Shown: positions 1 to 64,000 of the stretch, piece by piece | Layout of the letters: each line of letters begins with the position of its first letter | Numbering within the stretch: position 1 is the first letter of the stretch | IMG/VR virus record: IMGVR_UViG_3300020442_002364 | Location: 1-64,000 of that record | Reading direction: 5' to 3' (one strand) | From: a virus | Length of the DNA: 64,000 nucleotides | Notes under the pieces: model-generated | What the model was told of the DNA's origin: nothing | Databases searched by the model: none | The model's input: only the letters and a program-made list of their open reading frames with translations | Program-made: the position numbers and the translations under genes

Positions 1-548
1 TTGACAGTATATCCAGTATCGATGAGATCTTCATCACCCTCAAAGATATCTCCCTGCTCATCTTGATATTCAAAGAGTTCGCATTGTAGTTTGAATATGT
101 AACCCTTTCCTAACTGATAGAATGGTTCTTCATGTTCTACAAACTTGATCTCAAAATAGTTACTGCTAAGTGGGAAGTAAATGAGATCCCCTTCTTGAGG
201 TCTCTCTCCTACTTCTACATCTTTATCCAAGAGTAAGAACTGAGAAATTAAATCTGAAAATCTTTGCTGTGAGATCACCATTGTAATCTCATCTGTCTGT
301 CTGATTCCAAACTTAGTCAGTAAGTCACCGCCACCTTGAAATCCTTCATTGTTCTCTAGGTATGCTTCAATAACATATGAATCGTCAAACTCAGAAATAA
401 TTTCCTCATTGAACACGCCATCCTTTCTAATAAGTTGCCTGGGAATGTATAGAATATCCATTCCAAACATCTTAAGATACTCCTCCACAAGGTTCTGCTG
501 AAGGAATTGTTCGTTGCGAGTGCCGTGTGTGAAGAATACGTTTCTCAT
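1..548 (-). CDS. 14: Neck protein gp14 (partial, 3' end outside window)
   Basis: An open frame starts at the ATG at 548-546 and runs off the left edge without a stop, giving at least 182 residues that begin MRNVFFTHGTRNEQFLQQNL. In T4, gp14 (256 aa) joins gp13 on the connector after packaging and completes the neck to which the tail attaches. The visible part starts with the N-terminal HGT-x-NEQ segment and an acidic, aromatic-rich middle that I recognise from cyanophage gp14. The start overlaps the gp13 stop by ATGA, so the two are translationally coupled, in the T4 order 13-14. The identification rests on sequence resemblance recalled from the family plus synteny. The C-terminus cannot be judged. 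Confidence 0.85.
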   Translation of the reverse strand, partial: MRNVFFTHGTRNEQFLQQNLVEEYLKMFGMDILYIPRQLIRKDGVFNEEIISEFDDSYVIEAYLENNEGFQGGGDLLTKFGIRQTDEITMVISQQRFSDLISQFLLLDKDVEVGERPQEGDLIYFPLSSNYFEIKFVEHEEPFYQLGKGYIFKLQCELFEYQDEQGDIFEGDEDLIDTGYTV

Positions 549-1360
549 CCGATCATATCCATTGGTGGGAATTCATGACTAGAAAGCATTTCGTCCTCAA
601 GTTTCTGGACTGCTTCTTTGCCCTCATTGTAAATAAATTCACCATTCATAGTGATGCCACCAGGTAACTGTGCTCCCTGGAACTTAATTAAGTTGGCACC
701 CCATTGTCTACGAATCAATGCAGTAAGATAACGCTTGACCCAAAGATCATTGTATACTGCAGCAAAGTCAGACGGATCAACTGCACGATAACAATCGAGA
801 ACTAAGAAGTCTCCATCTGCAACATCTTCTTTAAAGTCGATGTCAAGATATAAACGGTCACCACGCATTTGATATCTAACCTGCTTCTGACCCTCAAGTA
901 AGAAATAGATATCTTCTAATCTACGATTGACCATCTCGTATGTCAGGATCTCTGTGTTTGTAAGATCCCAAAGATCATTCAGTCTCCACTGATAGCGAAC
1001 GTCAAACAAGTTAGTGACGTTCTTAGAAACAAAATCAAATACTTTGACTACACCTGTAATATAGTCTGGAAGTTGGATATAGTTATTTTGAGTTTTGTAT
1101 GTGATACTAGTGCCCGCTGAAGTTGCATTAGTAACAGTTGTGTCGGTGTCCGTAGTCATAGCGTCGATGACAACCTGAGACATAGGAACTTTTAGGAAGG
1201 TTCTAATATAACCATCCATGTGACGCTCATTATAATATTGAATAGCATCATCGACCAGATCAGAAATCTGATCATCGTCAACGTTGATCTCTAATACTGG
1301 GGCACCGAGCTGACGCAAAGCGTAGTCGATAAGTTCTTGTCTTGTGCTAGGTTGTGACAT
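545..1360 (-). CDS. 13: Neck protein gp13
   Basis: This 271-aa protein (T4 gp13 is 309 aa) forms the head-tail neck with gp14 and stabilises the filled head. The N-terminus (RQELIDYALRQLGAP at about residues 7-21, followed by an aspartate-rich DDD-Q-SDLVDDAIQ helix) is the typical start of cyanophage gp13. The rest alternates acidic and aromatic segments and has no signal peptide or membrane helix. It starts two bases after the stop of the giant protease gene and overlaps gp14 by four bases, so it probably belongs to the same late transcript. The conserved N-terminus and its place directly before gp14 make the call firm. Confidence 0.92.
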   Translation of the reverse strand: MSQPSTRQELIDYALRQLGAPVLEINVDDDQISDLVDDAIQYYNERHMDGYIRTFLKVPMSQVVIDAMTTDTDTTVTNATSAGTSITYKTQNNYIQLPDYITGVVKVFDFVSKNVTNLFDVRYQWRLNDLWDLTNTEILTYEMVNRRLEDIYFLLEGQKQVRYQMRGDRLYLDIDFKEDVADGDFLVLDCYRAVDPSDFAAVYNDLWVKRYLTALIRRQWGANLIKFQGAQLPGGITMNGEFIYNEGKEAVQKLEDEMLSSHEFPPMDMIG

Positions 1361-1362
1361 GA

Positions 1363-4300
1363 TTATAATGGATTGACGTTGAATCGGATACGTACATAAT
1401 ATGTAGTGTTGGGATCAAGTGTTACGTCCTGGGGTAAGACGTATGATGTTAAGTTTGCAGTGTTTCCAAGAGATTGGTGAACAATAGTAGTGAAATTAGA
1501 ATCACCAGAGAACTGCCAATCACTAGAGGTATGCTGATATCCAGCGATAAACTCAGATGCGTTAATAGAAATTGTTGGATTGAAGGATGATGTAATTGTT
1601 TGAATCTCTGGTTGATCGACAAATGGAGTTGTGAAAGTTGTATTGGCAGTGTACGAACTTTCTAATCCATTATTATCTCTGTATTTCACCTGAACGTTGT
1701 ATGATGTATTAAAAGCGAGAGTGCCTGCAGGTACAGTGAAAGATGTTAGATTTCCAGTATCTCCATTCGTAAAAGTATTTGTGGTATCGTATACAGTTAC
1801 GTTATCAGACACTCTTCTAATTCTCCAGAAAGTAGAGAAGTGTGTGGATCCAGTGTACTGGGAAACAAAAGCAGCAGAGGTAATAGTTGGAACTCTGTCT
1901 AAAGTTTTGTTTGTGTCTGGGTCAGTATTTACAGTGACCGATGTTGGAGCACTTACAAACTCAGACTCATTAACAGTCAAAGTAACAGTGTTACTGGTTA
2001 CTGTTGTTGCAGCAACGTTAGTTAGAGTACAACGATACTTATGAGATGGAGTTGTAGGATAAACTGTAACAGGAGTGGTATATGATGGTGAGTTAGCACC
2101 ATTTACAGGTGAGAAAGTGTTTCCGTCATCTATGGATAGATTCCACTGATACGAGACCACATCGCTAGTAATAGATGCAGCGATAGTAAATGTTCCCTGA
2201 GCACCTTCAATAACTCCAAGGTCAGCAGGTTGTTGTGTAATTGTAATTACTCTGAGTACAGTTAAAACTGCAAATGTGCTTGTCGAACTTGCAGCAGATC
2301 CAACCAAACTTACAACACAACGATATCTGTCATCATTATCATCAGCATAAACTAAAGTTGGGGTGATATATGTAGCTGATGTTGCTCCACTAACAGGACT
2401 ATAGTTTGCTCCACCATCGTCAGATCTTTCCCATTGATATGTTGGTGTTCCGCTACTTGCGTTAACCGTAACTGCTAAAGATGCTGTACTACCTTCATTA
2501 CCAGTTGTATTCGCTGGTTGTGCAGTAATAGTAAATGTTCTTTGAACTGTAAGAGTTACTGTATTTGAGTAAACTGGGGCAGAAGCTCCAGGTGCATTGA
2601 CTTCACATCTATACTGATCGTTATTGTCATTTGCATACACTAAACTTGGAGTTGTATATACGGATGATGTTGCTCCAGATACACCACTCCAACTATTACC
2701 ACCATCATCAGATTTCTGCCACTGATAAGTAACTGCTGGTTCATGCTGGGATTGTAATTGTACACTTCCTCCTCCACCTCCAGTTGGAGTTGTGAAAGAT
2801 TCTGTATCAAAGGACGAAGATGCTGCATTAGCACCAATCTGCCCCATAGTTACATCACCGACACAGGTAAATGATGCTGTTGCATTTTCATCAGCAGTAG
2901 CATCTGTAGGTTGTGTCGTAACTGTTGGTGTTACTGTCTCTACCTGTAGAGTTGCTGAACCACTAATTACTTGGGTTGCTTGAGGAGCATTTAAAACACA
3001 ACGATAACGATGCTCATCGTAAGTAGAATCTAGAATTGGAGTCGTATAAGTTGCTGCAGTTGCACCACTACCACCAACTACGTTTGACCAATTTGCTCCA
3101 CTATCAATAGAGAACTGCCACTGATAAGTAATATCTGCTGCGTCATTGTCAGAAGTGTCAGCAGTTACAGTAAACTGGGAGGTCCCTCCTACAGCACCAG
3201 TGATATCTACTGGTTGTCCAGTGATATTAATTGTTCTTGTGAGGAATAGTCTAGCAGCGTTACTTGTCACTGCTGACAGAGATCCAGCAGCATCGCAAAC
3301 TACTCTAAAATATCTTCCGTAATCGGAATCATATGAAGTGGTTGCAAGTGTATATGCAGCGCTAGTAGCACCATTTATGTTTGAATATGTAACACCATCA
3401 TCAGATCTTTCCCATTGATAAGTAATTGTGGCACCATCAAGAGTGGATGCAGCAGAAGTAAAGGTTGCTGAAGCTGGTGCTACTGGTGTTTGATCTAATG
3501 GTTGAGTTCCAATAGTAACAACACGATAAACTGTTAGTGTTGCTGCATTACTAGTTGTTGGAGTGACTGCAGTTGAACTATCAAGTACACAGCGATATTG
3601 ATAGGAATTGTAATTGTAATCATCATCAACAGTTAGAGTTGATGTAGTTTCTCCACTGTGACCAGCGAGAGATGAAATGGTGGAGAAGTTGTTTCCTCCA
3701 TCTGTAGAGTATTCCCACTGGAATGTTACTGTAGATGCATCTGAGGCAGTACCAGCAACAGTAAACGTTGCATTAGTTCCTGCAGATGCTTCTACTGATG
3801 CGTTAGATGGTTGTTGTGTAATCGTAACTTGAACACCAGTACCAGTAGTAACAAAACTAAAGTTCCTAGTTTGACCAGAGTTGAGGTGTGTTACTATAAG
3901 ATTATATGTTGTATCATTAAAGGATGATGTAACTGTACCACCAAGAATGCCTGTCGTTGTTGTGAAAGTAAGTCCAGATCCAGTTAAAGCTGGTGTTGAT
4001 TGGATTGAATAATTTCCTTCTGAAATTGGTTCATTTGCCCATGTAGTATATGCAGACAAACCAAGATCAATACCAGATACGACTGCATTATTAGCAAATG
4101 GACTTGCCGATAGAGCACCTGAGTTGTTGACCCAAGTTACAACTTGATCAACATAAGGATATACAAGTCCTCTCGTCGTAGTTCCAACTCCGTTTGGATC
4201 ATAGTCAACACCAGATTGCACTGGTCTACCAGTTCCAATACTAGTTGAGGTGCTTACTGTATTGACAGTGATGGCACCAATCATTCCACCGTGAGACTGG

Positions 4301-6768
4301 CATTGATAAACAAATGAACCTGCTGTATTTGGTGTCCAAGATACTGTGTTATTGCCTGTAGAACCCTGACCAGTGGCAGCAGGAGTGGATACATCAGCAC
4401 CACCAGAACTAACTCTTATGCGGAATGGGTGAGAAGCAGCAACGTTTGAAAGGTTGAAATTAATTGTGTCTCCTACAGAAATAGTAACAGGTTGATTATC
4501 ACCACTTACAGATCCAAGTCTGTCAGTTCCACTTAGAGTGTAACGTGAAGCATCTGGAGCAGTTACAGTAATGTTATATGTTTGTACACCGCTATATGCT
4601 TCCTGAGTATCTGTCTGAGTGAACAATGTAGTATTGCTATAGATAGGACCATCAGTTTCTTCGTGGGTGTCACTGATGATTCCCATGCTGCCACCACCAC
4701 CAGTAGTAGTTAGAGTAGCAGATTGAGCTAATGCAATTGTAATTTTATAATTTGCAGCATCCTCACTGACGATTGTAAACCAAGATGTAATAGATTCTGC
4801 ATAGATATCAAGATTACCTACTACAGTTGGATTTGGAACATTTAATTGTACTTTTTTACCAACCTTGTTCGCAAAATAAGTAGCATCTTGTGATGCATAT
4901 GTAACTTCAACTTGACTTGATCCGTTTGTTACAGCAAAAGGATTAACACCTAGAGGTCTCTCTATCATCGTATCGGTCGGATACGCTGTATTACCAGAAC
5001 CAGTTTGAGAGAATACAGAGATGTCAGATCTGACCCATGTCTTTGCTAAACCTGGAAGATTGCTCGTGGTATAATCATAAGAATTTTTTTGTACCCAAGA
5101 TAAAACTGCTCCAGCAACAATAGGTCCAGAGAACGATGTACCATTGATCGTGGAATAATTATTGGTGTTGGAATACGTGGTATTAGCAGTCCAATCATAA
5201 CTAGGAACAAGGACTCTAGTTCCAGGTGCTACTGTGGTTACACCTAAACCATAGTTAGAGAAGTCTGCCCAGGTATCATTATACTCTGTTGCACCAACAG
5301 AAATTTTATCAGTATCAGAATCAAATGCGTTGAATACAGAATCAAGGTATCCTGCAGTCCTGTTTCCTCCAACAAATTTTCCTTGCAGAGGTCCAGCAAA
5401 ATTATCAGATGAATCTCTGAATCCGTTACCTGCAGACCTAACTATGATAATATTGTTCTGTGCAACTGTTTTTTCAATTTCATCTAATACTTCTAATTCA
5501 ACTCCAGCATCCGTTCCGCTCTCATTTAGTTCAATAAACGGATATCCTCCGTTTGGAGTTGTTGGTCCAAAAGATGCATTGATCACTGCAGCTCTAGTGT
5601 TTCCTTTGTAGTTGGCATCGGTGCTGTCATTGTGATCTATGACTGCTTGATATGCAGTCACAATCCCAGAATAGGATGCTGATAAGGATGAGTTGAATGC
5701 TTTTAGTGAATAAATTCTAGACTTATTAGAGACTCCTGCAGTTCTTCCTGCAGCTAAGATAGCGCAATATGTACCGTGACCATTGTCATCCTCATTATTA
5801 GTTCCATATGCACCACTGTAGTGGGACATTTGGAATACTCTATATTGTTGTTGCTCAGAAAGACCGTTTAAGTCAGTTACGAAATCTGGATTGTAAAGTT
5901 CTGGGTGAAGTGCGGCATTATTTCCAGTTGGTCTAGATGAACCACGAACACCAGAGTCAATGACGTACAGATCAACACCGTCACCATCTTGAGTGTAACT
6001 GTATTGAGCGTTCATATATGAACGATCGATCTTACTAATCCTATCTAAGTGCCAGAAGTCATGGAGGTTGATAGTTCCATATCTATCTGGAGATACAGCA
6101 TATCTACCCATTCCAGAGTGCGCTGTACAGTAATAGAATAAGATTGCAGGAGTCCCAGAAGTGGTTGCAAGTCTAGTGTATGCACCAGCTTGTCCTGGTG
6201 TGCCATTTACAGTTACACCAGTATTGTATTCCGATCCACCACCCCAGGTTCCGTTGGCGGTTAGAGAAAATCTGAATGGATGACCAGCGTTAGAGATGTC
6301 AGACTGATCAAATGTAAACGTTCCGCCCTGTAAGAAACCAGTATAGTTAGGAATTACATTATACGTACCTGACTGACTATTTGAAAATACGTATAAGTTT
6401 TGACCACTAATGTTTTGTACCTTTACGTAGATTGTACTGAATCCAGTAGAGGTAAGATTTCTAGTTCCAGTGGAGGCATCTCCAGATGCTTGGTGTTGGG
6501 ATCCCTCTTCATATTCAACTGAAGTTGAAGCTATCTCAACGGGATCGCAAGCAAATTTCTCTGCATCCCAAAAAGCACTCTTAACTCCTTCCACACCACG
6601 AATGTCCCCGAGAGCGTTATCTTCGTTCTCCTCAGGTACATCTACAGTCAGAATGCCAAAGCTTCTAAATTTATCTACAAACGTTAAGTAACTATGTTGC
6701 CCCAGGATAGAGTCTTTGACTGCTTCTAACTGAGAATTATTAGTTACCTTGACTACTACCCTTTTCAT
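1363..6768 (-). CDS. Giant subtilisin-like protease with cupredoxin-like and Ig-like domains
   Basis: 1801 aa. An N-terminal segment (about 1-75) resembles an I9-type propeptide. A cupredoxin-like domain follows (about 110-225: H163, then C214, H217, M220). The subtilase (S8) catalytic domain covers about 235-565, with D271 in YVIDSGV, H331 in DDNGHGT, oxyanion N448 in SAGNG and nucleophile S545 in NGTSFSGP, so the triad is complete. A second cupredoxin-like domain lies at about 730-835 (H780, C823, H826, M829). Next come about six Ig-like repeats (about 1010-1610), each with a YQW-x-x-S-x-D centre and a late YRC, and then fibronectin-III-like segments at the C-terminus. No signal peptide is visible. 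Lying between the fibre cluster and gp13, it is probably a virion protein. It may process virion proteins or cleave host surface material (inference). It has its own late promoter and a terminator upstream. Confidence 0.85.
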   Translation of the reverse strand: MKRVVVKVTNNSQLEAVKDSILGQHSYLTFVDKFRSFGILTVDVPEENEDNALGDIRGVEGVKSAFWDAEKFACDPVEIASTSVEYEEGSQHQASGDASTGTRNLTSTGFSTIYVKVQNISGQNLYVFSNSQSGTYNVIPNYTGFLQGGTFTFDQSDISNAGHPFRFSLTANGTWGGGSEYNTGVTVNGTPGQAGAYTRLATTSGTPAILFYYCTAHSGMGRYAVSPDRYGTINLHDFWHLDRISKIDRSYMNAQYSYTQDGDGVDLYVIDSGVRGSSRPTGNNAALHPELYNPDFVTDLNGLSEQQQYRVFQMSHYSGAYGTNNEDDNGHGTYCAILAAGRTAGVSNKSRIYSLKAFNSSLSASYSGIVTAYQAVIDHNDSTDANYKGNTRAAVINASFGPTTPNGGYPFIELNESGTDAGVELEVLDEIEKTVAQNNIIIVRSAGNGFRDSSDNFAGPLQGKFVGGNRTAGYLDSVFNAFDSDTDKISVGATEYNDTWADFSNYGLGVTTVAPGTRVLVPSYDWTANTTYSNTNNYSTINGTSFSGPIVAGAVLSWVQKNSYDYTTSNLPGLAKTWVRSDISVFSQTGSGNTAYPTDTMIERPLGVNPFAVTNGSSQVEVTYASQDATYFANKVGKKVQLNVPNPTVVGNLDIYAESITSWFTIVSEDAANYKITIALAQSATLTTTGGGGSMGIISDTHEETDGPIYSNTTLFTQTDTQEAYSGVQTYNITVTAPDASRYTLSGTDRLGSVSGDNQPVTISVGDTINFNLSNVAASHPFRIRVSSGGADVSTPAATGQGSTGNNTVSWTPNTAGSFVYQCQSHGGMIGAITVNTVSTSTSIGTGRPVQSGVDYDPNGVGTTTRGLVYPYVDQVVTWVNNSGALSASPFANNAVVSGIDLGLSAYTTWANEPISEGNYSIQSTPALTGSGLTFTTTTGILGGTVTSSFNDTTYNLIVTHLNSGQTRNFSFVTTGTGVQVTITQQPSNASVEASAGTNATFTVAGTASDASTVTFQWEYSTDGGNNFSTISSLAGHSGETTSTLTVDDDYNYNSYQYRCVLDSSTAVTPTTSNAATLTVYRVVTIGTQPLDQTPVAPASATFTSAASTLDGATITYQWERSDDGVTYSNINGATSAAYTLATTSYDSDYGRYFRVVCDAAGSLSAVTSNAARLFLTRTINITGQPVDITGAVGGTSQFTVTADTSDNDAADITYQWQFSIDSGANWSNVVGGSGATAATYTTPILDSTYDEHRYRCVLNAPQATQVISGSATLQVETVTPTVTTQPTDATADENATASFTCVGDVTMGQIGANAASSSFDTESFTTPTGGGGGSVQLQSQHEPAVTYQWQKSDDGGNSWSGVSGATSSVYTTPSLVYANDNNDQYRCEVNAPGASAPVYSNTVTLTVQRTFTITAQPANTTGNEGSTASLAVTVNASSGTPTYQWERSDDGGANYSPVSGATSATYITPTLVYADDNDDRYRCVVSLVGSAASSTSTFAVLTVLRVITITQQPADLGVIEGAQGTFTIAASITSDVVSYQWNLSIDDGNTFSPVNGANSPSYTTPVTVYPTTPSHKYRCTLTNVAATTVTSNTVTLTVNESEFVSAPTSVTVNTDPDTNKTLDRVPTITSAAFVSQYTGSTHFSTFWRIRRVSDNVTVYDTTNTFTNGDTGNLTSFTVPAGTLAFNTSYNVQVKYRDNNGLESSYTANTTFTTPFVDQPEIQTITSSFNPTISINASEFIAGYQHTSSDWQFSGDSNFTTIVHQSLGNTANLTSYVLPQDVTLDPNTTYYVRIRFNVNPL

Positions 6769-6777
6769 TCGGTAAGC

Positions 6778-6814
6778 ACAAAAAAGTCCTCTTTTGTATT
6801 TATACAGAGGACTT
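6778..6814 (-). terminator. Rho-independent terminator with embedded late promoter
   Basis: Read on the minus strand, a perfect 9-bp stem (AAGTCCTCT with AGAGGACTT, plus-strand 6806-6814 and 6784-6792) encloses a 13-base loop and is followed by a run of six T. It lies between the 104-aa gene (stop at 6819) and the protease start (6768), so it would end the upstream fibre transcript. The loop itself holds TATAAATA. Confidence 0.8.
6797..6804 (-). promoter_or_regulatory. T4-type late promoter for the protease gene
   Basis: Minus-strand octamer TATAAATA, an exact match to the T4 late consensus, 28 bases before the protease ATG. It sits inside the loop of the terminator, so the same 37 bases can end one transcript and start the next. 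No strong Shine-Dalgarno is visible before the ATG. Confidence 0.75.
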
Positions 6815-6818
6815 ATAG

Positions 6819-7133
6819 TTAATTCATTAGGTGGGGTAATTCAAAATTCTTTGGAACTGCCCCAGTTGGTTTTTCTAATGGTTTTGTGGTTTTTAGATCA
6901 TGCTTAGAATCAAAGGTGAATCTAGTTTTTACATGAGTTCGATCAGAATCAACTAGGAGATCGTAGTAATGACCATAACCAGTTTTGGTAAATGCAATTC
7001 CATAGATCGGTCTTCCTTGATATAAATCTCCAACCTTGTATGGAATCGTTTCCATCGTCCCATCAAAGTCAACGATATTAATAGTTGACTCTAGATGTTC
7101 TTTCTGTCTTAGTTCACTTGACTTCTTCAGCAT
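6819..7133 (-). CDS. Conserved small hypothetical protein (104 aa)
   Basis: I do not recognise this protein. It is soluble, with no membrane segment. Residues 20-60 form a compact, probably beta-rich stretch (VDFDGTM, then KVGDLYQGRPIYGIAF) that resembles a small SH3-like barrel. The C-terminus is basic and proline-containing. It overlaps the upstream 61-aa coiled-coil gene by 20 bases and is the last gene before the terminator at 6.78 kb. Its place at the end of a fibre/oxygenase unit hints at a virion or assembly role, but nothing in the sequence proves it. Confidence 0.7.
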   Translation of the reverse strand: MLKKSSELRQKEHLESTINIVDFDGTMETIPYKVGDLYQGRPIYGIAFTKTGYGHYYDLLVDSDRTHVKTRFTFDSKHDLKTTKPLEKPTGAVPKNFELPHLMN

Positions 7134-7299
7134 TGCTCTCTTCTGCAGACTTGAGTGTCATATTCAGAGCTTCAATTGCACCTTCCAAACGGAGAGTTTG
7201 TTCTTTCCTAACTTTCAGTTGAGTTTCCATTTCGGAGATAGTTGCCTTTTGCTCTTTCAGTTGTTCGGTGAAATCCTTCACCATTTCTTCTGTAGTCAT
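7114..7299 (-). CDS. Small coiled-coil protein (61 aa)
   Basis: Almost the whole protein is one predicted amphipathic helix rich in E, K, Q and L with heptad spacing (for example EQLKEQKATISEMETQLKV), so it is a short coiled coil, probably oligomeric. The ATG lies two bases after the stop of the 2OG oxygenase gene and the frame overlaps the next gene by 20 bases, so it sits within a tight operon. Similar short coiled-coil genes (72 and 73 aa) lie beside the larger fibre genes here, so a role in fibre trimerisation or chaperoning is possible (inference). Confidence 0.7.
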   Translation of the reverse strand: MTTEEMVKDFTEQLKEQKATISEMETQLKVRKEQTLRLEGAIEALNMTLKSAEESNAEEVK

Positions 7300-7301
7300 G
7301 A

Positions 7302-7958
7302 TTAATAAGAAAAATTGCGAATTAAACGATCTTGAACCTCTTGGAGATTCATAATTAAGTGTTCGTCCTTATATTTATCTAGGATATAAGAACATGATTC
7401 TGTAATGCTACTAATGCATTCCCTTACAGGTTCATTAATGACTTTACTTTCCATCCACCATACGGCACCTAACCTTTCACCTTCGGTGACTGGCATTACC
7501 TCATGGCGTACACCAGAAGGATAGCATATAAACTGTCCAAATTGAAGCTTAACTGGAATGAAGTCAACAGCATTGACATAGATCCTCAACTCTCCACCCT
7601 CATATTCATCTGGGTCAGAGAGAAATAATGTATGACTATAGTGAGTGAGGATCTGGTGTTCACCTCCCATCAAAGAAGAATCATTATGTCTGAAATAATG
7701 ATCTCCAACTCCATACTTATTAAAAGTAACAGGAGTTAATCTTCTAGGAACGACTTTGTTTACATACGATCCAATCTTATAGATTCCTTGATGAATCTGT
7801 GCGCTGAGTGCTTGATCGTATGCTTGTTTATTTACCTTGACAGGATTGTTTGGATTACTTCTAGCACCATCAGACCACTCTAAATTTTGAATTAGAGATT
7901 TGATAGTTTTAAGTTCTTCAATGTCAGGGTACTCATAGATATCGAATAATGAATGCAT
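7302..7958 (-). CDS. Fe(II)/2-oxoglutarate oxygenase, PKHD hydroxylase type
   Basis: 218 aa, a usual length for the PiuC/PKHD-type hydroxylases. Iron ligands are visible as H91-x-D93 (in FRHNDSS) and H152 (in SGVRHEV), with R162 placed to bind 2-oxoglutarate. The family signatures LFLSDPDEYEGGEL (residues 111-124) and PVTEGER-x-GAVWW are present, so the active site looks intact. Enzymes of this fold hydroxylate proline, lysine or small molecules; the substrate here cannot be read from sequence. The gene starts six bases after the 321-aa LamG-like fibre gene stops, and a second oxygenase follows the other LamG-like fibre gene, so a fibre substrate is a reasonable inference. Confidence 0.88.
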   Translation of the reverse strand: MHSLFDIYEYPDIEELKTIKSLIQNLEWSDGARSNPNNPVKVNKQAYDQALSAQIHQGIYKIGSYVNKVVPRRLTPVTFNKYGVGDHYFRHNDSSLMGGEHQILTHYSHTLFLSDPDEYEGGELRIYVNAVDFIPVKLQFGQFICYPSGVRHEVMPVTEGERLGAVWWMESKVINEPVRECISSITESCSYILDKYKDEHLIMNLQEVQDRLIRNFSY

Positions 7959-7964
7959 AATTTT

Positions 7965-8930
7965 TTAACCGTAACCAAATTGACTTCTTTCTGCGTCGTA
8001 ATTTCTTCTAATCTCTCCACTGCTTAACTTCCTATTATAAAGTCTCCACTTGTAGAGAGTGTTGTTTCCTGGGTTTCCTCTGGAACCCGTTCCATCGCTT
8101 CTAGCGTTAAACTTCGGATAACTGTTTCCGTTTGTATTCAGGACACCACCATTGGGGTAATTATATACTTGAATTAAACCACCGTTCAACCAAGTATAAA
8201 CTGCATTTCCATCATACGCTAATGCAACGTGTTGTGGAACGCTTTGAGCAAATCTTCCACCACTATCCTGCCAGAACCAACTTCGGTTGTTAGCGTACAC
8301 CGCCCACTGGCAGACACCGCTATCAGATCTCATTTCCCAACAGTTTTCTTTGTTGAAAAGAATATCCTCACCACCTTGGTTAGATCTCCACTGGAACCAA
8401 ACCTCACAAGTAAAATATGTCAGGTTTGTTGTCTGAGGCATGTAGCAGTGAGAACTTCCTGTAAATTGAAGACCACCGCCAAAATCACCACTATACGAAG
8501 GGGATCCGCTATTTGTAAATGATCCGTATCCACTACCAGAAACTAGGTTGTTGAGACTGCTGCCTCCAGTATAGGAAGATGGATTTGATACATCGTAATA
8601 TGCAATCAAACCATCTGTAGTATACCCACCGCCAGAAGCTAGTGCCTGCCAGAATGTTCCTGTGTAGATTTCAATCTGACCAAGTTCAGTGTTCCTTCGG
8701 ATAGTTCCAGCATATTGAGATCCCGTCCCTGGTCTTTGAGCGGTTGTTCCTGCAGGGAGTTTTAATCCGTCAGTAACTCCACCAAAATCAGCTCCTACGA
8801 CTGGGGATCCTACGTTAACACCAATTCTATTATTGCTGGTATCTACATTCAGAACGTTATTGTCAACAGAAATATTTCCGCTGCCGCTGAGCGCACTGAC
8901 GTTAATACTGCCTACGTTTAATGATGACAT
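7965..8930 (-). CDS. Small tail-fibre-like protein with LamG-like C-terminal domain (321 aa)
   Basis: Residues 1-60 are low-complexity S/N/V-rich repeats typical of fibre shafts. Residues 70-115 hold a module (LPAGTTAQRP, then an NT-x-x-x-E-x-Y-x-G-x-xW pattern) shared with other fibres in the window. Residues about 120-310 look like a LamG/concanavalin-A sandwich: a GLIAYYD start, a QFTGSS strand, an EVWFQW strand, and a WRLYNRKLS motif near the end. Such domains bind glycans or proteins, which suggests receptor binding. A GATAAATA late-promoter variant lies upstream and the PKHD oxygenase gene follows. It is clearly related in architecture to the 337-aa protein at 9.8-10.8 kb. Confidence 0.8.
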   Translation of the reverse strand: MSSLNVGSINVSALSGSGNISVDNNVLNVDTSNNRIGVNVGSPVVGADFGGVTDGLKLPAGTTAQRPGTGSQYAGTIRRNTELGQIEIYTGTFWQALASGGGYTTDGLIAYYDVSNPSSYTGGSSLNNLVSGSGYGSFTNSGSPSYSGDFGGGLQFTGSSHCYMPQTTNLTYFTCEVWFQWRSNQGGEDILFNKENCWEMRSDSGVCQWAVYANNRSWFWQDSGGRFAQSVPQHVALAYDGNAVYTWLNGGLIQVYNYPNGGVLNTNGNSYPKFNARSDGTGSRGNPGNNTLYKWRLYNRKLSSGEIRRNYDAERSQFGYG

Positions 8931-8957
8931 TTCGGTCAGGTATTTAGTCTTCTAAGT

Positions 8958-8965
8958 TATTTATC
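8958..8965 (-). promoter_or_regulatory. Probable late promoter (GATAAATA variant)
   Basis: Minus-strand GATAAATA followed by A, 27 bases before the ATG of the 321-aa fibre gene. It differs from the T4 late consensus only in the first base, and the same variant occurs before gp25 and before the 112-aa gene. It overlaps the 3' end of the 66-aa gene by two bases. Confidence 0.55.
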
Positions 8966-9164
8966 AAAGAGCATCGAGCAGATTTCCTTCGATGTCATAG
9001 TCCCAACGCCCAGAGTTGGTACATACAAAATATCCAACAGGATTCTGATTTCCGTTTGGTGGATAATTCCATCCATAAGCAAGAATTTTTTCGTTATTTG
9101 CAAATGGTTCACCATCTTCACCTAGAAAAACTGCTAGATGTTCAGTTAAATTAGATACAATCAT
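8964..9164 (-). CDS. Small hypothetical protein (66 aa)
   Basis: I do not recognise a family. The protein is acidic with an aromatic core (YGWNYPP, GYFVCTNSGRWDYD). Its start overlaps the stop of the upstream TIGR02466-type oxygenase gene by ATGA, so the two are translationally coupled. A late-promoter variant lies in its last bases, so it closes one fibre/oxygenase unit before the next begins. Confidence 0.6.
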   Translation of the reverse strand: MIVSNLTEHLAVFLGEDGEPFANNEKILAYGWNYPPNGNQNPVGYFVCTNSGRWDYDIEGNLLDAL

Positions 9165-9766
9165 AGTTCTAAGTAAGTTAAGGATGTTTCATCACCAACT
9201 ATTCCTTTGATCCAAACATTAAAAGAGATTGATAGTCTGATACCATCAGTCTCGTTTGGTAAAGTATCGTGCTTTAAGTGACTTGGGAAAAGAAAGAGAT
9301 CTCCGCCCATAGGTTTTTGAATACTATTGGGAACGTTTAAAATATTTACCTTCTTAACATTTGGACGAATGGTTGAATTAATAGTGTCATAGAATCTTAA
9401 TGGAGCATAGTCCATCTCTCCTGGGTAATATACCCCAGAGATGAAAGAGTTACTATGATAATGAGTCCTTACATAAGAGGTAGGTTTTACTCCAACTCCC
9501 CACATAGTTACCATATATGGTTCAATATCTTTGAATTCATATACGTCGTTAACCATGTAACGAACACAATGCATAATATCATCCTGCAATTTATCAAAAG
9601 CAGGATCTTTATTTAAGTCTTTGATGAAGTAATTATCTTCCATTGCGAGATAATTTTCTTCATTGCATCTTTCTTCAAGAATTTCTGTCCATTTTTCATG
9701 TTCAGTCTCTAAGGAAAACTTGACTAATGGTTTTGCAAAGAGAGGTACGATTTCATTGAGATACAT
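9161..9766 (-). CDS. Putative 2OG-Fe(II) oxygenase, TIGR02466-like
   Basis: 201 aa, the usual size of the TIGR02466 family found in many marine phages. Visible signature: THYHSNSFISGVYY (residues 101-114, candidate iron ligand H102 or H104), the distal histidine in FPSHLKHDTLPNE (H163/H166), and R177 in GIRLSISFNVW as the 2-oxoglutarate anchor. The active-site pattern looks complete. The natural substrate of the family is unknown to me. The gene lies 18 bases downstream of the 337-aa LamG-like fibre gene and overlaps the 66-aa gene, repeating the fibre-then-oxygenase order seen at 7.3-8.9 kb. It is not a close copy of that PKHD enzyme, so the two were probably acquired independently. Confidence 0.88.
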   Translation of the reverse strand: MYLNEIVPLFAKPLVKFSLETEHEKWTEILEERCNEENYLAMEDNYFIKDLNKDPAFDKLQDDIMHCVRYMVNDVYEFKDIEPYMVTMWGVGVKPTSYVRTHYHSNSFISGVYYPGEMDYAPLRFYDTINSTIRPNVKKVNILNVPNSIQKPMGGDLFLFPSHLKHDTLPNETDGIRLSISFNVWIKGIVGDETSLTYLEL

Positions 9767-9784
9767 AAAAAAGCATCACTAAGT

Positions 9785-10798
9785 TTATGGATATGGAGTC
9801 TCAGGTGCGAGTCCAAATTTACTTGCACTAGCACTATATAGGTTAGCAATTTCCGTTGCTTCTAAAGGACGATTCCAGATTCTAATACTAGCACAGTGTC
9901 CCATAAATGAGGAGTTGGAACCATAGGCATGACCAGACAGCAATCTTCCAACGCTGCTGGTATTAGCACTACCGATATCAGTAGAGATAGTTCTCCTTCT
10001 GTTTTGATAACCGTTAACGTAAATGGAACTAAAGTAAGATCCTTGTCCACTTGAAGCGGATCTTGCATCCCAGCAGGCAACAATTTGACTCCATGTAGAT
10101 GCAGGAGCATATGGTCTCATGTTTGAATTGCTGATGTCATTTCCACAGCAACCTTGAGATGGAGCTCCGAGTCTAAAATAGAATGAGTTTGCATAATCCC
10201 AATAACCAACCCAGAACCAGTTAACATCATTAGGAGAGTCATTGCTTCTATTGTGAATTAGACCATTACCTTGGTTAAATCTTTGTGGTTTAATCCACCA
10301 TTCAATAGTTCCTTTGAGTTTGTTCCATCCGTTATTTGTTGGGAAAGGAATACCACTTCCACCTCCACTTCCATTGCTGTTGTTATAAACTGCTCCAAGG
10401 TTATCAACGTTCTGGAAACTCCAGTTACCTTGAGCACTAGTAATAGTTACGTTTCCAATTATATTTTGCTGATCAATCCAAGTATTTCCACTATAACCAG
10501 TTCCATTACCTAAAGTTGCATCCCAGTTTGCAACTAATCCATTTGTAGGAATATTTGTAGTATCTGGATCTTCATACGTAGGAACCCATCTAGTACCGTT
10601 ATAATACTCCATTGTATTCGTGGTTGTATTATAACGCATTTCTCCAGACGAAGAACTAGGTCTTTGAGCCGTAGTTCCCTTTGGCATCTTGAGAGTTGTG
10701 TTTGCTGCAGAGCAATCCAGACTAACTCCACTAGAGGTAGAAACGTAACCGCTACCCGCTAAATTGTTAAGTTGGTCTACTTTTAAAATACTTGCCAT
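9785..10798 (-). CDS. Small tail-fibre-like protein with LamG-like C-terminal domain (337 aa)
   Basis: The N-terminus (MASILKVDQLNNLAGSG) and the following MPKGTTAQRP / EMRYNTTTNTMEYYNGTRW module (about residues 38-70) are typical of small cyanophage fibres. From about 85 to 330 there is a LamG-like sandwich: GLVANWDA at its start, an IEWWIKPQRF strand, a SQIVACWD strand, and the closing IRIWNRPLEATEI motif that marks many LamG domains. A Cys-Cys pair lies at about residue 215. Probably a receptor-binding or adhesion fibre (inference). The stop is followed 18 bases later by the TIGR02466-type oxygenase gene. Related in layout but not closely in sequence to the 321-aa fibre. Confidence 0.8.
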   Translation of the reverse strand: MASILKVDQLNNLAGSGYVSTSSGVSLDCSAANTTLKMPKGTTAQRPSSSSGEMRYNTTTNTMEYYNGTRWVPTYEDPDTTNIPTNGLVANWDATLGNGTGYSGNTWIDQQNIIGNVTITSAQGNWSFQNVDNLGAVYNNSNGSGGGSGIPFPTNNGWNKLKGTIEWWIKPQRFNQGNGLIHNRSNDSPNDVNWFWVGYWDYANSFYFRLGAPSQGCCGNDISNSNMRPYAPASTWSQIVACWDARSASSGQGSYFSSIYVNGYQNRRRTISTDIGSANTSSVGRLLSGHAYGSNSSFMGHCASIRIWNRPLEATEIANLYSASASKFGLAPETPYP

Positions 10799-10800
10799 CG

Positions 10801-11079
10801 TTAGTCAGGTAACTCGTTAATAATTTCGGAAAAATCTAAAGCTTTATACTGTTCAATATCAAAGGGAGCTGGATTTGAATCTTTCCTTGATTTCACTTCA
10901 TTATAAAAAGCAGATTCTTCTTTACCTGGAATAACTCCAGAGTCAAGATCTTCCCATACTTTATGTAGCAAATCTACAGTATAATAATTTTGTGCTTTTT
11001 CAAAATACTTATTCATTTGGAGGTTTTTCTCCTCCATCCACCTATACAGGTCGGACTTTGATGTAGTTGGATATTCCAT
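10801..11079 (-). CDS. Hypothetical protein (92 aa)
   Basis: I chose the ATG at 11079, five bases after the stop of the fibrinogen-like gene. An in-frame TTG three codons earlier, overlapping that stop, is the alternative start. The protein is mixed-charge and mostly helical (SDLYRWMEEKNLQMNKYFEK), with an acidic C-terminus and no membrane segment. It looks like the accessory proteins often found between phage fibre genes, perhaps a chaperone or assembly helper, but no family is recognised. Confidence 0.65.
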   Translation of the reverse strand: MEYPTTSKSDLYRWMEEKNLQMNKYFEKAQNYYTVDLLHKVWEDLDSGVIPGKEESAFYNEVKSRKDSNPAPFDIEQYKALDFSEIINELPD

Positions 11080-11084
11080 AATTA

Positions 11085-11939
11085 TCAAGGTTTTGCATTA
11101 GTAGATACTAGGTAGTTGCTTCCAGTAGATCTTGTACCAGCATCGTCAAAGAGTAAGTCTTGGAGATTGTAATTATCAGGTGGATAACTACTCCAGAAAT
11201 ACAGGAAGGAATATGGTGTGTAGTTTCCGTTTGGTTCAGAATAAGTATTATTTCTCAACCACCATCTTCCACCATCTCCAGTTCTCCAGGTATTTGCTGG
11301 AACACCATTACCATAGTATTGTGGATTTCTCATTACATAACCAGTGTAGTTTCCTGCACTAGTGTTCCAAACTTTTCCTGGGCATTGGAAGTAACTTCTT
11401 AAGTTACCACCAGTTTGACCAAGTTGACCACGAACAAAGTTTACCATTGCTCTCCAATGATATGAAGATCTTGGATATACCAAGTCTAAACCAAGGGCAG
11501 TACCACTGTGATTATTTCTTGCATCATTGACACTACTACCACCAGTAATAGCATACATGTCAAATCCACCACCCTCTTCATCCATATCTACCCACATCTG
11601 AAGTGGTTGAGGCATAGATGGAGATTTGATCCAGTAATATCCAGATGTTTTTGTTGGATAATCTAATGCCAGTTGATATCCTGATGCAGCAGCGTTAGAT
11701 GAGCTAGAACCATCTGGAGCTCCAGTGAAGAGTGCGTGCCATGCACCACCTTCATAGAAAAGCAACTCTCTTGTGCTGCTGTTGTAGTACATAAATCCAT
11801 TGGCAGCTCCAGATGGATTTGATGTCAAAACAGGAACTCTAAGATTTCCGTCAATTTGTAATAGGTGTCCAGATGGGACTCTTACTGTATTGTTATACGT
11901 TGAGAATCCCTGGATATCGTGTACTGAAAGTGTGCTCAT
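11085..11939 (-). CDS. Tail-fibre-like protein with fibrinogen-like C-terminal domain (284 aa)
   Basis: Residues 1-75 resemble other fibres here (LRVPVLTSNPSGAANG, then MYYNSSTRELLFYEGGAW). From about residue 90 the sequence SGYYWI, then PQPLQMWVDMDEEGGGFDMY, matches the start of fibrinogen-C/FReD-like domains, whose hallmark is a YWI strand followed by a D-x-x-GGG-W/F turn. The C-terminal part is rich in W, Y and N (GGRWWLRNN, FLYFWSSYPP), as in lectin-like binding surfaces. It would sit at a fibre tip and bind a host glycan (inference). It lies three bases downstream of the 3190-aa fibre gene in the same direction. Confidence 0.72.
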   Translation of the reverse strand: MSTLSVHDIQGFSTYNNTVRVPSGHLLQIDGNLRVPVLTSNPSGAANGFMYYNSSTRELLFYEGGAWHALFTGAPDGSSSSNAAASGYQLALDYPTKTSGYYWIKSPSMPQPLQMWVDMDEEGGGFDMYAITGGSSVNDARNNHSGTALGLDLVYPRSSYHWRAMVNFVRGQLGQTGGNLRSYFQCPGKVWNTSAGNYTGYVMRNPQYYGNGVPANTWRTGDGGRWWLRNNTYSEPNGNYTPYSFLYFWSSYPPDNYNLQDLLFDDAGTRSTGSNYLVSTNAKP

Positions 11940-11942
11940 TTT

Positions 11943-14900
11943 TTAAATAATACTCCAGCTACCACCGTTAGCAATAGTGATCGTGTTTCCATTATTTATA
12001 GTGATAGGACCAGCGGTCATGCAGTTATCACTAGAAGAAACTGTGATGTTCTCTCCAATGGTTTGACGATTACGCTTGAATACGCCGTATGTGTCAATCC
12101 ACTGCTTATCACCTTCAGCGCGAAGAACAACGCTTCTTTGACCACTACTCAATCCGACTGAACTAGTGTTGATGTTCAGACCGTTTTGACCGCGAACCTC
12201 AACTCTGTAGTTGGTCTGATTTTGGTCGCCACCAGAGTAGAATGTCCAAGTACCGCCGTTACCATCAACAGAACCCATGCTGGTATCGTTATCAGATCTC
12301 CAGTAGAAGTTATCACCAGTTCTGAAATACGTGTGGGAGTTATTACCAAAGTAGAATCTTGGTTGACCACCAGCGTCGTTCAACCATACGTTTACACTAG
12401 AACCGAAGTATGGAAGACCTAATGCTTGATAACCATCAAGGAGATCAGCGTTCAAGTTTGTACATACTGTAGTAGAACTTACCGCGAGTGGTGAAGTACC
12501 AGTTGCAACTGTAGAAATAAGTCTGTTGTCAGTTTCAATTGCACCACCAACGGTTAGAGTTGAACCAGAACTAGTGCTAACACCACTGCCCTTGTTCATG
12601 AATATTCTGTTTGTTGCAGAGTAAATTGCTAAAGATGCACTGTCCTTAGCACCTTGGAATGTTGTAGTAAGAGCACCACTAGCATTAGCAAATCCTTTGA
12701 TAACAAACCAGGATTCGTTATTATCATCAGCACCCAACTGCCAACCCATATCGTTGTCAGTATCAGTAAAGGTCATGAAGGATGACGAACCATCAGCACC
12801 AAACGTAATTCTGCCGTATGATGCTCTACCGTCTCTAAAGTCCGCAAACAACGCAGAACTAGCACCCTGGCTGACAATCTCAAGAGGAGATCCTGGGTTA
12901 GAGTCTCCAATACCGATACGACCATTGCGGAAGTAAACGTTGTTGTAAGACAGATGTGTTCCATTCCAACCAAAGGAATTGCTATCATTACCAAAGCGGA
13001 TGAATCCTTGATTTCCGTTACCTTTGCCTTTGATAGATGCAGTGTTGGTTGTTACTTTACCGAAGGTAATACCATTACCATCACCAATGCTCAGTGCGCC
13101 TGTACCGTTGTTAGAGAAGATACCTTGGTCGGCATACAAGTCAGAAATATTGATGTCACCTGATCCAGTTCTTCTTACAAGTGTATTGTTTACATTGCTA
13201 GAGTTCTGGGTGTAACCATCAACATAGTGAGCGTCTAACTGTGATGATGCTCCATCGTTTCCTGCGTGCCAGATTGTATTACCATTAAAGGTAAAGTCAG
13301 CAGCATTGATTCTTAAAGTTCCCTGTCCGTTGGTAGCATTACCACCAGAGATGAAGAACTGAACATCGTAGTTAGCTGCCAGACCAGACGATCTGAAATC
13401 GATACTTGGTGTTGTAGTTACATTACCTTTACCAATCTGCAGTTTAGCACCTACAGGATTGTCAGTAAGACCGAAGATTTGACTAGAACCACTGCTAATC
13501 TCGTTAGAAGAAGTTACAGTCCACTTAGTTCCTGGGTTTGGACCAAAGATAGCGATGTTTGCATTAGTGTTAACACCGACAAATGTGATAGATCCAGTAA
13601 CTAATGAATAGATGTCTCCAGTTGGTCCTGTTTGTTCGGAAACTCCATTTGCATCAACTACGATAGAACCAATGTTATTGGTTGCGTTTGAATCTGAGTA
13701 GATAGTATATGTTCCACCATTATTGATGTTACCATTAGTTCCAGAATTTACATGATACTTTGGAATATACAAAGTGTATTTGTTTCCAGTGTCATGTACA
13801 TACAGATTCTCAAGGAAGATCTTTTCTCTACCTAATACTTCTGGTAAGAATGGATCACCAATAACACCAACTCCTCTTGTATCACCTAAGTTATACCCAG
13901 ATTGATACCAGAGACCTTCATAATTATCAAGTTTGTCCGCATTCAGTCCACCAGTTCTCGCTGGTTGACTTGGATCATTGAGGTTTGGACCATCATTGGC
14001 AGAGGACCACATCTTAGCCCAGTTGCCATATACATTACCAGATCCAGAGTTACCTCTAATGTAAAGGTTATTGTTAGTTGTAAATCCAAGTTGAGTCGCT
14101 GCATTTCCAGTAGCTTCTCTTCTGTAAGTTAGTACACCGTGAGTTGATCCACCATCATTAAGACCTGTTGCAGCATTGTTTCTAAGTGCAGCACTAATAC
14201 CAGCACCAGACGTGCTTGGTGTTGGGTTAGAACTTAACGCTGTAACATCATTAAAGACTCTGTTAGCGGTGTCAGCAGTACCAGAGATAGAAATGTTATA
14301 GGTGGTATTTGCCAGACGTGCTGGGTCAAGAGTACCATTTAACAGATTACCTGCATCTTCAAAGTAAGACAGTGAGTTACCATGGAGCAGGTCTGCATTG
14401 AGTTTAGATCCTGGACCCTGATCAATTGAGACTTCACCGTTAGTGGTAACAATAAATCCACCTTCAGATTGATTACCGATTGCTTGGTTGGCGACATCCT
14501 TGCGGAACTTGAATACACCATAGTTACCATAGATGGTGGCGCTTGGTGTTAAGTCGTTTCCTTTTCTGATGTCAATAGAAGCGTTACCATAAACTCTGTT
14601 TATAGTTCCTTTGTTTGCAGTAAGAACTGCACTAGTTCCAGCTCCCAGTTCTGCTGGAATAGTTACAGTAAAGTCAGCAGCGTATCCAGTACCAGAGTCA
14701 GTGATAGTTGCTGATGTAATAACTCCACCACTAACAACATAGTTAGCGCGAGCAACATTATCATCAGAACCAGTAATGCTACCACCACCAGTGTTAGATC
14801 CACCTTCTACTGGGAGGTTTTGGTAATTGCCATCAGTAAATCCTGTACCACCATTGGAGATGGTGATAGAGTCAATGTAAGAACTATCAGTGATAGAACC

Positions 14901-17900
14901 ACTGATAAGCATTGCGTCAGATGTTTCTGGTTTGAGTGATTGAATTACAAACTCATACGAAGAGTCACCTCTTAAGAATGTATTAGAGTTTGCAGCACCT
15001 CTAGCAGCAAGACGTTCTGGATCGATTGTACCAGCAACAATATTAGAAGCGTCAATATTGGTAGATGTTAACTGCGTCCAGTTAGCAGCGTTAGATGCAG
15101 AAGTATTGATTACTCTAGTGAGGTCAATAATTCTCTTTCTATTAACATTACCACTTGTCGTAGTGCTGTTAACTGACTGAATTGTAAATTCATTAACGTT
15201 AATTACGTTAATAGTATAGAATCCATCTGGAGCAGTTCCAGATGTAAAGTCTAAGTAGACAAGATCAGCGTTAGCAAGACCATGTGAGGTTTCTGTAATA
15301 CTAACGACATTGCTATTATTTTGAGAATATGTTCCAGTTCCTTCGTTGACTAAACCTTGATCTAAGATAAAGTCACCAGCGTCAAACTTAATATTGTTAG
15401 CAATGTCAATATCAACACGCCCCTCAATCTCAGGTGCGATAACTGCATTATTAGCAGTTGGAGATGCCTGTGGAGTTACTGTTGGTTGAGTGTAATATCC
15501 TTTACCAAAGTTAGTGATTGTTACTGCGGTAACTACACCGTTAGAAACGTTAGCGGTAGCAGCTGCCTGAACACCATTAACAGTATCATCTGGAGTGCTG
15601 ATGGTTAGACTGAAGTCTCCAGTATATCCACCGCCACCATTACTGATATTATACTTAAATACTCTACCATCATTATAACCAGTTACAGTTCCTCTAGCAG
15701 TTGTAGAACTACCGACGATAATATCACCATTGTTAAATGTGAATGCACTGTTAGGTTGGAATGCTAAGAATTGAGATTCTAAATCATTCTCCAAGATATA
15801 AGAAACTGCTGTTCCTTGAGTTGTAAATACTTGAGTTCCAGTTCCTTGTGTTGTTAAGTCAATAGCAGTGGGAACCTGAGCATTAGCTTCGGATACTGCT
15901 AACTGGATAGTGTTAGCATCTACAACATAAACATAATAAGTGTTACCTGTTGCAAGACCACCGATAGCTGCAGTTCCTTGTGTATAGATCAGTGCAGATC
16001 CAGTTGTTAAACCATGACCAGTAATAGTAATTTGATCATTACTGGTATTGATAGATCCTGGTGCAACGTTAAACGTCTCAGTTGAGGTTTCAATTGCAAT
16101 ATCACCTGCCTCAGCATCTTCAATTGCAAGACGAGCAGAAGTAGAAGCAACAGAGGTAATATTGAAAGGACGTAGAGCAGGAATCTGGTCAATATTGATC
16201 TTACCAGATGCGGTCAACTGAACCAGCGCAGAAGGAACAGCGTTGGTAGAGTATGGTTGGTTCAGATATGGACCAAGGTTGTTGGAGATATAATCCTTAA
16301 CTGATGCCTGAGTTGGAAGAATAGAGTCACTTGCAAATGCACCACCCAGGTTATCATCAGCAGAGAAACCTGTAATAGTGATGTTACCACCAACAATCTT
16401 AATGGAGGACAGTTCGGAGATACTAACAGTACCAACGAAACTAATAGCACCAGTTCTGTTGAAAATAGTAACGAAGTTACCAACCTTGAAGTCACCAAAC
16501 TCGTTAGTACCTGATGTATAAACCTGTCCGAATGATTGCTCTGCGGCTTCAAATGCGGTTCCGAGACCAACTCCACCATTCTGAGGAAGTGCAGCGTAGG
16601 TGTTACCAGAACCAGAGTATTCCCAAGTGTGAGAAGAAGAGTTGACAACAGAAGGTCTATGTAATTTGATCGTTCTGTTGACAAGACCAGAACTTAGGTT
16701 TCCAATAGAGTATGAATATTGTGTGTTAGTAGATGTCTCTGTCAGATCAAGAGACTGGTTAATTGTGATGTCTGCAACAATCTGAGTACCTGGAGAACCA
16801 CTAATTAACTCAGTTTCAAGAACAATAAATTCAATTGCAGTATTGGTATTTGTAAGACCGTCAAACTTGACGATATAATCTTCAATTGGAATGTTGGTTA
16901 ATGTTGTTCCACCAATTCTTAAGGTCTGTCTTCCAGTTGCAACTCCATTACCATCAACTTCGTTAGTAACACTCTGTACAGTACCGATATCAAAGGCATA
17001 TGGTTCTGCTCTGAAACCAGTTGCACGGAGAGCGAATGTACCAAAGTTAGATGCCGAGTTGGTAACAGAAGCGTAACCACCAGACTGACATACAATACCA
17101 TCTTGACAGAAGATAGCAAACACAGAAACTAACTGCGTATATCCATCGTTGGTAATATTGTATGCTGTACCACCGAAAGAGATAATCGTAAATGCCGATG
17201 CAACCATCGACTTACCTTGTGGATCAAACTTAGCAGTTATATTTCCTTGTCCATCTACCTTTAGACCTGGACGTGGTACGTTTGGTGTAGCAACCTTAGC
17301 ACCATCAATTTCACAACCAGAACCACCCAAGAAAGAGATCAGGGAGGAGTTCTGAATGTATGGAGATGCTTCGATAACAGGCAGGTCAAGGTTGTCAGAA
17401 AGCAGTGGGAAACTATATCCACCAGATCCCAACTCAGTAATCAATGGATCTGGATTAGTTACTGTTCCACTGTAAGCGGTAGAAGTGCTCAGTGTTGTGT
17501 CAAGAATCTGCCAATTGGTAGTAAGAGCAGCAACAACGTTAGCACATTCTGGTTGGACTGAATCAACAGTTACAGATCCATTTGCTACTGGAGTGATTTG
17601 ACTGAAAGATCCAGTTGCAAGGTCATTTCTAATTGCTTTAACTGCAAGTTCTTTTGCCTTTGCATATACAGTTCTAGAGAAGTCAACCTCATTTGCGATA
17701 AACTGGACTGCTCCACTGCTGATGTAAAGATTTGCTGCCTCTACAATTTTGGAGTTACCATTATATCTAAGATCAAATTGGAATGCTTTGAGGATTTTGA
17801 TGATATCATCAATACACTGTTGATCTCCCTCAGCATAAGTTCTTGTTACACCGTTTAAGTTACCAGGATTACCTGTGCTACCAATAGCAGTAGTTAAGAC

Positions 17901-20900
17901 TCCAAACAGAGTTGTGATAGTGGAAGCTACGTCCTGACATGCTGGACTTTGAATGTCCTGAGTAATACTGGTATCTTTTACCTGAGTATACCCACCAAGG
18001 TTATAGGTGGTGAATGCAGATGCGAAGGTCTCGTTACGCATTGCTGCAATAGCGAGATCTCTAGAATAATTGAATGCAATTACAGACTCATCTTCCTCAC
18101 CAGCAACATGAGCACCGTCAACATAATACTTGGCAGCATCATATACTTGATCGTTGCCACCGTAGGTAAGGTTATATGTAAGAGATTTTAAGAAGTCAAC
18201 AACGTCATCCTTACAGTTTTGAGTTCCTGTTGGGACTGTAAATGACTGCTCAGCAATCATTCTTTCAACTGCCATTTCGGCAATCATATCAGCATTAGCA
18301 AGAATCAAAGATGATGCGTCTGCATATCTATCAGCGTAAGGAAGACTTCCTGGAGTGATATGTGGAAGAGGTGTGAGATAAGTTACTGTTCCTGTCTCAC
18401 CATCATTACTGGAGTTTGGAAGAGTAATTGTAAATGTTCTGTGATCTGTTTGATCCGCAATTTGGTAACTAGCGGCACCAAGAGATCCACTAAAAGTAAA
18501 ATTATATGTCTGTAATGCATATCCAGCATGTCCAAGTGGGACAGTTACAGTACAAGTTGATCCAGAAACAGAGTAAGTACCAGCTCTGGTATTTCCTAAG
18601 ATAGTTGAATAATTTACACTATCAATAACAGGTTGAGTTCCTCTAGTTACCGAACTAGTATGGTGCGATTTTACAAAAGCATATGCTTCTTCTGCAATAT
18701 GATTTTGGTTTGCCCTGATAGCTTCGGCACCATCTCTAAATCTATCTGATACTGGTTCAGATTTAGTAAACACATATGGAGAGTTTCTCAGTGATGCAAG
18801 AACATAGTTGCTTGCTGAGATGGCAGTCTGATCTCCAGTTGGATCTAGAGAAGCATTGAATACTGAATAGTTACCTCTTACTGCAAATTGCAGAGAGTAT
18901 CCGTCAGGTCTCTCGATTCTATGTGTTACATACTTTCTACCATTCAGGTCTGCAATATTGTCAGAAATCGTCAGAGAACCTGTTGTTGACTTACTATCAG
19001 GTGCTTTGAGCGTAAATCTTACAGTATTACTTCCAACATCATAAACACCAAAACCAACACCTAAAGCTGTGTTTGCTGGAAGAGATGGATGTGAAGATCC
19101 AGTGCCGAAAGAATCAATATGATATGTCTTAGATACTGCTGTTCCAGAAGTAAAGTTGAACTTTAAACCAGCTTCTCCAAGAGAAGTTAAATTACCCCAA
19201 AGAGTACCTACTAAACTAGCATCAGTGCTGGTGATTGTTACTTGAATAGCATTTCCAGTTTGACTGTATGCGTAACTTGCAGCTCCACCAAAATCAATAG
19301 TGCTGGAAGTAAATCCATAGAGATTGACTTCTTGTCCAACTTCAAATGTATGGAAGTTACTGCCTGTAGAAGTTACTAAAACTCCATTGTAAGCTTGCTG
19401 TGTAGTTAACGAACAATCGATTGTAGCAACACTGACAAGATTGTTGGATAAATCAAATCTATGATCTCCTTTTCCTGCAGATGTGATATCAATCAGGATA
19501 GGATCATCAGCTCCAGATGCGTTTTTATTTGTAGCGTCAGCAGCGGAAGCTGCAAGAGCAATCCAATTATCGTTATACTTGTATGCATAATAACGAGTGT
19601 CATTGGTGAGTCCACCAATGTCACCAAGACTACTGGAACGATATTCTAATGGATCTCCAGATACAAGTCCATGCTTTTCAATGAAAATCTGATTGTTTTC
19701 TGGCATGATATTGCCAGAAGTTAGATAATGATATCCAGTAGAATTTCCTGTGATGTCTTTTCTTCCCTCTACCTCAGTAATCGTAGTAGAGTTTTCCCAA
19801 GTGTCATACAGTTCAATAGTGTTACTATCAACAGCTCTTACATAATAAATTGTGTTGTCGATGAGACCAGGGATAACTGTGTTTCCATCTCTATTGTAGA
19901 AGACAGCAGAACCAGTACGAAGTCTATGCCCTGGGATAGTAATTCTATCAGTTAGGAGATCTGGGATATTTGTAGAATCTGGAATAAACTGAAGAGTCTC
20001 TCTTTCAGAATCTACAGTATGTTGGAAAATCTGGTTAGAGATGGTTTCCAGTTCTGGTCTCAATGACTCAGTATCAGCAACCTCAAAACGTAAAGATACG
20101 CTTGGGTTATTAATATCAGTAATAATATTGGCAAAAGAAGCAGAATCGTAGAAGATACTTTCTGCCTGGTTGAATGTTGCTGTTGGTCCAGATGTAACTA
20201 GGATAGTTACAAATCCAGTTGCAGCTTGGGTAGCTCCAGTTCCAGTAAAGGTTACTGACTGAACTCTACCTTGAGTACCAGAAGATCCACCCTGTACATA
20301 GAAACCTACTCCAGGTGTAGCTGTAGTTCCTGTGTGGTTCGTGAAGGTAACCTTGAAAATGTTTTCACCACGGAATTGATCACCTGGAACAGCAGGAATT
20401 TGTCTTACTTCAGGTTCGTAGTAAAGTCTCTGCTTATCGTCAAATACGAATGCAAAATTCCAAGTGTGAATTACTTCACTTTGAGGATCACTAGCGTTTT
20501 GGAGAGCATCTCTGAATACAACTCCATTAACATAAGTTTCGTTAGACGCCTTGACCATGTGGCGGTCAGCGTTAATTGGTCTAACAACTACTCTACGAAG
20601 GTTGTCACCAATAAGAGAACAGTTTCTTGGGAGAGAGATTGGGTTATCTTCTAAGTATTCACCACCAGATACGATGATCGATACGTACTCATCAGTAGGA
20701 TCTGGAGTTGCTTTTTGTAATCCGTATGCAATTTGAGCAGCTTTTTTGATAGTAGCAACTGGTCTCGCTGCAGAGCGACCATCATTAGTGTCACTACCAA
20801 TAGTAGAAGATACGTATACACGACCACCTGTGTCGTTGGTGGCGACTTTATATACGAAGTCTGTAGTTGCAATACGTCTCGACTGATCACTCAGAGGAGG

Positions 20901-21515
20901 AGTATCTGCTGTTGGGAAAAATGTAGTACCGAAAGTAGGACTATTTACATCGGTATCTTCAAAGTTAACTAAGTTTGGAGCACGAAGATTCAGTGCTGGG
21001 TTGACAATAGTGTCAATATCCAGGTTTAAGATTTGTGCAGTATCAGAAATGATAGAACGAGTCGTTCTAATCTGACCTTCAACGTCAAGTTCAAACTCAG
21101 GGTTGGCAGTATTAACACCAACACGAACGTTTTGAGAAGCGTTTTTGTTTACAAAGATAGCTTCTTTTTGGTTAGCTCCAACACCAACCGCCACAGAAAC
21201 ATTGTTATCACCTTGTAGAGTTACTGATCTTCTACGGCGATACGATACTGTGTTACCAGCAACAATAGTGCCACTGGCGGAATCGGTAATTGTAAAATTA
21301 TCATCATCAACTACGGTGATGGTATATACGCCATCCGTAGCTCCACCCGAGGTAAAATCCAGGTAAAGAGAGTCGTTACTGTCGAGTCCATGCGACGGAC
21401 TGATAACATTGACAGTAGTTAATTGTCTGAAGTAAGTGGCGTTAATCCATGCGCCAGTGTTTACTACACCAGAACCTTCGATTCTTTGCTGTTCTGAATT
21501 AAAATTGAGACTCAT
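11943..21515 (-). CDS. Giant tail-fibre-like virion protein (3190 aa)
   Basis: A very long fibre-like protein. Visible segments in order: an N-terminal module (HGLDSNDSLYLDFTSG, about residues 39-54) shared with other giants; a pectin-lyase-like beta-helix start (about 230-345, TIKKAAQIAYGL and SGGEYLEDNPISLPRN); YY-V-x-x-VD-x-NTI-x-L modules; a helical repeat region (nt about 17,500-18,340) with YDAAKYYVDGAHVAGEEDES-type repeats also present in the gp7-like protein; GSGY beta repeats; NADLLDGY / LDAHYVDGY segments typical of phage fibre shafts; and a C-terminal GPITINNGNTITIANGGSW motif. No enzyme site is seen. Probably a main adhesion or side-fibre component. It follows the 176-aa gene by 12 bases and shares its late promoter. 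Confidence 0.8.
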   Translation of the reverse strand: MSLNFNSEQQRIEGSGVVNTGAWINATYFRQLTTVNVISPSHGLDSNDSLYLDFTSGGATDGVYTITVVDDDNFTITDSASGTIVAGNTVSYRRRRSVTLQGDNNVSVAVGVGANQKEAIFVNKNASQNVRVGVNTANPEFELDVEGQIRTTRSIISDTAQILNLDIDTIVNPALNLRAPNLVNFEDTDVNSPTFGTTFFPTADTPPLSDQSRRIATTDFVYKVATNDTGGRVYVSSTIGSDTNDGRSAARPVATIKKAAQIAYGLQKATPDPTDEYVSIIVSGGEYLEDNPISLPRNCSLIGDNLRRVVVRPINADRHMVKASNETYVNGVVFRDALQNASDPQSEVIHTWNFAFVFDDKQRLYYEPEVRQIPAVPGDQFRGENIFKVTFTNHTGTTATPGVGFYVQGGSSGTQGRVQSVTFTGTGATQAATGFVTILVTSGPTATFNQAESIFYDSASFANIITDINNPSVSLRFEVADTESLRPELETISNQIFQHTVDSERETLQFIPDSTNIPDLLTDRITIPGHRLRTGSAVFYNRDGNTVIPGLIDNTIYYVRAVDSNTIELYDTWENSTTITEVEGRKDITGNSTGYHYLTSGNIMPENNQIFIEKHGLVSGDPLEYRSSSLGDIGGLTNDTRYYAYKYNDNWIALAASAADATNKNASGADDPILIDITSAGKGDHRFDLSNNLVSVATIDCSLTTQQAYNGVLVTSTGSNFHTFEVGQEVNLYGFTSSTIDFGGAASYAYSQTGNAIQVTITSTDASLVGTLWGNLTSLGEAGLKFNFTSGTAVSKTYHIDSFGTGSSHPSLPANTALGVGFGVYDVGSNTVRFTLKAPDSKSTTGSLTISDNIADLNGRKYVTHRIERPDGYSLQFAVRGNYSVFNASLDPTGDQTAISASNYVLASLRNSPYVFTKSEPVSDRFRDGAEAIRANQNHIAEEAYAFVKSHHTSSVTRGTQPVIDSVNYSTILGNTRAGTYSVSGSTCTVTVPLGHAGYALQTYNFTFSGSLGAASYQIADQTDHRTFTITLPNSSNDGETGTVTYLTPLPHITPGSLPYADRYADASSLILANADMIAEMAVERMIAEQSFTVPTGTQNCKDDVVDFLKSLTYNLTYGGNDQVYDAAKYYVDGAHVAGEEDESVIAFNYSRDLAIAAMRNETFASAFTTYNLGGYTQVKDTSITQDIQSPACQDVASTITTLFGVLTTAIGSTGNPGNLNGVTRTYAEGDQQCIDDIIKILKAFQFDLRYNGNSKIVEAANLYISSGAVQFIANEVDFSRTVYAKAKELAVKAIRNDLATGSFSQITPVANGSVTVDSVQPECANVVAALTTNWQILDTTLSTSTAYSGTVTNPDPLITELGSGGYSFPLLSDNLDLPVIEASPYIQNSSLISFLGGSGCEIDGAKVATPNVPRPGLKVDGQGNITAKFDPQGKSMVASAFTIISFGGTAYNITNDGYTQLVSVFAIFCQDGIVCQSGGYASVTNSASNFGTFALRATGFRAEPYAFDIGTVQSVTNEVDGNGVATGRQTLRIGGTTLTNIPIEDYIVKFDGLTNTNTAIEFIVLETELISGSPGTQIVADITINQSLDLTETSTNTQYSYSIGNLSSGLVNRTIKLHRPSVVNSSSHTWEYSGSGNTYAALPQNGGVGLGTAFEAAEQSFGQVYTSGTNEFGDFKVGNFVTIFNRTGAISFVGTVSISELSSIKIVGGNITITGFSADDNLGGAFASDSILPTQASVKDYISNNLGPYLNQPYSTNAVPSALVQLTASGKINIDQIPALRPFNITSVASTSARLAIEDAEAGDIAIETSTETFNVAPGSINTSNDQITITGHGLTTGSALIYTQGTAAIGGLATGNTYYVYVVDANTIQLAVSEANAQVPTAIDLTTQGTGTQVFTTQGTAVSYILENDLESQFLAFQPNSAFTFNNGDIIVGSSTTARGTVTGYNDGRVFKYNISNGGGGYTGDFSLTISTPDDTVNGVQAAATANVSNGVVTAVTITNFGKGYYTQPTVTPQASPTANNAVIAPEIEGRVDIDIANNIKFDAGDFILDQGLVNEGTGTYSQNNSNVVSITETSHGLANADLVYLDFTSGTAPDGFYTINVINVNEFTIQSVNSTTTSGNVNRKRIIDLTRVINTSASNAANWTQLTSTNIDASNIVAGTIDPERLAARGAANSNTFLRGDSSYEFVIQSLKPETSDAMLISGSITDSSYIDSITISNGGTGFTDGNYQNLPVEGGSNTGGGSITGSDDNVARANYVVSGGVITSATITDSGTGYAADFTVTIPAELGAGTSAVLTANKGTINRVYGNASIDIRKGNDLTPSATIYGNYGVFKFRKDVANQAIGNQSEGGFIVTTNGEVSIDQGPGSKLNADLLHGNSLSYFEDAGNLLNGTLDPARLANTTYNISISGTADTANRVFNDVTALSSNPTPSTSGAGISAALRNNAATGLNDGGSTHGVLTYRREATGNAATQLGFTTNNNLYIRGNSGSGNVYGNWAKMWSSANDGPNLNDPSQPARTGGLNADKLDNYEGLWYQSGYNLGDTRGVGVIGDPFLPEVLGREKIFLENLYVHDTGNKYTLYIPKYHVNSGTNGNINNGGTYTIYSDSNATNNIGSIVVDANGVSEQTGPTGDIYSLVTGSITFVGVNTNANIAIFGPNPGTKWTVTSSNEISSGSSQIFGLTDNPVGAKLQIGKGNVTTTPSIDFRSSGLAANYDVQFFISGGNATNGQGTLRINAADFTFNGNTIWHAGNDGASSQLDAHYVDGYTQNSSNVNNTLVRRTGSGDINISDLYADQGIFSNNGTGALSIGDGNGITFGKVTTNTASIKGKGNGNQGFIRFGNDSNSFGWNGTHLSYNNVYFRNGRIGIGDSNPGSPLEIVSQGASSALFADFRDGRASYGRITFGADGSSSFMTFTDTDNDMGWQLGADDNNESWFVIKGFANASGALTTTFQGAKDSASLAIYSATNRIFMNKGSGVSTSSGSTLTVGGAIETDNRLISTVATGTSPLAVSSTTVCTNLNADLLDGYQALGLPYFGSSVNVWLNDAGGQPRFYFGNNSHTYFRTGDNFYWRSDNDTSMGSVDGNGGTWTFYSGGDQNQTNYRVEVRGQNGLNINTSSVGLSSGQRSVVLRAEGDKQWIDTYGVFKRNRQTIGENITVSSSDNCMTAGPITINNGNTITIANGGSWSII

Positions 21516-21527
21516 TTATGTTTACCC

Positions 21528-22058
21528 TTAAGTAACTAGAGTGATATCTAATACACCGATCCACTTAACTGTGGAAGATGTGGTTACAGTTGCAACTTCA
21601 AACGTAAAAAATGGATCTGATCCGATCGTAAATGCGTCTGGAGTAACTGACCAAGACTCTTGTCCTGGTGGATTGTTTCTAAGAATGTTTTCGTGTGATG
21701 CAGACACCACAGGAGAACCAGAAGCAGTATGAATTACAACGTCAAAAGTGCTAGCATGTACGTATTGAGAAGATGTAGTCTCTTGCCCAAACACATGTGC
21801 TCTTACAAAAGCAACACTGTTTTGCCCTAGAGGAATACTATTTGATGCCAGAGGCGTAGTTCCGTCAAGGGACAATTGCATGGTATTATTAGATGCATCA
21901 GTTACTCTTTTTAATAGAAAAGTATCTTTATTGGCATCGGTAAAATTATCACTAGTCATGTGCATAGCAGAAATATTCTTCAGAGCACGCTCCGTAGAGA
22001 GAACTTCTGTAGCCGCTACTGCATAGCCTCCAATAGACGAAAAATTGTTAATCGGCAT
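21528..22058 (-). CDS. Putative virion structural protein (176 aa)
   Basis: The protein starts MPINNFSSIGGYAVAATEVL and is rich in S, T, N and V with few charges, as in phage structural proteins, and appears mostly beta. No known family is recognised. It is preceded by an exact TATAAATA late promoter (22079-22086) and followed 12 bases later by the 3190-aa fibre gene, so it is the first gene of that late transcript. It might cap or connect the giant fibre, by analogy with small fibre-connector proteins (inference). Confidence 0.65.
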   Translation of the reverse strand: MPINNFSSIGGYAVAATEVLSTERALKNISAMHMTSDNFTDANKDTFLLKRVTDASNNTMQLSLDGTTPLASNSIPLGQNSVAFVRAHVFGQETTSSQYVHASTFDVVIHTASGSPVVSASHENILRNNPPGQESWSVTPDAFTIGSDPFFTFEVATVTTSSTVKWIGVLDITLVT

Positions 22059-22078
22059 GACTTTAGATTACCTTAGGT

Positions 22079-22086
22079 TATTTATA
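22079..22086 (-). promoter_or_regulatory. T4-type late promoter for the 176-aa and 3190-aa genes
   Basis: Minus-strand TATAAATA, an exact T4 late consensus, 20 bases before the ATG of the 176-aa gene. It overlaps the last codons of the 2409-aa gene. Confidence 0.75.
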
Positions 22087-25000
22087 CCTTGACCTTAGTG
22101 GTTGTAAACCTACCAGTGAAGGATGTGGATGATGTTGCGGCAGACGATTTAGCGAGAGCAATTGTAACAATACCACCAATAACGGAGATAGAAACGTCAA
22201 TCAAATCGTTATCGGATGTTACTGAATTAGTGACAGTTGCGTATGCATTTGTACCTGCTGCAGCACATATAGAAGTTACTTCTACCATGTGTACTTTTCC
22301 GTCATCACTTTCAATCGTGATGAGAGATTTTGCTCCTTTGAAATCACTTCTAGTAAACTGAGCAAAGGAAGTTGATGTTGTGAACGATGCTAATTGACCA
22401 CCTTCAACACGGCAGTCATCAAGTTCTACGAAGTCTGCTGTAGAATCGATTACTGTAAGATATGATTCTGTACCTGCTTGCCATCCACGGTTAACTTTAA
22501 ATCCTGCTTCACTGCCATTTGCATCATAGCTAACAAACGGTTTGTTATCCATGAACGTAACAAGATCCTGATTCAGGACTTCTTGCTTGGTGAATGCGGC
22601 AGTTGCTCCACTAATAGTGTCAACTTCAAATGTGACATCATTATCAGGTGTAAGTCCACCTAGGAGGGTACCAGAAATAGTGATTACTTCATTAGCAGCG
22701 TATAATGTACCACCACTGTTGATAGTGATTGTTGATACATTTCCAGATCCATCGATCGTAACATCGAAAGTTGCTCCAGAACCATCAATTTGAGCACTAG
22801 AAGCGAGGTTTGTGAAACTACTATTTGGAGTATATGCTCCGTTTGTTGCTGTAATCGTAGCAGAATCAATAGTAGCAATTACACCTTGAGGAGGTACAGC
22901 TCGGAGTCTTAAACCTCCACTAATTTCAAGATCTCTCTTTGTTCTAATGGAAACAATTGCAGATCCTCTTGAGAGGAATTCAAAAGTATTTCCTGTTGTT
23001 GATGCACTATCAAAGACAGTAACAGATGGATAATCAAATTTGAATGAAGCTGCGTCCATTCTGACTCCCGTCATATTACTGCGGAAAGTCATCAAAGTAT
23101 TATTTAAACTGAGGTTATTGATACCTGCAGCATAGAATTCAAAAGTATCTTCATCCTGACCTGGAGCAGACTCAGTAAGAATGTAAGTATCCTGATCAAC
23201 GTCACGAACACCACCCAGAGAAACAAAGTCGGATCCGTTATAACCCTCAAATTGTAATTGAGTAGTATTGAAGCGAACCATACCAGTCAGTCTGTTCGCT
23301 GTCAATGGTCTCTGGTTTGTTGTTCCAGAAGGAATAACCAAAGCACTATTAGTATCGATTCTTACATCCTTTCCATTTTGAGGTTTGATATCAATACCAG
23401 CACCTTGAATGGCAGTAATCGTAAGAGTTTTTCCACTTCCACTTCCGATATTAGATGTATCCAGAACGATAGTATCACCAGACCTGTAATTAAATCCAAG
23501 ATATCCTGTAGAAGGAGTGATCGCAGTGATATCTCCACCAGCGATGGTAACATCAAACTCAGCATCAGTTCCATTTCCAGTTGTAGATGATACTGCTACT
23601 CTTGTATAAGATCCATCAGTATATCCAGTCGCAGTTCCAGTTGCACTTACGGTCTTGACTTGACCGAAGGAAAGAGTTGAAGTTAAACTACTGTTACTAA
23701 TAGTGTTATCTACAAGTTTCAGATTCTTACTTGCCTCAACAAATCCTTCAGATGAAAGATCACCTGTATTAGGTACTATGTTAAGAGTTTCTGAGGTTCC
23801 ATCTGTAACTTGGATGAGATTATTTACATCTCCAGTGCCTTTAAGGATAAGATTTCCTTGTCCTTTTGGAGCAACACTAATATCTACATTGGCGTCAGTG
23901 CCAATTGCAGTGATGGAATTATCATTTCCAATTCTAAGTTGAGTTGCTGCAGCACCAATATCAATTTGTTCGTTGACTGCATCAATCTTGAAGAATGGTA
24001 CAGTTTCTGTTAGGTTTTGATCTACTACAAAATCAGTAGAGAGGTCAAATCCAGTTGCGCTAATACTTCCACGTTGCGTTCCAGAGATAGTCAGACCAAT
24101 ATCATCAGCACCAGCGGCGTATAAACCAGTCGTTAAACTATTCTGCAGTGTGAATGAAGGAGTGGTTGCGGATCCATCTTGAATCTGAAGTTGACCATTA
24201 GTGATCGTGTTTACAGAACCATTAGCAGTTAAGTCTCCAGTTAATACAGATGTACCACCAACAGTCAGGTTGGTTCCAACTTGGACAGTTGCAGTGCTTT
24301 GAATATCTGGAGATTGTAATAATCCAGCAGAAGAAATAGAAGCACCATTACTAAAACTTACAGCTCCAGTCTCAGCAATGTTGAAATTAGTGCTAGTGAG
24401 TGAACCGTTAGGACTGTATTGGAATACTTCGGTTTCATTTACACTACCAACTGCAATCGCTAAATTGGATCCACTTCCCATTGGACTTGTATCCAATGAA
24501 AGAACATCACCGACGCTAAAGTTAAATCCTGCTGTTGATGGTGTTACAGTGTTAATAAATCCTGCTTTGGTGATTGTAAATACAAATCCACCACCGTTAC
24601 CTACACTATCAATCGTAGCATCATCGACGCCAACGGTATCGTTTACTGCGTATCCAGATCCAGATGGAGAAATTAAAGTTACAGAACTAATTGAGGTGTC
24701 GTTTGTAGTGATACTATATGCAAATCCAGATCCACTACCAGCACCAAGATAAGTATTATCCGTAGATAAAGTATCACCTACCTTATAATCATCGCCTTGT
24801 GTTGTAATTCCAAACGAAGTAATCGTGCCATTTGCAGCAACCGTAACATCAGCAAGAGCTCCAGATCCAAACTCACCAACAGATCCAGCAGAAACTGTTA
24901 ACTCTCCACCTCTTCCCATACCAGCACCATGCGTGGTGCATACGTAAGTAATAGGACCAGTAGCAGCAGATTTTACAACAACCTCAGCAAAAGCACCAGC

Positions 25001-28000
25001 GGTACCAGCAGTTCCCCAGTTTTGAACTACATACTCACCAAAAGTATATGTTCCTAAAGTCCATGGGTGACCAGTGTTAGAAGCATCTGATTGGTCAAAT
25101 CGATATGTGTTACTAGTATTTAAGTTGATGGATGGAGTTTCTTGTCCGTTGATTGCGTATCTATCTTGGTTTTGCGACCATGCAAATACCGTACCACTTC
25201 CACCACCACTAGCAGTTGCAGTATCGCTAACAGTAAACTGAGAAGAACCAGTATTCAGATAAACGTAAGTATCGTTACCATCAGTAAACACGAAAGTTAC
25301 TGTACCCGATCCACCAGAAGGATCTGTGATGGTATTACCTACAGCGATAGTTCCAGTAACACCTGTCAGTTGTACTAAATCTCTCTGGATAACAGTTACC
25401 GCATATGTGGCGGATGGACTATTATTAAAGAGTTGTACGTTAGTATAAGATGCAGGAGTGTAACCACTACCAGCATTAGTGATGTTACCACTAAGACCTA
25501 AAATTGTGAAAGATGCACTTGCTCCAGTTCCAGAACCAGTAATAGTTCTAAAATTAGTTTGATATACTCCTGGAGCGTATCCAGTACCACCATTAGTAAT
25601 CGTTCCCTGTAATGGAAGAACTTCAACGTTTAATTCTGCTCCGAAACCATTACCGCCAAGGATGCTTACTGTTGGTACTGAGGTATAACCACCACCAGGA
25701 AGATTGAGAGTTACTGAAGAAACTTCTCCAGTTAATTTATTAATAACTGCAGTAGCTTCTGCATCTTGGTTTGTATCTGGACTTCCACCGATAAAAGCAA
25801 TCGTAGGAATTACAGCATATCCCTTACCTACAGTGTTAAGAGTTACTGAATTAATTCCGAAACCGACAACAGCATTAACAACACCACCGCTACCAGTAGT
25901 ATCTGTCCCATCAGGAGTAACTGTAACTGATGGAGCACTGGAATATCCGCTTCCTTGACCATTCAGGGTTACTGTAGAAATTGGAGAACCACCAATAACA
26001 GTCAAACTTGCAGGTGTGCTTGGAGATCCACCATTGATAGTCACGGATGGTGTAGTGCTATAACCAACACCTCTAGATGCGATACTGATGGCACTAATAG
26101 CACCAGAAGTTAAAGTTACTGTTGCAACTGGAACTGCTCCAGTTAAAGTATGGAATTGACCTTGAGTTCCAGTTCCAACACTAATCGCAGACCCGCCACT
26201 GGTAGCAGAGAGTTTAAATCCAGCATCATTGGATTCTACGACGTAATAAGTGTTGCCGTCGGTAAGACCAGTAAGGGTAGTGTTTCCACCATTTCCATAA
26301 ACAACAGCATCACCATCAATGAAAGGATGACTTTGTTGTGCAAAAAGACCTGCAACTGGAAGTGCTCCATCAAAAGAAAATACTGGAGCAGTTCCAAAAT
26401 CTAAAGTTGGTGTAGATCCATAACCAGCACCACCATCAGTAATATCGATTCTTGATAATTTTACAGAACTCGTATTAAGTGAAACTGTTGCTGTTGGAAG
26501 AGTTCCACCTGTTTCTTGAGGAGCACTGAAAACTAAAGTTGGTGCAATTGAATATAAAGATCCTCTACTTGTAAGGGTCAATCCACCGTCAAGTTTAACG
26601 GTACCATACGTAGTTAAAGTTGCAGTTGCAGTTGCTAAAGTGTATGGATCAGATCCTACGTTAGTAAAACTAAAAGTTCCAGCGTCGTAACCACTTCCTT
26701 CATTTGTGATATTGACTGTTGCAATCTCAGTCTTAAAGGTTAAGAGTTCTCTGTTTGTATAAAGACCTGCTGCAGTAAATCCGTGGCGTCTCTTTCTATC
26801 AACCTCAAATGCAATACTACCCTCAGCATCTCCATTAAAAGATGACTTTTTAGATGCGTCAAAATAGAGATTTTCTTCTGCTCTAAGTTCAGAACGAAGA
26901 ATGATATCCTGTTGACTTGAAGGGTCAATGATGATATCACCAGAGGTAGAACTTATGGTGTTTCCAGAAAGTCTAAGATTTCCCGTTTCAATAAAAGCTG
27001 GGAAAATTGTTGTGGTACCAGTAGCATCACTTAAGGTGATGTTTGCTGCCTGCTGAGCTGTGCTAGTTGCCTGGAATGAAACGTTACCTGTTTCCTGATC
27101 TACGACAAATGCATCACCAACACGGAAATCTCCCTTCTCGTTAGTTGCAGAATAGAAGATACGACCACCATTCAGTTCGCTAACCTCATTCGCAGGAACA
27201 GCGAGATCTGGGTCGTTTGTAAAGTCTGCGTTTGCTCCGATATATGCAAAGTTATGTGCCGTGAGAAGCAGTTTTACGCCTGCTCCATCGGCAATTGCAC
27301 CCTTATTACCATAAATGTTAGCAGAAGAGATTGAACGCAGTTCAGCGCCAAACTGAGCGTAGTCTGCAGTCAGTAAGGATGTTGCAGAATCTCCACCGTC
27401 AGAACGAATATCTTTTACGCCTTTTCCGCTATCTGAAATAACAGTTGCTCCATCAGTCCCATCGAAATGGAGTAAGAGGACTGTGAACAAATCTGTTGTA
27501 AATGCTGCTGCTGGTGGGGTAAAGTTTCCTGTATATCTTGCAGAATTTTTAGATACACGGACCTCATCAGTGTGACCACCAAATTCATTCGCTCCTACAT
27601 AGTCTCCACCGAGAACCAATGGTTTGGTTACACCATAATCATTATTATCTGTATATGTACCAAGTGAAGTTCCATTTAGGAACAATCTAGTTGTGCCACC
27701 CGAACGAGCAACAGCAACGTGATACCAAGTATTAGAAGAAAGAGTGCCTCCACTAATTTGTGATGTATTTCCTACTCCATAATGTAAGGTAGTTCCATCC
27801 AAATACAATACTGGAGCAGTATCAGTTGCGGATGCATTTCTGAAGTCGATGAATGTTTGTACACCCGATACTGCTGCAGGTCTAATGAAACATTCAACCG
27901 CAAAATTCGTAGTACCAAATCCAAAGTCGCTATCACTTGGAAATACTACATGGTCATCAACACCGTCAGTGAGGAGAGATGCTGTTCCAAACTTAAATTG

Positions 28001-29311
28001 TGCTGTATCTACCTGAGCGTCACCAGCAATGACTCCATTTTTACCAGTTGGAACTCCAGTGGTAAATTCTCCAATTCCTTTTCCATTGATGAATACATAT
28101 GTACCATCATTGGACGCAACGGTTCCATATGCGTCTGCTTTCTTATATGTGATGTTACCGCTGGTTGTTCCAGATGAAGTATCAGTAACTTCAAATGTAT
28201 TTGTTGCTACGTTAGCAACAGTGTAATATCCATCAGTTCCATTACCACTAGTGTAATCTGCATAGACTACATCACCATTAGATAATCCGTGAGCAGCTCT
28301 AGTTGCAGTTACGGTTGATCCACTTCTGCTATATGTTCCAGATTTAAATCCATCCTCTAACTGATAGATAACCTCTGAAGGAGCAAAAGTTCCAGATACA
28401 CCAGATAACTTAAGACGTGTTTGACCTGCTCCAGCACGTCCAGTAGCACCCTGAACACCCTTAATACCTTCAGCAGCGAAGTATACAAAAGAGTTTAACC
28501 ACTCAACGCGAACACCATTGGTAACAAGTAGACCAACGGAATTTGGAACAATAAAGGTTACTTCATTAAAAAGAACCGCAGATTCAATTGTAGTTGAAGC
28601 GAATACTGCTCCATCGAGTTTAGCGCCTCTACCAGCATCTCCTTGTCCATATCCATATGGATCTGTGCTAGAAGTTACACTTCCTTTTGTTAATACAGTT
28701 ACTCTCTCAATATAAGGACTTCTTTCTGAATTATTAGATGCTGCACATACAAAACCGTAACCAGTATCGTTACCAGAATTGTAGAAGAAGTCTTTTACAG
28801 TAAGATCGGAGACATGACTATCCCCTTCTAATACAAATGCGTTAAGATCGTTAGTCCCTGTTGTTGGATAGATTTGAGTTGATCTTAAGTTAGCACCACG
28901 TACAGTTACCCCGTCAGGAACCGTTAGTGGGAAAATTTCTTGATATAATCCAGCTTCAATATAAACAGTATCTCCCGATGTAGCTTGAGAGAGAGCGTAT
29001 GCAACTGTTCTAAATGGAGTCTGCTTAGTCTTACCGTTAGCATTACCATTTGCCAAACTTAAAACGTCACTACCATTGGCAGCAACGTGCAAAGAACTTC
29101 CAACCCCGTTCGTAATTCCGCTTGACAACATATTAGTTGTCACTGTTGCTGGATTTGGAACAGTGTTAGCAACCTCGGTAATGCTACCTGAGTTGTTTAC
29201 ATATAATTTTTTGTCAGCAATATTAAGAGCAACTTCGCCGTCAGCTAAATTCGCCGTCGTCGGAGTCGCTAGTGGTGTTGTTGACCTTTTGAGTTTGATC
29301 TGGGTTGCCAT
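22082..29311 (-). CDS. Giant tail-fibre-like protein with LamG-like, beta-helix and cupredoxin-like segments (2409 aa)
   Basis: The N-terminus (QIKLKRSTTPLATPTTANL, then ADGEVALNIADKKLYV) is the fibre N-domain type also seen in the 554-aa protein. A beta-helix-like region covers about 75-285 (GKTKQTPFRTVAYALSQA, GVTVRGANL). The HGL-x-x-GD-VY...TTSGN module is at about 341-388. A LamG-like domain lies at about 428-602 (VECFIRPAA, WYHVAVARSGGTTRLFLNG). Many GSGY-x-x-x-P beta repeats follow. A cupredoxin-like segment at about 1395-1475 has the FDQSDASNTGHPW start and CTTHGAGM end. A TTNQRP / VRFNTTQLQFEGYNGSDF module lies near the C-terminus. Probably a host-recognition fibre. Its start overlaps the upstream 72-aa gene by 71 bases in another frame. 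Confidence 0.78.
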   Translation of the reverse strand: MATQIKLKRSTTPLATPTTANLADGEVALNIADKKLYVNNSGSITEVANTVPNPATVTTNMLSSGITNGVGSSLHVAANGSDVLSLANGNANGKTKQTPFRTVAYALSQATSGDTVYIEAGLYQEIFPLTVPDGVTVRGANLRSTQIYPTTGTNDLNAFVLEGDSHVSDLTVKDFFYNSGNDTGYGFVCAASNNSERSPYIERVTVLTKGSVTSSTDPYGYGQGDAGRGAKLDGAVFASTTIESAVLFNEVTFIVPNSVGLLVTNGVRVEWLNSFVYFAAEGIKGVQGATGRAGAGQTRLKLSGVSGTFAPSEVIYQLEDGFKSGTYSRSGSTVTATRAAHGLSNGDVVYADYTSGNGTDGYYTVANVATNTFEVTDTSSGTTSGNITYKKADAYGTVASNDGTYVFINGKGIGEFTTGVPTGKNGVIAGDAQVDTAQFKFGTASLLTDGVDDHVVFPSDSDFGFGTTNFAVECFIRPAAVSGVQTFIDFRNASATDTAPVLYLDGTTLHYGVGNTSQISGGTLSSNTWYHVAVARSGGTTRLFLNGTSLGTYTDNNDYGVTKPLVLGGDYVGANEFGGHTDEVRVSKNSARYTGNFTPPAAAFTTDLFTVLLLHFDGTDGATVISDSGKGVKDIRSDGGDSATSLLTADYAQFGAELRSISSANIYGNKGAIADGAGVKLLLTAHNFAYIGANADFTNDPDLAVPANEVSELNGGRIFYSATNEKGDFRVGDAFVVDQETGNVSFQATSTAQQAANITLSDATGTTTIFPAFIETGNLRLSGNTISSTSGDIIIDPSSQQDIILRSELRAEENLYFDASKKSSFNGDAEGSIAFEVDRKRRHGFTAAGLYTNRELLTFKTEIATVNITNEGSGYDAGTFSFTNVGSDPYTLATATATLTTYGTVKLDGGLTLTSRGSLYSIAPTLVFSAPQETGGTLPTATVSLNTSSVKLSRIDITDGGAGYGSTPTLDFGTAPVFSFDGALPVAGLFAQQSHPFIDGDAVVYGNGGNTTLTGLTDGNTYYVVESNDAGFKLSATSGGSAISVGTGTQGQFHTLTGAVPVATVTLTSGAISAISIASRGVGYSTTPSVTINGGSPSTPASLTVIGGSPISTVTLNGQGSGYSSAPSVTVTPDGTDTTGSGGVVNAVVGFGINSVTLNTVGKGYAVIPTIAFIGGSPDTNQDAEATAVINKLTGEVSSVTLNLPGGGYTSVPTVSILGGNGFGAELNVEVLPLQGTITNGGTGYAPGVYQTNFRTITGSGTGASASFTILGLSGNITNAGSGYTPASYTNVQLFNNSPSATYAVTVIQRDLVQLTGVTGTIAVGNTITDPSGGSGTVTFVFTDGNDTYVYLNTGSSQFTVSDTATASGGGSGTVFAWSQNQDRYAINGQETPSINLNTSNTYRFDQSDASNTGHPWTLGTYTFGEYVVQNWGTAGTAGAFAEVVVKSAATGPITYVCTTHGAGMGRGGELTVSAGSVGEFGSGALADVTVAANGTITSFGITTQGDDYKVGDTLSTDNTYLGAGSGSGFAYSITTNDTSISSVTLISPSGSGYAVNDTVGVDDATIDSVGNGGGFVFTITKAGFINTVTPSTAGFNFSVGDVLSLDTSPMGSGSNLAIAVGSVNETEVFQYSPNGSLTSTNFNIAETGAVSFSNGASISSAGLLQSPDIQSTATVQVGTNLTVGGTSVLTGDLTANGSVNTITNGQLQIQDGSATTPSFTLQNSLTTGLYAAGADDIGLTISGTQRGSISATGFDLSTDFVVDQNLTETVPFFKIDAVNEQIDIGAAATQLRIGNDNSITAIGTDANVDISVAPKGQGNLILKGTGDVNNLIQVTDGTSETLNIVPNTGDLSSEGFVEASKNLKLVDNTISNSSLTSTLSFGQVKTVSATGTATGYTDGSYTRVAVSSTTGNGTDAEFDVTIAGGDITAITPSTGYLGFNYRSGDTIVLDTSNIGSGSGKTLTITAIQGAGIDIKPQNGKDVRIDTNSALVIPSGTTNQRPLTANRLTGMVRFNTTQLQFEGYNGSDFVSLGGVRDVDQDTYILTESAPGQDEDTFEFYAAGINNLSLNNTLMTFRSNMTGVRMDAASFKFDYPSVTVFDSASTTGNTFEFLSRGSAIVSIRTKRDLEISGGLRLRAVPPQGVIATIDSATITATNGAYTPNSSFTNLASSAQIDGSGATFDVTIDGSGNVSTITINSGGTLYAANEVITISGTLLGGLTPDNDVTFEVDTISGATAAFTKQEVLNQDLVTFMDNKPFVSYDANGSEAGFKVNRGWQAGTESYLTVIDSTADFVELDDCRVEGGQLASFTTSTSFAQFTRSDFKGAKSLITIESDDGKVHMVEVTSICAAAGTNAYATVTNSVTSDNDLIDVSISVIGGIVTIALAKSSAATSSTSFTGRFTTTKVKV

Positions 29312-29459
29312 CTATACCATTCTCAGTAGACTGGGATTCTTTATTGATACTATTTAACTGACTTTGCAAATCAGAAATTTGCGCCTCCAGCATCACATTT
29401 GTCAAAGTCAAGTCAGAAATTTTCTTTTGTAATGTAGCAATAACAATTTGTACGTTCAT
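29241..29459 (-). CDS. Small coiled-coil protein (72 aa)
   Basis: The first 45 residues form a leucine/isoleucine heptad coiled coil (ATLQKKISDLTLTNVMLEAQ); the tail is S, D, N-rich and probably disordered. The last 71 bases overlap the start of the 2409-aa fibre gene in a different frame, an unusually long overlap. It lies ten bases downstream of the 554-aa fibre gene. Its layout recalls the 61-aa and 73-aa coiled-coil genes in this cluster, so it may be an oligomerisation helper for fibres (inference). Confidence 0.65.
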   Translation of the reverse strand: MNVQIVIATLQKKISDLTLTNVMLEAQISDLQSQLNSINKESQSTENGIDGNPDQTQKVNNTTSDSDDGEFS

Positions 29460-29469
29460 AACTTAGTCG

Positions 29470-31134
29470 TCAGAAAGTGCCGCCATCGATCGTTGTAGTC
29501 CAAACAGGAATACCAGATGAATTGACGGTAAGAATTTGGAAGGAAGTTGTAGCGTCACTAGTGCCAGAAGCGGGAGTAACACTCAAAGCTCCTGAACCAT
29601 TACCATATAAGATACCATTTGTAGTAAAGGTACTTTGTCCTGTACCACCATACTGAACTTCCAAGTCAGTATCAAGTTCCAGATCACCTAGAACTACGGT
29701 ACCACGGTTCCCATTTACACCGAAGACTGTATTGGTGTCTGTGGCATCTTCAATAAAAGTCCATGCACCTAGTCCATCGGCACCGCCCGTGCGGTCAAAA
29801 CCAAAGAAACCGAACTTAGCAGATCCACCTTCAAAGTAGTGAACTTTAACACCACGATCAAGAGCGTCATCTGCACCGCGAGTTACTGTTAAAGATGCTC
29901 CTTCAGCGAGACCTGCGCCTGTGAGGTTGGCACTTAAAGTAAGAGTCTTAGTACCAGTATTAATTGAACTGATAGTAACACCAGCACCGATGATGCCAGA
30001 TACGGCAGCAACGGCGTCACCTGCTTGAAGACCATCCAGCTTGTCAACTACGACATCTGCTTGTCCTGCTGCAGCAACAGCTTCAACATTGAGGACTGTT
30101 GTTGGATCTCCTAACTCGATGGTAGGATCGTTAACTGACATATTTGCCGAGTTAACAGTTGTCGTAGTACCATCAATCTGAAGATCACCCTTGATAATAA
30201 CCAAACCAGAGGCATCGCCACCTGCAGGATCAGGATCAAGGATCATCTCAGTACCAGAAGTGGTAGAGATTACATTACCATCAAGCTTCAGTGAGTCGAT
30301 AGTAATCTCACCAGTCTGAGCGGTATTACCTGTGATTGTAGTTTGACCGTTAAAAGTTACTCCGTTAGCAAACGTAGTTGTTGAATTAACAGTCAGAGTA
30401 TCTGAACTTGCATCACCAATGGTAGCGTCTCCTTCAACAAGAAGAGCTCCTGTGGAAGTTTGACCTGCAACACCGACACCACCAGCAACGGTGAAAGCAC
30501 CTGTGGTGGAGTTGGTGGAAGCTGTAACGTCAGATAACTTAAGTGCGACTCCATTATCGTATTCCCAATCTGCCCCATCAACTCTTACTTTATCTAGAGT
30601 TGCTTCGTCGTAACGAATGCCTCCATCTTTATTATTACCAAAGTAGATACGCATGTCATCAGCAACACGCAGGTCGGGGGTGCCTGCTACACGCTTGATG
30701 TCTAATGTGCCATCTGCATCAGTATATACAAGTTCTACATCTCCAGTCGTACCAAACTCAAGTTCTTGTCCATCTTCAATTACAAGCTTACCTGTTCCGT
30801 TAGCTCGGAAAATAAGATCGGTATCTGTAGTGGAAGTTGTGATGACATTTGCATTTAAATTGATGTCATCGACATTCCAATTGTCGATTTTGCTGTTGCT
30901 ATCGACAAGTACAGCAGAACTCGCTGTTAAGGTACCATGAACATGATCCAACAGATCTGTAAAGTACCTACCACCAACAACCTGGGCAGCACCATTATTG
31001 TCACCGACGAATAAACGGTCACCCTGGTTTGCTTGAGTACCAGTACCACTTTGAGTTACGGCTAATTCGCCGTATGTAATAGTACCTGGCGCTGTCGTGC
31101 CTGTACTTCTTTTAATAAGGATGGATGATGCCAT
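29470..31134 (-). CDS. Tail-fibre-like structural protein (554 aa)
   Basis: It begins MASSILIKRSTGTTAPGTIT, then YGELAVTQ and GDRLFVGD. This fibre N-terminal domain resembles the base-plate-attachment domain of major-tropism-determinant-type proteins. The middle consists of repeated beta strands (GDVELVYTDADGTLDI, TTGAFTVAGGVGVAGQTSTG, VEGDATIGD) as in intertwined fibre shafts. The C-terminus (YGGTGQSTFTTNGILYGNG) ends in the motif TTIDGGTF, which matches the end of the neighbouring 73-aa protein (ITINGGSF). The stop codon overlaps the end of the upstream 73-aa gene as TGATG. No catalytic site is visible. Confidence 0.78.
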   Translation of the reverse strand: MASSILIKRSTGTTAPGTITYGELAVTQSGTGTQANQGDRLFVGDNNGAAQVVGGRYFTDLLDHVHGTLTASSAVLVDSNSKIDNWNVDDINLNANVITTSTTDTDLIFRANGTGKLVIEDGQELEFGTTGDVELVYTDADGTLDIKRVAGTPDLRVADDMRIYFGNNKDGGIRYDEATLDKVRVDGADWEYDNGVALKLSDVTASTNSTTGAFTVAGGVGVAGQTSTGALLVEGDATIGDASSDTLTVNSTTTFANGVTFNGQTTITGNTAQTGEITIDSLKLDGNVISTTSGTEMILDPDPAGGDASGLVIIKGDLQIDGTTTTVNSANMSVNDPTIELGDPTTVLNVEAVAAAGQADVVVDKLDGLQAGDAVAAVSGIIGAGVTISSINTGTKTLTLSANLTGAGLAEGASLTVTRGADDALDRGVKVHYFEGGSAKFGFFGFDRTGGADGLGAWTFIEDATDTNTVFGVNGNRGTVVLGDLELDTDLEVQYGGTGQSTFTTNGILYGNGSGALSVTPASGTSDATTSFQILTVNSSGIPVWTTTIDGGTF

Positions 31135-31355
31135 CAGAACGAACCCCCGTTGATCGTGATGTTATTTAATACGTTAGTTGCGACGAACTTGCTATTTGTT
31201 TGGTCATAAACTAGAACTGACCCATCTTGCAATCCGCCTTGTGTGGTGTCGGTAAGATCGATATCCGATAACCCACCGATACTTCCTCCACCGCCTCCAG
31301 TAGCAACTCTCGTTACTCTAGGTACAGATTGGTCTCCGAATCTTAATCGTGCCAT
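31134..31355 (-). CDS. Small fibre-associated protein (73 aa)
   Basis: The N-terminus is basic (MARLRFGDQSVPRVTRV), followed by a glycine hinge (GGGGGSIGG) and a DGSVLVYDQTNSKFVATN segment typical of phage fibre repeats. It ends ITINGGSF, like the end of the larger neighbour. Both junctions of this gene have the form TGATGG, where stop and start codons overlap by one base, so translation is tightly coupled with both neighbours. It may be a linker or a duplicated end piece of the 554-aa fibre (inference). Confidence 0.65.
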   Translation of the reverse strand: MARLRFGDQSVPRVTRVATGGGGGSIGGLSDIDLTDTTQGGLQDGSVLVYDQTNSKFVATNVLNNITINGGSF

Positions 31356-31693
31356 CAGATAGTAACCCCCTCAAGAACACTTACAGAACCTTCCAACACC
31401 CTTGATTTGACTCCAGTGCTAGAAGTAATAACGACATCATATACGTATCTACCAGACTTCATTGCGGCAGTTACAGCATTCCCTAGAGAAAGTTGAATTT
31501 GTCCAGCTGTAGCAGGCGATAAAATCGCAGCAGTTACAGTAGTGGATGTACTACTTGTGTAGTGTTTCTTAATTAGGCAAGCAACACTATATCCAGTCAA
31601 GTTAAAAGCGGTCCCGTTATCGTTTTCTACAGTGAAATCGATATTAAAGTCAGAACCTTGATAAATCAATAAATTGGATACAGCAGAAGCCAT
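31355..31693 (-). CDS. Putative virion structural protein, Ig-like (112 aa)
   Basis: This 112-aa beta-rich protein (YQGSDFNIDFTVENDNGTAF, then GYSVACLIKKHY) ends in a GRYVYDVVI / RVLEGSVSVLEGV pattern. The layout resembles the N-terminal beta-sandwich of BppU-like and other phage baseplate proteins, which have the same D-F-x-x-D-x-T start and G-x-Y-x-Y-D late strand. It is the first gene after a late-promoter variant and is coupled by TGATG to the 73-aa gene. A baseplate or fibre adaptor role is an inference. Confidence 0.65.
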   Translation of the reverse strand: MASAVSNLLIYQGSDFNIDFTVENDNGTAFNLTGYSVACLIKKHYTSSTSTTVTAAILSPATAGQIQLSLGNAVTAAMKSGRYVYDVVITSSTGVKSRVLEGSVSVLEGVTI

Positions 31694-31729
31694 GCTCTAA
31701 AGAATTCCTTCTATTATTTAGCTCATTGG

Positions 31730-31737
31730 TATTTATC
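31730..31737 (-). promoter_or_regulatory. Probable late promoter (GATAAATA variant)
   Basis: Minus-strand GATAAATAC, 36 bases before the ATG of the 112-aa gene, overlapping the last codons of the 73-aa coiled-coil gene at 31.7-31.95 kb. One mismatch to the T4 late octamer. Confidence 0.5.
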
Positions 31738-31954
31738 GATCTTCAAGGAGACTTTTTACAAGACTCTTGAGTTCGTCTATCTCATCTCGCAGATCGTTCA
31801 AGGTACGATCTTTGCGTTTTGCTTCTTCTCTTGCCTGGATATATGCTTCATATCCAGTCTGATCCATATTCACAATTGCATTAGAATTTTTATCCCTGCC
31901 GAGGTTAGAATGCCCCTCGACAGGTATCAATTCAACATAGTCTTCATTTGTCAT
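31733..31954 (-). CDS. Small conserved protein with C-terminal coiled coil (73 aa)
   Basis: The N-terminal half holds VELIPVEGHSNLGRDKNSNA and NMDQTGYEAYIQAREEAKRK; the C-terminal half is a charged coiled coil (LRDEIDELKSLVKSLLEDR). The start overlaps the stop of the 2218-aa gene by ATGA. No enzymatic motif is visible. The layout suits a small internal structural or chaperone protein coupled to the large upstream protein (inference). Confidence 0.68.
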   Translation of the reverse strand: MTNEDYVELIPVEGHSNLGRDKNSNAIVNMDQTGYEAYIQAREEAKRKDRTLNDLRDEIDELKSLVKSLLEDR

Positions 31955-34900
31955 GCTAAAGCAATAATTCTTAAATCTTTGACCCTAGGTATGTATGGTT
32001 GATTGTAACCGACTAAAGAAATTTTGATTTGGAATGCATCAAAGTTTCCAAGATCGTCAACTGTAAATTCAAAATCTTCAAACTCTTCTGGATTATTCTG
32101 TGCGATGATTTCACCACTATCAGGTTTTCCATTTGTGTTAAAGAATTCAAAGTCGAGATCATCAACATTACCACCAAATCCAACAGGAACCATTTTATAC
32201 ATCACTCTAATGTTAGATTGAGTGAAGATGTTTCCAGCAAGCATTACTTTAAGACCAGTAGCACCCTTATCAAGTCTAGCAAGTCTAGTGATGTAATTTG
32301 CTACGCATTCTCCACCAATAGTTTTCGACGGTTCAATATTATTGTAAACGTTTCCAGTAGTAACGATAGAGCACTTTTCAAGATCAACTACAGGAGAAAG
32401 ATTATCTCTTTCAGAAAGGAAATCAATCTCCATAGTAAATGATTTTTCACTGTTCATTCTATTGATCTCATTCAACTCAGATGCAATCATCTTAGTTGCA
32501 GTGAAGTAATTGATTTCTCCAAGAGTTACATCAGCGTAAGTAGTATCCTTGACAAAAGAAGTTTCAGCAGATACTCCAGATGGGAAAGGTCCACAGGAAG
32601 TTGCGCTAGTAGCGAGGACGCGAGCAACTAAAGAAGTTTCTGGTTGCTGTTGATTCTGAATCTGTGGAGTAAGTACATCCCAAGGAATATTTTGAGAGAC
32701 CGTAATGTTTGGACCACCTGCACTAAGAGACGAACCAGCATTTTTTCCAGTAATTCTTAAGTTATAGGAATGTGGACTGTTGATGCTAATAATTCCACCT
32801 GTAGTGCTGCTATGAGTTGTGTTAATCAGAGGTAATGGAATACCTGCAAGGTTAAAACACTCAACGACAGCATTGTCAAGGTGAGCTTTACCTGTGCCAG
32901 TTCCAGAACCGTTTGTCCAGCTTCTACCAGTTACGGTTCCTGCTCCATGACCAACAACGTTAATGACATTTCCGTTAATTGCCTCATATGCAACAACTTC
33001 ATCACCACTTCCATCTTCTTCTGCACCAAGAATTCTGATAAATCCTGGATTAGATGCACTAACAGCAGATCCACCAATGGTAGTGTGAATATCACTGGCA
33101 TCATCAACAGTAATTTGAGATGCGGTAGTTCCAAATCCACCACCCATGTTAATTGCTGTGTCTGCAATTTCAGAAATTACACCATCAACCTTGACATAGT
33201 TGAGGTTGGATTGCATACCATGATTAGAATGGAATACTCTAATCTCATCACTTCCAGAGGTAAGTAAGAAAGAGTTTGGTAACAAGCGAAGGAATCCACC
33301 ATTACCTTCTCCCAACTGTGCATTGTTAAGGACAAGTTTGGAGTTTGCAGATGTGGTTGGAAGAGTAAACTTACATCTGTAGATCTTAAACATCAGATCC
33401 TCAAATTGAGAAGGAGTCCAAGTAGATGCGTTTTGAGACTTGAACAGAACACCGATATATGGTTGTTCAGAGATCTTCTCACCAGAGTGAGTAGCATCAA
33501 TAGCGTCCTTACCTAAGATAGAAATGAATGTCTTATAGTTGTTAGAGTCTGAAGTTAGAACTAACGCAAATTCCTGTCTGTATGGGATATAAACTGGAGA
33601 TTCAAATGTAAACGTGGTTGGAGTAGATGCGTCTTCAGAAATGAATACCTCTTCTGGTTCTTTGACAACTTTAGACAATGGAACGATAACTTGTGTTGGA
33701 GTTCCATTTACAACAGTTCTAATATCAAGAGATACTGGAATCTCAGAGTCTTTGCTTTGGAAGAACAAATCTACCTTACTGAGATATACACCACCTTCTA
33801 ATCCAGACTCATCTACAAGGAAAGTCTGTGCAAGTGGGTCAATGAATCTTGTTTGTGTACTTGAAGATGTATTAACAAGAGTTCTTTCTTGTCTCATTTC
33901 TTCAGAAGTAACTCTTGCATTTCTTACAGAAATGATAGTTTCTTGCTGAGTTTGGAGAATACCTGAAGAAGTGAATTCTGATTCTGCATTGGAATCAGAC
34001 AATCCAGGAGTTCTGCTATCATCATTCTGGTCAGTGAGTCTAAAGAGTCTCGTTCCAGTCTTAAATTTCTGATTACCAGATACATTTGGATCGGCAATGA
34101 AGAAACTTCCTCTAAGTTTTCCAGCACCGTCAGTAATCAAAGATTTATCATTTACTTTTGCAATGGCACCAGAAGTCTCTCCGACAAGATAGTCATTAAG
34201 TTTTGGAGAACCATAGTAAGTTCCTTTTGCTTGATCTGCAAGCGCCTTAGTATCAATATTGATAAATCCTAAGTTGGAAGTGTAATCACTGAGAGCAGTA
34301 ATGCTTGCCCCGTCAAGAGGGTTAATTGTATTACCTTCATTTGGAGCAACTGCTTTTGCTTTGAATCTAAAGTTGCCGTTGGCATCCTTAACATAAACAG
34401 TCTCACCAATTTGGAAAGGAGTGCTGTTAGTCTTAGAATCAACTGAAGGATCTTTTACAAGTCCAATAATTTTTGGAGTAATATTTGCAGTTGATACAGC
34501 AATTCCGTCAAAGAAAGCAAAGAACTTAGTTCTAGGTTTGAGTTTCTTAACGTCAAACTCAATGTTTCTAGAACGCATAAAGTTGATGTGCTCTACAGAA
34601 ACAACTCTATTACCTAAAGACTGTTGTTCAATGATAGGAGTTACTCTAAAGCGGATACCAGTTCTGGTTTGCCTTGTAGTTGTTGTAGTAGTTCTTGTAG
34701 TTCTAACTCTAATTCTTCTCTTTCCTTGTCTATCTCTATTTTCGGAAGTAGATGTAGAAGTTCCTGTCCAAGTTGTTTGCCAAGAATTCCATTGAATTGG
34801 TGCAAAACCATTCTGATCGGCATTGAAGTCACGAACAGTTGTAAGGAAGTTACCCTCTAAGGTTGGTCCTTTGATTGGAGAAAGTGATTTTGTATCTACC

Positions 34901-37900
34901 CAGTTGTCGGATTCTGGGAAGAGTGTAACATCACCAATAAAAGTAAAGACGTTAAATGGGTTGACGTTCTCTACACCAGAAGCATAATCTTGCTGGAGTA
35001 ACAGTTCATCTGTAAATGGTAGAGTTACAAGACTACCAGTTTGTTTGATATTTGTAGAGGATGTTCCAAAAACAAGAGGAACCTGAGTGGTGTAGTGACT
35101 TGGACGTAATTCACCTGCTTCAAAATCAACAGAAACTCTATAGTCTGGATGTAAAGTGTCACTAGTGGCAAGACTTGCAAAGTTGTCAACGATAAATCCA
35201 TTTTTAAATCTATCGAGACCACTGGTGTCTCTAATGGACATGTTTGCAGTCTCACTTTCAAGTAAAGAAAGTTGAGTATAATATTCTAAATTCTTGATTC
35301 TTTCATCAAGTTTTTGAATATCTCTAAATGTATATCTTCTGAAGTTTGTCTCAACAATACTTACATCATCTTCAACATCAAATACGTATGGATTGTAAGT
35401 GATGGTAGCAAGGAGCATTGCATCATCGATATCTTCTGGTTGAACCAGAGACTCAGATGGGGATCCCTTTACAATTTGAATAACGTTATCTTTGTTGAGG
35501 AATACCTTGTCAATTCTTCCGAGGTAGTGCTCGTAACTAATAATTGTACTATCACTTCTTCCTGGAATACCAACTAAGTTTCCAGTAAAGGCACGATTGT
35601 TAAAATCAAACTTACCACCAGAGGTCAAAGTGAATGGTGATGTTCTAGAACCAGATCCACTAAGATTTGATGGAACAATTGGTCTATAGTCAATTGCATC
35701 ACGGAGAGGCAGACCAAGGTAACTTGGAATCTCTTTATACTCTGATGCTGGATAGGAGTCTACTGTATAGAAACCAGTTCCACTTGTAGTTAAGAATCTA
35801 TCAAAGATGACGATAATCTTATGTGTTGGTGCAGTAAAACCTGCTTTTCTTACAATTCTAGAATAGTCATAATATTGATCTCTTTGACCATCATCTAAAG
35901 TGTAAGTATCGGTAATGTCTTTAGATCCTAAAACAATAGAACCAGCTACAATAGTCAATGATGCATTTGGACCAGAAATAGTCTCAGCATCAGTAAACTT
36001 ATCATCACCTACAGGGATGAAGTAAACATAGTTACTATCAATAGAAACTACTCTTGCTCTAGATCCTGAGATAGATCCAGTAATAATATCGTCAATTTGA
36101 AGAGATCCATTCAAATTAGTATACTGGAAACTTGGCAGAATTGGATCTTGGTCATCCTTAGATTCCAAGATCGCCTTAATTTTAATTACATCTGCACAAC
36201 CTAAAGAAATCTCATTATCTTCGATTCTATAACCATAACCAGAAGCGTTGCTGGACAAACCGTTGATTGCAGAACCAGTAGTATCATCAATCTTAAGGAT
36301 CTTCATCCTTTCGGTTGTCTTGACCTTTGCAGACCTATCACTTTGGAATACGGTAGCAATGACCTCAACACCAGTTACAGCGTTGTCTAAACCGCTTACA
36401 GTAACCGATGACTGAGTTCCTGCAGCAGCACTGAAGGTTGGAGATCCACCAGAGGTTACAATCGTTCCTGTTGGCATTGTTCCACCACCAGCAGTAACAA
36501 TTACAAAGAAATCATCAGCATCAGTGGCATCTCTGAATGAAAGACCAGTGCCAGCAGTCAAACTGAAAGATCCAGAAGAAACACTAATACCAGTATAACT
36601 TTGTCTGAAGAATCCAGATGGAGCAACTGTATTATTTTTATTTGTGTTCTTAATTGCTAATTGACCAATATCACTTAAGAGAACACGATTATTAGTATCC
36701 TTGATTTCTGGTCTGGTTCTTACTAAAGGACTAGTAATTGCAGAATTAGTAAGAGTGGTAGATCCAAGACGAGTAATATTAAAGCTAAAGTTATTAGTAA
36801 TAGAAGTAACTTTTGCTTTATGACTTGCATTGTTATTAGAGAACTCGATAATATCATTGAGTCTCAATTGAGACACAAAGTTAGACAGGGTTGCTGTTAC
36901 TGTAGCATTTCCTCCAGAAACTCCAGAGAGAATAGGACCAGATCCAGGTAAAGCAACTTTTACATCTAATTGAACATCAGCAGTAAATCCGCCACCAGCA
37001 AGTTGTTTTACATCACTGAAGTTATATGCATATGCAGCGGTGCTTGTAGCAAAGGTGCTACCATCACTAGCAAGAAGAGTTTCTGCTTGTGCAAATGTAC
37101 CAGTTACACCATAAACATAACCAGTTGTACCAGAACCAGTCGCAATGAAACCTTTAGCGCCAGAAGTCGCGCCAGTAATTTGGTTGCCCGCAGTCCAAGT
37201 TACACTATTGGTAGTTAACTTAGTGTACAGAGTGGTGTCTGCAACATTTAATCTATAGATGGTATCACTAGTGTCTCTTGTACCATCCTCATAACTGAAA
37301 CCATATACTCTAGTTTTACCGATAATGGTTCCGTTAGCTGAACCAGGAGTAGTGTTTTTCTCATCGCGCAACTCAATTGTCTCATAAAGAGATGGTGCTT
37401 GATGTGTATTACTAATAAGAATGTGGTTTCCAAAAGAAGCACTTAAAGACTGACTGTCTTTACCAATAAAAGTTCTTGGTTTATCTACATCCGTATAAGT
37501 TGCAGACTGTTTCTCAGTTCTAAATCCAGAGATATATGCAACACCAGCAGACAATTGAACTGCTACCTTATCTTCGGATGCAACATTACCATTAGCGGTT
37601 GTTGCTCCAACGTCATATACACCATTATTAAATCCATCGTTGAGGTTTTCTCTTACATCAACATCAAATTTTTTGACGTAATAGTCACCAGACTCTTCTC
37701 TAGTTCTGTTTGCCAGAACCTGATTGATAAATCCAAGATCACTTCTTACGACCTTTTTCTTAATAGCTCCAGTATCAGTTCTAAGAAGTTCAATAAAGTC
37801 AGCAGAGTTAGGATCTGTGACATTCTTCTTGACCAGAGTCAGATTAATCTTGAATCTATCTGCACCAGGAGCGGAGAAGTTAGTGCTTCCGATAGCATTA

Positions 37901-38607
37901 TCGTAGAGAGTTTCATCTTCATCTGCAGTGATGAGTCTCTCTTCTACTTTTAAACCAACTTTATATGTTGGTGTAGTTCCATACTGATCAAGAATAAGAG
38001 TTTGTTCTAGAACAGGTACAAAGTAACCCCTTACAAAATAGATACCAGCGCCAATGTTAGCAGTAGAACCAGTAGAACTTGAGTTTGAGTTAAGAAGTTG
38101 TGCTAATGGTGTTCCTGCAGAAATAGTTGTAGACTGATATGTAATATCTTCTTCACAAGTCAGAACTTCACCATTAGTGAATGTTGTAGTAGTATTATCG
38201 CTTGCTTTTTGTAAATACGTTACATAAAACGTAATATTGTTTCTTTCTGAAGTAGCAGCAGAAATAGAGAATGAAACTCTAGCACGAACGCCAGATGTAG
38301 CGCCTTTAATAACTTTTCCGTCAATGGCAGCACGATATAACTCAACATCAAGGTTGAGGTATGTGTTCTGAATTAAGACTGCAGGAAAATCGTTATTAAG
38401 AGTAATTCCACCAGGAACTACTACAGATCCTTCCTTGTATACACCTTGACCAAACGTGTCAATCTGATTCTGCAGAATACTCTGCAGAGTCGTCAGTTCT
38501 CTAGCTTGAACTGGATACCCTGGCTTAAAAAGAACTTTTAGAAACCCCTTATCCGAGTCAAAGTCGTCAAAATAAGGGGCGATGTTCAGGTTGGTATTCT
38601 GTGCCAT
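31951..38607 (-). CDS. DUF4815-like giant baseplate/tail structural protein (2218 aa)
   Basis: The N-terminus (NIAPYFDDFD, then LFKPGYPVQARELTTLQSIL and QNQIDTFGQGVYKEGSVV, about residues 8-66) is the hallmark of the DUF4815 family of cyanophage virion proteins. The following 600 residues keep the family pattern (RGYFVPVLEQTLILDQYGTT, YDVGATTANGNVASEDKVAV). Later parts hold GSGY-like and beta repeats and an R/T-rich stretch (RRIRVRTTRTTTTTTRQTRT) near nt 34,700. The C-terminus ends in a fold rich in YN-x-PYIPRVKDLRI. It starts directly after the gp8 stop (TAAATG), where T4 has genes 9 and 10, so a baseplate-to-fibre connector role is likely by synteny. I see no enzyme motif. Confidence 0.8.
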   Translation of the reverse strand: MAQNTNLNIAPYFDDFDSDKGFLKVLFKPGYPVQARELTTLQSILQNQIDTFGQGVYKEGSVVVPGGITLNNDFPAVLIQNTYLNLDVELYRAAIDGKVIKGATSGVRARVSFSISAATSERNNITFYVTYLQKASDNTTTTFTNGEVLTCEEDITYQSTTISAGTPLAQLLNSNSSSTGSTANIGAGIYFVRGYFVPVLEQTLILDQYGTTPTYKVGLKVEERLITADEDETLYDNAIGSTNFSAPGADRFKINLTLVKKNVTDPNSADFIELLRTDTGAIKKKVVRSDLGFINQVLANRTREESGDYYVKKFDVDVRENLNDGFNNGVYDVGATTANGNVASEDKVAVQLSAGVAYISGFRTEKQSATYTDVDKPRTFIGKDSQSLSASFGNHILISNTHQAPSLYETIELRDEKNTTPGSANGTIIGKTRVYGFSYEDGTRDTSDTIYRLNVADTTLYTKLTTNSVTWTAGNQITGATSGAKGFIATGSGTTGYVYGVTGTFAQAETLLASDGSTFATSTAAYAYNFSDVKQLAGGGFTADVQLDVKVALPGSGPILSGVSGGNATVTATLSNFVSQLRLNDIIEFSNNNASHKAKVTSITNNFSFNITRLGSTTLTNSAITSPLVRTRPEIKDTNNRVLLSDIGQLAIKNTNKNNTVAPSGFFRQSYTGISVSSGSFSLTAGTGLSFRDATDADDFFVIVTAGGGTMPTGTIVTSGGSPTFSAAAGTQSSVTVSGLDNAVTGVEVIATVFQSDRSAKVKTTERMKILKIDDTTGSAINGLSSNASGYGYRIEDNEISLGCADVIKIKAILESKDDQDPILPSFQYTNLNGSLQIDDIITGSISGSRARVVSIDSNYVYFIPVGDDKFTDAETISGPNASLTIVAGSIVLGSKDITDTYTLDDGQRDQYYDYSRIVRKAGFTAPTHKIIVIFDRFLTTSGTGFYTVDSYPASEYKEIPSYLGLPLRDAIDYRPIVPSNLSGSGSRTSPFTLTSGGKFDFNNRAFTGNLVGIPGRSDSTIISYEHYLGRIDKVFLNKDNVIQIVKGSPSESLVQPEDIDDAMLLATITYNPYVFDVEDDVSIVETNFRRYTFRDIQKLDERIKNLEYYTQLSLLESETANMSIRDTSGLDRFKNGFIVDNFASLATSDTLHPDYRVSVDFEAGELRPSHYTTQVPLVFGTSSTNIKQTGSLVTLPFTDELLLQQDYASGVENVNPFNVFTFIGDVTLFPESDNWVDTKSLSPIKGPTLEGNFLTTVRDFNADQNGFAPIQWNSWQTTWTGTSTSTSENRDRQGKRRIRVRTTRTTTTTTRQTRTGIRFRVTPIIEQQSLGNRVVSVEHINFMRSRNIEFDVKKLKPRTKFFAFFDGIAVSTANITPKIIGLVKDPSVDSKTNSTPFQIGETVYVKDANGNFRFKAKAVAPNEGNTINPLDGASITALSDYTSNLGFINIDTKALADQAKGTYYGSPKLNDYLVGETSGAIAKVNDKSLITDGAGKLRGSFFIADPNVSGNQKFKTGTRLFRLTDQNDDSRTPGLSDSNAESEFTSSGILQTQQETIISVRNARVTSEEMRQERTLVNTSSSTQTRFIDPLAQTFLVDESGLEGGVYLSKVDLFFQSKDSEIPVSLDIRTVVNGTPTQVIVPLSKVVKEPEEVFISEDASTPTTFTFESPVYIPYRQEFALVLTSDSNNYKTFISILGKDAIDATHSGEKISEQPYIGVLFKSQNASTWTPSQFEDLMFKIYRCKFTLPTTSANSKLVLNNAQLGEGNGGFLRLLPNSFLLTSGSDEIRVFHSNHGMQSNLNYVKVDGVISEIADTAINMGGGFGTTASQITVDDASDIHTTIGGSAVSASNPGFIRILGAEEDGSGDEVVAYEAINGNVINVVGHGAGTVTGRSWTNGSGTGTGKAHLDNAVVECFNLAGIPLPLINTTHSSTTGGIISINSPHSYNLRITGKNAGSSLSAGGPNITVSQNIPWDVLTPQIQNQQQPETSLVARVLATSATSCGPFPSGVSAETSFVKDTTYADVTLGEINYFTATKMIASELNEINRMNSEKSFTMEIDFLSERDNLSPVVDLEKCSIVTTGNVYNNIEPSKTIGGECVANYITRLARLDKGATGLKVMLAGNIFTQSNIRVMYKMVPVGFGGNVDDLDFEFFNTNGKPDSGEIIAQNNPEEFEDFEFTVDDLGNFDAFQIKISLVGYNQPYIPRVKDLRIIALA

Positions 38608-40119
38608 TTAGAATTCTATTACTACTTTGAGCTCTTCATTTTGGTCTGCCGATCTGGTGATCGGATTCCTATTATCTATGTAGAGGACTTCTCCAGAGTT
38701 AATTTCAATTTCTTGGTTAGCATAACCACCAATAAAGGAGAGACCTAATTCATAAACAGAAACACCAATGGTGATCTGTGATACTGGAATTGTACTTGTA
38801 CCGAAAGTGGAGTCTGGGGTTGCAGTGACGTTAGAATCCGATGTAATTTCATTAGCACCAGAAAACTCAACTACATTACCCTGATAGACGCCATCAGCAG
38901 AGTCTTGTACATACTTAAGTGTTTTTGTTGTTGAATTGTAAGAAACAACAAATCCCTTTGCATTCGTAGTTGTCTGTGTGATGATATCGCCAGGTGCAAA
39001 GTTTCCGCTAGGTGTTCCCGCTCCAGATTGAGGGAACTTGATTGCTCTAGCAGAGGATCTAGTATTTTGATTTGCTACGGTTGTAGTATTGAAATCAAAT
39101 GGATTCAGTACAAGACCAATTCTTCTATATGTAAGGTCGCTTGGAAAATCAACAAAAGCGTTAGTTGTCTCTAACTTAGTAGAGAACATCAAACGATAAG
39201 ATCCAAGTTCTCTTGCAGCGTCAGATCCATGACCTCCATTTGGAGGGATAACAACATCCAATGACGCCAATGTTCCACTACCTATGTTTGGAATCAGAGA
39301 AACATCTACAGTTCCAAATGTATAACCAGAACCAGCAGTGGTCATGATAACAGATGTAACAGACCCAGATACCACTGTAACTGTACAGAATGCTTGGGTT
39401 CCACCATTGATTTCCCAATCACCACGAACAGGAACGTTTGTATATGTTCCGTTATTGTATCCAGTTCCAGCGTTTTCTACAACGATGGTATCAACAGAAC
39501 CTTGACTGGCAGCGGATTTTACAAGTGTGTTTGTAAGAACTGGAATGAATTCAGAAGTAACAAATTTCAGAATGTTGTCAGCATCAATAGTATACATGTA
39601 CTTCCATCTGTATGAGTACACGCCAGCACTGTCACCAGTTTCAATAACCGTAGTGGATGTTCCTGTAGGTTCTACCAATGATGGACGACCCTTAGGGAAG
39701 TCTGGACTTTGACCGTTATACAGACATTTGTATACATTAAACTCACTATTCATTACATAATAGTTTGAGTCAAATAATCTTGAAGATCCGTTAGAAGTTG
39801 TTTTTGATGGTGAATAATCTGGTTTGTACATTGAATATACTTTTCCAGTTCCACCAGTAGTATTCACAGGATCAATCCAATCAATCCTAGGAACAACTAG
39901 AGCGGTATCTGCAATATCAATTCTTTTGAATGCCACAGAGTCTCTATATGAGTCTCGATGATACTCAAAACTGTCAATAGGCTCGTTAGCAGGAGGAGAA
40001 TCTGGTGTTCCCCATGTTTTTGCGCGACCAATGAACATGTACACTCTATTCGTACTGAGAAGAGTGTCCCTGAAACTTTCAGCGGCGTAAATTCTAAATT
40101 TATCAGTGACTAATGCCAT
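38608..40119 (-). CDS. 8: Baseplate wedge protein gp8
   Basis: 503 aa, longer than T4 gp8 (334 aa). The N-terminal block (ALVTDKFRIYAAESFRDTLL, then YMFIGRAKTW and a W-G-x-PDSPP turn, residues 2-43) and the C-terminal VLYIDNRNPITRSADQNEEL segment are diagnostic of gp8 in T4-like phages. The extra length is a middle insertion with GSGYTFG / AGTGYNNGTYTNVPV beta repeats (about 215-290) of the kind spread through the giant proteins here. In T4, gp8 joins gp10, gp7, gp6 and gp53 in the wedge. It has an exact late promoter 19 bases upstream and is directly followed by the DUF4815 gene. Confidence 0.92.
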   Translation of the reverse strand: MALVTDKFRIYAAESFRDTLLSTNRVYMFIGRAKTWGTPDSPPANEPIDSFEYHRDSYRDSVAFKRIDIADTALVVPRIDWIDPVNTTGGTGKVYSMYKPDYSPSKTTSNGSSRLFDSNYYVMNSEFNVYKCLYNGQSPDFPKGRPSLVEPTGTSTTVIETGDSAGVYSYRWKYMYTIDADNILKFVTSEFIPVLTNTLVKSAASQGSVDTIVVENAGTGYNNGTYTNVPVRGDWEINGGTQAFCTVTVVSGSVTSVIMTTAGSGYTFGTVDVSLIPNIGSGTLASLDVVIPPNGGHGSDAARELGSYRLMFSTKLETTNAFVDFPSDLTYRRIGLVLNPFDFNTTTVANQNTRSSARAIKFPQSGAGTPSGNFAPGDIITQTTTNAKGFVVSYNSTTKTLKYVQDSADGVYQGNVVEFSGANEITSDSNVTATPDSTFGTSTIPVSQITIGVSVYELGLSFIGGYANQEIEINSGEVLYIDNRNPITRSADQNEELKVVIEF

Positions 40120-40138
40120 GCCAATTGAGCTTTCTAGT

Positions 40139-40146
40139 TATTTATA
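40139..40146 (-). promoter_or_regulatory. T4-type late promoter for gp8
   Basis: Minus-strand TATAAATA, an exact T4 late match, 19 bases before the gp8 ATG, overlapping the last codons of the gp7-like gene. Confidence 0.75.
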
Positions 40147-43100
40147 ATGATCTCAGACGGATCTCTGGGAGAAGTGAGATGTTTCCACTTGTAGTTCTAG
40201 CAAATGGATATTCTACGGAGAATTCTGTAGAACTAATGAACGTTACTTTATAACTTCCATCAAATCCAGTTCCACTTGTATGCTTGAGATAAATCTCCAT
40301 TCCAGTGCTGAGGTTGTGAGCACCTGAGGTGGTAACTGTACATGCTGTACCAGAAGAACTGTAAGTTCCTGTAACAATAGTGTTAGCAAGACCAACTCCA
40401 GTAGAAGGACCAGTTCCATTGAAACCTCTACCGTTAGTTGCAACGGTAAATGTATTTGCAGATACATCTCTAGATCCGTAGAGAATTCTTTCTACAACCC
40501 AAGCAGAACCATTCCAGACTTTTATCAAAATTTCACCCTCGTCTGGGAATCCAATAGATTGAGAACTATTCCAATAAACGTTTTCTGCAGTAATAGTTGT
40601 TGCAGTAGCGTTTATTGATGCAGAAAGATATGTATTTGCTAATGGAGTTGCATTAGAAATAATTCTATCTCTCTGAGCTCTTTCAATAGAAACTGGGTGA
40701 CATGGAATTACGTTTGGTGTGGTTACGTAACCAGATCCAGAACGTAAGTTAATTACACCTGTTACCTCACCAGTGTTCGGAGAAATAGTAGTTTCTGCAA
40801 ATGCACCTTGACCACCACCACCAGTAAATACCAAGATTGGTGCTACCTCAAAGTTTCTTCCTGGATTGATAATGCTGATAGAAACAACTCTACCATTTGA
40901 TACAAATGCACTAAACTCTGCTTCAGTTGGGCGCAGTCCAGTATATTCATATGTATCAATTGTAGTAGAACTACTAACCGATGCCAAAATACGATCTGAT
41001 CCTTCACTTGCAATTTGAACAATATCGTCGGGATCTAAAGAGTTGTATGTATCTTCAATCAAGACATCATCAGAGGATCCCAAATATGCGTACATAACAA
41101 TGTTAGAACCAGATCTAGGTGCCTCAGTAAACTCAAGTTGAGACCCATTGAGATTGTATGCGACTCCTGGTTCCTGATAAACTCCATTGATAAAGATCAA
41201 CAGGTTACCAGAAGGATCGGTATTTGGATCATCAGACTCAATAGAGAACGGACTTGTATTTTCTGTGATGATGAAAATAGTAGAAGAACTATCCGCAAAA
41301 GGAGAGATGTCATCTAAAAGATTCAACTGTCCAAAGTAGAAGCAATAGAAGTCCATGTTGCCCAGTGGAGCTTCATTAAAGGTAATATTACTTCCAGTGT
41401 AAGTATAGGACTCATTCGTTCCCTTAATTTGCAGAGTGCTATTCAAGAATAACAAGAAGTTGTCGGAAGCTGGTAATGAATAGTTAACTCCACTTACCTG
41501 TGCAGTAAACGTTGTATCTACACCGTCAAATGTGACATCATTAATCTCAACTTGGAATTCCTGAGTTGGAGTTCCTGCTAATGTTGCGGTGACAATACCA
41601 TCATTACTATATCCAGATCCAGCAGCATTGATACTAATAGAGACTACTGATCCACCAACAACAGAAATATTTGCTGTTGCTCCAGATCCAGTACCTCTCT
41701 TATTGATTAATGGTTCAGCAGTATAAACTCCATCAGTATATCCAGCACCAGCAATCAAACCATCAGTGGTATTAAAGTCTTTGATGCCATCACCAAAAGT
41801 ATCAAGCGTAAATGCATTGCTGTAACTTGCTCTATCAAAATACATAATCAAAATATCAGAACCCTCTAGAGGTGCTTCAGCAAAAGTAATTACGTCACCT
41901 GTAAAACTATATCCTGCAGGGTTTTGAACAATGCCGTTGATCATCACCATCAACTGACTCTTAGCAGCAGTTTTATTTAAAAATGTGCTGATATCTGAGT
42001 TATCAACTCTGAGTTTAAATTTATTGTTAATACCATCAACAGTCAGTTGGAGTTGATGAGAAGAACCAGTTCCCAATGCAGTCAATCCAACAATAGATCC
42101 GCTTGGTGCGTCTAGAAGACGAATTGTATTGGCATCAACAACATCTACGTAATATGCAGAGTCCGCAGAAAGTCCACCAATAGGAGTTCCAGTTCTGAGA
42201 TTTGGATAATTACCTTGATCTACATTTGGAATTGTTGCTGGATTGTCAATCGCTTGAGTTAGGATTTGAGCTAAAGTAGTGATTGTGCTCTGTACATTTG
42301 CACAAGCATTAGGATCAACTGTGACTGTCAAATCTGTATTTGGTTGAATTGAAGTGTATGTTCCTGTAGGTAAACTATTATTGATTGCAAGTAAGGCAAG
42401 ATCCCTTGCGTAATTATATGCAGCAATAGTCTCTGCTTCCTCTCCACCGATATGAAGAATAGAATTTGTAGGAGTAGTTCTAGTAACACCAGTCAAATTG
42501 CCAGGACTACCAGTTGTTCCAACTGCTTGAGTGAGAATACCAAACAGAGTTGTCATTGCGGAGACAACATTCTGACAAGAGTTTATATATCCACCACCAG
42601 TAGTTCTAGTAGCGTGTGACATGCTATCTGTAGTTACCGCAGTAGTTACGATTGCAAACAGAGTATCAATAGTAGACTTAATAGCAGCACAACCACCTGG
42701 ATCTACAGTAATCGTATTGTCAATTGTTTGAGTTAGTCCATGAGAACCTTGAATAGTAATGGTCTCATTATTGATAGCTTGTCTACACATATCTCTTGCG
42801 AGATTCATGATTGCTACTGTCTCTGTTTCTTCTCCATCAACATGAGAGGTTCCAACATAGTAATTTGCAGCATCGTAGGTATAGTTGTTACCACCACTAG
42901 CAACATTCTTGGAAACTTCGTTGATAACATCAATAACATCATCAACACAGTTCTGAGATCCTGTTGGTACAGTGAAAGATGGATTTGCAATTAAATATTG
43001 CTCAACTGCTTCATTAGCGATAAAAGTCTTATTGGATTGAAGTAAGTTGTAAGCATCACCATTTCTATCAGCAACATATCCAAGTGGATCGATTGAAATA

Positions 43101-46100
43101 CTAGGATCAGTGTATTGAGTTCTAGAGGTGTGTGCTGCTGTAATTGGATAGTTTTGAATTACATCCTCACAGAGTTCCAACGCAATGTTGAATACCTGAA
43201 CGGTTTGATTTTCTTCTCCAGCAACATGAGCACCACTTACATAGAGATTAGCAGCGTCGTAGACCTCGCTATTGCCACCATAAGCAGTGTTATATGCAAT
43301 AACCTCAACAATATCAATAACGTCGTCAATACAATTCTGACTTCCTCCTGGAACAGCAAACGAAGAGTTAGCTGGATCAGCAAGCATTCTTCCAACTGCT
43401 TCTTCTGCAATAAACTCTTTATTTGCTCTTAACAGGTTTCTGGCATCTCCATACCTATCAGCAACTAGTACAGTTGTACCAATGTAAGAGTTAGCAGCAG
43501 CAACCGTAAATGCGTTTCCACCGTAACGTAAGTCATTTGCCCATGCAGCAATAACTAATCTAGTATCTCTAGCACAGACAGATCTATCGTAATCTGGAAG
43601 TTGACCATTAGTGAGAGATGGATAGGTTGCTTCCAACCAACCAATTGTCTCTTCTACAATGTAATCAATATTGGCAATAATAAGATCTCTAGCATCTAAG
43701 AATCTATCACCACCAGCATCATATACAACTCTTTGATTTGCAACTAATCCATGATTGGTTAGAGTGATCTGATTAGATGTTGTGTTGACAATACTAGAAG
43801 ATGTTGGATTAAATGCAACAGATCTTGAATTGACACTATCAACTTTAGATACTACACAAGTAAGGATTTTTTGGATATCTAAAAGTTGTCTTCCAAACAG
43901 AAGAACTTCTGTTGGTACCGCTGCAGTATAATCTGGTTTACCAAGTGCAAAATTAGCGATAGTTGAAAGTTTTCCAGTATTTTCTGCAGATGGTTTTGGT
44001 GTTACTAATGTAATGCCATTAGTCGTTCTCAGAGTATTTGGTGGTTGACCAGGAATCCACCAGTTAAAGAGATCAGTGGTCAAATAATCTCTAGTTGGCA
44101 TTGGTCTGAAGTCTTTAAATACAGACGTATCAATTAACTGTGAACCAAATACTTTAAATCCAGCTGGGTGTGCAGCAAATTTGACAGGACTCTTCCAGTC
44201 TTCGATATTGACAGAAGAAGAGATTTCATAAGAAAATTCTTGGAATCTATTACTGTCATATAATCTTTGTTCATTAATATCGAGGAATCCTGTTGTTCTT
44301 TCCCACTTGTTTCCAGAGATACTAATAGGTGAAACCTCAAACGTAGCATCTGCTCTATCAAACGCATGGATTTGACCGAAAGCAGCAGTTTGATCACCAA
44401 ATACAGGTTCACCTACCTTAAACTCACCTTCAAAAATTTCAACACTAACAACTCTTCCTTTTGAGTCCCAATTCTTAACTAAACCTCTAGCAGTAAAGGA
44501 ACTAGATGATGCACCCTGATAGATAACCTCACCAATAGCGAAGTTTGCTGGTTTCATGAATGCCTTGATATTATCTCCAAGATCAGTTGTTTCAAGAACA
44601 AAGGTAGCGAGACCATTGTTACCTAAAATTGGTTGTGAAGTAAAACTAATCGAAGTTCCAGCGTTAGCATTTGCAAGAGAAGTTGCTAATCTAATCTGAT
44701 TATTTGCTAAACCATTTGCAATCGTGTCTTCAATAGCATAGTAAGTTACACCTGTAGCAAGAGGTTGTGGTAAGATACCAAAAACTTCCTTTAAAGTAAC
44801 CGCAGTTCCAGTAGAAATCTTCGTATCGTATGGGAAGTTGATAGTGCTATTAGAAGTTAACGCAACAAAGTTATGAGATACTTTTGCTTTCACAACTGGA
44901 GCTGATAAGAATCCTCTTCCAGGGTTAATAACCTCAACCTCTTGGATAACTTCGTTCTGGATAATTGGATTTAACTGGAAGGCAGAACCACTAGAGTTCT
45001 CAAGAACAATTTCAGGTTTAGAAACAAAAGAAGAACCTCCATTAATTACCTGCAGATAATTAATCTCTTGAGTTCTAATTAATTGTAAATTATATGTTGT
45101 GTTCAACTCTGGTTTCAGAGTTCTATCGTGACTGTAATTGTAAGTGATATTATCACCACCAATTTTAACAATCTCACCAAGATCAGAAGATTTAAGTAGG
45201 ATAGATGCACCATCCCCAGTTTTCTGAACAATATTGATAACTGGAGCAGTCTCAAACTGAGACCCACCATTCTCAATTGAGATATTAGTTACGCCCTGAT
45301 TAGCAAGTTCGGCGTTAAGTATTACGTTGATTCCATTACCACCACTAACTTCAACATCAGGAGAAGAAAGATATCCAGATCCACTATTGGTAATAGTTAC
45401 TGAGTCGATGGATGCATTGATCTTTGTAATAACTGTTGCTGGATTTGCATGATTGAGACCAGTAACCGTTACAGTAAAGTCATCAGCTCCATCAGCACCA
45501 CCAGTAATCTGAGCACCCGAAATCGTAATTATATCTCCTAGTACATATGTACCACCACCAGCGGTAACTGTAACACTTGATACATCTTGAGTAACAGCAT
45601 CGATAATAACGGTGAACTCAACATTAGTTCCTCCAGTTGGGGCAACAGACTTCTGAGTTACTCCTGTATATGTGCCAGCAGTAAAGTTTGCAGATGTATT
45701 TTGAGATGTAATAGAAACAGAACTTACAGATCCATAATAAGGATCGTCAAGAATGATAGATGGTGGTTGTCTATAATTAGATCCAACCCCAGTAATCGTC
45801 AAACTTTCTAAAGATCCCGCATTCGGTCCTGTAGTAGGAACAACTGAAGCTACTGTTGCTTGAGTTCCACTGATAGCACTAATAGATGCTGAAGATGCAG
45901 ATGAATATACTTTATTAGTATTTGCATTACCAGAGGTGTACATAATGTACCCTTTGTTTGCTGCTCCAGTAACAGTATTCTTAAGTGGTTCTACCCTAAG
46001 TGTAGATGTGTCAGGAGTCCAAGATATAACTTTACCTCTAGCAGTTTGATTTCCAATTACTTGCTGTGAGGTTACAATTTCTCCAGGGAAGAAGTCGCCA

Positions 46101-49100
46101 AGTACAGATGTTAAAGTCAGATCAATAAAATCTGGCATCGTAACTACTGCTGTAGGTAAAGCGCTGCCATTGTATCCAGATCCTTTATTAGTAATTGATG
46201 TAGAAGAAAGTTCACCAGCGATAGTAGAGATTGCAGTTGCACCAAATCCAGATCTACTACTTCCAGTCAGAGCAGGTAAAGAAGAGTAGTTTCTACCTGG
46301 GTCTCCGATTGTAATCGCTCCAATACCACCCTTAGCGTAAATCGAGTTAGTAATATAAGATACACCATTTCCAGTTCCAGAGTATCCAACCTCAGGTTCA
46401 ATATTTACTTCGTATGAAATAGATTGATCGGTTACAGCTGTAACAGTATTGGTTCCAATCACTGGGTCATTAATCACATTGAAATATGATCCAGATCCAC
46501 TCGTAGTGCTATTGATATCAAAGTAGTAGAAAATACTAGCAAGATCTTTGACCTCAATAGTAATAGATTCTTGCTCTCCAGTAATTACATCATTTTCAAC
46601 AGCAAAAATATTCTTGTAACTGAATATATCTGTGTTATCACCATCTTTAGTAAATGATAATCTCTTTCCAGTGTGAGACGAATGTGAGACATCAAACTTA
46701 TATCTGTGACCATTGATAAATTGATATTTTGCCTCTTTGACATATGTTAAGGCAGATGTAACATTTGCAGTTGCAACAGTTCCAAAGTTTCTCTTTACAG
46801 CAGCTCTTCTATTACTATCAACTCTGACAACTGAGTAGTCAACTTTATCATAGGCAGATGGAGTGATTCCAGTAAGTCTGACCGTATCACCAACATTAAG
46901 ATAATGTGCAGAACTGGAATGTATTACTAATTCTTTCTCTACCTCTGTAAGTGTAATGGAAAATCCAGCACCCGCAGAAGGAGTTAGGTTATTACCTAAG
47001 TTTAGGTTAAGAGCAGAAATAGTATCACCAATCTCATATCCAACTCCAGATTGAGTAATTGTTACTGAAGTAACTGCTCCACCGCTTACAACGATAGTTG
47101 CTTTACCATTTACACCATTACCATTAGTAGTTAACGGTACATCGGTGTAAGTTCCATTCAAATAATTAGATCCGCCAGTAATCGAGGACCATCCACCCTG
47201 ATACAGATTTCCATCTGTTCTAACTCTTTGGAATGTCCACTCAACACCACCAACACCATCAATTACAGTTCCAGTAGTGTGAGATGGAATAGTTGCTCCA
47301 GAAGTTCCCGCTGCTTTTGCTCGGTATACATTTCTACCGTTAAGAACGAGATCACCTTGTTCATATGCAGTTGCAGTCACCCAAGTAGACATTAACTTGG
47401 CGCTTTGTAAATCAAAATACTTGAAGTAATAATCGTTATTATAAACCTGTACTGTAATGTCTTTTGAGAAAGTATTATCAGTTACGGATGGAGTGACTAG
47501 ATCTCCCACCTTAACATAATGGTTTTCAGTGGTGTTGATTGTTACTGTAGATTTGTCGTCATTATCAACAGCAAAGGATAAAGTATTGATCGGAACTCCA
47601 GTTACAGAAGAGATAACTGCACTAAGACCACTACCACCAGTATTTTCCTCATCAAAAGAAAGTCTATCATTTACCTTATATCCCTGACCAGCACCCTCAA
47701 TTAAATATTGGTCTACTCCACTAGAGGAATACTTATTTGTAGAAGATACAAACAGAGAATCTGCTTGAGTTCCCTTTACTAATGGATAGTATGCAAAGTA
47801 ACCAATACCATCCTCATCATACTGGAAGAACTCTCCAGTCTCAAGAGTAATAATAGTTGTAGTGTCTTCTAGTGCAAGGAAGAAGAATTCAATATCCTTA
47901 AGTTGCTTCCTCTTAACTGTCAGTGCATCAACATTGATATATGGTCCTTTATAGCGAATGGCATCTTCAGTAAACGTTTTCTGTAAACCGTTTCCATTCC
48001 AGTTAATTTCATTAGCTTGACCATAAAACTGTGGTCCAACAAAGTAAGGGAACTTAGGTCTACCAGTTACACCATCAATGCTGCAGAAGTATGCATACAC
48101 GCCATTTGGATATTCTGGAGTAACGCAGAATCTACCGTTATATTGATCAAGATCACCAAGACCTTCAACATACTCATAATCTTCAATGTAAGTTCCAAGA
48201 GGATCTGTCAGACCTGCTACTAGAGAACTTCTAGATGATTTAATTCTGTAACTAGATGAAAGTTGTTTATATTCGTTAAATGGATTTTTATTTTCAGAAT
48301 CCTTAAAACCGTATGGTCCATAGATTGGATGTCCATCATACGCCCAACCAAGAATAGGAGAGTGTTTAGTTGGATTTAATTCTGCGTAACTATCACTAAT
48401 ATTGTCTTCAAGAGCAAAGCGAAGCGCAACAGGGTTGAACATGTGTCCATATTCACCACCATAGATCAGGAAGTTAGTTCCTTCAAAAGATCCTCCGTTT
48501 GCATAATCAAGAGTTTTTCTTGGGGTATAACTATTTGGATTTACTCCTAATTCAGAGGCACTTGCAGCTTCGTTGTAAGTCAGTTCAGTTAATTTTGTTT
48601 GGAACTTTGCACCTTCACCAGGATATACAATAAAGACCTCTGTATTACCTGAAGAGTATCCAATACCTTTATTTGTAACTACAATGTTGGTAACAATGTT
48701 AGTATTTTGATCTACTTGTGCAAATGCGGTAGCACCAACTCCATCACCGACAATAATAACGTCAGGTGGACCAAAATATCTCTCACCACCAAAAGTTACA
48801 ATAATACTTTCAATTTTACCATTCAGAATTGATGGATATGCAACAGCACCGTTACCAGACACCAATGAAACGTTAGGTGGATCAATATAAGCGGTTCCTG
48901 GATTTGTAAGTGAGATTGCACTAATAGGTCCTCTAACAACTGCCTCTCCAGTCGCTCCAGAACCGCCTCCACCAGTGATATTGATCGTTGGGATCGAAGT
49001 ATACCCAGAACCAGAATTAGTGACGTTAATGGACGTTACAGCGCCGTTTGTGATGTTACATGTAGCGGATGCAGCATCAGTAGCAGATGTACCACCACCA

Positions 49101-51385
49101 ATAATAGAAATAATTGGTTCAGTAGTATATCCAGAACCACCATTAGTTACGTTGATAGAAATAACTCTACCATCGATAGTTGTTGTTGCGGCAGCAGGAG
49201 TTCCTTCGTATTGCCACTCAACTTGACCTAAAGTTATGACTCCAGTCGTGTGTGTTGGATATACATCGGGAGAAGTCAATCCAGAGGTAAGTGCTCGGTA
49301 TCTATTACCATTCCATTTTACTCTTGTTCCAATAGAGTATGTTGCATCGAGTTCATAGTCGCTTTCAAATTCAACGATAGGTGGGTTTGCTAAATCAAAT
49401 CCATCTCCGCCAGAAACTGTCTCGATACTAAGAATTCCACCAAATCTTTTCTTATCTTCAGACTTATATGTGAAAAATGGAACTCCGTTAACACCAATAG
49501 CAACTTGACCAACAGGAGTGTCTTGCTTTGTACTTTTTACCTGTGGATCCAGTGGAATACGTTTTAGATATCTTTGATTACCAGGATCTAAATCGGTATT
49601 TGCAAAAGGACCAATTTTGTAACTAGGAATACCACAGGAAGCTACAATAGCGTCATCACTACTCTTATATGTGTTTTGAACATCTGAGGTAAAGTCTTGA
49701 ATGTCCTGTCTAATACTAGAGAAGTCACTCTTACCAAAAGAAAACTCTCTAGTAGCAATAAAGTCAACAGTAACACCTTGATTTGGAGTTGATGGGATTG
49801 TAATGTTAAATGTCGTAGGAGATCCAACACCATCAACAGAAAATTCAGAGTTATAAACGTCTTCTGGGCAATTTAAGATTTTTACAACATCTTCACGGAT
49901 TAAACCATGCGGATCGGCAGTTGTAACAGTTGCGGTTACACTTCCATTTGCATTTGGAGTAGAAAGTGTAATTGATTTTCCTGAAAATGCCTTTCTGACG
50001 TTATATACAAAAGAATCCCAAATAGGATCAATACTATCAAAACCAGGAGACAGTGGTGTTGTGATTTTACTATCTGGTATGTAATATCTACCACCAGAGT
50101 TTAAATTAATACCTCTAGTGCCGCCAAACAGAGAAAGTGAAATCTCTGAGTTGTCTACATTAGAAAATCCATATACTTTGAATGCAGAGATAACTGGTTG
50201 ACCAGCAATATGCTCATTAATGACAGTATTATCTCTTGCTCTTGTGCAACCAAGAAATTGGGTTACTGTTTTTTCTGTATACGAAATAATTTCGTCTTCA
50301 ATACGAATTTTTCCGTTTGTTTCTGGCCAACCAAGTGTAGAGTCAACAGTAACAATAGTATCTGTTTGAACATTGTTACCAAGACCAAAAGCGAGGGTAG
50401 TTTTGTAAGGTGTTACAAATGTTCCTTCGGAATTATTAGTATCTACGTCAATTTCGTAAATAACACCTTCTTCAGTGAAAACTTCAACAACACTCTTTAC
50501 ATAAATTCTTGCAAAGTTGACTTCTGTGTCAGTTGGGTCATTTTCTTGCAATAAAACTTGCCCAACAAGCTCCATTGGATTGCCAGAGAGTTTCTGAGCT
50601 CTAATAACCTCTCTAGAAACGTAAAATGCGTCAGATGGTTTGAAAATTCTGTCTCTTGGATACTTAACTTCCGACTCAACGCCGAAAATCGTTCTCATGA
50701 TGAATTGGAAAGACCTTGTAGTGCCTTTAGAGGCATAAAAATCTTTAATTCTCTTTACAATAACGTTCTGATTGACAGTTTCGTAAAAATCCTTTGGATA
50801 GTTTGCAAGAAATTGCTCTTTAAACTTCTCAAGAATATAAAGAGGGAAAATATTGTTAAGATTGGTGACAGTTGCACCAGTGTTATGAGTTTCTGCTGCA
50901 GTTTCTTCAAATACGAAGTCTGCCGTAGAACCTACAGAAGTAACTCCAGAAAAACCTCTTACGCAGTTTTGGAAAGAAGTTGAAATTTTGCCATTGTAGT
51001 AGATAATCTCATTTCCAATCTTAATGAGACCCTCATTTGGAAAATCTCTAGTATTGGTAACGTCAATGCTAGTTGCAGATGCAGTAGCAGTAGAAATAAG
51101 ATTAGTTTCAGTTACTAAATCAGCATACTGGTCAATATTGTAATATTCATCCCAATTTTGGATGATGTCAAGAGAGTTACCCTTTAATTCTTGAGATCCA
51201 TAGTATTTCTTAACAAAATCTACGAACGTAGAATAATCTTCCCTGACAAATTGAGGGAATTGTGCGAATATTCTATCCGAGACTTTTGATTTGGATTCAG
51301 GACTAACAACCGAAGGAACTGGTGGTACAGTTACCTGAGTTGTGGGTGTAGTCCACGAACTAACTTTCCAAGAAGATGTAGGCAT
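40142..51385 (-). CDS. 7: Giant baseplate wedge protein, gp7-like (3747 aa)
   Basis: By position between gp6 and gp8 this is the wedge protein gp7, which is 1032 aa in T4 and much longer here. The N-terminal region (FAQFPQFVREDYSTFVDFVK, about 40-60, and YYNIDQYADL) and RIKDFYASKGT-x-RSFQFIMRTIFG (about 212-235) are typical of the cyanophage protein. Residues about 735-905 hold GSGYT-x-x-P beta repeats. Residues about 1008-1120 form a YHYH-like domain (ILGWAYDGHPIYGPYG, later GVYAYFCSIDG, with YAYF instead of YHYH). Nucleotides about 42,240-43,720 encode several helical repeats (AANLYVSGAHVAGEEN type) shared with the 3190-aa fibre. The C-terminal part has ING-x-Y / AP-x-x-GS-x-I repeats. It starts eight bases after the gp6 stop. 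Confidence 0.75.
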   Translation of the reverse strand: MPTSSWKVSSWTTPTTQVTVPPVPSVVSPESKSKVSDRIFAQFPQFVREDYSTFVDFVKKYYGSQELKGNSLDIIQNWDEYYNIDQYADLVTETNLISTATASATSIDVTNTRDFPNEGLIKIGNEIIYYNGKISTSFQNCVRGFSGVTSVGSTADFVFEETAAETHNTGATVTNLNNIFPLYILEKFKEQFLANYPKDFYETVNQNVIVKRIKDFYASKGTTRSFQFIMRTIFGVESEVKYPRDRIFKPSDAFYVSREVIRAQKLSGNPMELVGQVLLQENDPTDTEVNFARIYVKSVVEVFTEEGVIYEIDVDTNNSEGTFVTPYKTTLAFGLGNNVQTDTIVTVDSTLGWPETNGKIRIEDEIISYTEKTVTQFLGCTRARDNTVINEHIAGQPVISAFKVYGFSNVDNSEISLSLFGGTRGINLNSGGRYYIPDSKITTPLSPGFDSIDPIWDSFVYNVRKAFSGKSITLSTPNANGSVTATVTTADPHGLIREDVVKILNCPEDVYNSEFSVDGVGSPTTFNITIPSTPNQGVTVDFIATREFSFGKSDFSSIRQDIQDFTSDVQNTYKSSDDAIVASCGIPSYKIGPFANTDLDPGNQRYLKRIPLDPQVKSTKQDTPVGQVAIGVNGVPFFTYKSEDKKRFGGILSIETVSGGDGFDLANPPIVEFESDYELDATYSIGTRVKWNGNRYRALTSGLTSPDVYPTHTTGVITLGQVEWQYEGTPAAATTTIDGRVISINVTNGGSGYTTEPIISIIGGGTSATDAASATCNITNGAVTSINVTNSGSGYTSIPTINITGGGGSGATGEAVVRGPISAISLTNPGTAYIDPPNVSLVSGNGAVAYPSILNGKIESIIVTFGGERYFGPPDVIIVGDGVGATAFAQVDQNTNIVTNIVVTNKGIGYSSGNTEVFIVYPGEGAKFQTKLTELTYNEAASASELGVNPNSYTPRKTLDYANGGSFEGTNFLIYGGEYGHMFNPVALRFALEDNISDSYAELNPTKHSPILGWAYDGHPIYGPYGFKDSENKNPFNEYKQLSSSYRIKSSRSSLVAGLTDPLGTYIEDYEYVEGLGDLDQYNGRFCVTPEYPNGVYAYFCSIDGVTGRPKFPYFVGPQFYGQANEINWNGNGLQKTFTEDAIRYKGPYINVDALTVKRKQLKDIEFFFLALEDTTTIITLETGEFFQYDEDGIGYFAYYPLVKGTQADSLFVSSTNKYSSSGVDQYLIEGAGQGYKVNDRLSFDEENTGGSGLSAVISSVTGVPINTLSFAVDNDDKSTVTINTTENHYVKVGDLVTPSVTDNTFSKDITVQVYNNDYYFKYFDLQSAKLMSTWVTATAYEQGDLVLNGRNVYRAKAAGTSGATIPSHTTGTVIDGVGGVEWTFQRVRTDGNLYQGGWSSITGGSNYLNGTYTDVPLTTNGNGVNGKATIVVSGGAVTSVTITQSGVGYEIGDTISALNLNLGNNLTPSAGAGFSITLTEVEKELVIHSSSAHYLNVGDTVRLTGITPSAYDKVDYSVVRVDSNRRAAVKRNFGTVATANVTSALTYVKEAKYQFINGHRYKFDVSHSSHTGKRLSFTKDGDNTDIFSYKNIFAVENDVITGEQESITIEVKDLASIFYYFDINSTTSGSGSYFNVINDPVIGTNTVTAVTDQSISYEVNIEPEVGYSGTGNGVSYITNSIYAKGGIGAITIGDPGRNYSSLPALTGSSRSGFGATAISTIAGELSSTSITNKGSGYNGSALPTAVVTMPDFIDLTLTSVLGDFFPGEIVTSQQVIGNQTARGKVISWTPDTSTLRVEPLKNTVTGAANKGYIMYTSGNANTNKVYSSASSASISAISGTQATVASVVPTTGPNAGSLESLTITGVGSNYRQPPSIILDDPYYGSVSSVSITSQNTSANFTAGTYTGVTQKSVAPTGGTNVEFTVIIDAVTQDVSSVTVTAGGGTYVLGDIITISGAQITGGADGADDFTVTVTGLNHANPATVITKINASIDSVTITNSGSGYLSSPDVEVSGGNGINVILNAELANQGVTNISIENGGSQFETAPVINIVQKTGDGASILLKSSDLGEIVKIGGDNITYNYSHDRTLKPELNTTYNLQLIRTQEINYLQVINGGSSFVSKPEIVLENSSGSAFQLNPIIQNEVIQEVEVINPGRGFLSAPVVKAKVSHNFVALTSNSTINFPYDTKISTGTAVTLKEVFGILPQPLATGVTYYAIEDTIANGLANNQIRLATSLANANAGTSISFTSQPILGNNGLATFVLETTDLGDNIKAFMKPANFAIGEVIYQGASSSSFTARGLVKNWDSKGRVVSVEIFEGEFKVGEPVFGDQTAAFGQIHAFDRADATFEVSPISISGNKWERTTGFLDINEQRLYDSNRFQEFSYEISSSVNIEDWKSPVKFAAHPAGFKVFGSQLIDTSVFKDFRPMPTRDYLTTDLFNWWIPGQPPNTLRTTNGITLVTPKPSAENTGKLSTIANFALGKPDYTAAVPTEVLLFGRQLLDIQKILTCVVSKVDSVNSRSVAFNPTSSSIVNTTSNQITLTNHGLVANQRVVYDAGGDRFLDARDLIIANIDYIVEETIGWLEATYPSLTNGQLPDYDRSVCARDTRLVIAAWANDLRYGGNAFTVAAANSYIGTTVLVADRYGDARNLLRANKEFIAEEAVGRMLADPANSSFAVPGGSQNCIDDVIDIVEVIAYNTAYGGNSEVYDAANLYVSGAHVAGEENQTVQVFNIALELCEDVIQNYPITAAHTSRTQYTDPSISIDPLGYVADRNGDAYNLLQSNKTFIANEAVEQYLIANPSFTVPTGSQNCVDDVIDVINEVSKNVASGGNNYTYDAANYYVGTSHVDGEETETVAIMNLARDMCRQAINNETITIQGSHGLTQTIDNTITVDPGGCAAIKSTIDTLFAIVTTAVTTDSMSHATRTTGGGYINSCQNVVSAMTTLFGILTQAVGTTGSPGNLTGVTRTTPTNSILHIGGEEAETIAAYNYARDLALLAINNSLPTGTYTSIQPNTDLTVTVDPNACANVQSTITTLAQILTQAIDNPATIPNVDQGNYPNLRTGTPIGGLSADSAYYVDVVDANTIRLLDAPSGSIVGLTALGTGSSHQLQLTVDGINNKFKLRVDNSDISTFLNKTAAKSQLMVMINGIVQNPAGYSFTGDVITFAEAPLEGSDILIMYFDRASYSNAFTLDTFGDGIKDFNTTDGLIAGAGYTDGVYTAEPLINKRGTGSGATANISVVGGSVVSISINAAGSGYSNDGIVTATLAGTPTQEFQVEINDVTFDGVDTTFTAQVSGVNYSLPASDNFLLFLNSTLQIKGTNESYTYTGSNITFNEAPLGNMDFYCFYFGQLNLLDDISPFADSSSTIFIITENTSPFSIESDDPNTDPSGNLLIFINGVYQEPGVAYNLNGSQLEFTEAPRSGSNIVMYAYLGSSDDVLIEDTYNSLDPDDIVQIASEGSDRILASVSSSTTIDTYEYTGLRPTEAEFSAFVSNGRVVSISIINPGRNFEVAPILVFTGGGGQGAFAETTISPNTGEVTGVINLRSGSGYVTTPNVIPCHPVSIERAQRDRIISNATPLANTYLSASINATATTITAENVYWNSSQSIGFPDEGEILIKVWNGSAWVVERILYGSRDVSANTFTVATNGRGFNGTGPSTGVGLANTIVTGTYSSSGTACTVTTSGAHNLSTGMEIYLKHTSGTGFDGSYKVTFISSTEFSVEYPFARTTSGNISLLPEIRLRSL

Positions 51386-51393
51386 TCTCGACT

Positions 51394-53244
51394 TTAATTA
51401 TAACTGGACTCTAAAGTAACTCCAGTTCCAGAAATATTGGAACCGCTGCTGATAACGTCTTCAACAACGTTAACCACAGTATTATCTATGCCAATTGTCA
51501 GATAGGTTTCTCTGAGAGAAATCAGGTCATTTGACTTTGGAACAGCATTGATACGGATTTGGTTTATTTGATATGGAGTGTCTCTAATAATTACATCATT
51601 AATTACTACTTCACCTAACATGTAGTCAACAGAACCCCATAAACCATCGATGAACTCTTTTTCTCCAGTGTCTTTAACATAGAAGAGTTGAAGAGATCCT
51701 TTACCATCATCTTGTAGATAATATGTATTGACCTGATCACCAGCAATGTTGAATCCTGTTGTGGTTACTGACGGTCTGTCAGTAGAAGAGAAGATAGAGT
51801 TTCCATAACATACCTTATAGTTCACTCTTGCGTTCAATGTAACAGGAACATTCTTTCTCATCAGAATCTTAGTGATGTTTGATGTGAATGAAGGATCGGA
51901 ATCATCAATGATCTTTTGTAGTTTGGAATACTTGAATTTTCCACCAAACTTATTAAATTCAGAACCAGAGTTTAAAATATTAAACGCAGCAATAACAATG
52001 TTCTTTAGTTCCGATTGAGTTCTACGAGTTAAGTTAGGATTGAAGTATACGAAACTTGTAATGTCGATGTAGAGAACAGATGGGTCAATAATTTTTGGTT
52101 CTACTGCAGCAACAGAGTATTCTCTAAGTTTTTTGAGAATATTATTTTTCTCCGCAAGAGAAAGTTTATCTGCATTCTTAGGTTTGATCGCTAAGAATAC
52201 TTTTCCATACTCAGGGGGATCTGCTTCTTCACCACCGTAAGCGGAGATAGATTGAATGTTTGGATAGATCTGTGGCAGTAAGACTTCATAGTCTCTAGTT
52301 GAGACTGCTCTACCAAAGGAGGAATAGAATTTAGGAGCAGAGAACTTAATTGACTCCGTAGATTCTTGAACCGCACCTCCATCTGGATTTTGTACCAGAG
52401 TTGTGGTAATTCCAGTTGTGATTGTATTGCTGTTGTTATCTCTAACTGTACCAATAAAATCAAATGAAGTTAATCCGTTTGCACCTGGACCACTACTGGT
52501 AGTGTATGTTACACTAATAACATCTCCATCTAGTAGTGCTTTACCTAAAACGTTATCACCAAACAATACTTCTGGTCTTCCATACTCAGACTCTTCTAAG
52601 AAGTAAACTTTAGTACCACTATCAATCTTAGTAATATCTGTCGCCTTGAGGTAAGACTCTGTAACTGTTCCGCTAGTTACCTCAACTTTAAGAGTTGTAG
52701 TATCAACAGTCTCATTAGTGAGAATGAATCTTTGTCTTTCACTAGTGTCTCTAACAAAAGTATCAGTTAGGAATACACCTTCATACAAGTTGAGATTGCT
52801 AAACGTTGCAACTCCAGTTAAACTGTCTACAGATATACTTTGATCTGAGTCTGTAGAGAATACAAAGTTATCGTTATCTGGTCCAGTAAAGTTTAGTACA
52901 ATACCTCTTGCAAGAGTTACTGTTCTAGGGTATGGAAATGTAGTCTGAACTGCAATGTTGACTGGCATCGATGCTGATCGGGCACTCTTAGGAGTGTATC
53001 CAATCATTCTTGCAAGTTTTACAACGTTCTCTCTAAGAACTGCAGTCTCAAGAAAGTTTTCATTTACAATCAAGTTGGCGTTCATCGCCGTATAATACGT
53101 ATTATACGCAAGAACATCCAAAAGAACAGTCAAAGACGATCCTTCAAAGTCATAATCCGAAAACTCAGATTGACCTTTTAGGTAATTTTTGATCTGTAAC
53201 TTAATCTCGTTATATTCTAACGAGTTTACCTGATTAAATGCCAT
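51394..53244 (-). CDS. 6: Baseplate wedge protein gp6
   Basis: 616 aa (T4 gp6 is 660 aa). The N-terminus (SLEYNEIKLQIKNYLKGQSE, then FEGSSLTVLLDVLAYNTYYT, residues 8-53) and RMIGYTPKSARSA (residues 79-91) are highly characteristic of gp6 in T4-like cyanophages. Gp6 dimers form the inner ring of the baseplate and hold neighbouring wedges together. A YGGEEADPPEYGKVFLAIKP motif (about 339-358) marks the conserved gp6/gpJ-like domain. The start codon overlaps the gp25 stop (TAATG), so gp25 and gp6 are coupled. Length and ends are normal. Confidence 0.95.
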   Translation of the reverse strand: MAFNQVNSLEYNEIKLQIKNYLKGQSEFSDYDFEGSSLTVLLDVLAYNTYYTAMNANLIVNENFLETAVLRENVVKLARMIGYTPKSARSASMPVNIAVQTTFPYPRTVTLARGIVLNFTGPDNDNFVFSTDSDQSISVDSLTGVATFSNLNLYEGVFLTDTFVRDTSERQRFILTNETVDTTTLKVEVTSGTVTESYLKATDITKIDSGTKVYFLEESEYGRPEVLFGDNVLGKALLDGDVISVTYTTSSGPGANGLTSFDFIGTVRDNNSNTITTGITTTLVQNPDGGAVQESTESIKFSAPKFYSSFGRAVSTRDYEVLLPQIYPNIQSISAYGGEEADPPEYGKVFLAIKPKNADKLSLAEKNNILKKLREYSVAAVEPKIIDPSVLYIDITSFVYFNPNLTRRTQSELKNIVIAAFNILNSGSEFNKFGGKFKYSKLQKIIDDSDPSFTSNITKILMRKNVPVTLNARVNYKVCYGNSIFSSTDRPSVTTTGFNIAGDQVNTYYLQDDGKGSLQLFYVKDTGEKEFIDGLWGSVDYMLGEVVINDVIIRDTPYQINQIRINAVPKSNDLISLRETYLTIGIDNTVVNVVEDVISSGSNISGTGVTLESSYN

Positions 53245-53633
53245 TATGGTTTAAATACTAAATCTAGATTGTCAATCTTAGGTTGAGAACCTAATATGAT
53301 ATAACTAATTTTTGCTTGCATGTCATTGCCAGTTTCATCGAAGATAACTGCAACATCATAACAAGTCACTCTAGGTTCGTAAGAGTTGATGGAATCTTGG
53401 ATGTTACTCTCTAGTTCAGAGGCGAGTGTATCCGTATAATTCTCAAAAAGTTGTCTAATTATGTTTCCACCAAACTGAGGTAAAAAAGGCTTCTCGAAAA
53501 AATTGTACCTAACGATGTTTTTTACTGACTCTCTAATCGCTTTCTCATTTTTTAGAGTCAATACATCCTTAGTTACAGGGTTTTTTTCAAATGTTAAACT
53601 AAAATCCTTGAAAGATTTTGAAACAAACGCCAT
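53244..53633 (-). CDS. 25: Baseplate wedge protein gp25
   Basis: 129 aa (T4 gp25 is 132 aa). It carries the gp25 domain: the helical core KAIRESVKNIVRYNFFEKPF, the conserved PQFGGNIIRQLFE motif (about 53-65) and a C-terminal beta part (EPRVTCYDVAVIFDE). Gp25 is a conserved wedge and sheath-initiator protein of contractile tails. It overlaps gp6 by TAATG and has a GATAAATA late-promoter variant 21 bases upstream. A frame starting at the upstream ATG near 53651 hits a stop after four codons, so the ATG at 53633 is the start. Confidence 0.95.
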   Translation of the reverse strand: MAFVSKSFKDFSLTFEKNPVTKDVLTLKNEKAIRESVKNIVRYNFFEKPFLPQFGGNIIRQLFENYTDTLASELESNIQDSINSYEPRVTCYDVAVIFDETGNDMQAKISYIILGSQPKIDNLDLVFKP

Positions 53634-53654
53634 TTTTACAGTTCGACCATGATT

Positions 53655-53662
53655 TATTTATC
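53655..53662 (-). promoter_or_regulatory. Probable late promoter for gp25-gp6-gp7 (GATAAATA variant)
   Basis: Minus-strand GATAAATAA, 21 bases before the gp25 ATG, at the same distance as the exact TATAAATA boxes before gp8 and the 176-aa gene. Confidence 0.6.
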
Positions 53663-53675
53663 AGGGTTTCAAAAA

Positions 53676-53846
53676 TTAATCGCGCAAACGCTCAACATAG
53701 TCGTCAAATCCGTTTTTAACGTCTTTTGAAGGCGCATTTTTCACTTTTTTTGCTCTATTAAGGTATTTGTCGGACCTTGGGTCAGTAATTAGAGTCATTC
53801 CAGACTCCATAAAGTCCTTTCCTAAGTCTGTTCGATGATTGCCCAT
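53676..53846 (-). CDS. Small charged protein (56 aa)
   Basis: Minus-strand frame from the ATG at 53846 to the TAA at 53676, starting MGNHRTDLGKDFMESGMTLI. It is highly charged and mostly helical (SDKYLNRAKKVKNAPSKDV, ending DYVERLRD). A strong Shine-Dalgarno (AGGAGG, about eight bases before the ATG) supports translation. That same GGAGG lies in the 3' arm of a terminator-like hairpin, so its expression may depend on RNA folding or on termination. No family is recognised. It lies between the 48-aa basic protein and gp25. Confidence 0.7.
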   Translation of the reverse strand: MGNHRTDLGKDFMESGMTLITDPRSDKYLNRAKKVKNAPSKDVKNGFDDYVERLRD

Positions 53847-53892
53847 TAAAAAAACCTCCTAAAAGTCCATTTTAGAACTTTTAAAGAGGTTT
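53846..53892 (-). terminator. Terminator-like hairpin carrying the Shine-Dalgarno of the 56-aa gene
   Basis: On the minus strand AAACCTC (plus 53886-53892) pairs with GAGGTTT (plus 53852-53858), and inside this TAAAAGT pairs with ACTTTTA, around a loop of about ten bases; a run of T follows. It would stop transcripts after the 48-aa gene, while its 3' arm holds AGGAGG, the ribosome binding site of the next gene. Confidence 0.65.
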
Positions 53893-53907
53893 CCATCTCT
53901 CATTTAT

Positions 53908-54054
53908 TTATTTACCTTGACCGCGATACGCTTTTTTCGCCTTATTACGCGAAGTGGCGGCGTATTTTGTGTTTTTAGACGATCCCTGACGAGTCAATTT
54001 GGGTTTTGCAGGTACATAACCATCTTTTACGAGACCAGTTTTCGCTTTTGCCAT
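53908..54054 (-). CDS. Small basic protein (48 aa)
   Basis: Minus-strand frame from the ATG at 54054 to the TAA at 53908, starting MAKAKTGLVKDGYVPAKPKL and ending KKAYRGQGK. About one residue in three is lysine or arginine, with few acids and no hydrophobic segment, so nucleic-acid or ribosome binding is plausible. I recall proteins of this pattern (KTGLVKDGYVPAKPKLTRQG) from other cyanophages, with no known function. It is preceded by a near-consensus sigma70 promoter (TTGACA-17-TAGGAT) rather than a late promoter, unusual inside a late block. Confidence 0.75.
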   Translation of the reverse strand: MAKAKTGLVKDGYVPAKPKLTRQGSSKNTKYAATSRNKAKKAYRGQGK

Positions 54055-54078
54055 TGAAATTTAGCGGTTTACCCGTAA

Positions 54079-54107
54079 ATCCTAGTAGTACCAAGCGTTT
54101 TTGTCAA
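54079..54107 (-). promoter_or_regulatory. Strong sigma70-type promoter for the 48-aa gene
   Basis: Minus-strand TTGACA (plus 54102-54107), a 17-base spacer, and TAGGAT (plus 54079-54084). The leader just downstream (plus about 54063-54080) carries an imperfect palindrome, GGTTTAC-CC-GTAAATCC in the plus reading. The -35 is a perfect host-type hexamer. It lies just past the PAAR gene stop. Confidence 0.65.
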
Positions 54108-54108
54108 G

Positions 54109-54423
54109 TCATCCGCCGATGTAAACCTTTTTTGCGCCTGCTGATAGACCATTGTTGCCCACTGAGTCACCACAATTGACATTAGAACCCAATCTTCCGC
54201 ATTTTATATTGTTTACATAGACAGAATTGCTGCCATCGGAGATACCTCGTGCTCCTCCTGCGTGTGTTGTCTGTCCACAAGTGTGTGCAGCGTACTGATC
54301 ACCTACTCTACCGACTTGCATATTGCCTGCATAGACGTTTGGAGACCCTTGTGTGAGGTTTGTTGGGGGAAAACACCCATGTCCAGTGGATAAACCACCT
54401 TTAACTGCTGGAGTTGTTGCCAT
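54109..54423 (-). CDS. 5.4: PAAR-repeat tail-spike tip protein (gp5.4-like)
   Basis: 104 aa (T4 gp5.4 is 97 aa). PAAR proteins form the sharp metal-binding tip on the central spike of contractile tails. Visible features are repeated glycine-rich turns (GHGCFPP, GGARGISDGSNSVYVNN, GAKKVYIGG) and metal-ligand candidates H15, H47, H54 and one or more of C17, C49, C75 and C84. It starts in a TAATG overlap with the 214-aa gene, and its stop lies two bases upstream of the -35 of the promoter for the 48-aa gene. It would sit on the gp5 trimer, which is outside this window. Confidence 0.9.
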   Translation of the reverse strand: MATTPAVKGGLSTGHGCFPPTNLTQGSPNVYAGNMQVGRVGDQYAAHTCGQTTHAGGARGISDGSNSVYVNNIKCGRLGSNVNCGDSVGNNGLSAGAKKVYIGG

Positions 54424-55067
54424 TATGTTCCGTATCTAATTTTGTTAGCGAGGATATCTTGCAATTTATCGCGTCCAAGATCCCAATTATTAAGAATCGT
54501 ATGATTTGTGGATATTGTTTGAGTGAAAGGGACACCCAGACACAGTAGATTCAACGTATATGTATATGTTACAACTATAGATGCCCTAGTATCTGGTTTA
54601 TATCTTATCAAAGTGTCACATGGGTTTGGAATCTCCAACTCATACTGACCACCACTACCATCTGGGTCAGCTACGTTGTTCTTATTAATGTTGTATATAC
54701 GCCCTGCAGGATCGCTTATACTGCTCTGTAACTCAATGACGGGGGTATGACTAGGATTACCTGTTGTATCGTCCCTGTACTCCCATTCACGCTGATCAAA
54801 GTAAGTCTCATTGAACACTCCACTGATACTCAATGTAAGACTTGTACTAGGAGTTGCACTAGGAGTATACGTTAAGTTACCAATAGGCAGACCTGGATCC
54901 AGTCCAGGTTGAAAATTAGTAATTAACGTTGGAGTTACCGAGGTTAGTGTTACGTTTACAAGGGTTTCAAGATTAACACCATTACACGGTTCCATCACAA
55001 GTAGGATAGAATCGCTAAATGGTACACCTATGGTAGCATCGTTAAATGGTCTGGATAAACTTGCCAT
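54423..55067 (-). CDS. Putative virion structural protein (214 aa)
   Basis: A beta-rich, T, S, N and P-rich protein (TLTSVTPTLITNFQPG, YTPSATPSTSLTLSISG, VVTYTYTLNLLCLG) with three cysteines and no membrane helix or signal peptide. No family is recognised. It is coupled by TAATG to the PAAR tip protein, so a role in the tail spike or baseplate hub is likely from context only. The 34-base gap upstream holds an A-run and a small CGCG inverted repeat but no late promoter. Confidence 0.6.
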   Translation of the reverse strand: MASLSRPFNDATIGVPFSDSILLVMEPCNGVNLETLVNVTLTSVTPTLITNFQPGLDPGLPIGNLTYTPSATPSTSLTLSISGVFNETYFDQREWEYRDDTTGNPSHTPVIELQSSISDPAGRIYNINKNNVADPDGSGGQYELEIPNPCDTLIRYKPDTRASIVVTYTYTLNLLCLGVPFTQTISTNHTILNNWDLGRDKLQDILANKIRYGT

Positions 55068-55101
55068 AACTTAGAGACAACGCGGGGGTTACGCGATTTT
55101 T

Positions 55102-55299
55102 TTACCCTCCAAGAGTATTTAATCGATCTTCATGGTCACAAACAATATCTACCAGTTTTTCATATTCATTTGAACCAGGACGCCTCATCATCATCTTAGA
55201 TTCGTTCACACGTTTCTCTAAGGCATTCACACGCGCCCATAGAAGCTCTAACTCAGCATCATATCTGAGTCTTGCATTGTTTTCAGACGGAATACTCAT
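55102..55299 (-). CDS. Small hypothetical protein (65 aa)
   Basis: I chose the ATG at 55299 (MSIPSENNARLRYDAELELL), preceded by the purine-rich stretch GGAAAAGAAAAGT; an in-frame TTG further upstream is weaker. The N-terminal half is an amphipathic helix (ARVNALEKRVNESKMMMRR) with coiled-coil spacing. The C-terminus is YEKLVDIVCDHEDRLNTLGG. It overlaps the end of the upstream 69-aa gene by 17 bases. No family is recognised. Confidence 0.65.
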   Translation of the reverse strand: MSIPSENNARLRYDAELELLWARVNALEKRVNESKMMMRRPGSNEYEKLVDIVCDHEDRLNTLGG

Positions 55300-55492
55300 A
55301 CTTTTCTTTTCCAACAAATTGCTCCTCTAAGTTGTAGTTCATAATCCAGTTCTCAGTTACCACATAGTAACCACTGATGTTTTCGCCATCACACTGGAAA
55401 CCATAGGTCCTCACTTTCTCACACACTCCGTCAATGCAGAACTTCTTGTCACTGTGAAGGTATGAGTGATACCTTTCGTCCAGATTAATCAT
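55283..55492 (-). CDS. Small hypothetical protein (69 aa)
   Basis: The protein starts MINLDERYHSYLHSDKKFCI and is rich in aromatic residues and acids (SGYYVVTENWIMNYN); it has three cysteines and no membrane segment. No family is recognised. An extended -10 (TGCTATAAT) lies 22 bases upstream, and the gene overlaps the next one, so the pair forms a small operon. Confidence 0.6.
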   Translation of the reverse strand: MINLDERYHSYLHSDKKFCIDGVCEKVRTYGFQCDGENISGYYVVTENWIMNYNLEEQFVGKEKYEYSV

Positions 55493-55514
55493 GGCAGTTT
55501 TGTCTCTTAATATA

Positions 55515-55520
55515 ATTATA
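55515..55520 (-). promoter_or_regulatory. Extended -10 promoter for the 69-aa and 65-aa genes
   Basis: Minus-strand TGCTATAAT: a perfect -10 (plus 55515-55520) with the TGn extension. No good -35 at 16-18 bases. It lies between the DUF6445-like gene stop (55528) and the next ATG. Confidence 0.5.
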
Positions 55521-55527
55521 GCAGAAA

Positions 55528-56226
55528 TCAGCAGAAAGAGTGAAAGTTCAATCTAAAGGTATCAGAATACATACCTTTCTTAAAATATGCTGAATGGAAC
55601 AATGCTCCCTCATAGATGTGCAGTCTGTTGAACTTACGTGGAAGGAAGTGATACATTTCATATCGCTCGTCCCCATCAAATCCCTCAAACTCAACTAGTT
55701 GTCTATACAGATGCTCATTCTCAGGAAGAATGTCAGCATACCTCTCTTTCCTGTAGATACTAGGATTTCTGAATACTGCTTCTTCTCCAGTATCCCTTAC
55801 ACGGTAGAATGCAGTACCATCTTTGTCAGTGATCTCCTCATCATGATTCAGACAATAGTTAAATGCCATATGCATCGTGTCTGAATGAGGATAAAGAGAT
55901 CTCTTCAAACATTTTGTCTTGCTGTTAATTACAGAAACGTTCCAAGAGAACTGTGCATCATAAATGCCATAGTGCTCCTCTAGAACAAGTCTCTGATATC
56001 TTGTGATAGAATCAAATGTATATTCTAACCACTGCTGCCACCCTGGGTAGAAACTACGTGATCTCTCTAGTGGATGACCAGAGCACCAGTCTCTCATCTC
56101 CTCAGGATATCTGAAAACATTGTCAATGGTAATTACTCTGCTCTTCCATTGACCAATCTCAACTACATTCACATCCGCCTCTTTGTTAATCTCAAAGAGA
56201 GCAGTGTTAGCAAATTTCAAATGCAT
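55528..56226 (-). CDS. DUF6445-like 2OG-Fe(II) oxygenase-fold protein (232 aa)
   Basis: The central motif PHSDTMHMAFNYCLNHDEE gives H114 and D116; GTAFYRVRDTGEE (137-149) and KFNRLHIYEGALFHSAYF (198-215) supply the distal H211, and R225 in DTFRLNF is the likely 2-oxoglutarate anchor. This order, with GTAFYRHR-like and FNRL-x-x-Y-x-G-x-x-FHS motifs, is that of DUF6445, a double-stranded beta-helix oxygenase-like family. The iron site looks complete, but no substrate is known. The start overlaps the end of the PPTase-like gene by ten bases, so the two are probably co-expressed. It is the third oxygenase-fold gene in the window and the only one outside the fibre cluster. Confidence 0.75.
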   Translation of the reverse strand: MHLKFANTALFEINKEADVNVVEIGQWKSRVITIDNVFRYPEEMRDWCSGHPLERSRSFYPGWQQWLEYTFDSITRYQRLVLEEHYGIYDAQFSWNVSVINSKTKCLKRSLYPHSDTMHMAFNYCLNHDEEITDKDGTAFYRVRDTGEEAVFRNPSIYRKERYADILPENEHLYRQLVEFEGFDGDERYEMYHFLPRKFNRLHIYEGALFHSAYFKKGMYSDTFRLNFHSFC

Positions 56227-56678
56227 ACTGTACCTACGAGTCCCTCGGGTAATCCTGTAATATTAATTATACCATCTTTTACTTCTTTGTCCAAGTTACC
56301 TCCGATGGTTAACTTGTCACGTTTTATTTTTGCTTCCTTTGCAGTCCACAACTCATAGAACTTTTGTTTGTCAGATGTGATCTCTGAGATACTAAAAAAT
56401 CTACGAGAAATATTTTCAAAGGGGCGGTCTCTCATAACCTCGATGTCTATGCCGATGGGCATGGATGCTACCGCAACTGCAACGAAGTCGCCGCTGTCGG
56501 ATTTGTTCCAATGTACAGTGGCAGGTTTTTTGCAACTCAATTTACCCTCCAAGAAATCTGCGATGCAAGCTCGGATGATCTTGGAATGACTGATCTGGGG
56601 CGACTCGAAAAGGTATACAAGAAATTTTTCACCCAAAAAAATTTCTGAAATAGGGATCCTAAGTTTTTCAACGAACAT
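56217..56678 (-). CDS. 4'-phosphopantetheinyl transferase-like protein (153 aa)
   Basis: The C-terminal two-thirds carry the Sfp/AcpT-type signature: PIGIDIE (residues 74-80, metal-binding D78 and E80), F-x-x-SEI (about 95-100) and FYELWTAKEAKIK (107-119, with W111, K114, E115 and K119). Enzymes of this family move phosphopantetheine from CoA to a serine of carrier proteins. At 153 aa it is shorter than Sfp (about 224 aa), with a reduced N-terminal half. The usual FN-x-SHS segment reads HWNKSDSGD, so the CoA-binding histidine is not conserved in its normal place. A target could be the host acyl carrier protein or a phage protein; no carrier-protein gene is seen here. It overlaps the DUF6445-like gene. 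Activity is inferred, not shown. Confidence 0.8.
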   Translation of the reverse strand: MFVEKLRIPISEIFLGEKFLVYLFESPQISHSKIIRACIADFLEGKLSCKKPATVHWNKSDSGDFVAVAVASMPIGIDIEVMRDRPFENISRRFFSISEITSDKQKFYELWTAKEAKIKRDKLTIGGNLDKEVKDGIINITGLPEGLVGTVCI

Positions 56679-56778
56679 GATAGTACGGACGCGAATGCAA
56701 GACTTTATAGATTAGCTCTTTAGGTACCATATTAACACGGGCTACGCCCCAACGCAACGGGGGCGGGGGCGACTGCCC
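56679..56778 (-). terminator. Short intergenic region with GC-rich hairpin
   Basis: About 100 bases without a gene. On the minus strand a 5-bp hairpin GGGGC-AGTC-GCCCC (plus 56766-56779) overlaps the stop of the 62-aa gene and is followed by further C and G runs, then an AT-rich stretch leading to the PPTase ATG. No T-run follows the hairpin, so termination is uncertain. TACTAT just before the ATG could be a -10. Confidence 0.35.
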
Positions 56779-56967
56779 CTAGTCCTCCCAGAAGGTGGGC
56801 AGTGCCTCTACTGCCTCGTCGTGGTAGAGTTCGGCATTCTGCCCAGCGATGGCAAAGGAGGGCGATCCGATCGGATGCTCAGCGCTACCGTTATTCAGAC
56901 ACCACACGGTGCGGCGTGTCTTCAGATCGGTGCTCATGCTGTAGACGGTGTAAGGGCGGATGTTCAT
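56779..56967 (-). CDS. Small hypothetical protein (62 aa)
   Basis: I chose the ATG at 56967 (MNIRPYTVYSMSTDLKTRRT), four bases after the stop of the upstream gene; a longer frame from 57009 would overlap that gene. The short beta-like N-terminus (VYSMSTDLKTRRTVWCLN) and acidic C-terminus (DEAVEALPTFWED) recall small cyanophage proteins of unknown function. It is GC-rich compared with the structural genes. No family is recognised. Confidence 0.6.
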   Translation of the reverse strand: MNIRPYTVYSMSTDLKTRRTVWCLNNGSAEHPIGSPSFAIAGQNAELYHDEAVEALPTFWED

Positions 56968-56971
56968 GGAT

Positions 56972-57190
56972 TCAGGCGTAGCGGTTAGCAATGGCGTTGG
57001 TGTTTGCATCAGAGCGACACCAGCGGTAAGGGTTGCCCTTGGGGTTGTTGGGCACTGCCCAGATCATGCACTCTTCACCCCATGCCTTAGCGATGCGGTA
57101 GGCGTGGTTGATGTCGGTTGCCCAGTCGCACCCGTGAGGGTCAAAGTTGGACCATGTGGAGGGTTGGACGGCGAAGGTGTGGGTGAGCAT
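56972..57190 (-). CDS. Small hypothetical protein (72 aa)
   Basis: The protein starts MLTHTFAVQPSTWSNFDPHG and is rich in W, N, H and C (HGCDWATDINHAYRIAKAW, then CMIWAVPNN). The histidines and four cysteines could bind a metal, but no classical zinc motif is visible. It is the first gene after a perfect TATAAT box and is followed four bases later by the 62-aa gene. No family is recognised. Confidence 0.6.
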   Translation of the reverse strand: MLTHTFAVQPSTWSNFDPHGCDWATDINHAYRIAKAWGEECMIWAVPNNPKGNPYRWCRSDANTNAIANRYA

Positions 57191-57212
57191 GTCTCTCTGT
57201 GTTGTTGAACTA

Positions 57213-57218
57213 ATTATA
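57213..57218 (-). promoter_or_regulatory. -10 box for the 72-aa gene
   Basis: Minus-strand TATAAT, 22 bases before the ATG at 57190. No -35 and no TGGCACA box at the usual distance. Confidence 0.45.
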
Positions 57219-57226
57219 GCGGATGC

Positions 57227-57502
57227 TCAGCGGCACCAGCGGTCGCCGTAGACAGTTCCCCAACCGTCACGCTGAGCACGGCGGCGGTCGTAGTCTTCCG
57301 CTGTGAAGTGATCATCAAAATCACCCTCATCGGTGACGCCCCGCACCATGTCCCCAAAGGTCACGGTTTCGTATTCAGCGGCACGGCGGCAGGTTGCCCG
57401 CTCCTGCCTCTCCTGCTCTAGGACCTGTAGAGCAATGCGGGAGAGTTCAGGAGAGGTGGCGTAGATGCCGTTGGAATCGAATTTCATGGGTTGTTTGTTC
57501 AT
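57227..57502 (-). CDS. Small hypothetical protein (91 aa)
   Basis: Charged and arginine/glutamate-rich (LQVLEQERQERATCRRAAEY), then acidic (VTDEGDFDDHFTAEDYDRRR), with a YGDRWC end. A second ATG five codons in (MKFDSNG, 57487) may be the true start, because the first ATG lies only six bases after the TATAAT box. GC-rich coding. No family is recognised. Confidence 0.6.
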   Translation of the reverse strand: MNKQPMKFDSNGIYATSPELSRIALQVLEQERQERATCRRAAEYETVTFGDMVRGVTDEGDFDDHFTAEDYDRRRAQRDGWGTVYGDRWCR

Positions 57503-57508
57503 GCTCTT

Positions 57509-57514
57509 ATTATA
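57509..57514 (-). promoter_or_regulatory. -10 box very close to the ATG of the 91-aa gene
   Basis: Minus-strand TATAAT with only six bases before the ATG at 57502, so transcription would start at or just before the ATG unless the start is at 57487. No TGGCACA box upstream. Confidence 0.45.
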
Positions 57515-57516
57515 GG

Positions 57517-57834
57517 TCAGTTGAACACGTAACCTGACTCGAAGGGGACAGTTTGGTTATTGTCCATGATGTACCAAGCGAAGTCTTTTTGAAATACGCC
57601 GTCGGTCATGCCGTTGCAGAACTCATTGATCAAAGCGTTCAAACGGGACTTGGTGGTGTTAGACTGCCAACCGCCGTCAAAGATACGCATCCAGTTGTCT
57701 GTCACTTCTGCGATCTTGTTGCCGTGGAGATGGACGGTTGACACGTCGCCGCATGTGGTAACGGTGGTGTTGCCTGATGACCAGTTCTTGCCTGCGTTGA
57801 TAGCGGCGTTCATTTGGGATTCGATCTTACGCAT
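57517..57834 (-). CDS. Conserved cyanophage hypothetical protein (105 aa)
   Basis: I recognise the pattern of a small protein common in marine cyanophages: MRKIESQMNAAINAGKNWSS at the start, TVHLHGNKIAEV in the middle, WMRIFDGGWQSNTTKSRLNA, then the GVFQKDFAWYI end. It is mostly beta with a W/G-rich turn and no catalytic motif. Its function is unknown. It is first after a promoter carrying the conserved TGGCACA box. Confidence 0.75.
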   Translation of the reverse strand: MRKIESQMNAAINAGKNWSSGNTTVTTCGDVSTVHLHGNKIAEVTDNWMRIFDGGWQSNTTKSRLNALINEFCNGMTDGVFQKDFAWYIMDNNQTVPFESGYVFN

Positions 57835-57864
57835 GATGTAGAGGGGTGATTGGTTGATGTCTTA

Positions 57865-57907
57865 ATTATAGCGGTCAGAGGGTGGGGCGGCGACATCCAG
57901 TGTGCCA
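57865..57907 (-). promoter_or_regulatory. Box-type promoter: TGGCACA-30-TATAAT
   Basis: Minus-strand TGGCACA (plus 57901-57907), 30 bases, then TATAAT (plus 57865-57870), 30 bases before the ATG at 57834. No -35. The box lies in the last codons of the upstream gene. One of seven promoters with this fixed layout. Confidence 0.65.
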
Positions 57908-58099
57908 GTTTACCCACTGTCCTAATGACCTGTCACCAGACAGCAGAAGCGCTACGATGTCACGCTTGCGGGTCTTGTAGGTATACTCGACAAGGGGACC
58001 TTTGAACCAGCGAACTTTAAACGTGCCAGTGAGCGGGTTAACCTTGAGAGTCCAGACCGATTGAGAGACCGAGGGCGAGCAGGTGTTGATGCTGATCAT
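57875..58099 (-). CDS. Small hypothetical protein (74 aa)
   Basis: I chose the ATG at 58099 (MISINTCSPSVSQSVWTLKV), 20 bases after a TACAAT box; a longer frame from 58141 would begin upstream of that box. It is basic and beta-like (GTFKVRWFKGPLVEYTYKTR). The C-terminus (LGQWVNWHTGCRRPTL) is encoded over the TGGCACA box of the next promoter. No family is recognised. Confidence 0.55.
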   Translation of the reverse strand: MISINTCSPSVSQSVWTLKVNPLTGTFKVRWFKGPLVEYTYKTRKRDIVALLLSGDRSLGQWVNWHTGCRRPTL

Positions 58100-58119
58100 G
58101 TGGTGATGTCGTTGCTGAT

Positions 58120-58148
58120 ATTGTACCATGAGAGGGGTCACCCCTCAA
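58120..58148 (-). promoter_or_regulatory. Sigma70-like promoter with palindrome across -35 and spacer
   Basis: Minus-strand TTGAGG (plus 58143-58148), 17 bases, TACAAT (plus 58120-58125). The end of the -35 and the spacer contain the perfect inverted repeat GAGGGG-TGA-CCCCTC, which could be an operator or a weak hairpin. Confidence 0.55.
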
Positions 58149-58165
58149 GGATCATCAGGAGGATG

Positions 58166-58189
58166 AGAAAAAGGGCGGCAATGCCCTTT
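58166..58189 (-). terminator. Rho-independent terminator
   Basis: Minus-strand AAAGGGC-ATTGCC-GCCCTTT followed by TTC (plus 58183-58189 pairs with 58170-58176). It follows the stop of the 63-aa gene at 58217 and would end that transcript. Confidence 0.75.
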
Positions 58190-58216
58190 AAGATTTTCTT
58201 AGTGATGAGAAGGTGC

Positions 58217-58408
58217 TCAGAAAGGGTTGGTCCAGTTGTTATACTGGTGGTCGCTGATCTCGCGGCACTTGCAAAGCATATCTGTGAAGTTGTTCCACTC
58301 TTCACGCTTGGCGATCACGTCACCACGGAGGGCAGGATTCTGCATTGTAGCGACTTTCCAGTTGTAACGGAATTGCTCAAGAACTTGTGCTTTGGTGTAA
58401 TGGCGCAT
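58217..58408 (-). CDS. Conserved cyanophage small protein (63 aa)
   Basis: The pattern MRHYTKAQVLEQF ... NPALRGDVIAKREEWNNFTD ... ISDHQYNNWTNPF matches a small protein I recall from many cyanophages; its function is unknown. It is mostly helical with a basic N-terminus and a fixed W-x-NPF end. A box-type promoter lies upstream and a clear terminator follows, so it is a single-gene transcription unit. Confidence 0.8.
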   Translation of the reverse strand: MRHYTKAQVLEQFRYNWKVATMQNPALRGDVIAKREEWNNFTDMLCKCREISDHQYNNWTNPF

Positions 58409-58429
58409 GTGGTTTGTGTAACTGTTTAT

Positions 58430-58473
58430 ATTATAGGCACAGGGTCAACGGGAATGCGACCAAGGTTGTGCCA
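58430..58473 (-). promoter_or_regulatory. Box-type promoter: TGGCACA-31-TATAAT
   Basis: Minus-strand TGGCACA (plus 58467-58473), 31 bases, TATAAT (plus 58430-58435), 21 bases before the ATG at 58408. The box is preceded by AGTTGACATAG, the other half of the dyad. GGCACA of the box could also pair with TGTGCC just before the -10. Confidence 0.7.
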
Positions 58474-58485
58474 CTATGTCAACTG

Positions 58486-58644
58486 TCATAAGCAGGCGTC
58501 TTCAAAACGTTCCCGTGCGATCCACTCGCAGTGTTCACGTAAAGCGTCTTCTGACATGATGGACGCCATGCCTGATTTTTGCATGTTTGCCATCTCCTCT
58601 TCAAAGAAAGATAACAGCATGTCTTCATGATGTAATGAACTCAT
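58486..58644 (-). CDS. Small acidic helical protein (52 aa)
   Basis: Minus-strand frame from the ATG at 58644 to the TGA at 58486, starting MSSLHHEDMLLSFFEEEMAN and ending CEWIARERFEDACL. It is acidic and wholly helical. The E-x-F-x-D-x-CL end recalls small cyanophage proteins of unknown function. Its ATG directly follows the TAA of the 50-aa gene. Confidence 0.7.
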   Translation of the reverse strand: MSSLHHEDMLLSFFEEEMANMQKSGMASIMSEDALREHCEWIARERFEDACL

Positions 58645-58797
58645 TTAGTCGTAGGGAAAGAATGATGAACAGGTTGAAGATGTGGTGTAGGGGATCTCAT
58701 AATCCTCGCTAAACATCTCGTAGTAGAATTGACTGAAGATGGCGAAATCGTCTGGGGTTTCGCCATTCCAGATCTTAAGGATTTCAGTGTAGTTCAT
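58645..58797 (-). CDS. Small acidic protein (50 aa)
   Basis: Minus-strand frame from the ATG at 58797 to the TAA at 58645, starting MNYTEILKIWNGETPDDFAI and ending TCSSFFPYD. It is acidic and aromatic with no known family. It overlaps the upstream 62-aa gene by ATGA and abuts the 52-aa gene (TAAATG), so three tiny genes form one coupled operon. Confidence 0.68.
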   Translation of the reverse strand: MNYTEILKIWNGETPDDFAIFSQFYYEMFSEDYEIPYTTSSTCSSFFPYD

Positions 58798-58982
58798 TGG
58801 TCTGCAAACATTGCTTCGTGAGCATCAAGAACGAAATCTATGATCTCGTCTGTAGCACTGCAACTGAATCTGTCACAGAACCAATCAAGGGACATCTCGG
58901 CGGACCATTGCGTTTCGAGCATGAATGCCTGCAGTTCGAGGAGGTTTTCGTCGTTGATGACGTGGTTGATGTTTTGTCTCAT
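58794..58982 (-). CDS. Small acidic protein (62 aa)
   Basis: The protein starts MRQNINHVINDENLLELQAF; it is acidic and helical with two cysteines and a C-terminal EIIDFVLDAHEAMF helix. It is the first gene of a three-gene operon under a good promoter (TTGAAC-16-TATAAT). The ATG lies only six bases after the -10, so the mRNA may be leaderless. No family is recognised. Confidence 0.68.
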   Translation of the reverse strand: MRQNINHVINDENLLELQAFMLETQWSAEMSLDWFCDRFSCSATDEIIDFVLDAHEAMFADQ

Positions 58983-58988
58983 GTGCTT

Positions 58989-59030
58989 ATTATAGGGTAT
59001 GGGGTCAGCAGTTCAACCCAGGTTGTGCCA
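58989..59030 (-). promoter_or_regulatory. Box-type promoter: TGGCACA-29-TATAAT with -35
   Basis: Minus-strand TGGCACA (plus 59024-59030), 29 bases, TATAAT (plus 58989-58994). A -35 TTGAAC (plus 59011-59016) sits 16 bases before the -10, beside a GGGT/ACCC pairing. The upstream half CCAGTTGCAGTAG completes the dyad. Confidence 0.75.
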
Positions 59031-59253
59031 CTACTGCAACTGGACCATAGATGTGGTTCATCAGATCCCTGACGCGCTCACGGTCTACGCTGTCACCGTC
59101 GCCCCAATCCCAATGATCCATTGCATCATTGCATCTGTCAAGATAAAGTAGAAGTGCATAAGAAATTTGCTCCTTAGTTCTGTTTTGTGAGTACATGCCA
59201 CCTGTCCCATAATAATCGAACACGTAGTTGATGAATTCTTTAAAGTCTTTCAT
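59005..59253 (-). CDS. Conserved cyanophage hypothetical protein (82 aa)
   Basis: The layout FKEFINYVFDYYGTGGMYSQ, then TKEQISYALLLYL and WGDGDSVDRERVRDLM (about 48-65), is recalled from cyanophage genomes. The function is unknown. It is acidic and helical, and the WGDGDS-x-DRE motif is the best-conserved part. A strong Shine-Dalgarno (AGGAGG) precedes the ATG, inside the end of the 53-aa gene that it overlaps by ATGA. Its own end is encoded over the next TGGCACA box. Confidence 0.75.
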   Translation of the reverse strand: MKDFKEFINYVFDYYGTGGMYSQNRTKEQISYALLLYLDRCNDAMDHWDWGDGDSVDRERVRDLMNHIYGPVAVVAQPGLNC

Positions 59254-59411
59254 TTAATCCTCCTGTTGAATTCTTTGGATTCCTGTGGTGTCATGCCACA
59301 GAAGTAGTTTAATAGATTACCCTCGTAATCGTCCCAAGGTAGATCATCTAAATCAGATCCAATCTTGATGGTGTCCTTTGCACAATGCGCTTTGTATTCT
59401 TGTGGTGTCAT
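59250..59411 (-). CDS. Small hypothetical protein (53 aa) with repeated MTPQE motif
   Basis: Minus-strand frame from the ATG at 59411 to the TGA at 59250, starting MTPQEYKAHCAKDTIKIGSD. The first residues recur as GMTPQESKEFN near the C-terminus, an internal duplication. The middle is acidic (DLDDLPWDDYEG). It overlaps the 82-aa gene by ATGA and provides that gene's Shine-Dalgarno. No family is recognised. Confidence 0.68.
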   Translation of the reverse strand: MTPQEYKAHCAKDTIKIGSDLDDLPWDDYEGNLLNYFCGMTPQESKEFNRRIK

Positions 59412-59420
59412 TGTTAATAC

Positions 59421-59606
59421 CTACGCGAAAAGTGGACGCATGTAGTTCTTAAATTCTTCGCATCTATGAGCGGCGAGAATTTGCATTTCTTTTTCAGTGA
59501 TCACGATATCATATCCGTCTGCTTTCATCTCGTCGTAACATGCTTTAGTGATACCTTTGTCTGTGATATCGTATTCATGAAGTGCAACGTGTTTGAAAAA
59601 TGACAT
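59421..59606 (-). CDS. Small hypothetical protein (61 aa)
   Basis: The protein starts MSFFKHVALHEYDITDKGIT. It appears to have an alpha/beta layout (YDIVITEKEMQILAAHRCEE) with no catalytic motif. It is first after a TTGCAT-17-TATATT promoter and nine bases before the 53-aa gene; that gene and the next form an operon with it. No family is recognised. Confidence 0.65.
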   Translation of the reverse strand: MSFFKHVALHEYDITDKGITKACYDEMKADGYDIVITEKEMQILAAHRCEEFKNYMRPLFA

Positions 59607-59630
59607 AGATTAAATGTGATGTACATTATT

Positions 59631-59659
59631 AATATAGAGGGTAGGTAACACGAATGCAA
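59631..59659 (-). promoter_or_regulatory. Sigma70-like promoter for the 61-aa/53-aa/82-aa operon
   Basis: Minus-strand TTGCAT (plus 59654-59659), 17 bases, TATATT (plus 59631-59636), 24 bases before the ATG at 59606. Confidence 0.55.
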
Positions 59660-59799
59660 GCAATAGTGGACAGTTTATATAACTGGCACAGGCGGCTGAC
59701 CCGATTCTCAATAAGACATCACTATTGAGAAACCCCCATGCCAGTTGAGAAAGTGGCACAGGGGTGGTTGCATCTATTCAGTTTTTCTGTAAATGTGGA
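59660..59799. repeat. Gene-free region with plus-oriented TGGCACA boxes and inverted repeats
   Basis: About 140 bases without a gene. It holds AACTGGCACAGG (59681-59692), a perfect inverted repeat TTCTCAATA-AGACATCAC-TATTGAGAA (59705-59731), and a large hairpin CCCC-ATGCCAGTT-GAGA-AAGTGGCACA-GGGG (about 59734-59764). The two TGGCACA boxes point to the plus strand, opposite to all other copies, but no plus-strand gene or good -10 follows at 29-31 bases. It may be a regulator binding cluster. Confidence 0.5.
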
Positions 59800-59973
59800 T
59801 CAGTCGGAAATGTATCCGACAAAGTAACACAAACCCTCTGCTACAAATTTGTTAGCGAGACCCTGCAATTCAGGGTAATCATAGATCAAATCAGTGTCAA
59901 GTAGATGTTGGATCATTGCGACCTCATCGTCCACTGAGTTGATACATGTATTGGGATGTACATTACTCTTCAT
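59800..59973 (-). CDS. Small hypothetical protein (57 aa)
   Basis: I chose the ATG at 59973 (MKSNVHPNTCINSVDDEVAM), which overlaps the end of the upstream gene; a longer frame from 60048 would lie fully inside that gene. It is acidic, with a helix DEVAMIQHLLDTDLIYDYPE and a hydrophobic C-terminus (GLCYFVGYISD). No family is recognised. Confidence 0.6.
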   Translation of the reverse strand: MKSNVHPNTCINSVDDEVAMIQHLLDTDLIYDYPELQGLANKFVAEGLCYFVGYISD

Positions 59974-60142
59974 AGTACACATCGTCCTCGTAGTCAAAAT
60001 TAACGTTCTTGATACGCTTAGAGTTGGATACATTATCCATGTATCCACTCTGAGCTAAATCGATGTATTGGGCGTATTCTTTTTTTCTTTGAGAGAATGA
60101 GGAATTCCGTCCTTTTCCGCGATTATTCCAAGTTTTCGCCAT
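59963..60142 (-). CDS. Small basic N-terminal protein (59 aa)
   Basis: I chose the ATG at 60142 (MAKTWNNRGKGRNSSFSQRK). The first 25 residues are strongly basic and the end is acidic (NVNFDYEDDVYYEE), a charge split seen in small nucleic-acid binding or inhibitor proteins. Function unknown. A longer upstream frame exists but overlaps the 84-aa gene. Confidence 0.6.
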   Translation of the reverse strand: MAKTWNNRGKGRNSSFSQRKKEYAQYIDLAQSGYMDNVSNSKRIKNVNFDYEDDVYYEE

Positions 60143-60173
60143 TTTCTTCAGAATTGAAAGTTTTCTTAGATAT

Positions 60174-60428
60174 TCAAGGTTTTTGAATAAGATCACCCTT
60201 TTTGAGTGATTCATTATAAAACTTTCCAAGTGAGAAACTTTCGGGGTTTTTCACAAGTTCTTCAAGTTTACTCAGTAGTGTCTTATTTGCAGGTTTCCAA
60301 GTGAATTCGTATTTTTTGTCATTTCCTACAAAGTTTACGAAAACAGTGGAACCTTGCACAGAAATCCGATCGATGGCAGAACTGACTGAAGTAAAGTCGA
60401 AGTCGTATTTTTTGGAGGTTCTGGGCAT
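60174..60428 (-). CDS. KTSC-like small protein (84 aa)
   Basis: Residues 15-75 show the beta-strand pattern of KTSC-type domains: SSAIDRISVQGSTVFVNFVG, KKYEFTWKP, then a helix and SLGKFYNESLKKGD, as in the G-x-Fl-x-x-Ik-x-x-Y ending of that family. KTSC domains occur alone in phages and fused to enzymes; their role is unclear. It is the first gene after a box-type promoter at 60.46 kb. The family assignment is tentative. Confidence 0.6.
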   Translation of the reverse strand: MPRTSKKYDFDFTSVSSAIDRISVQGSTVFVNFVGNDKKYEFTWKPANKTLLSKLEELVKNPESFSLGKFYNESLKKGDLIQKP

Positions 60429-60452
60429 TTGTTTCCCTTGTGTACATTAATA

Positions 60453-60495
60453 ATTATATGAGCAACACTTTCAGAATGGGGGACAACCTGTGCCA
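60453..60495 (-). promoter_or_regulatory. Box-type promoter: TGGCACA-30-TATAAT
   Basis: Minus-strand TGGCACA (plus 60489-60495), 30 bases, TATAAT (plus 60453-60458), 24 bases before the ATG at 60428. No good -35. The upstream dyad half AGTGACACTTTGAGAA precedes the box. Confidence 0.7.
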
Positions 60496-60552
60496 GTTCT
60501 CAAAGTGTCACTGAGGTGCTTGACTTTTCTGTGGTTGCGGTCTAAGACAGCA

Positions 60553-60583
60553 GAGGTACTCCAGAGACCCTCGGAGATACCTC
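60553..60583. other. Stable hairpin in a gene-free region
   Basis: GAGGTACTCC (60553-60562) pairs with GGAG-A-TACCTC (60573-60583), leaving a ten-base loop and one bulged A. The flanks GAC and GTC extend the pairing. It lies in the 295-base gap between 60429 and 60723, which has no frame of useful length. It could be a small RNA, a leader structure or a protein site. It is not a tRNA: no T-arm or CCA end is seen. Confidence 0.45.
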
Positions 60584-60618
60584 CACAGTCGCCGTCTAGC
60601 TCACGCAAACCTATTTTT

Positions 60619-60695
60619 TAACACATTTTTTAATTCTCAATAAAAACACGTTATTGATTCTCAATAATGCGCGTTTCTTGAGAAATGTGTCAAAA
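60619..60695. repeat. AT-rich direct and inverted repeats (TTCTCAATAA)
   Basis: ATTCTCAATAA occurs at about 60635-60645 and again as ATTCTCAATAA at about 60653-60663; AACACATTT and AAATGTGT flank the pair, and TTTCTTGAGAAA lies just after it. The same TTCTCAATA motif forms the inverted repeat at 59705-59731. The AT-rich stretch follows the stop of the 61-aa gene at 60724 on the minus strand. Confidence 0.5.
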
Positions 60696-60723
60696 ACAAG
60701 TCAAAACGAGTCCAAAATGGGTC

Positions 60724-60909
60724 TCAAATGTGCGCTTTTGACGTTGTACCGTACTGAGAGTACAGTTTTGCATCGTTAATCGCCTGTTGATCACTGCGGA
60801 AAGGTCCGTAGGACATATCAACACCATCATAGTTCCAATAGATACCTTTCCTCTTCTTATTGAGATGAATGGTGAGTTCTTTGTTCAATGCATTGATGAT
60901 TGCTTTCAT
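60724..60909 (-). CDS. Small hypothetical protein (61 aa)
   Basis: The protein starts MKAIINALNKELTIHLNKKR and continues with an aromatic beta part (KGIYWNYDGVDMSYGPFRSD) and a helix. It is basic with no catalytic motif. The start overlaps the stop of the upstream gene by ATGA. It is the last gene of the run from 61.8 kb, followed by the repeat-rich gap. Confidence 0.65.
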   Translation of the reverse strand: MKAIINALNKELTIHLNKKRKGIYWNYDGVDMSYGPFRSDQQAINDAKLYSQYGTTSKAHI

Positions 60910-61070
60910 GAGAATACAGGAATGAGTTCAGTTGAGATGACCTTAGGGTCGTGTTGTTTAATCTGACGTTCGTAATGTGCTGCGTCGTCTAGGGAAAAGA
61001 ATGTCAACCTCTTTGTAGAGGTCACGTTGTTCTTCTTTCTCCTCTTCAAAATAACGGCATACTTCATCAT
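60906..61070 (-). CDS. Small basic protein (54 aa)
   Basis: Starts at the tandem ATG-ATG at 61070/61067 (MMKYAVILKRRKKNNVTSTK), eight bases after the upstream stop. It is basic with a beta-alpha layout (LTFFSLDDAAHYERQIKQHD). It overlaps the 61-aa gene by ATGA. A frame at 60958-61146 in another phase is a shadow of this gene. Confidence 0.65.
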   Translation of the reverse strand: MMKYAVILKRRKKNNVTSTKRLTFFSLDDAAHYERQIKQHDPKVISTELIPVFS

Positions 61071-61078
61071 AGAAACGT

Positions 61079-61267
61079 TTACTTTGTGATGGGGTGGATG
61101 TGTCCCCAATCAGATGGGAATACAATAGGGAGTGCTCCTGTGACATTATGTTTGAGTGTGATGTAAGACTCCTGTGCGAAGTTCACTGTCCATTGTGATC
61201 CTTCGTATTCAACTTGATCTCCCTTTGTGAAGGGCAAGTTTGTTCCAGAGTTGTCGCTCGTACTCAT
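61079..61267 (-). CDS. Small SH3-like hypothetical protein (62 aa)
   Basis: After a short polar start the sequence reads FTKGDQVEYEGSQWTVNFAQ, then YITLKHNVTGALPIVFPSDW. The G-D-x-V-x-Y-x-G-x-x-W-x-V pattern is typical of small SH3-like or KOW-like barrels. The first 59 bases overlap the 59-aa gene in another frame. Function unknown. Confidence 0.65.
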   Translation of the reverse strand: MSTSDNSGTNLPFTKGDQVEYEGSQWTVNFAQESYITLKHNVTGALPIVFPSDWGHIHPITK

Positions 61268-61388
61268 AGAATACTTTCCATAGGTGGACTGTACAGTGTT
61301 GAGTGTAGTCGAGTTCTTCTGCTGTGTCTATACACTCTCGAATACGAGATAGTTGTGAATAGAGCAGTTTTGTCTCTGTATCCATCAT
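61209..61388 (-). CDS. Small helical protein (59 aa)
   Basis: Minus-strand frame from the ATG at 61388 (MMDTETKLLYSQLSRIRECI) to the TGA at 61209. It has a long amphipathic helix and a VHLWKVFYEYERQLWNKLAL segment, basic at the end. It overlaps the upstream 63-aa gene by ATGA and the downstream 62-aa gene by 59 bases. Both overlapping frames look protein-like. No family is recognised. Confidence 0.62.
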   Translation of the reverse strand: MMDTETKLLYSQLSRIRECIDTAEELDYTQHCTVHLWKVFYEYERQLWNKLALHKGRSS

Positions 61389-61576
61389 ACCACATCTACT
61401 CGTAAAATGCTACCCAATTGACATTGTTCCATCCATGCAGCACGTAACGATTCCCAATCATAATACGTTACTGCTTTCTTATGTTTGTAGATCAGTTTGT
61501 ACTTGTGTCTGTCGTATGGTTTATCAGACGTACAAGTGAAATACCTTGGGTCGTTTTTAGGAATGAGTTGGGTCAT
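61385..61576 (-). CDS. Small basic protein (63 aa)
   Basis: The protein starts MTQLIPKNDPRYFTCTSDKP and continues with a basic beta part (HKYKLIYKHKKAVTYYDWES) and a hydrophobic end (SILRVDVV). It overlaps the upstream 90-aa gene by 20 bases and the downstream 59-aa gene by ATGA. No family is recognised. Confidence 0.65.
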   Translation of the reverse strand: MTQLIPKNDPRYFTCTSDKPYDRHKYKLIYKHKKAVTYYDWESLRAAWMEQCQLGSILRVDVV

Positions 61577-61829
61577 TGATTTGCATAGCGGAGTATGGAG
61601 TTGTTTGAGACAAGTCTACCACAGTACCGACTCTTTTGGGGTTGATGGGAGCATGGTATTGTCCTTTCTTGGTGTCAAAGAATCCCCAGATGGATTTTGG
61701 GGTATCACTGGTATAAGAAAAGACGCCATGATTACAGATCCAGATAGCAGAAACGTTACGCTTGAACTGTCTAACCTCATAAGAATAACCCTTTGGTGGA
61801 CGATGGAAATCGAGGGGAAGATGTGTCAT
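61557..61829 (-). CDS. Small hypothetical protein (90 aa)
   Basis: I chose the ATG at 61829 (MTHLPLDFHRPPKGYSYEVR); a longer frame begins only at a TTG. It is beta-rich with aromatic strands (NVSAIWICNHGVFSYTSD, KSIWGFFDTKKGQYHAPI). No clear -10 box lies in the 51-base gap upstream. It leads a run of six overlapping genes down to 60.7 kb. No family is recognised. Confidence 0.6.
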   Translation of the reverse strand: MTHLPLDFHRPPKGYSYEVRQFKRNVSAIWICNHGVFSYTSDTPKSIWGFFDTKKGQYHAPINPKRVGTVVDLSQTTPYSAMQINDPTHS

Positions 61830-61880
61830 GATAAAAGAAGAGGGGAGGTCTCGCGTCAGGAGACACAATTACATAGACCC

Positions 61881-62138
61881 TCAGCAGTAGACAGGAGAGT
61901 AATCCTTACCAGTATACTCTTCAGTGTTGAAGTCACTAACAGTAGCACCGTTAGCGATGTAACCTTCAACATCATACTTCATGCCGATACGATCGCGGGT
62001 GGAGAAAGAAGTCAGTTCAGTCTCAGCACCTTTGTGCCAGATGACACGCTTGACGAAACGCTTGCCAGTGCCGACGGGATAGAAGTCGATCTGGGTGGCG
62101 GAGGTGTGGAGTCGCATGGGTGTTTTGCTGATGAACAT
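61881..62138 (-). CDS. Small hypothetical protein (85 aa)
   Basis: I give the ATG at 62138 (MFISKTPMRLHTSATQIDFY), but it directly abuts the TATACT box, so the true start may be the next in-frame ATG at 62117 (MRLHTSATQ). The protein is beta-like (VGTGKRFVKRVIWHKGAETE, then GMKYDVEGYIANGATVSDFN). No family is recognised. Confidence 0.6.
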   Translation of the reverse strand: MFISKTPMRLHTSATQIDFYPVGTGKRFVKRVIWHKGAETELTSFSTRDRIGMKYDVEGYIANGATVSDFNTEEYTGKDYSPVYC

Positions 62139-62180
62139 AGTATAAGGTAGACAGGAGCGATCAGACGCTACCCTGTGCCA
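62139..62180 (-). promoter_or_regulatory. Box-type promoter: TGGCACA-29-TATACT
   Basis: Minus-strand TGGCACA (plus 62174-62180), 29 bases, TATACT (plus 62139-62144). The box has a perfect inverted partner: TGTGCCA (minus-strand reading of plus 62191-62197) ten bases upstream. It overlaps the end of the 71-aa gene. Confidence 0.7.
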
Positions 62181-62376
62181 CCTGTTCAAATGGCACACGA
62201 GTGACAGTCAGACGACGCCATCCACGCACTTCTCTGATAGCATTGACCACTTGGTTCACCACGTTGTTATGCTGACGGTCGAGACCACGCATGGACTTGG
62301 TAGCACGACGAGTGATGTAGAAGATGCTGGTGGTCAGGTCTTCGTTGCAGATCTGGATCTCGTAAGCGTTGGGCAT
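62161..62376 (-). CDS. Small hypothetical protein (71 aa)
   Basis: I chose the ATG at 62376 (MPNAYEIQICNEDLTTSIFY); an upstream in-frame ATG lies before the -10 box. It is an alpha/beta protein with a basic middle (TRRATKSMRGLDRQHNNVVN) and a basic C-terminal strand (GWRRLTVTRVPFEQ). The sequence encoding its end overlaps the TGGCACA box of the next promoter. No family is recognised. Confidence 0.62.
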   Translation of the reverse strand: MPNAYEIQICNEDLTTSIFYITRRATKSMRGLDRQHNNVVNQVVNAIREVRGWRRLTVTRVPFEQVAQGSV

Positions 62377-62400
62377 GGGTGGTTCCCTGTCGATGTATGT

Positions 62401-62442
62401 AATATAGAGCATTATGGGGGCGGTTCAATGCCCCCTGTGCCA
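62401..62442 (-). promoter_or_regulatory. Box-type promoter: TGGCACA-29-TATATT with -35 in a hairpin loop
   Basis: Minus-strand TGGCACA (plus 62436-62442), 29 bases, TATATT (plus 62401-62406). A -35 TTGAAC lies 16 bases before the -10, within the loop of the perfect hairpin GGGGGC-ATTGAACC-GCCCCC, which may also terminate the upstream gene. Confidence 0.72.
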
Positions 62443-62447
62443 CTTGT

Positions 62448-62888
62448 TCAAGCGTCCTTGAAGATGCCGTCGGTGACAGAACCCTCAGGGATAGCGACTT
62501 CCTTTACTCTGTTCTCAGAACGAAGCGCATGGCAGGTCCACTCGCCATCATCATAGTAGTAGGTATACTCTGCATCATACTGACTGTCAGCAGCACAGAG
62601 GAACTCATTCAGGTTCTCGTACAGGTTAGGTGCATTTTGCACATAGGACTCACCACGCATGGTATAGTACAGCGGACCAGACTCAGGCAGCGTTTCGTTG
62701 TTCCATCCTGCATTGGTATAGACGCAGGACATATCACCACCGTCGATCAGATCACTGACCTTAGCGTCAGTGTTGTACACGTCACGCAGCACGCGACCGT
62801 TGTACTGAGGATAACCGTCGTAGTGGCAGTAGACACCGAGGATGCTACCGTCTTTGAGTCGTTTGCCGATGAGAGAGCGAGTGCCCAT
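62448..62888 (-). CDS. Conserved phage protein, MGTRS...YCHYDGYP family (146 aa)
   Basis: The start MGTRSLIGKRLKDGS and the motif VYCHYDGYPQYNGRVL (about 19-34) mark a widespread phage and bacterial hypothetical family with invariant H, D, G, Y and P in that motif. The rest is acidic and aromatic (SQYDAEYTYYYDDGEWTCHA). Function is unknown; the motif could be a binding or catalytic site. It has its own box-type promoter and is followed by the GGGGGC hairpin. Confidence 0.8.
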   Translation of the reverse strand: MGTRSLIGKRLKDGSILGVYCHYDGYPQYNGRVLRDVYNTDAKVSDLIDGGDMSCVYTNAGWNNETLPESGPLYYTMRGESYVQNAPNLYENLNEFLCAADSQYDAEYTYYYDDGEWTCHALRSENRVKEVAIPEGSVTDGIFKDA

Positions 62889-62916
62889 GTGTGAGTTGTG
62901 TTCCTTTGACTCTTTT

Positions 62917-62958
62917 AATATACACGGTTTTGGGGGTCAGGGTAGTGACCCTGTGCCA
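62917..62958 (-). promoter_or_regulatory. Box-type promoter: TGGCACA-29-TATATT
   Basis: Minus-strand TGGCACA (plus 62952-62958), 29 bases, TATATT (plus 62917-62922), 28 bases before the ATG at 62888. CCAGTTGCAAGACTGG upstream is the clearest dyad of the set, and a CAGGGT-CACT-ACCCTG hairpin follows the box. Confidence 0.72.
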
Positions 62959-63230
62959 GTCTTGCAACTGGTTTTGATCCATGTCCGTGGAGCGATTCGT
63001 GATACAATCCCTTTCATCTCATATCCTTTCATAGTATACTCCACAACTGTGGTGCCTTTACTATGATTAGGACGAGTTGCATACACCTCTTTGAAATAGT
63101 GTTGATCCATGTCACCAACAACGATCTGTGTCTTGACAGACAAGTCATCAGCAGTAAATACGGTCAACTCAGATGATCCATCGACAATAGATCGCACGAT
63201 GTTCTTGATCCTTACTGTAACACCAGTCAT
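62937..63230 (-). CDS. Small hypothetical protein (97 aa)
   Basis: It starts MTGVTVRIKNIVRSIVDGSS and is beta-rich (SELTVFTADDLSVKTQIVVG, then KGTTVVEYTMKGYEMKGIV) with a basic C-terminus. The start overlaps the stop of the upstream gene by ATGA. The sequence encoding its C-terminus overlaps the TGGCACA box. No family is recognised. Confidence 0.65.
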   Translation of the reverse strand: MTGVTVRIKNIVRSIVDGSSELTVFTADDLSVKTQIVVGDMDQHYFKEVYATRPNHSKGTTVVEYTMKGYEMKGIVSRIAPRTWIKTSCKTGTGSLP

Positions 63231-63457
63231 TCTGACAGAGGGGATTCACGTTTGCAGATGTTATTCTTGCCAGACAACACGTCATCGACATAGTTGTTGA
63301 CTTTATCAGATACTTTCCACGATCCACCTACACCGCCGTCCATATTGACAACGATGTCATCACCTACCTTGTCTTCAGGATACCATGTGCCAAACTTCTC
63401 TGGTGCATACCAGAAGTCTTCCCAATCGTTTGCTGTTGCTTCGGTGATGTTGCTCAT
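63227..63457 (-). CDS. Small acidic protein (76 aa)
   Basis: I chose the ATG at 63457 (MSNITEATANDWEDFWYAPE) because the first in-frame ATG (63478) lies one base after the TATACT box. It is acidic and SH3-like in pattern (EDKVGDDIVVNMDGGVGGSW, then KVSDKVNNYVDDVL). It overlaps the 97-aa gene by ATGA. No family is recognised. Confidence 0.62.
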   Translation of the reverse strand: MSNITEATANDWEDFWYAPEKFGTWYPEDKVGDDIVVNMDGGVGGSWKVSDKVNNYVDDVLSGKNNICKRESPLSE

Positions 63458-63479
63458 ATTAGAATGTGGTGCTTTCATA

Positions 63480-63485
63480 AGTATA
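63480..63485 (-). promoter_or_regulatory. -10 box for the 76-aa and 97-aa genes
   Basis: Minus-strand TATACT. There is no TGGCACA box at 29-31 bases and no clear -35. It lies in the 36-base gap after the stop of the upstream gene. Confidence 0.4.
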
Positions 63486-63493
63486 CAGTCCAG

Positions 63494-63751
63494 TCAGAGC
63501 TCACAGTGGTCATGTAGACACTTCCCTGACTGGCATAGGGTACGTTCCCTTTTGATCTGGTTCCAGGCAGCATTGAAGGTCTTTCTACTACCTATCTGCC
63601 GCCCATGGTGGATCATACACCATCCCTTTGCACTCTTACGTGATCTTGTTAGAAAGGGGAAAATTGCCCACATACCTTTGTCAATCAATACTGGTTGTGG
63701 TTCTAGATAATCATCAAGTAGACTTGGGTTGCTTTTGTTGTCGTTCTTCAT
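63494..63751 (-). CDS. Small basic protein (85 aa)
   Basis: I chose the ATG at 63751 (MKNDNKSNPSLLDDYLEPQP), which overlaps the upstream gene by 38 bases. It has a hydrophobic strand (DKGMWAIFPFLTRSRK), a basic middle and a C-terminal cysteine/histidine cluster (CQSGKCLHDHCEL) that might bind a metal. No family is recognised. Confidence 0.6.
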   Translation of the reverse strand: MKNDNKSNPSLLDDYLEPQPVLIDKGMWAIFPFLTRSRKSAKGWCMIHHGRQIGSRKTFNAAWNQIKRERTLCQSGKCLHDHCEL

Positions 63752-63962
63752 GCGTATACCATGGATGTTTATATTCACGTTTGTTGTGAATAGTCAACGT
63801 TGGATCAGTGCCCCAGTCGTTCATAGCACGAATGCCACCAAACGATAATTCTAGATCTTTACCCCATCCTAGTTCTTTGACAAACTCATTTGCGATGCTG
63901 ATCTGCAAATTCCCGCTGCCATCGTAGTGATAGCGGAAGTAATCTTGAATGTTTGGTTTCAT
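63714..63962 (-). CDS. Small hypothetical protein (82 aa)
   Basis: It starts MKPNIQDYFRYHYDGSGNLQ. It appears to have an alpha/beta fold (ISIANEFVKELGWGKDLELS), a DWGTDPTLTI strand and a basic, disordered end (EERQQKQPKST). The start overlaps the upstream stop by ATGA. No family is recognised. Confidence 0.62.
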   Translation of the reverse strand: MKPNIQDYFRYHYDGSGNLQISIANEFVKELGWGKDLELSFGGIRAMNDWGTDPTLTIHNKREYKHPWYTHEERQQKQPKST

Positions 63963-64000
63963 TTCTTCTTCGCTTTCTCTTGCTGTTGTTTACGGGCACG
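63959..64000 (-). CDS. C-terminal fragment of an upstream gene (partial)
   Basis: The minus-strand frame entering from the right edge encodes RARKQQQEKAKKK and stops at the TGA at 63959-63961, overlapping the next ATG by ATGA. Only 13 residues are visible; they are strongly basic. The identity cannot be judged. Confidence 0.55.
   Translation of the reverse strand, partial: RARKQQQEKAKKK

Follow-up and report, generated by a model that had tools for sequence, protein, structure and literature searches.

Subtilisin-type peptidases of the S8 family have been recorded in several cyanophages. An S8 peptidase is listed among the genes common only to P-HM1 and P-HM2, where it is merely named (Sullivan 2010, PMC3037559); the sequence records call it a 'hypothetical protein', and its T4-GC number is 518 in that paper's text and 519 in the gene's record. 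The proteins of P-HM1, P-HM2 and MED4-213 resemble the one described here in their place before gp13 and in their layout, the exception being that P-HM2 carries its second cupredoxin at a different place. A 2648-aa protein of S-BM3 (OQ319121) is annotated 'peptidase S8' and T4-GC_519. Its S8 domain is ~45% identical in alignment, and the Ig repeats, the C-terminal module and a propeptide-like N-terminus are common to both proteins. In contrast, the S-BM3 protein lacks a cupredoxin between propeptide and enzyme, and gp13 does not adjoin its gene. A further group consists of the cyanophage subtilases of PHROG 9158/3677 (SSCSM1_228, PSSM2_297, SCREM1_165, SfFR1_192 and that of S-TIM54). These also combine a propeptide-like N-terminus with an S8 domain whose residues are intact, and they lie in structural gene blocks, but most are devoid of a cupredoxin and their C-terminal parts are different. 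BLAST with the catalytic domain studied here did not find them.

Outside phages, the same fold and motifs occur in the proteinase K/aqualysin subfamily of S8A. Those enzymes are secreted with a signal peptide, whereas the phage protein has no apparent one and carries long inserts and ~1200 aa of extra modules. Plastocyanin and amicyanin are soluble electron carriers; the phage cupredoxins, by contrast, are modules within a structural protein and putative copper binders. A literature search on cyanophages with subtilisin or cupredoxin found no study of the 1801-aa protein. The enzyme itself is already known; added here are its architecture, conservation, predicted propeptide, module shuffling and a probable link to the virion. 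These additions include the pro-cupredoxin-S8 layout and an alternative one in which the catalytic domain itself houses a cupredoxin.

A predicted pro-subtilisin with structural modules

The window, a stretch of 64,000 nucleotides, covers the first 64 kb of a contig of 83.4 kb from a marine Prochlorococcus virus. Among isolates, the contig is closest to P-HM1, P-HM2 and MED4-213, Eurybiavirus cyanophages that infect Prochlorococcus. The protease gene occupies positions 1363..6768 on the minus strand, as do all window features given below. A sequence-only reading of this DNA had proposed an 1801-aa protein at 1363-6768, and this is a genuine ORF; its strand, which that reading left unstated, is the minus strand, where it runs from an ATG at 6768 to 1363, while the plus strand of the same interval contains 86 stops. 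The product belongs to family T4-GC 519 and PHROG 27200 (phrog_27200, E 0), and its orthologs in P-HM1, P-HM2 and MED4-213 are 58-59% identical over 93-94% of the length. The N-terminal third most likely amounts to an entire pro-subtilisin, of proteinase K type, and is followed by a remainder of structural type.

The Peptidase_S8 catalytic domain spans residues 228-591 (4996..6087). Compared alone with the Pfam family it gives an E-value of 1.1e-24 and 87.7 bits against a family cut-off of 21.8. A Pfam scan of the whole protein (E up to 1) did not list Peptidase_S8, but the domain by itself is clear. Among PDB sequences, aqualysin matches it best (E 1.1e-16), and proteinase K is also matched. 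The four residues named in the sequence-only reading are exactly as claimed and form the Asp-His-Ser triad in order plus the oxyanion Asn: Asp271 (5956..5958), His331 (5776..5778), Asn448 (5425..5427) and Ser545 within GTSF (5134..5136). None of them varies in an alignment of 83 family members. Among 50 diverse subtilases, down to ~20% identity with the query, Asp, His and Asn are likewise invariant, and Ser is present in 49 with one gap. Just 16 of 600 query positions are invariant in that alignment and D, H and N are among them, so the catalytic residues are conserved beyond chance.

An AlphaFold2 model from a shallow alignment gave the catalytic domain a mean pLDDT of only 55.5. The model made after distant subtilases of phages and bacteria had been added has a pTM of 0.83, with stretches of the catalytic domain at pLDDT <50; it places D271 at a strand end, H331 at a helix start and S545 immediately before a helix. 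Foldseek aligns it with keratinase, aqualysin and proteinase K at target TM scores of 0.72-0.77. As modelled, the S8 region has the subtilisin fold of proteinase K type. Together with the residue pattern, this supports a real, maintained subtilase for which proteolytic activity is predicted.

Residues 1-73 (6550..6768; the end is approximate) are predicted with high confidence (pLDDT ~83-94) to fold as strand-helix-strand-strand-helix-strand, the bab-bab topology of subtilisin propeptides. In Foldseek searches, the model aligns with unprocessed pro-subtilisin E (3whi, 578 columns) and with pro-Tk proteases, altogether over 578-609 columns, compared with ~345 columns for mature subtilases; judged from these column counts, the longer alignments must take in the propeptide. 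The same segment shows no significant I9 sequence similarity by Pfam, by PDB profiles or by profile-profile comparison with I9 sets. As sequence comparison fails, the segment is best regarded as working like I9 and not as a member of it. What the models support is an I9-like propeptide by fold and not by sequence, which precedes the enzyme and would dock on it as in pro-subtilisin. The earlier suggestion that the N-terminus resembles a propeptide is supported at the level of the modelled fold. A variable linker follows (residues 74-108; 6445..6549), with low pLDDT at 87-99, and self-cleavage would be expected within it. The proportion of columns at 97% conservation in the 83-sequence alignment is 11% for the propeptide, 9% for the linker, 38% for S8 and 41% for the C-terminus. 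A propeptide less conserved than its enzyme is the usual picture.

Behind the enzyme, residues 592-730 (4579..4995) form a conserved domain (34% of columns at 97%) that has no Pfam match. Approximately six Ig-like repeats at residues 981-1600 (1969..3828) bear out the Ig-like domains proposed earlier (Ig_3 E 1.4e-11, I-set 3e-6) and match PHROG families of virion and head proteins. The protein ends in a beta-rich module (residues 1601-1801; 1366..1968), its most conserved region. Among isolates this module matches only P-HM1, P-HM2, MED4-213 and S-BM3, that is, only alongside the protease.

Conservation and gene neighbourhood

A relative of the protease is encoded by 126 metagenomic stretches, of which 80 were kept. 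Additional relatives come from isolates, one Prochlorococcus single-cell contig and one contig binned in a Dehalococcoidia MAG. Seven pairs give dN/dS values of 0.07-0.16, indicating purifying selection; dS is <1 in four of these pairs, and in the others it is near saturation, where the values are rough. The catalytic domain matched 10 records by BLAST, seven of them from four cyanophages. Most cyanophage isolates lack the family, and the protease is thus not a general cyanophage requirement. In a tree of catalytic domains, the S-BM3 type joins other marine phage subtilases weakly (0.60). In one copy from the metagenomes (L007), a TGA (3951-3953) interrupts the frame a few codons after H331; this reflects either an assembly error or a dead copy.

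Only 2 nt separate the stop codon of the protease from the start of the gene directly downstream, gp13, the neck protein or head-tail adaptor Ad2 (545..1360; phrog_211, E 6.5e-43). This order is found in 56 of the 58 loci with room for it, or 57 of 58 when L007 is counted past its in-frame stop, leaving S-BM3 as the only locus without an adjoining gp13. The placement directly upstream of gp13 in the sequence-only reading is therefore a feature of nearly the whole family. The same is largely true of the late promoter it assigned to the gene: the T4-type element TATAAATA is present at 6797..6804, ~30 nt before the ATG, and 58 of 72 upstream regions (window and homologs) have ATAAATA 32-36 nt ahead of the start codon. 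Of the nine ATAAATA sites across the window, seven precede an ORF start by 26-60 nt, and the coding strand carries all nine; their total count is not above chance. The late promoter lies in the loop of a 9-bp hairpin followed by T6 (6784..6814), kept only in the window's closest relatives, which is possibly a terminator sharing bases with the promoter.

Upstream of the protease, in 59 of 72 loci, is a small conserved gene of 104 aa (6819..7133; phrog_26228). In two loci it is inverted yet still adjoins the protease (L085, 3080-3325; L117, 7983-8219). The tail-fibre/neck block of the window also holds two 2OG-Fe(II) oxygenase genes (7302-7958 and 9161-9766). Three further proteins in this region (7965-8930, 9785-10798 and 11085-11939) begin with a similar N-terminal segment of the TTAQRP...RYNT...Y-G-W type and differ in their C-terminal parts; the pattern suggests one shared attachment module on which the heads have been exchanged.

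Probable virion location and possible roles

The late promoter and the adjacency to gp13 place the 1801-aa protein with the virion genes. Its N-terminus, MKRVVVKVTNNSQ, has no signal peptide apparent on reading the sequence, which makes export of the protein by itself unlikely. No virion proteomics for P-HM1, P-HM2 or MED4-213 was found in the main texts of the literature. Evidence by analogy comes from SSCSM1_228 of phage S-SCSM1, a distant relative and not an ortholog, which has a propeptide-like segment and an S8 domain with D, H, N and S intact. Its record carries the note 'baseplate wedge subunit (virion protein)'. The S-SCSM1 paper reports 45 virion proteins by mass spectrometry, including three enzymes that are also flagged in the record (PMC9602691). 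In that record 48 genes are flagged as virion protein, while predicted structural genes such as SSCSM1_17, 211, 215 and 245 are unflagged; the flag therefore appears to mark detection. On the strength of the SSCSM1_228 flag, virion-borne S8 domains are likely to exist in cyanophages.

The 1801-aa protein is probably a self-processing protease carried on the virion, with activity and location both predicted. Within this reading the propeptide rests on modelling, and we infer the virion location and the self-cleavage. Late in infection, the I9-like propeptide would fold the catalytic domain and keep the enzyme inhibited during synthesis. The enzyme would then cut itself in the linker, near residues 70-110, making the first cupredoxin the mature N-terminal end. 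Anchoring of the protein to the particle may fall to the Ig repeats together with the conserved C-terminal module, so that the protease would ride on the neck, tail or head surface. There it could act on a nearby protein, either by trimming fibres at assembly or, a slightly preferred option, by cutting host envelope proteins at adsorption.

The latter option, a special case of the virion-borne protease, is tentative. It would make the subtilase a protein-directed counterpart of tailspike depolymerases, cutting host envelope proteins at adsorption or release. It is favoured by the fusion to modules of adhesive type, by the virion-protein flag on SSCSM1_228, a baseplate wedge subunit with a related S8 domain, and by the S8 genes of S-CREM1, Sf-FR1 and P-SSM2, which adjoin baseplate and tail-fibre genes. 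However, it has no known substrate, and the position beside gp13 suggests the neck more than the tail tip. A less probable alternative, with perhaps one chance in five, is that the enzyme cuts neighbouring giant fibre or neck proteins in the infected cell and need not stay active on the virion. Phages commonly process structural proteins, for instance by T4 gp21, and an assembly role would agree with the late promoter, the operon position with gp13 and the giant fibre genes, and the lack of an apparent signal peptide. On the other hand, gp21, the standard prohead protease, is already encoded in the P-HM2 neighbourhood, a free maturation enzyme would not be expected to carry long binding modules, and there is no known fibre cut site. 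The sequence-only reading had named maturation of other giant fibres, cutting of host surface layers and release of bound particles, all of which stand as candidate roles.

Two other explanations are judged unlikely. The subtilase fold might serve only as a structural or binding scaffold, as the many structural modules around it and the stop codon within the domain in L007 could suggest; yet none of the 83 aligned family sequences departs from D, H, N and S, which distant relatives also keep, while the ligands of the first cupredoxin have been lost at least twice, and the idea is accordingly given very little weight. Less credible still is cargo of host origin, a gene for metabolism or defence that has nothing to do with the virion. 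Many host genes do travel in cyanophage genomes, and S8 relatives occur at several genomic places, but no genomic relative outside phage-like contigs exceeds ~27% identity, and the fixed gp13 neighbour, the virion-type Ig modules and the late promoter all argue against cargo.

Enzymes that virions carry to breach the host envelope are familiar where the targets are sugars or peptidoglycan. If the favoured reading is true, the strictly conserved pro-protease within this Ig-rich structural protein would give ocean phages a counterpart directed at proteins; alternatively, it would mature fibres, in addition to the usual prohead protease. Three cultured phages of MED4 make the protease hypothesis testable.

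Cupredoxin modules

The cupredoxin-like part of the earlier description resolves into two domains, each with a full type-1 copper ligand set (His, Cys, His, Met). Cupredoxin 1 (residues 109-226; 6091..6444) sits between the propeptide and the S8 domain, with ligands H163, C214, H217 and M220 and a predicted pLDDT of mostly 83-97. Cupredoxin 2 (residues 731-839; 4252..4578), behind the S8 domain, has ligands H780, C823, H826 and M829. The profile of the second matches Prochlorothrix plastocyanin (1b3i, E 4.3e-6), that of the first has no convincing match in the PDB, and the two domains are linked by weak profile matches. Both carry the ligand motif CxxHxxM, as does amicyanin.

About half of the family has cupredoxin 2, which comes after the domain at residues 592-730 in the window and precedes part of that domain in P-HM2 and most relatives. 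S-BM3 has a second-type module within the catalytic domain (residues 292-398) and a first-type one after the enzyme. From these differing placements it follows that the cupredoxin modules move relative to the protease. The C, H and M ligands of cupredoxin 2 are kept in 52 of 52 aligned sequences, compared with C in 78 and H in 79 of 83 for cupredoxin 1. Ligands of cupredoxin 1 are lost in two sets of sequences (L018, L020, L031, L041 and L123; L085 and L117) in which D, H, N and S are always kept. The copper site of cupredoxin 1 is consequently dispensable for whatever selects the protease.

It is unusual for a protease to be paired repeatedly with plastocyanin-like domains. At least one intact CxxHxxM site is kept by each of the 51 complete family proteins, a degenerate first domain being accompanied by an intact second. 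This pattern and the cupredoxin within the S-BM3 catalytic domain favour a functional tie, in which the putative copper sites might act as a copper- or redox-dependent switch or serve in targeting; for example, a domain sitting between propeptide and enzyme could, when loaded with copper, control activation outside the cell. Against it, 225 phage records matched the N-terminal/cupredoxin query, such modules are common in cyanophage structural proteins, and the compensation pattern amounts to only ~2 independent losses. A tie of this kind is therefore doubtful. Cupredoxins also occur in a structural setting elsewhere: a virion structural protein of S-TIM5 (485 aa; L247, 5212-6669) has a cupredoxin ~40% identical to cupredoxin 1. 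At the same place, S-TIM54 encodes a protein of 2140 aa (L250, 6075-12497) that contains both an S8 domain and a cupredoxin.
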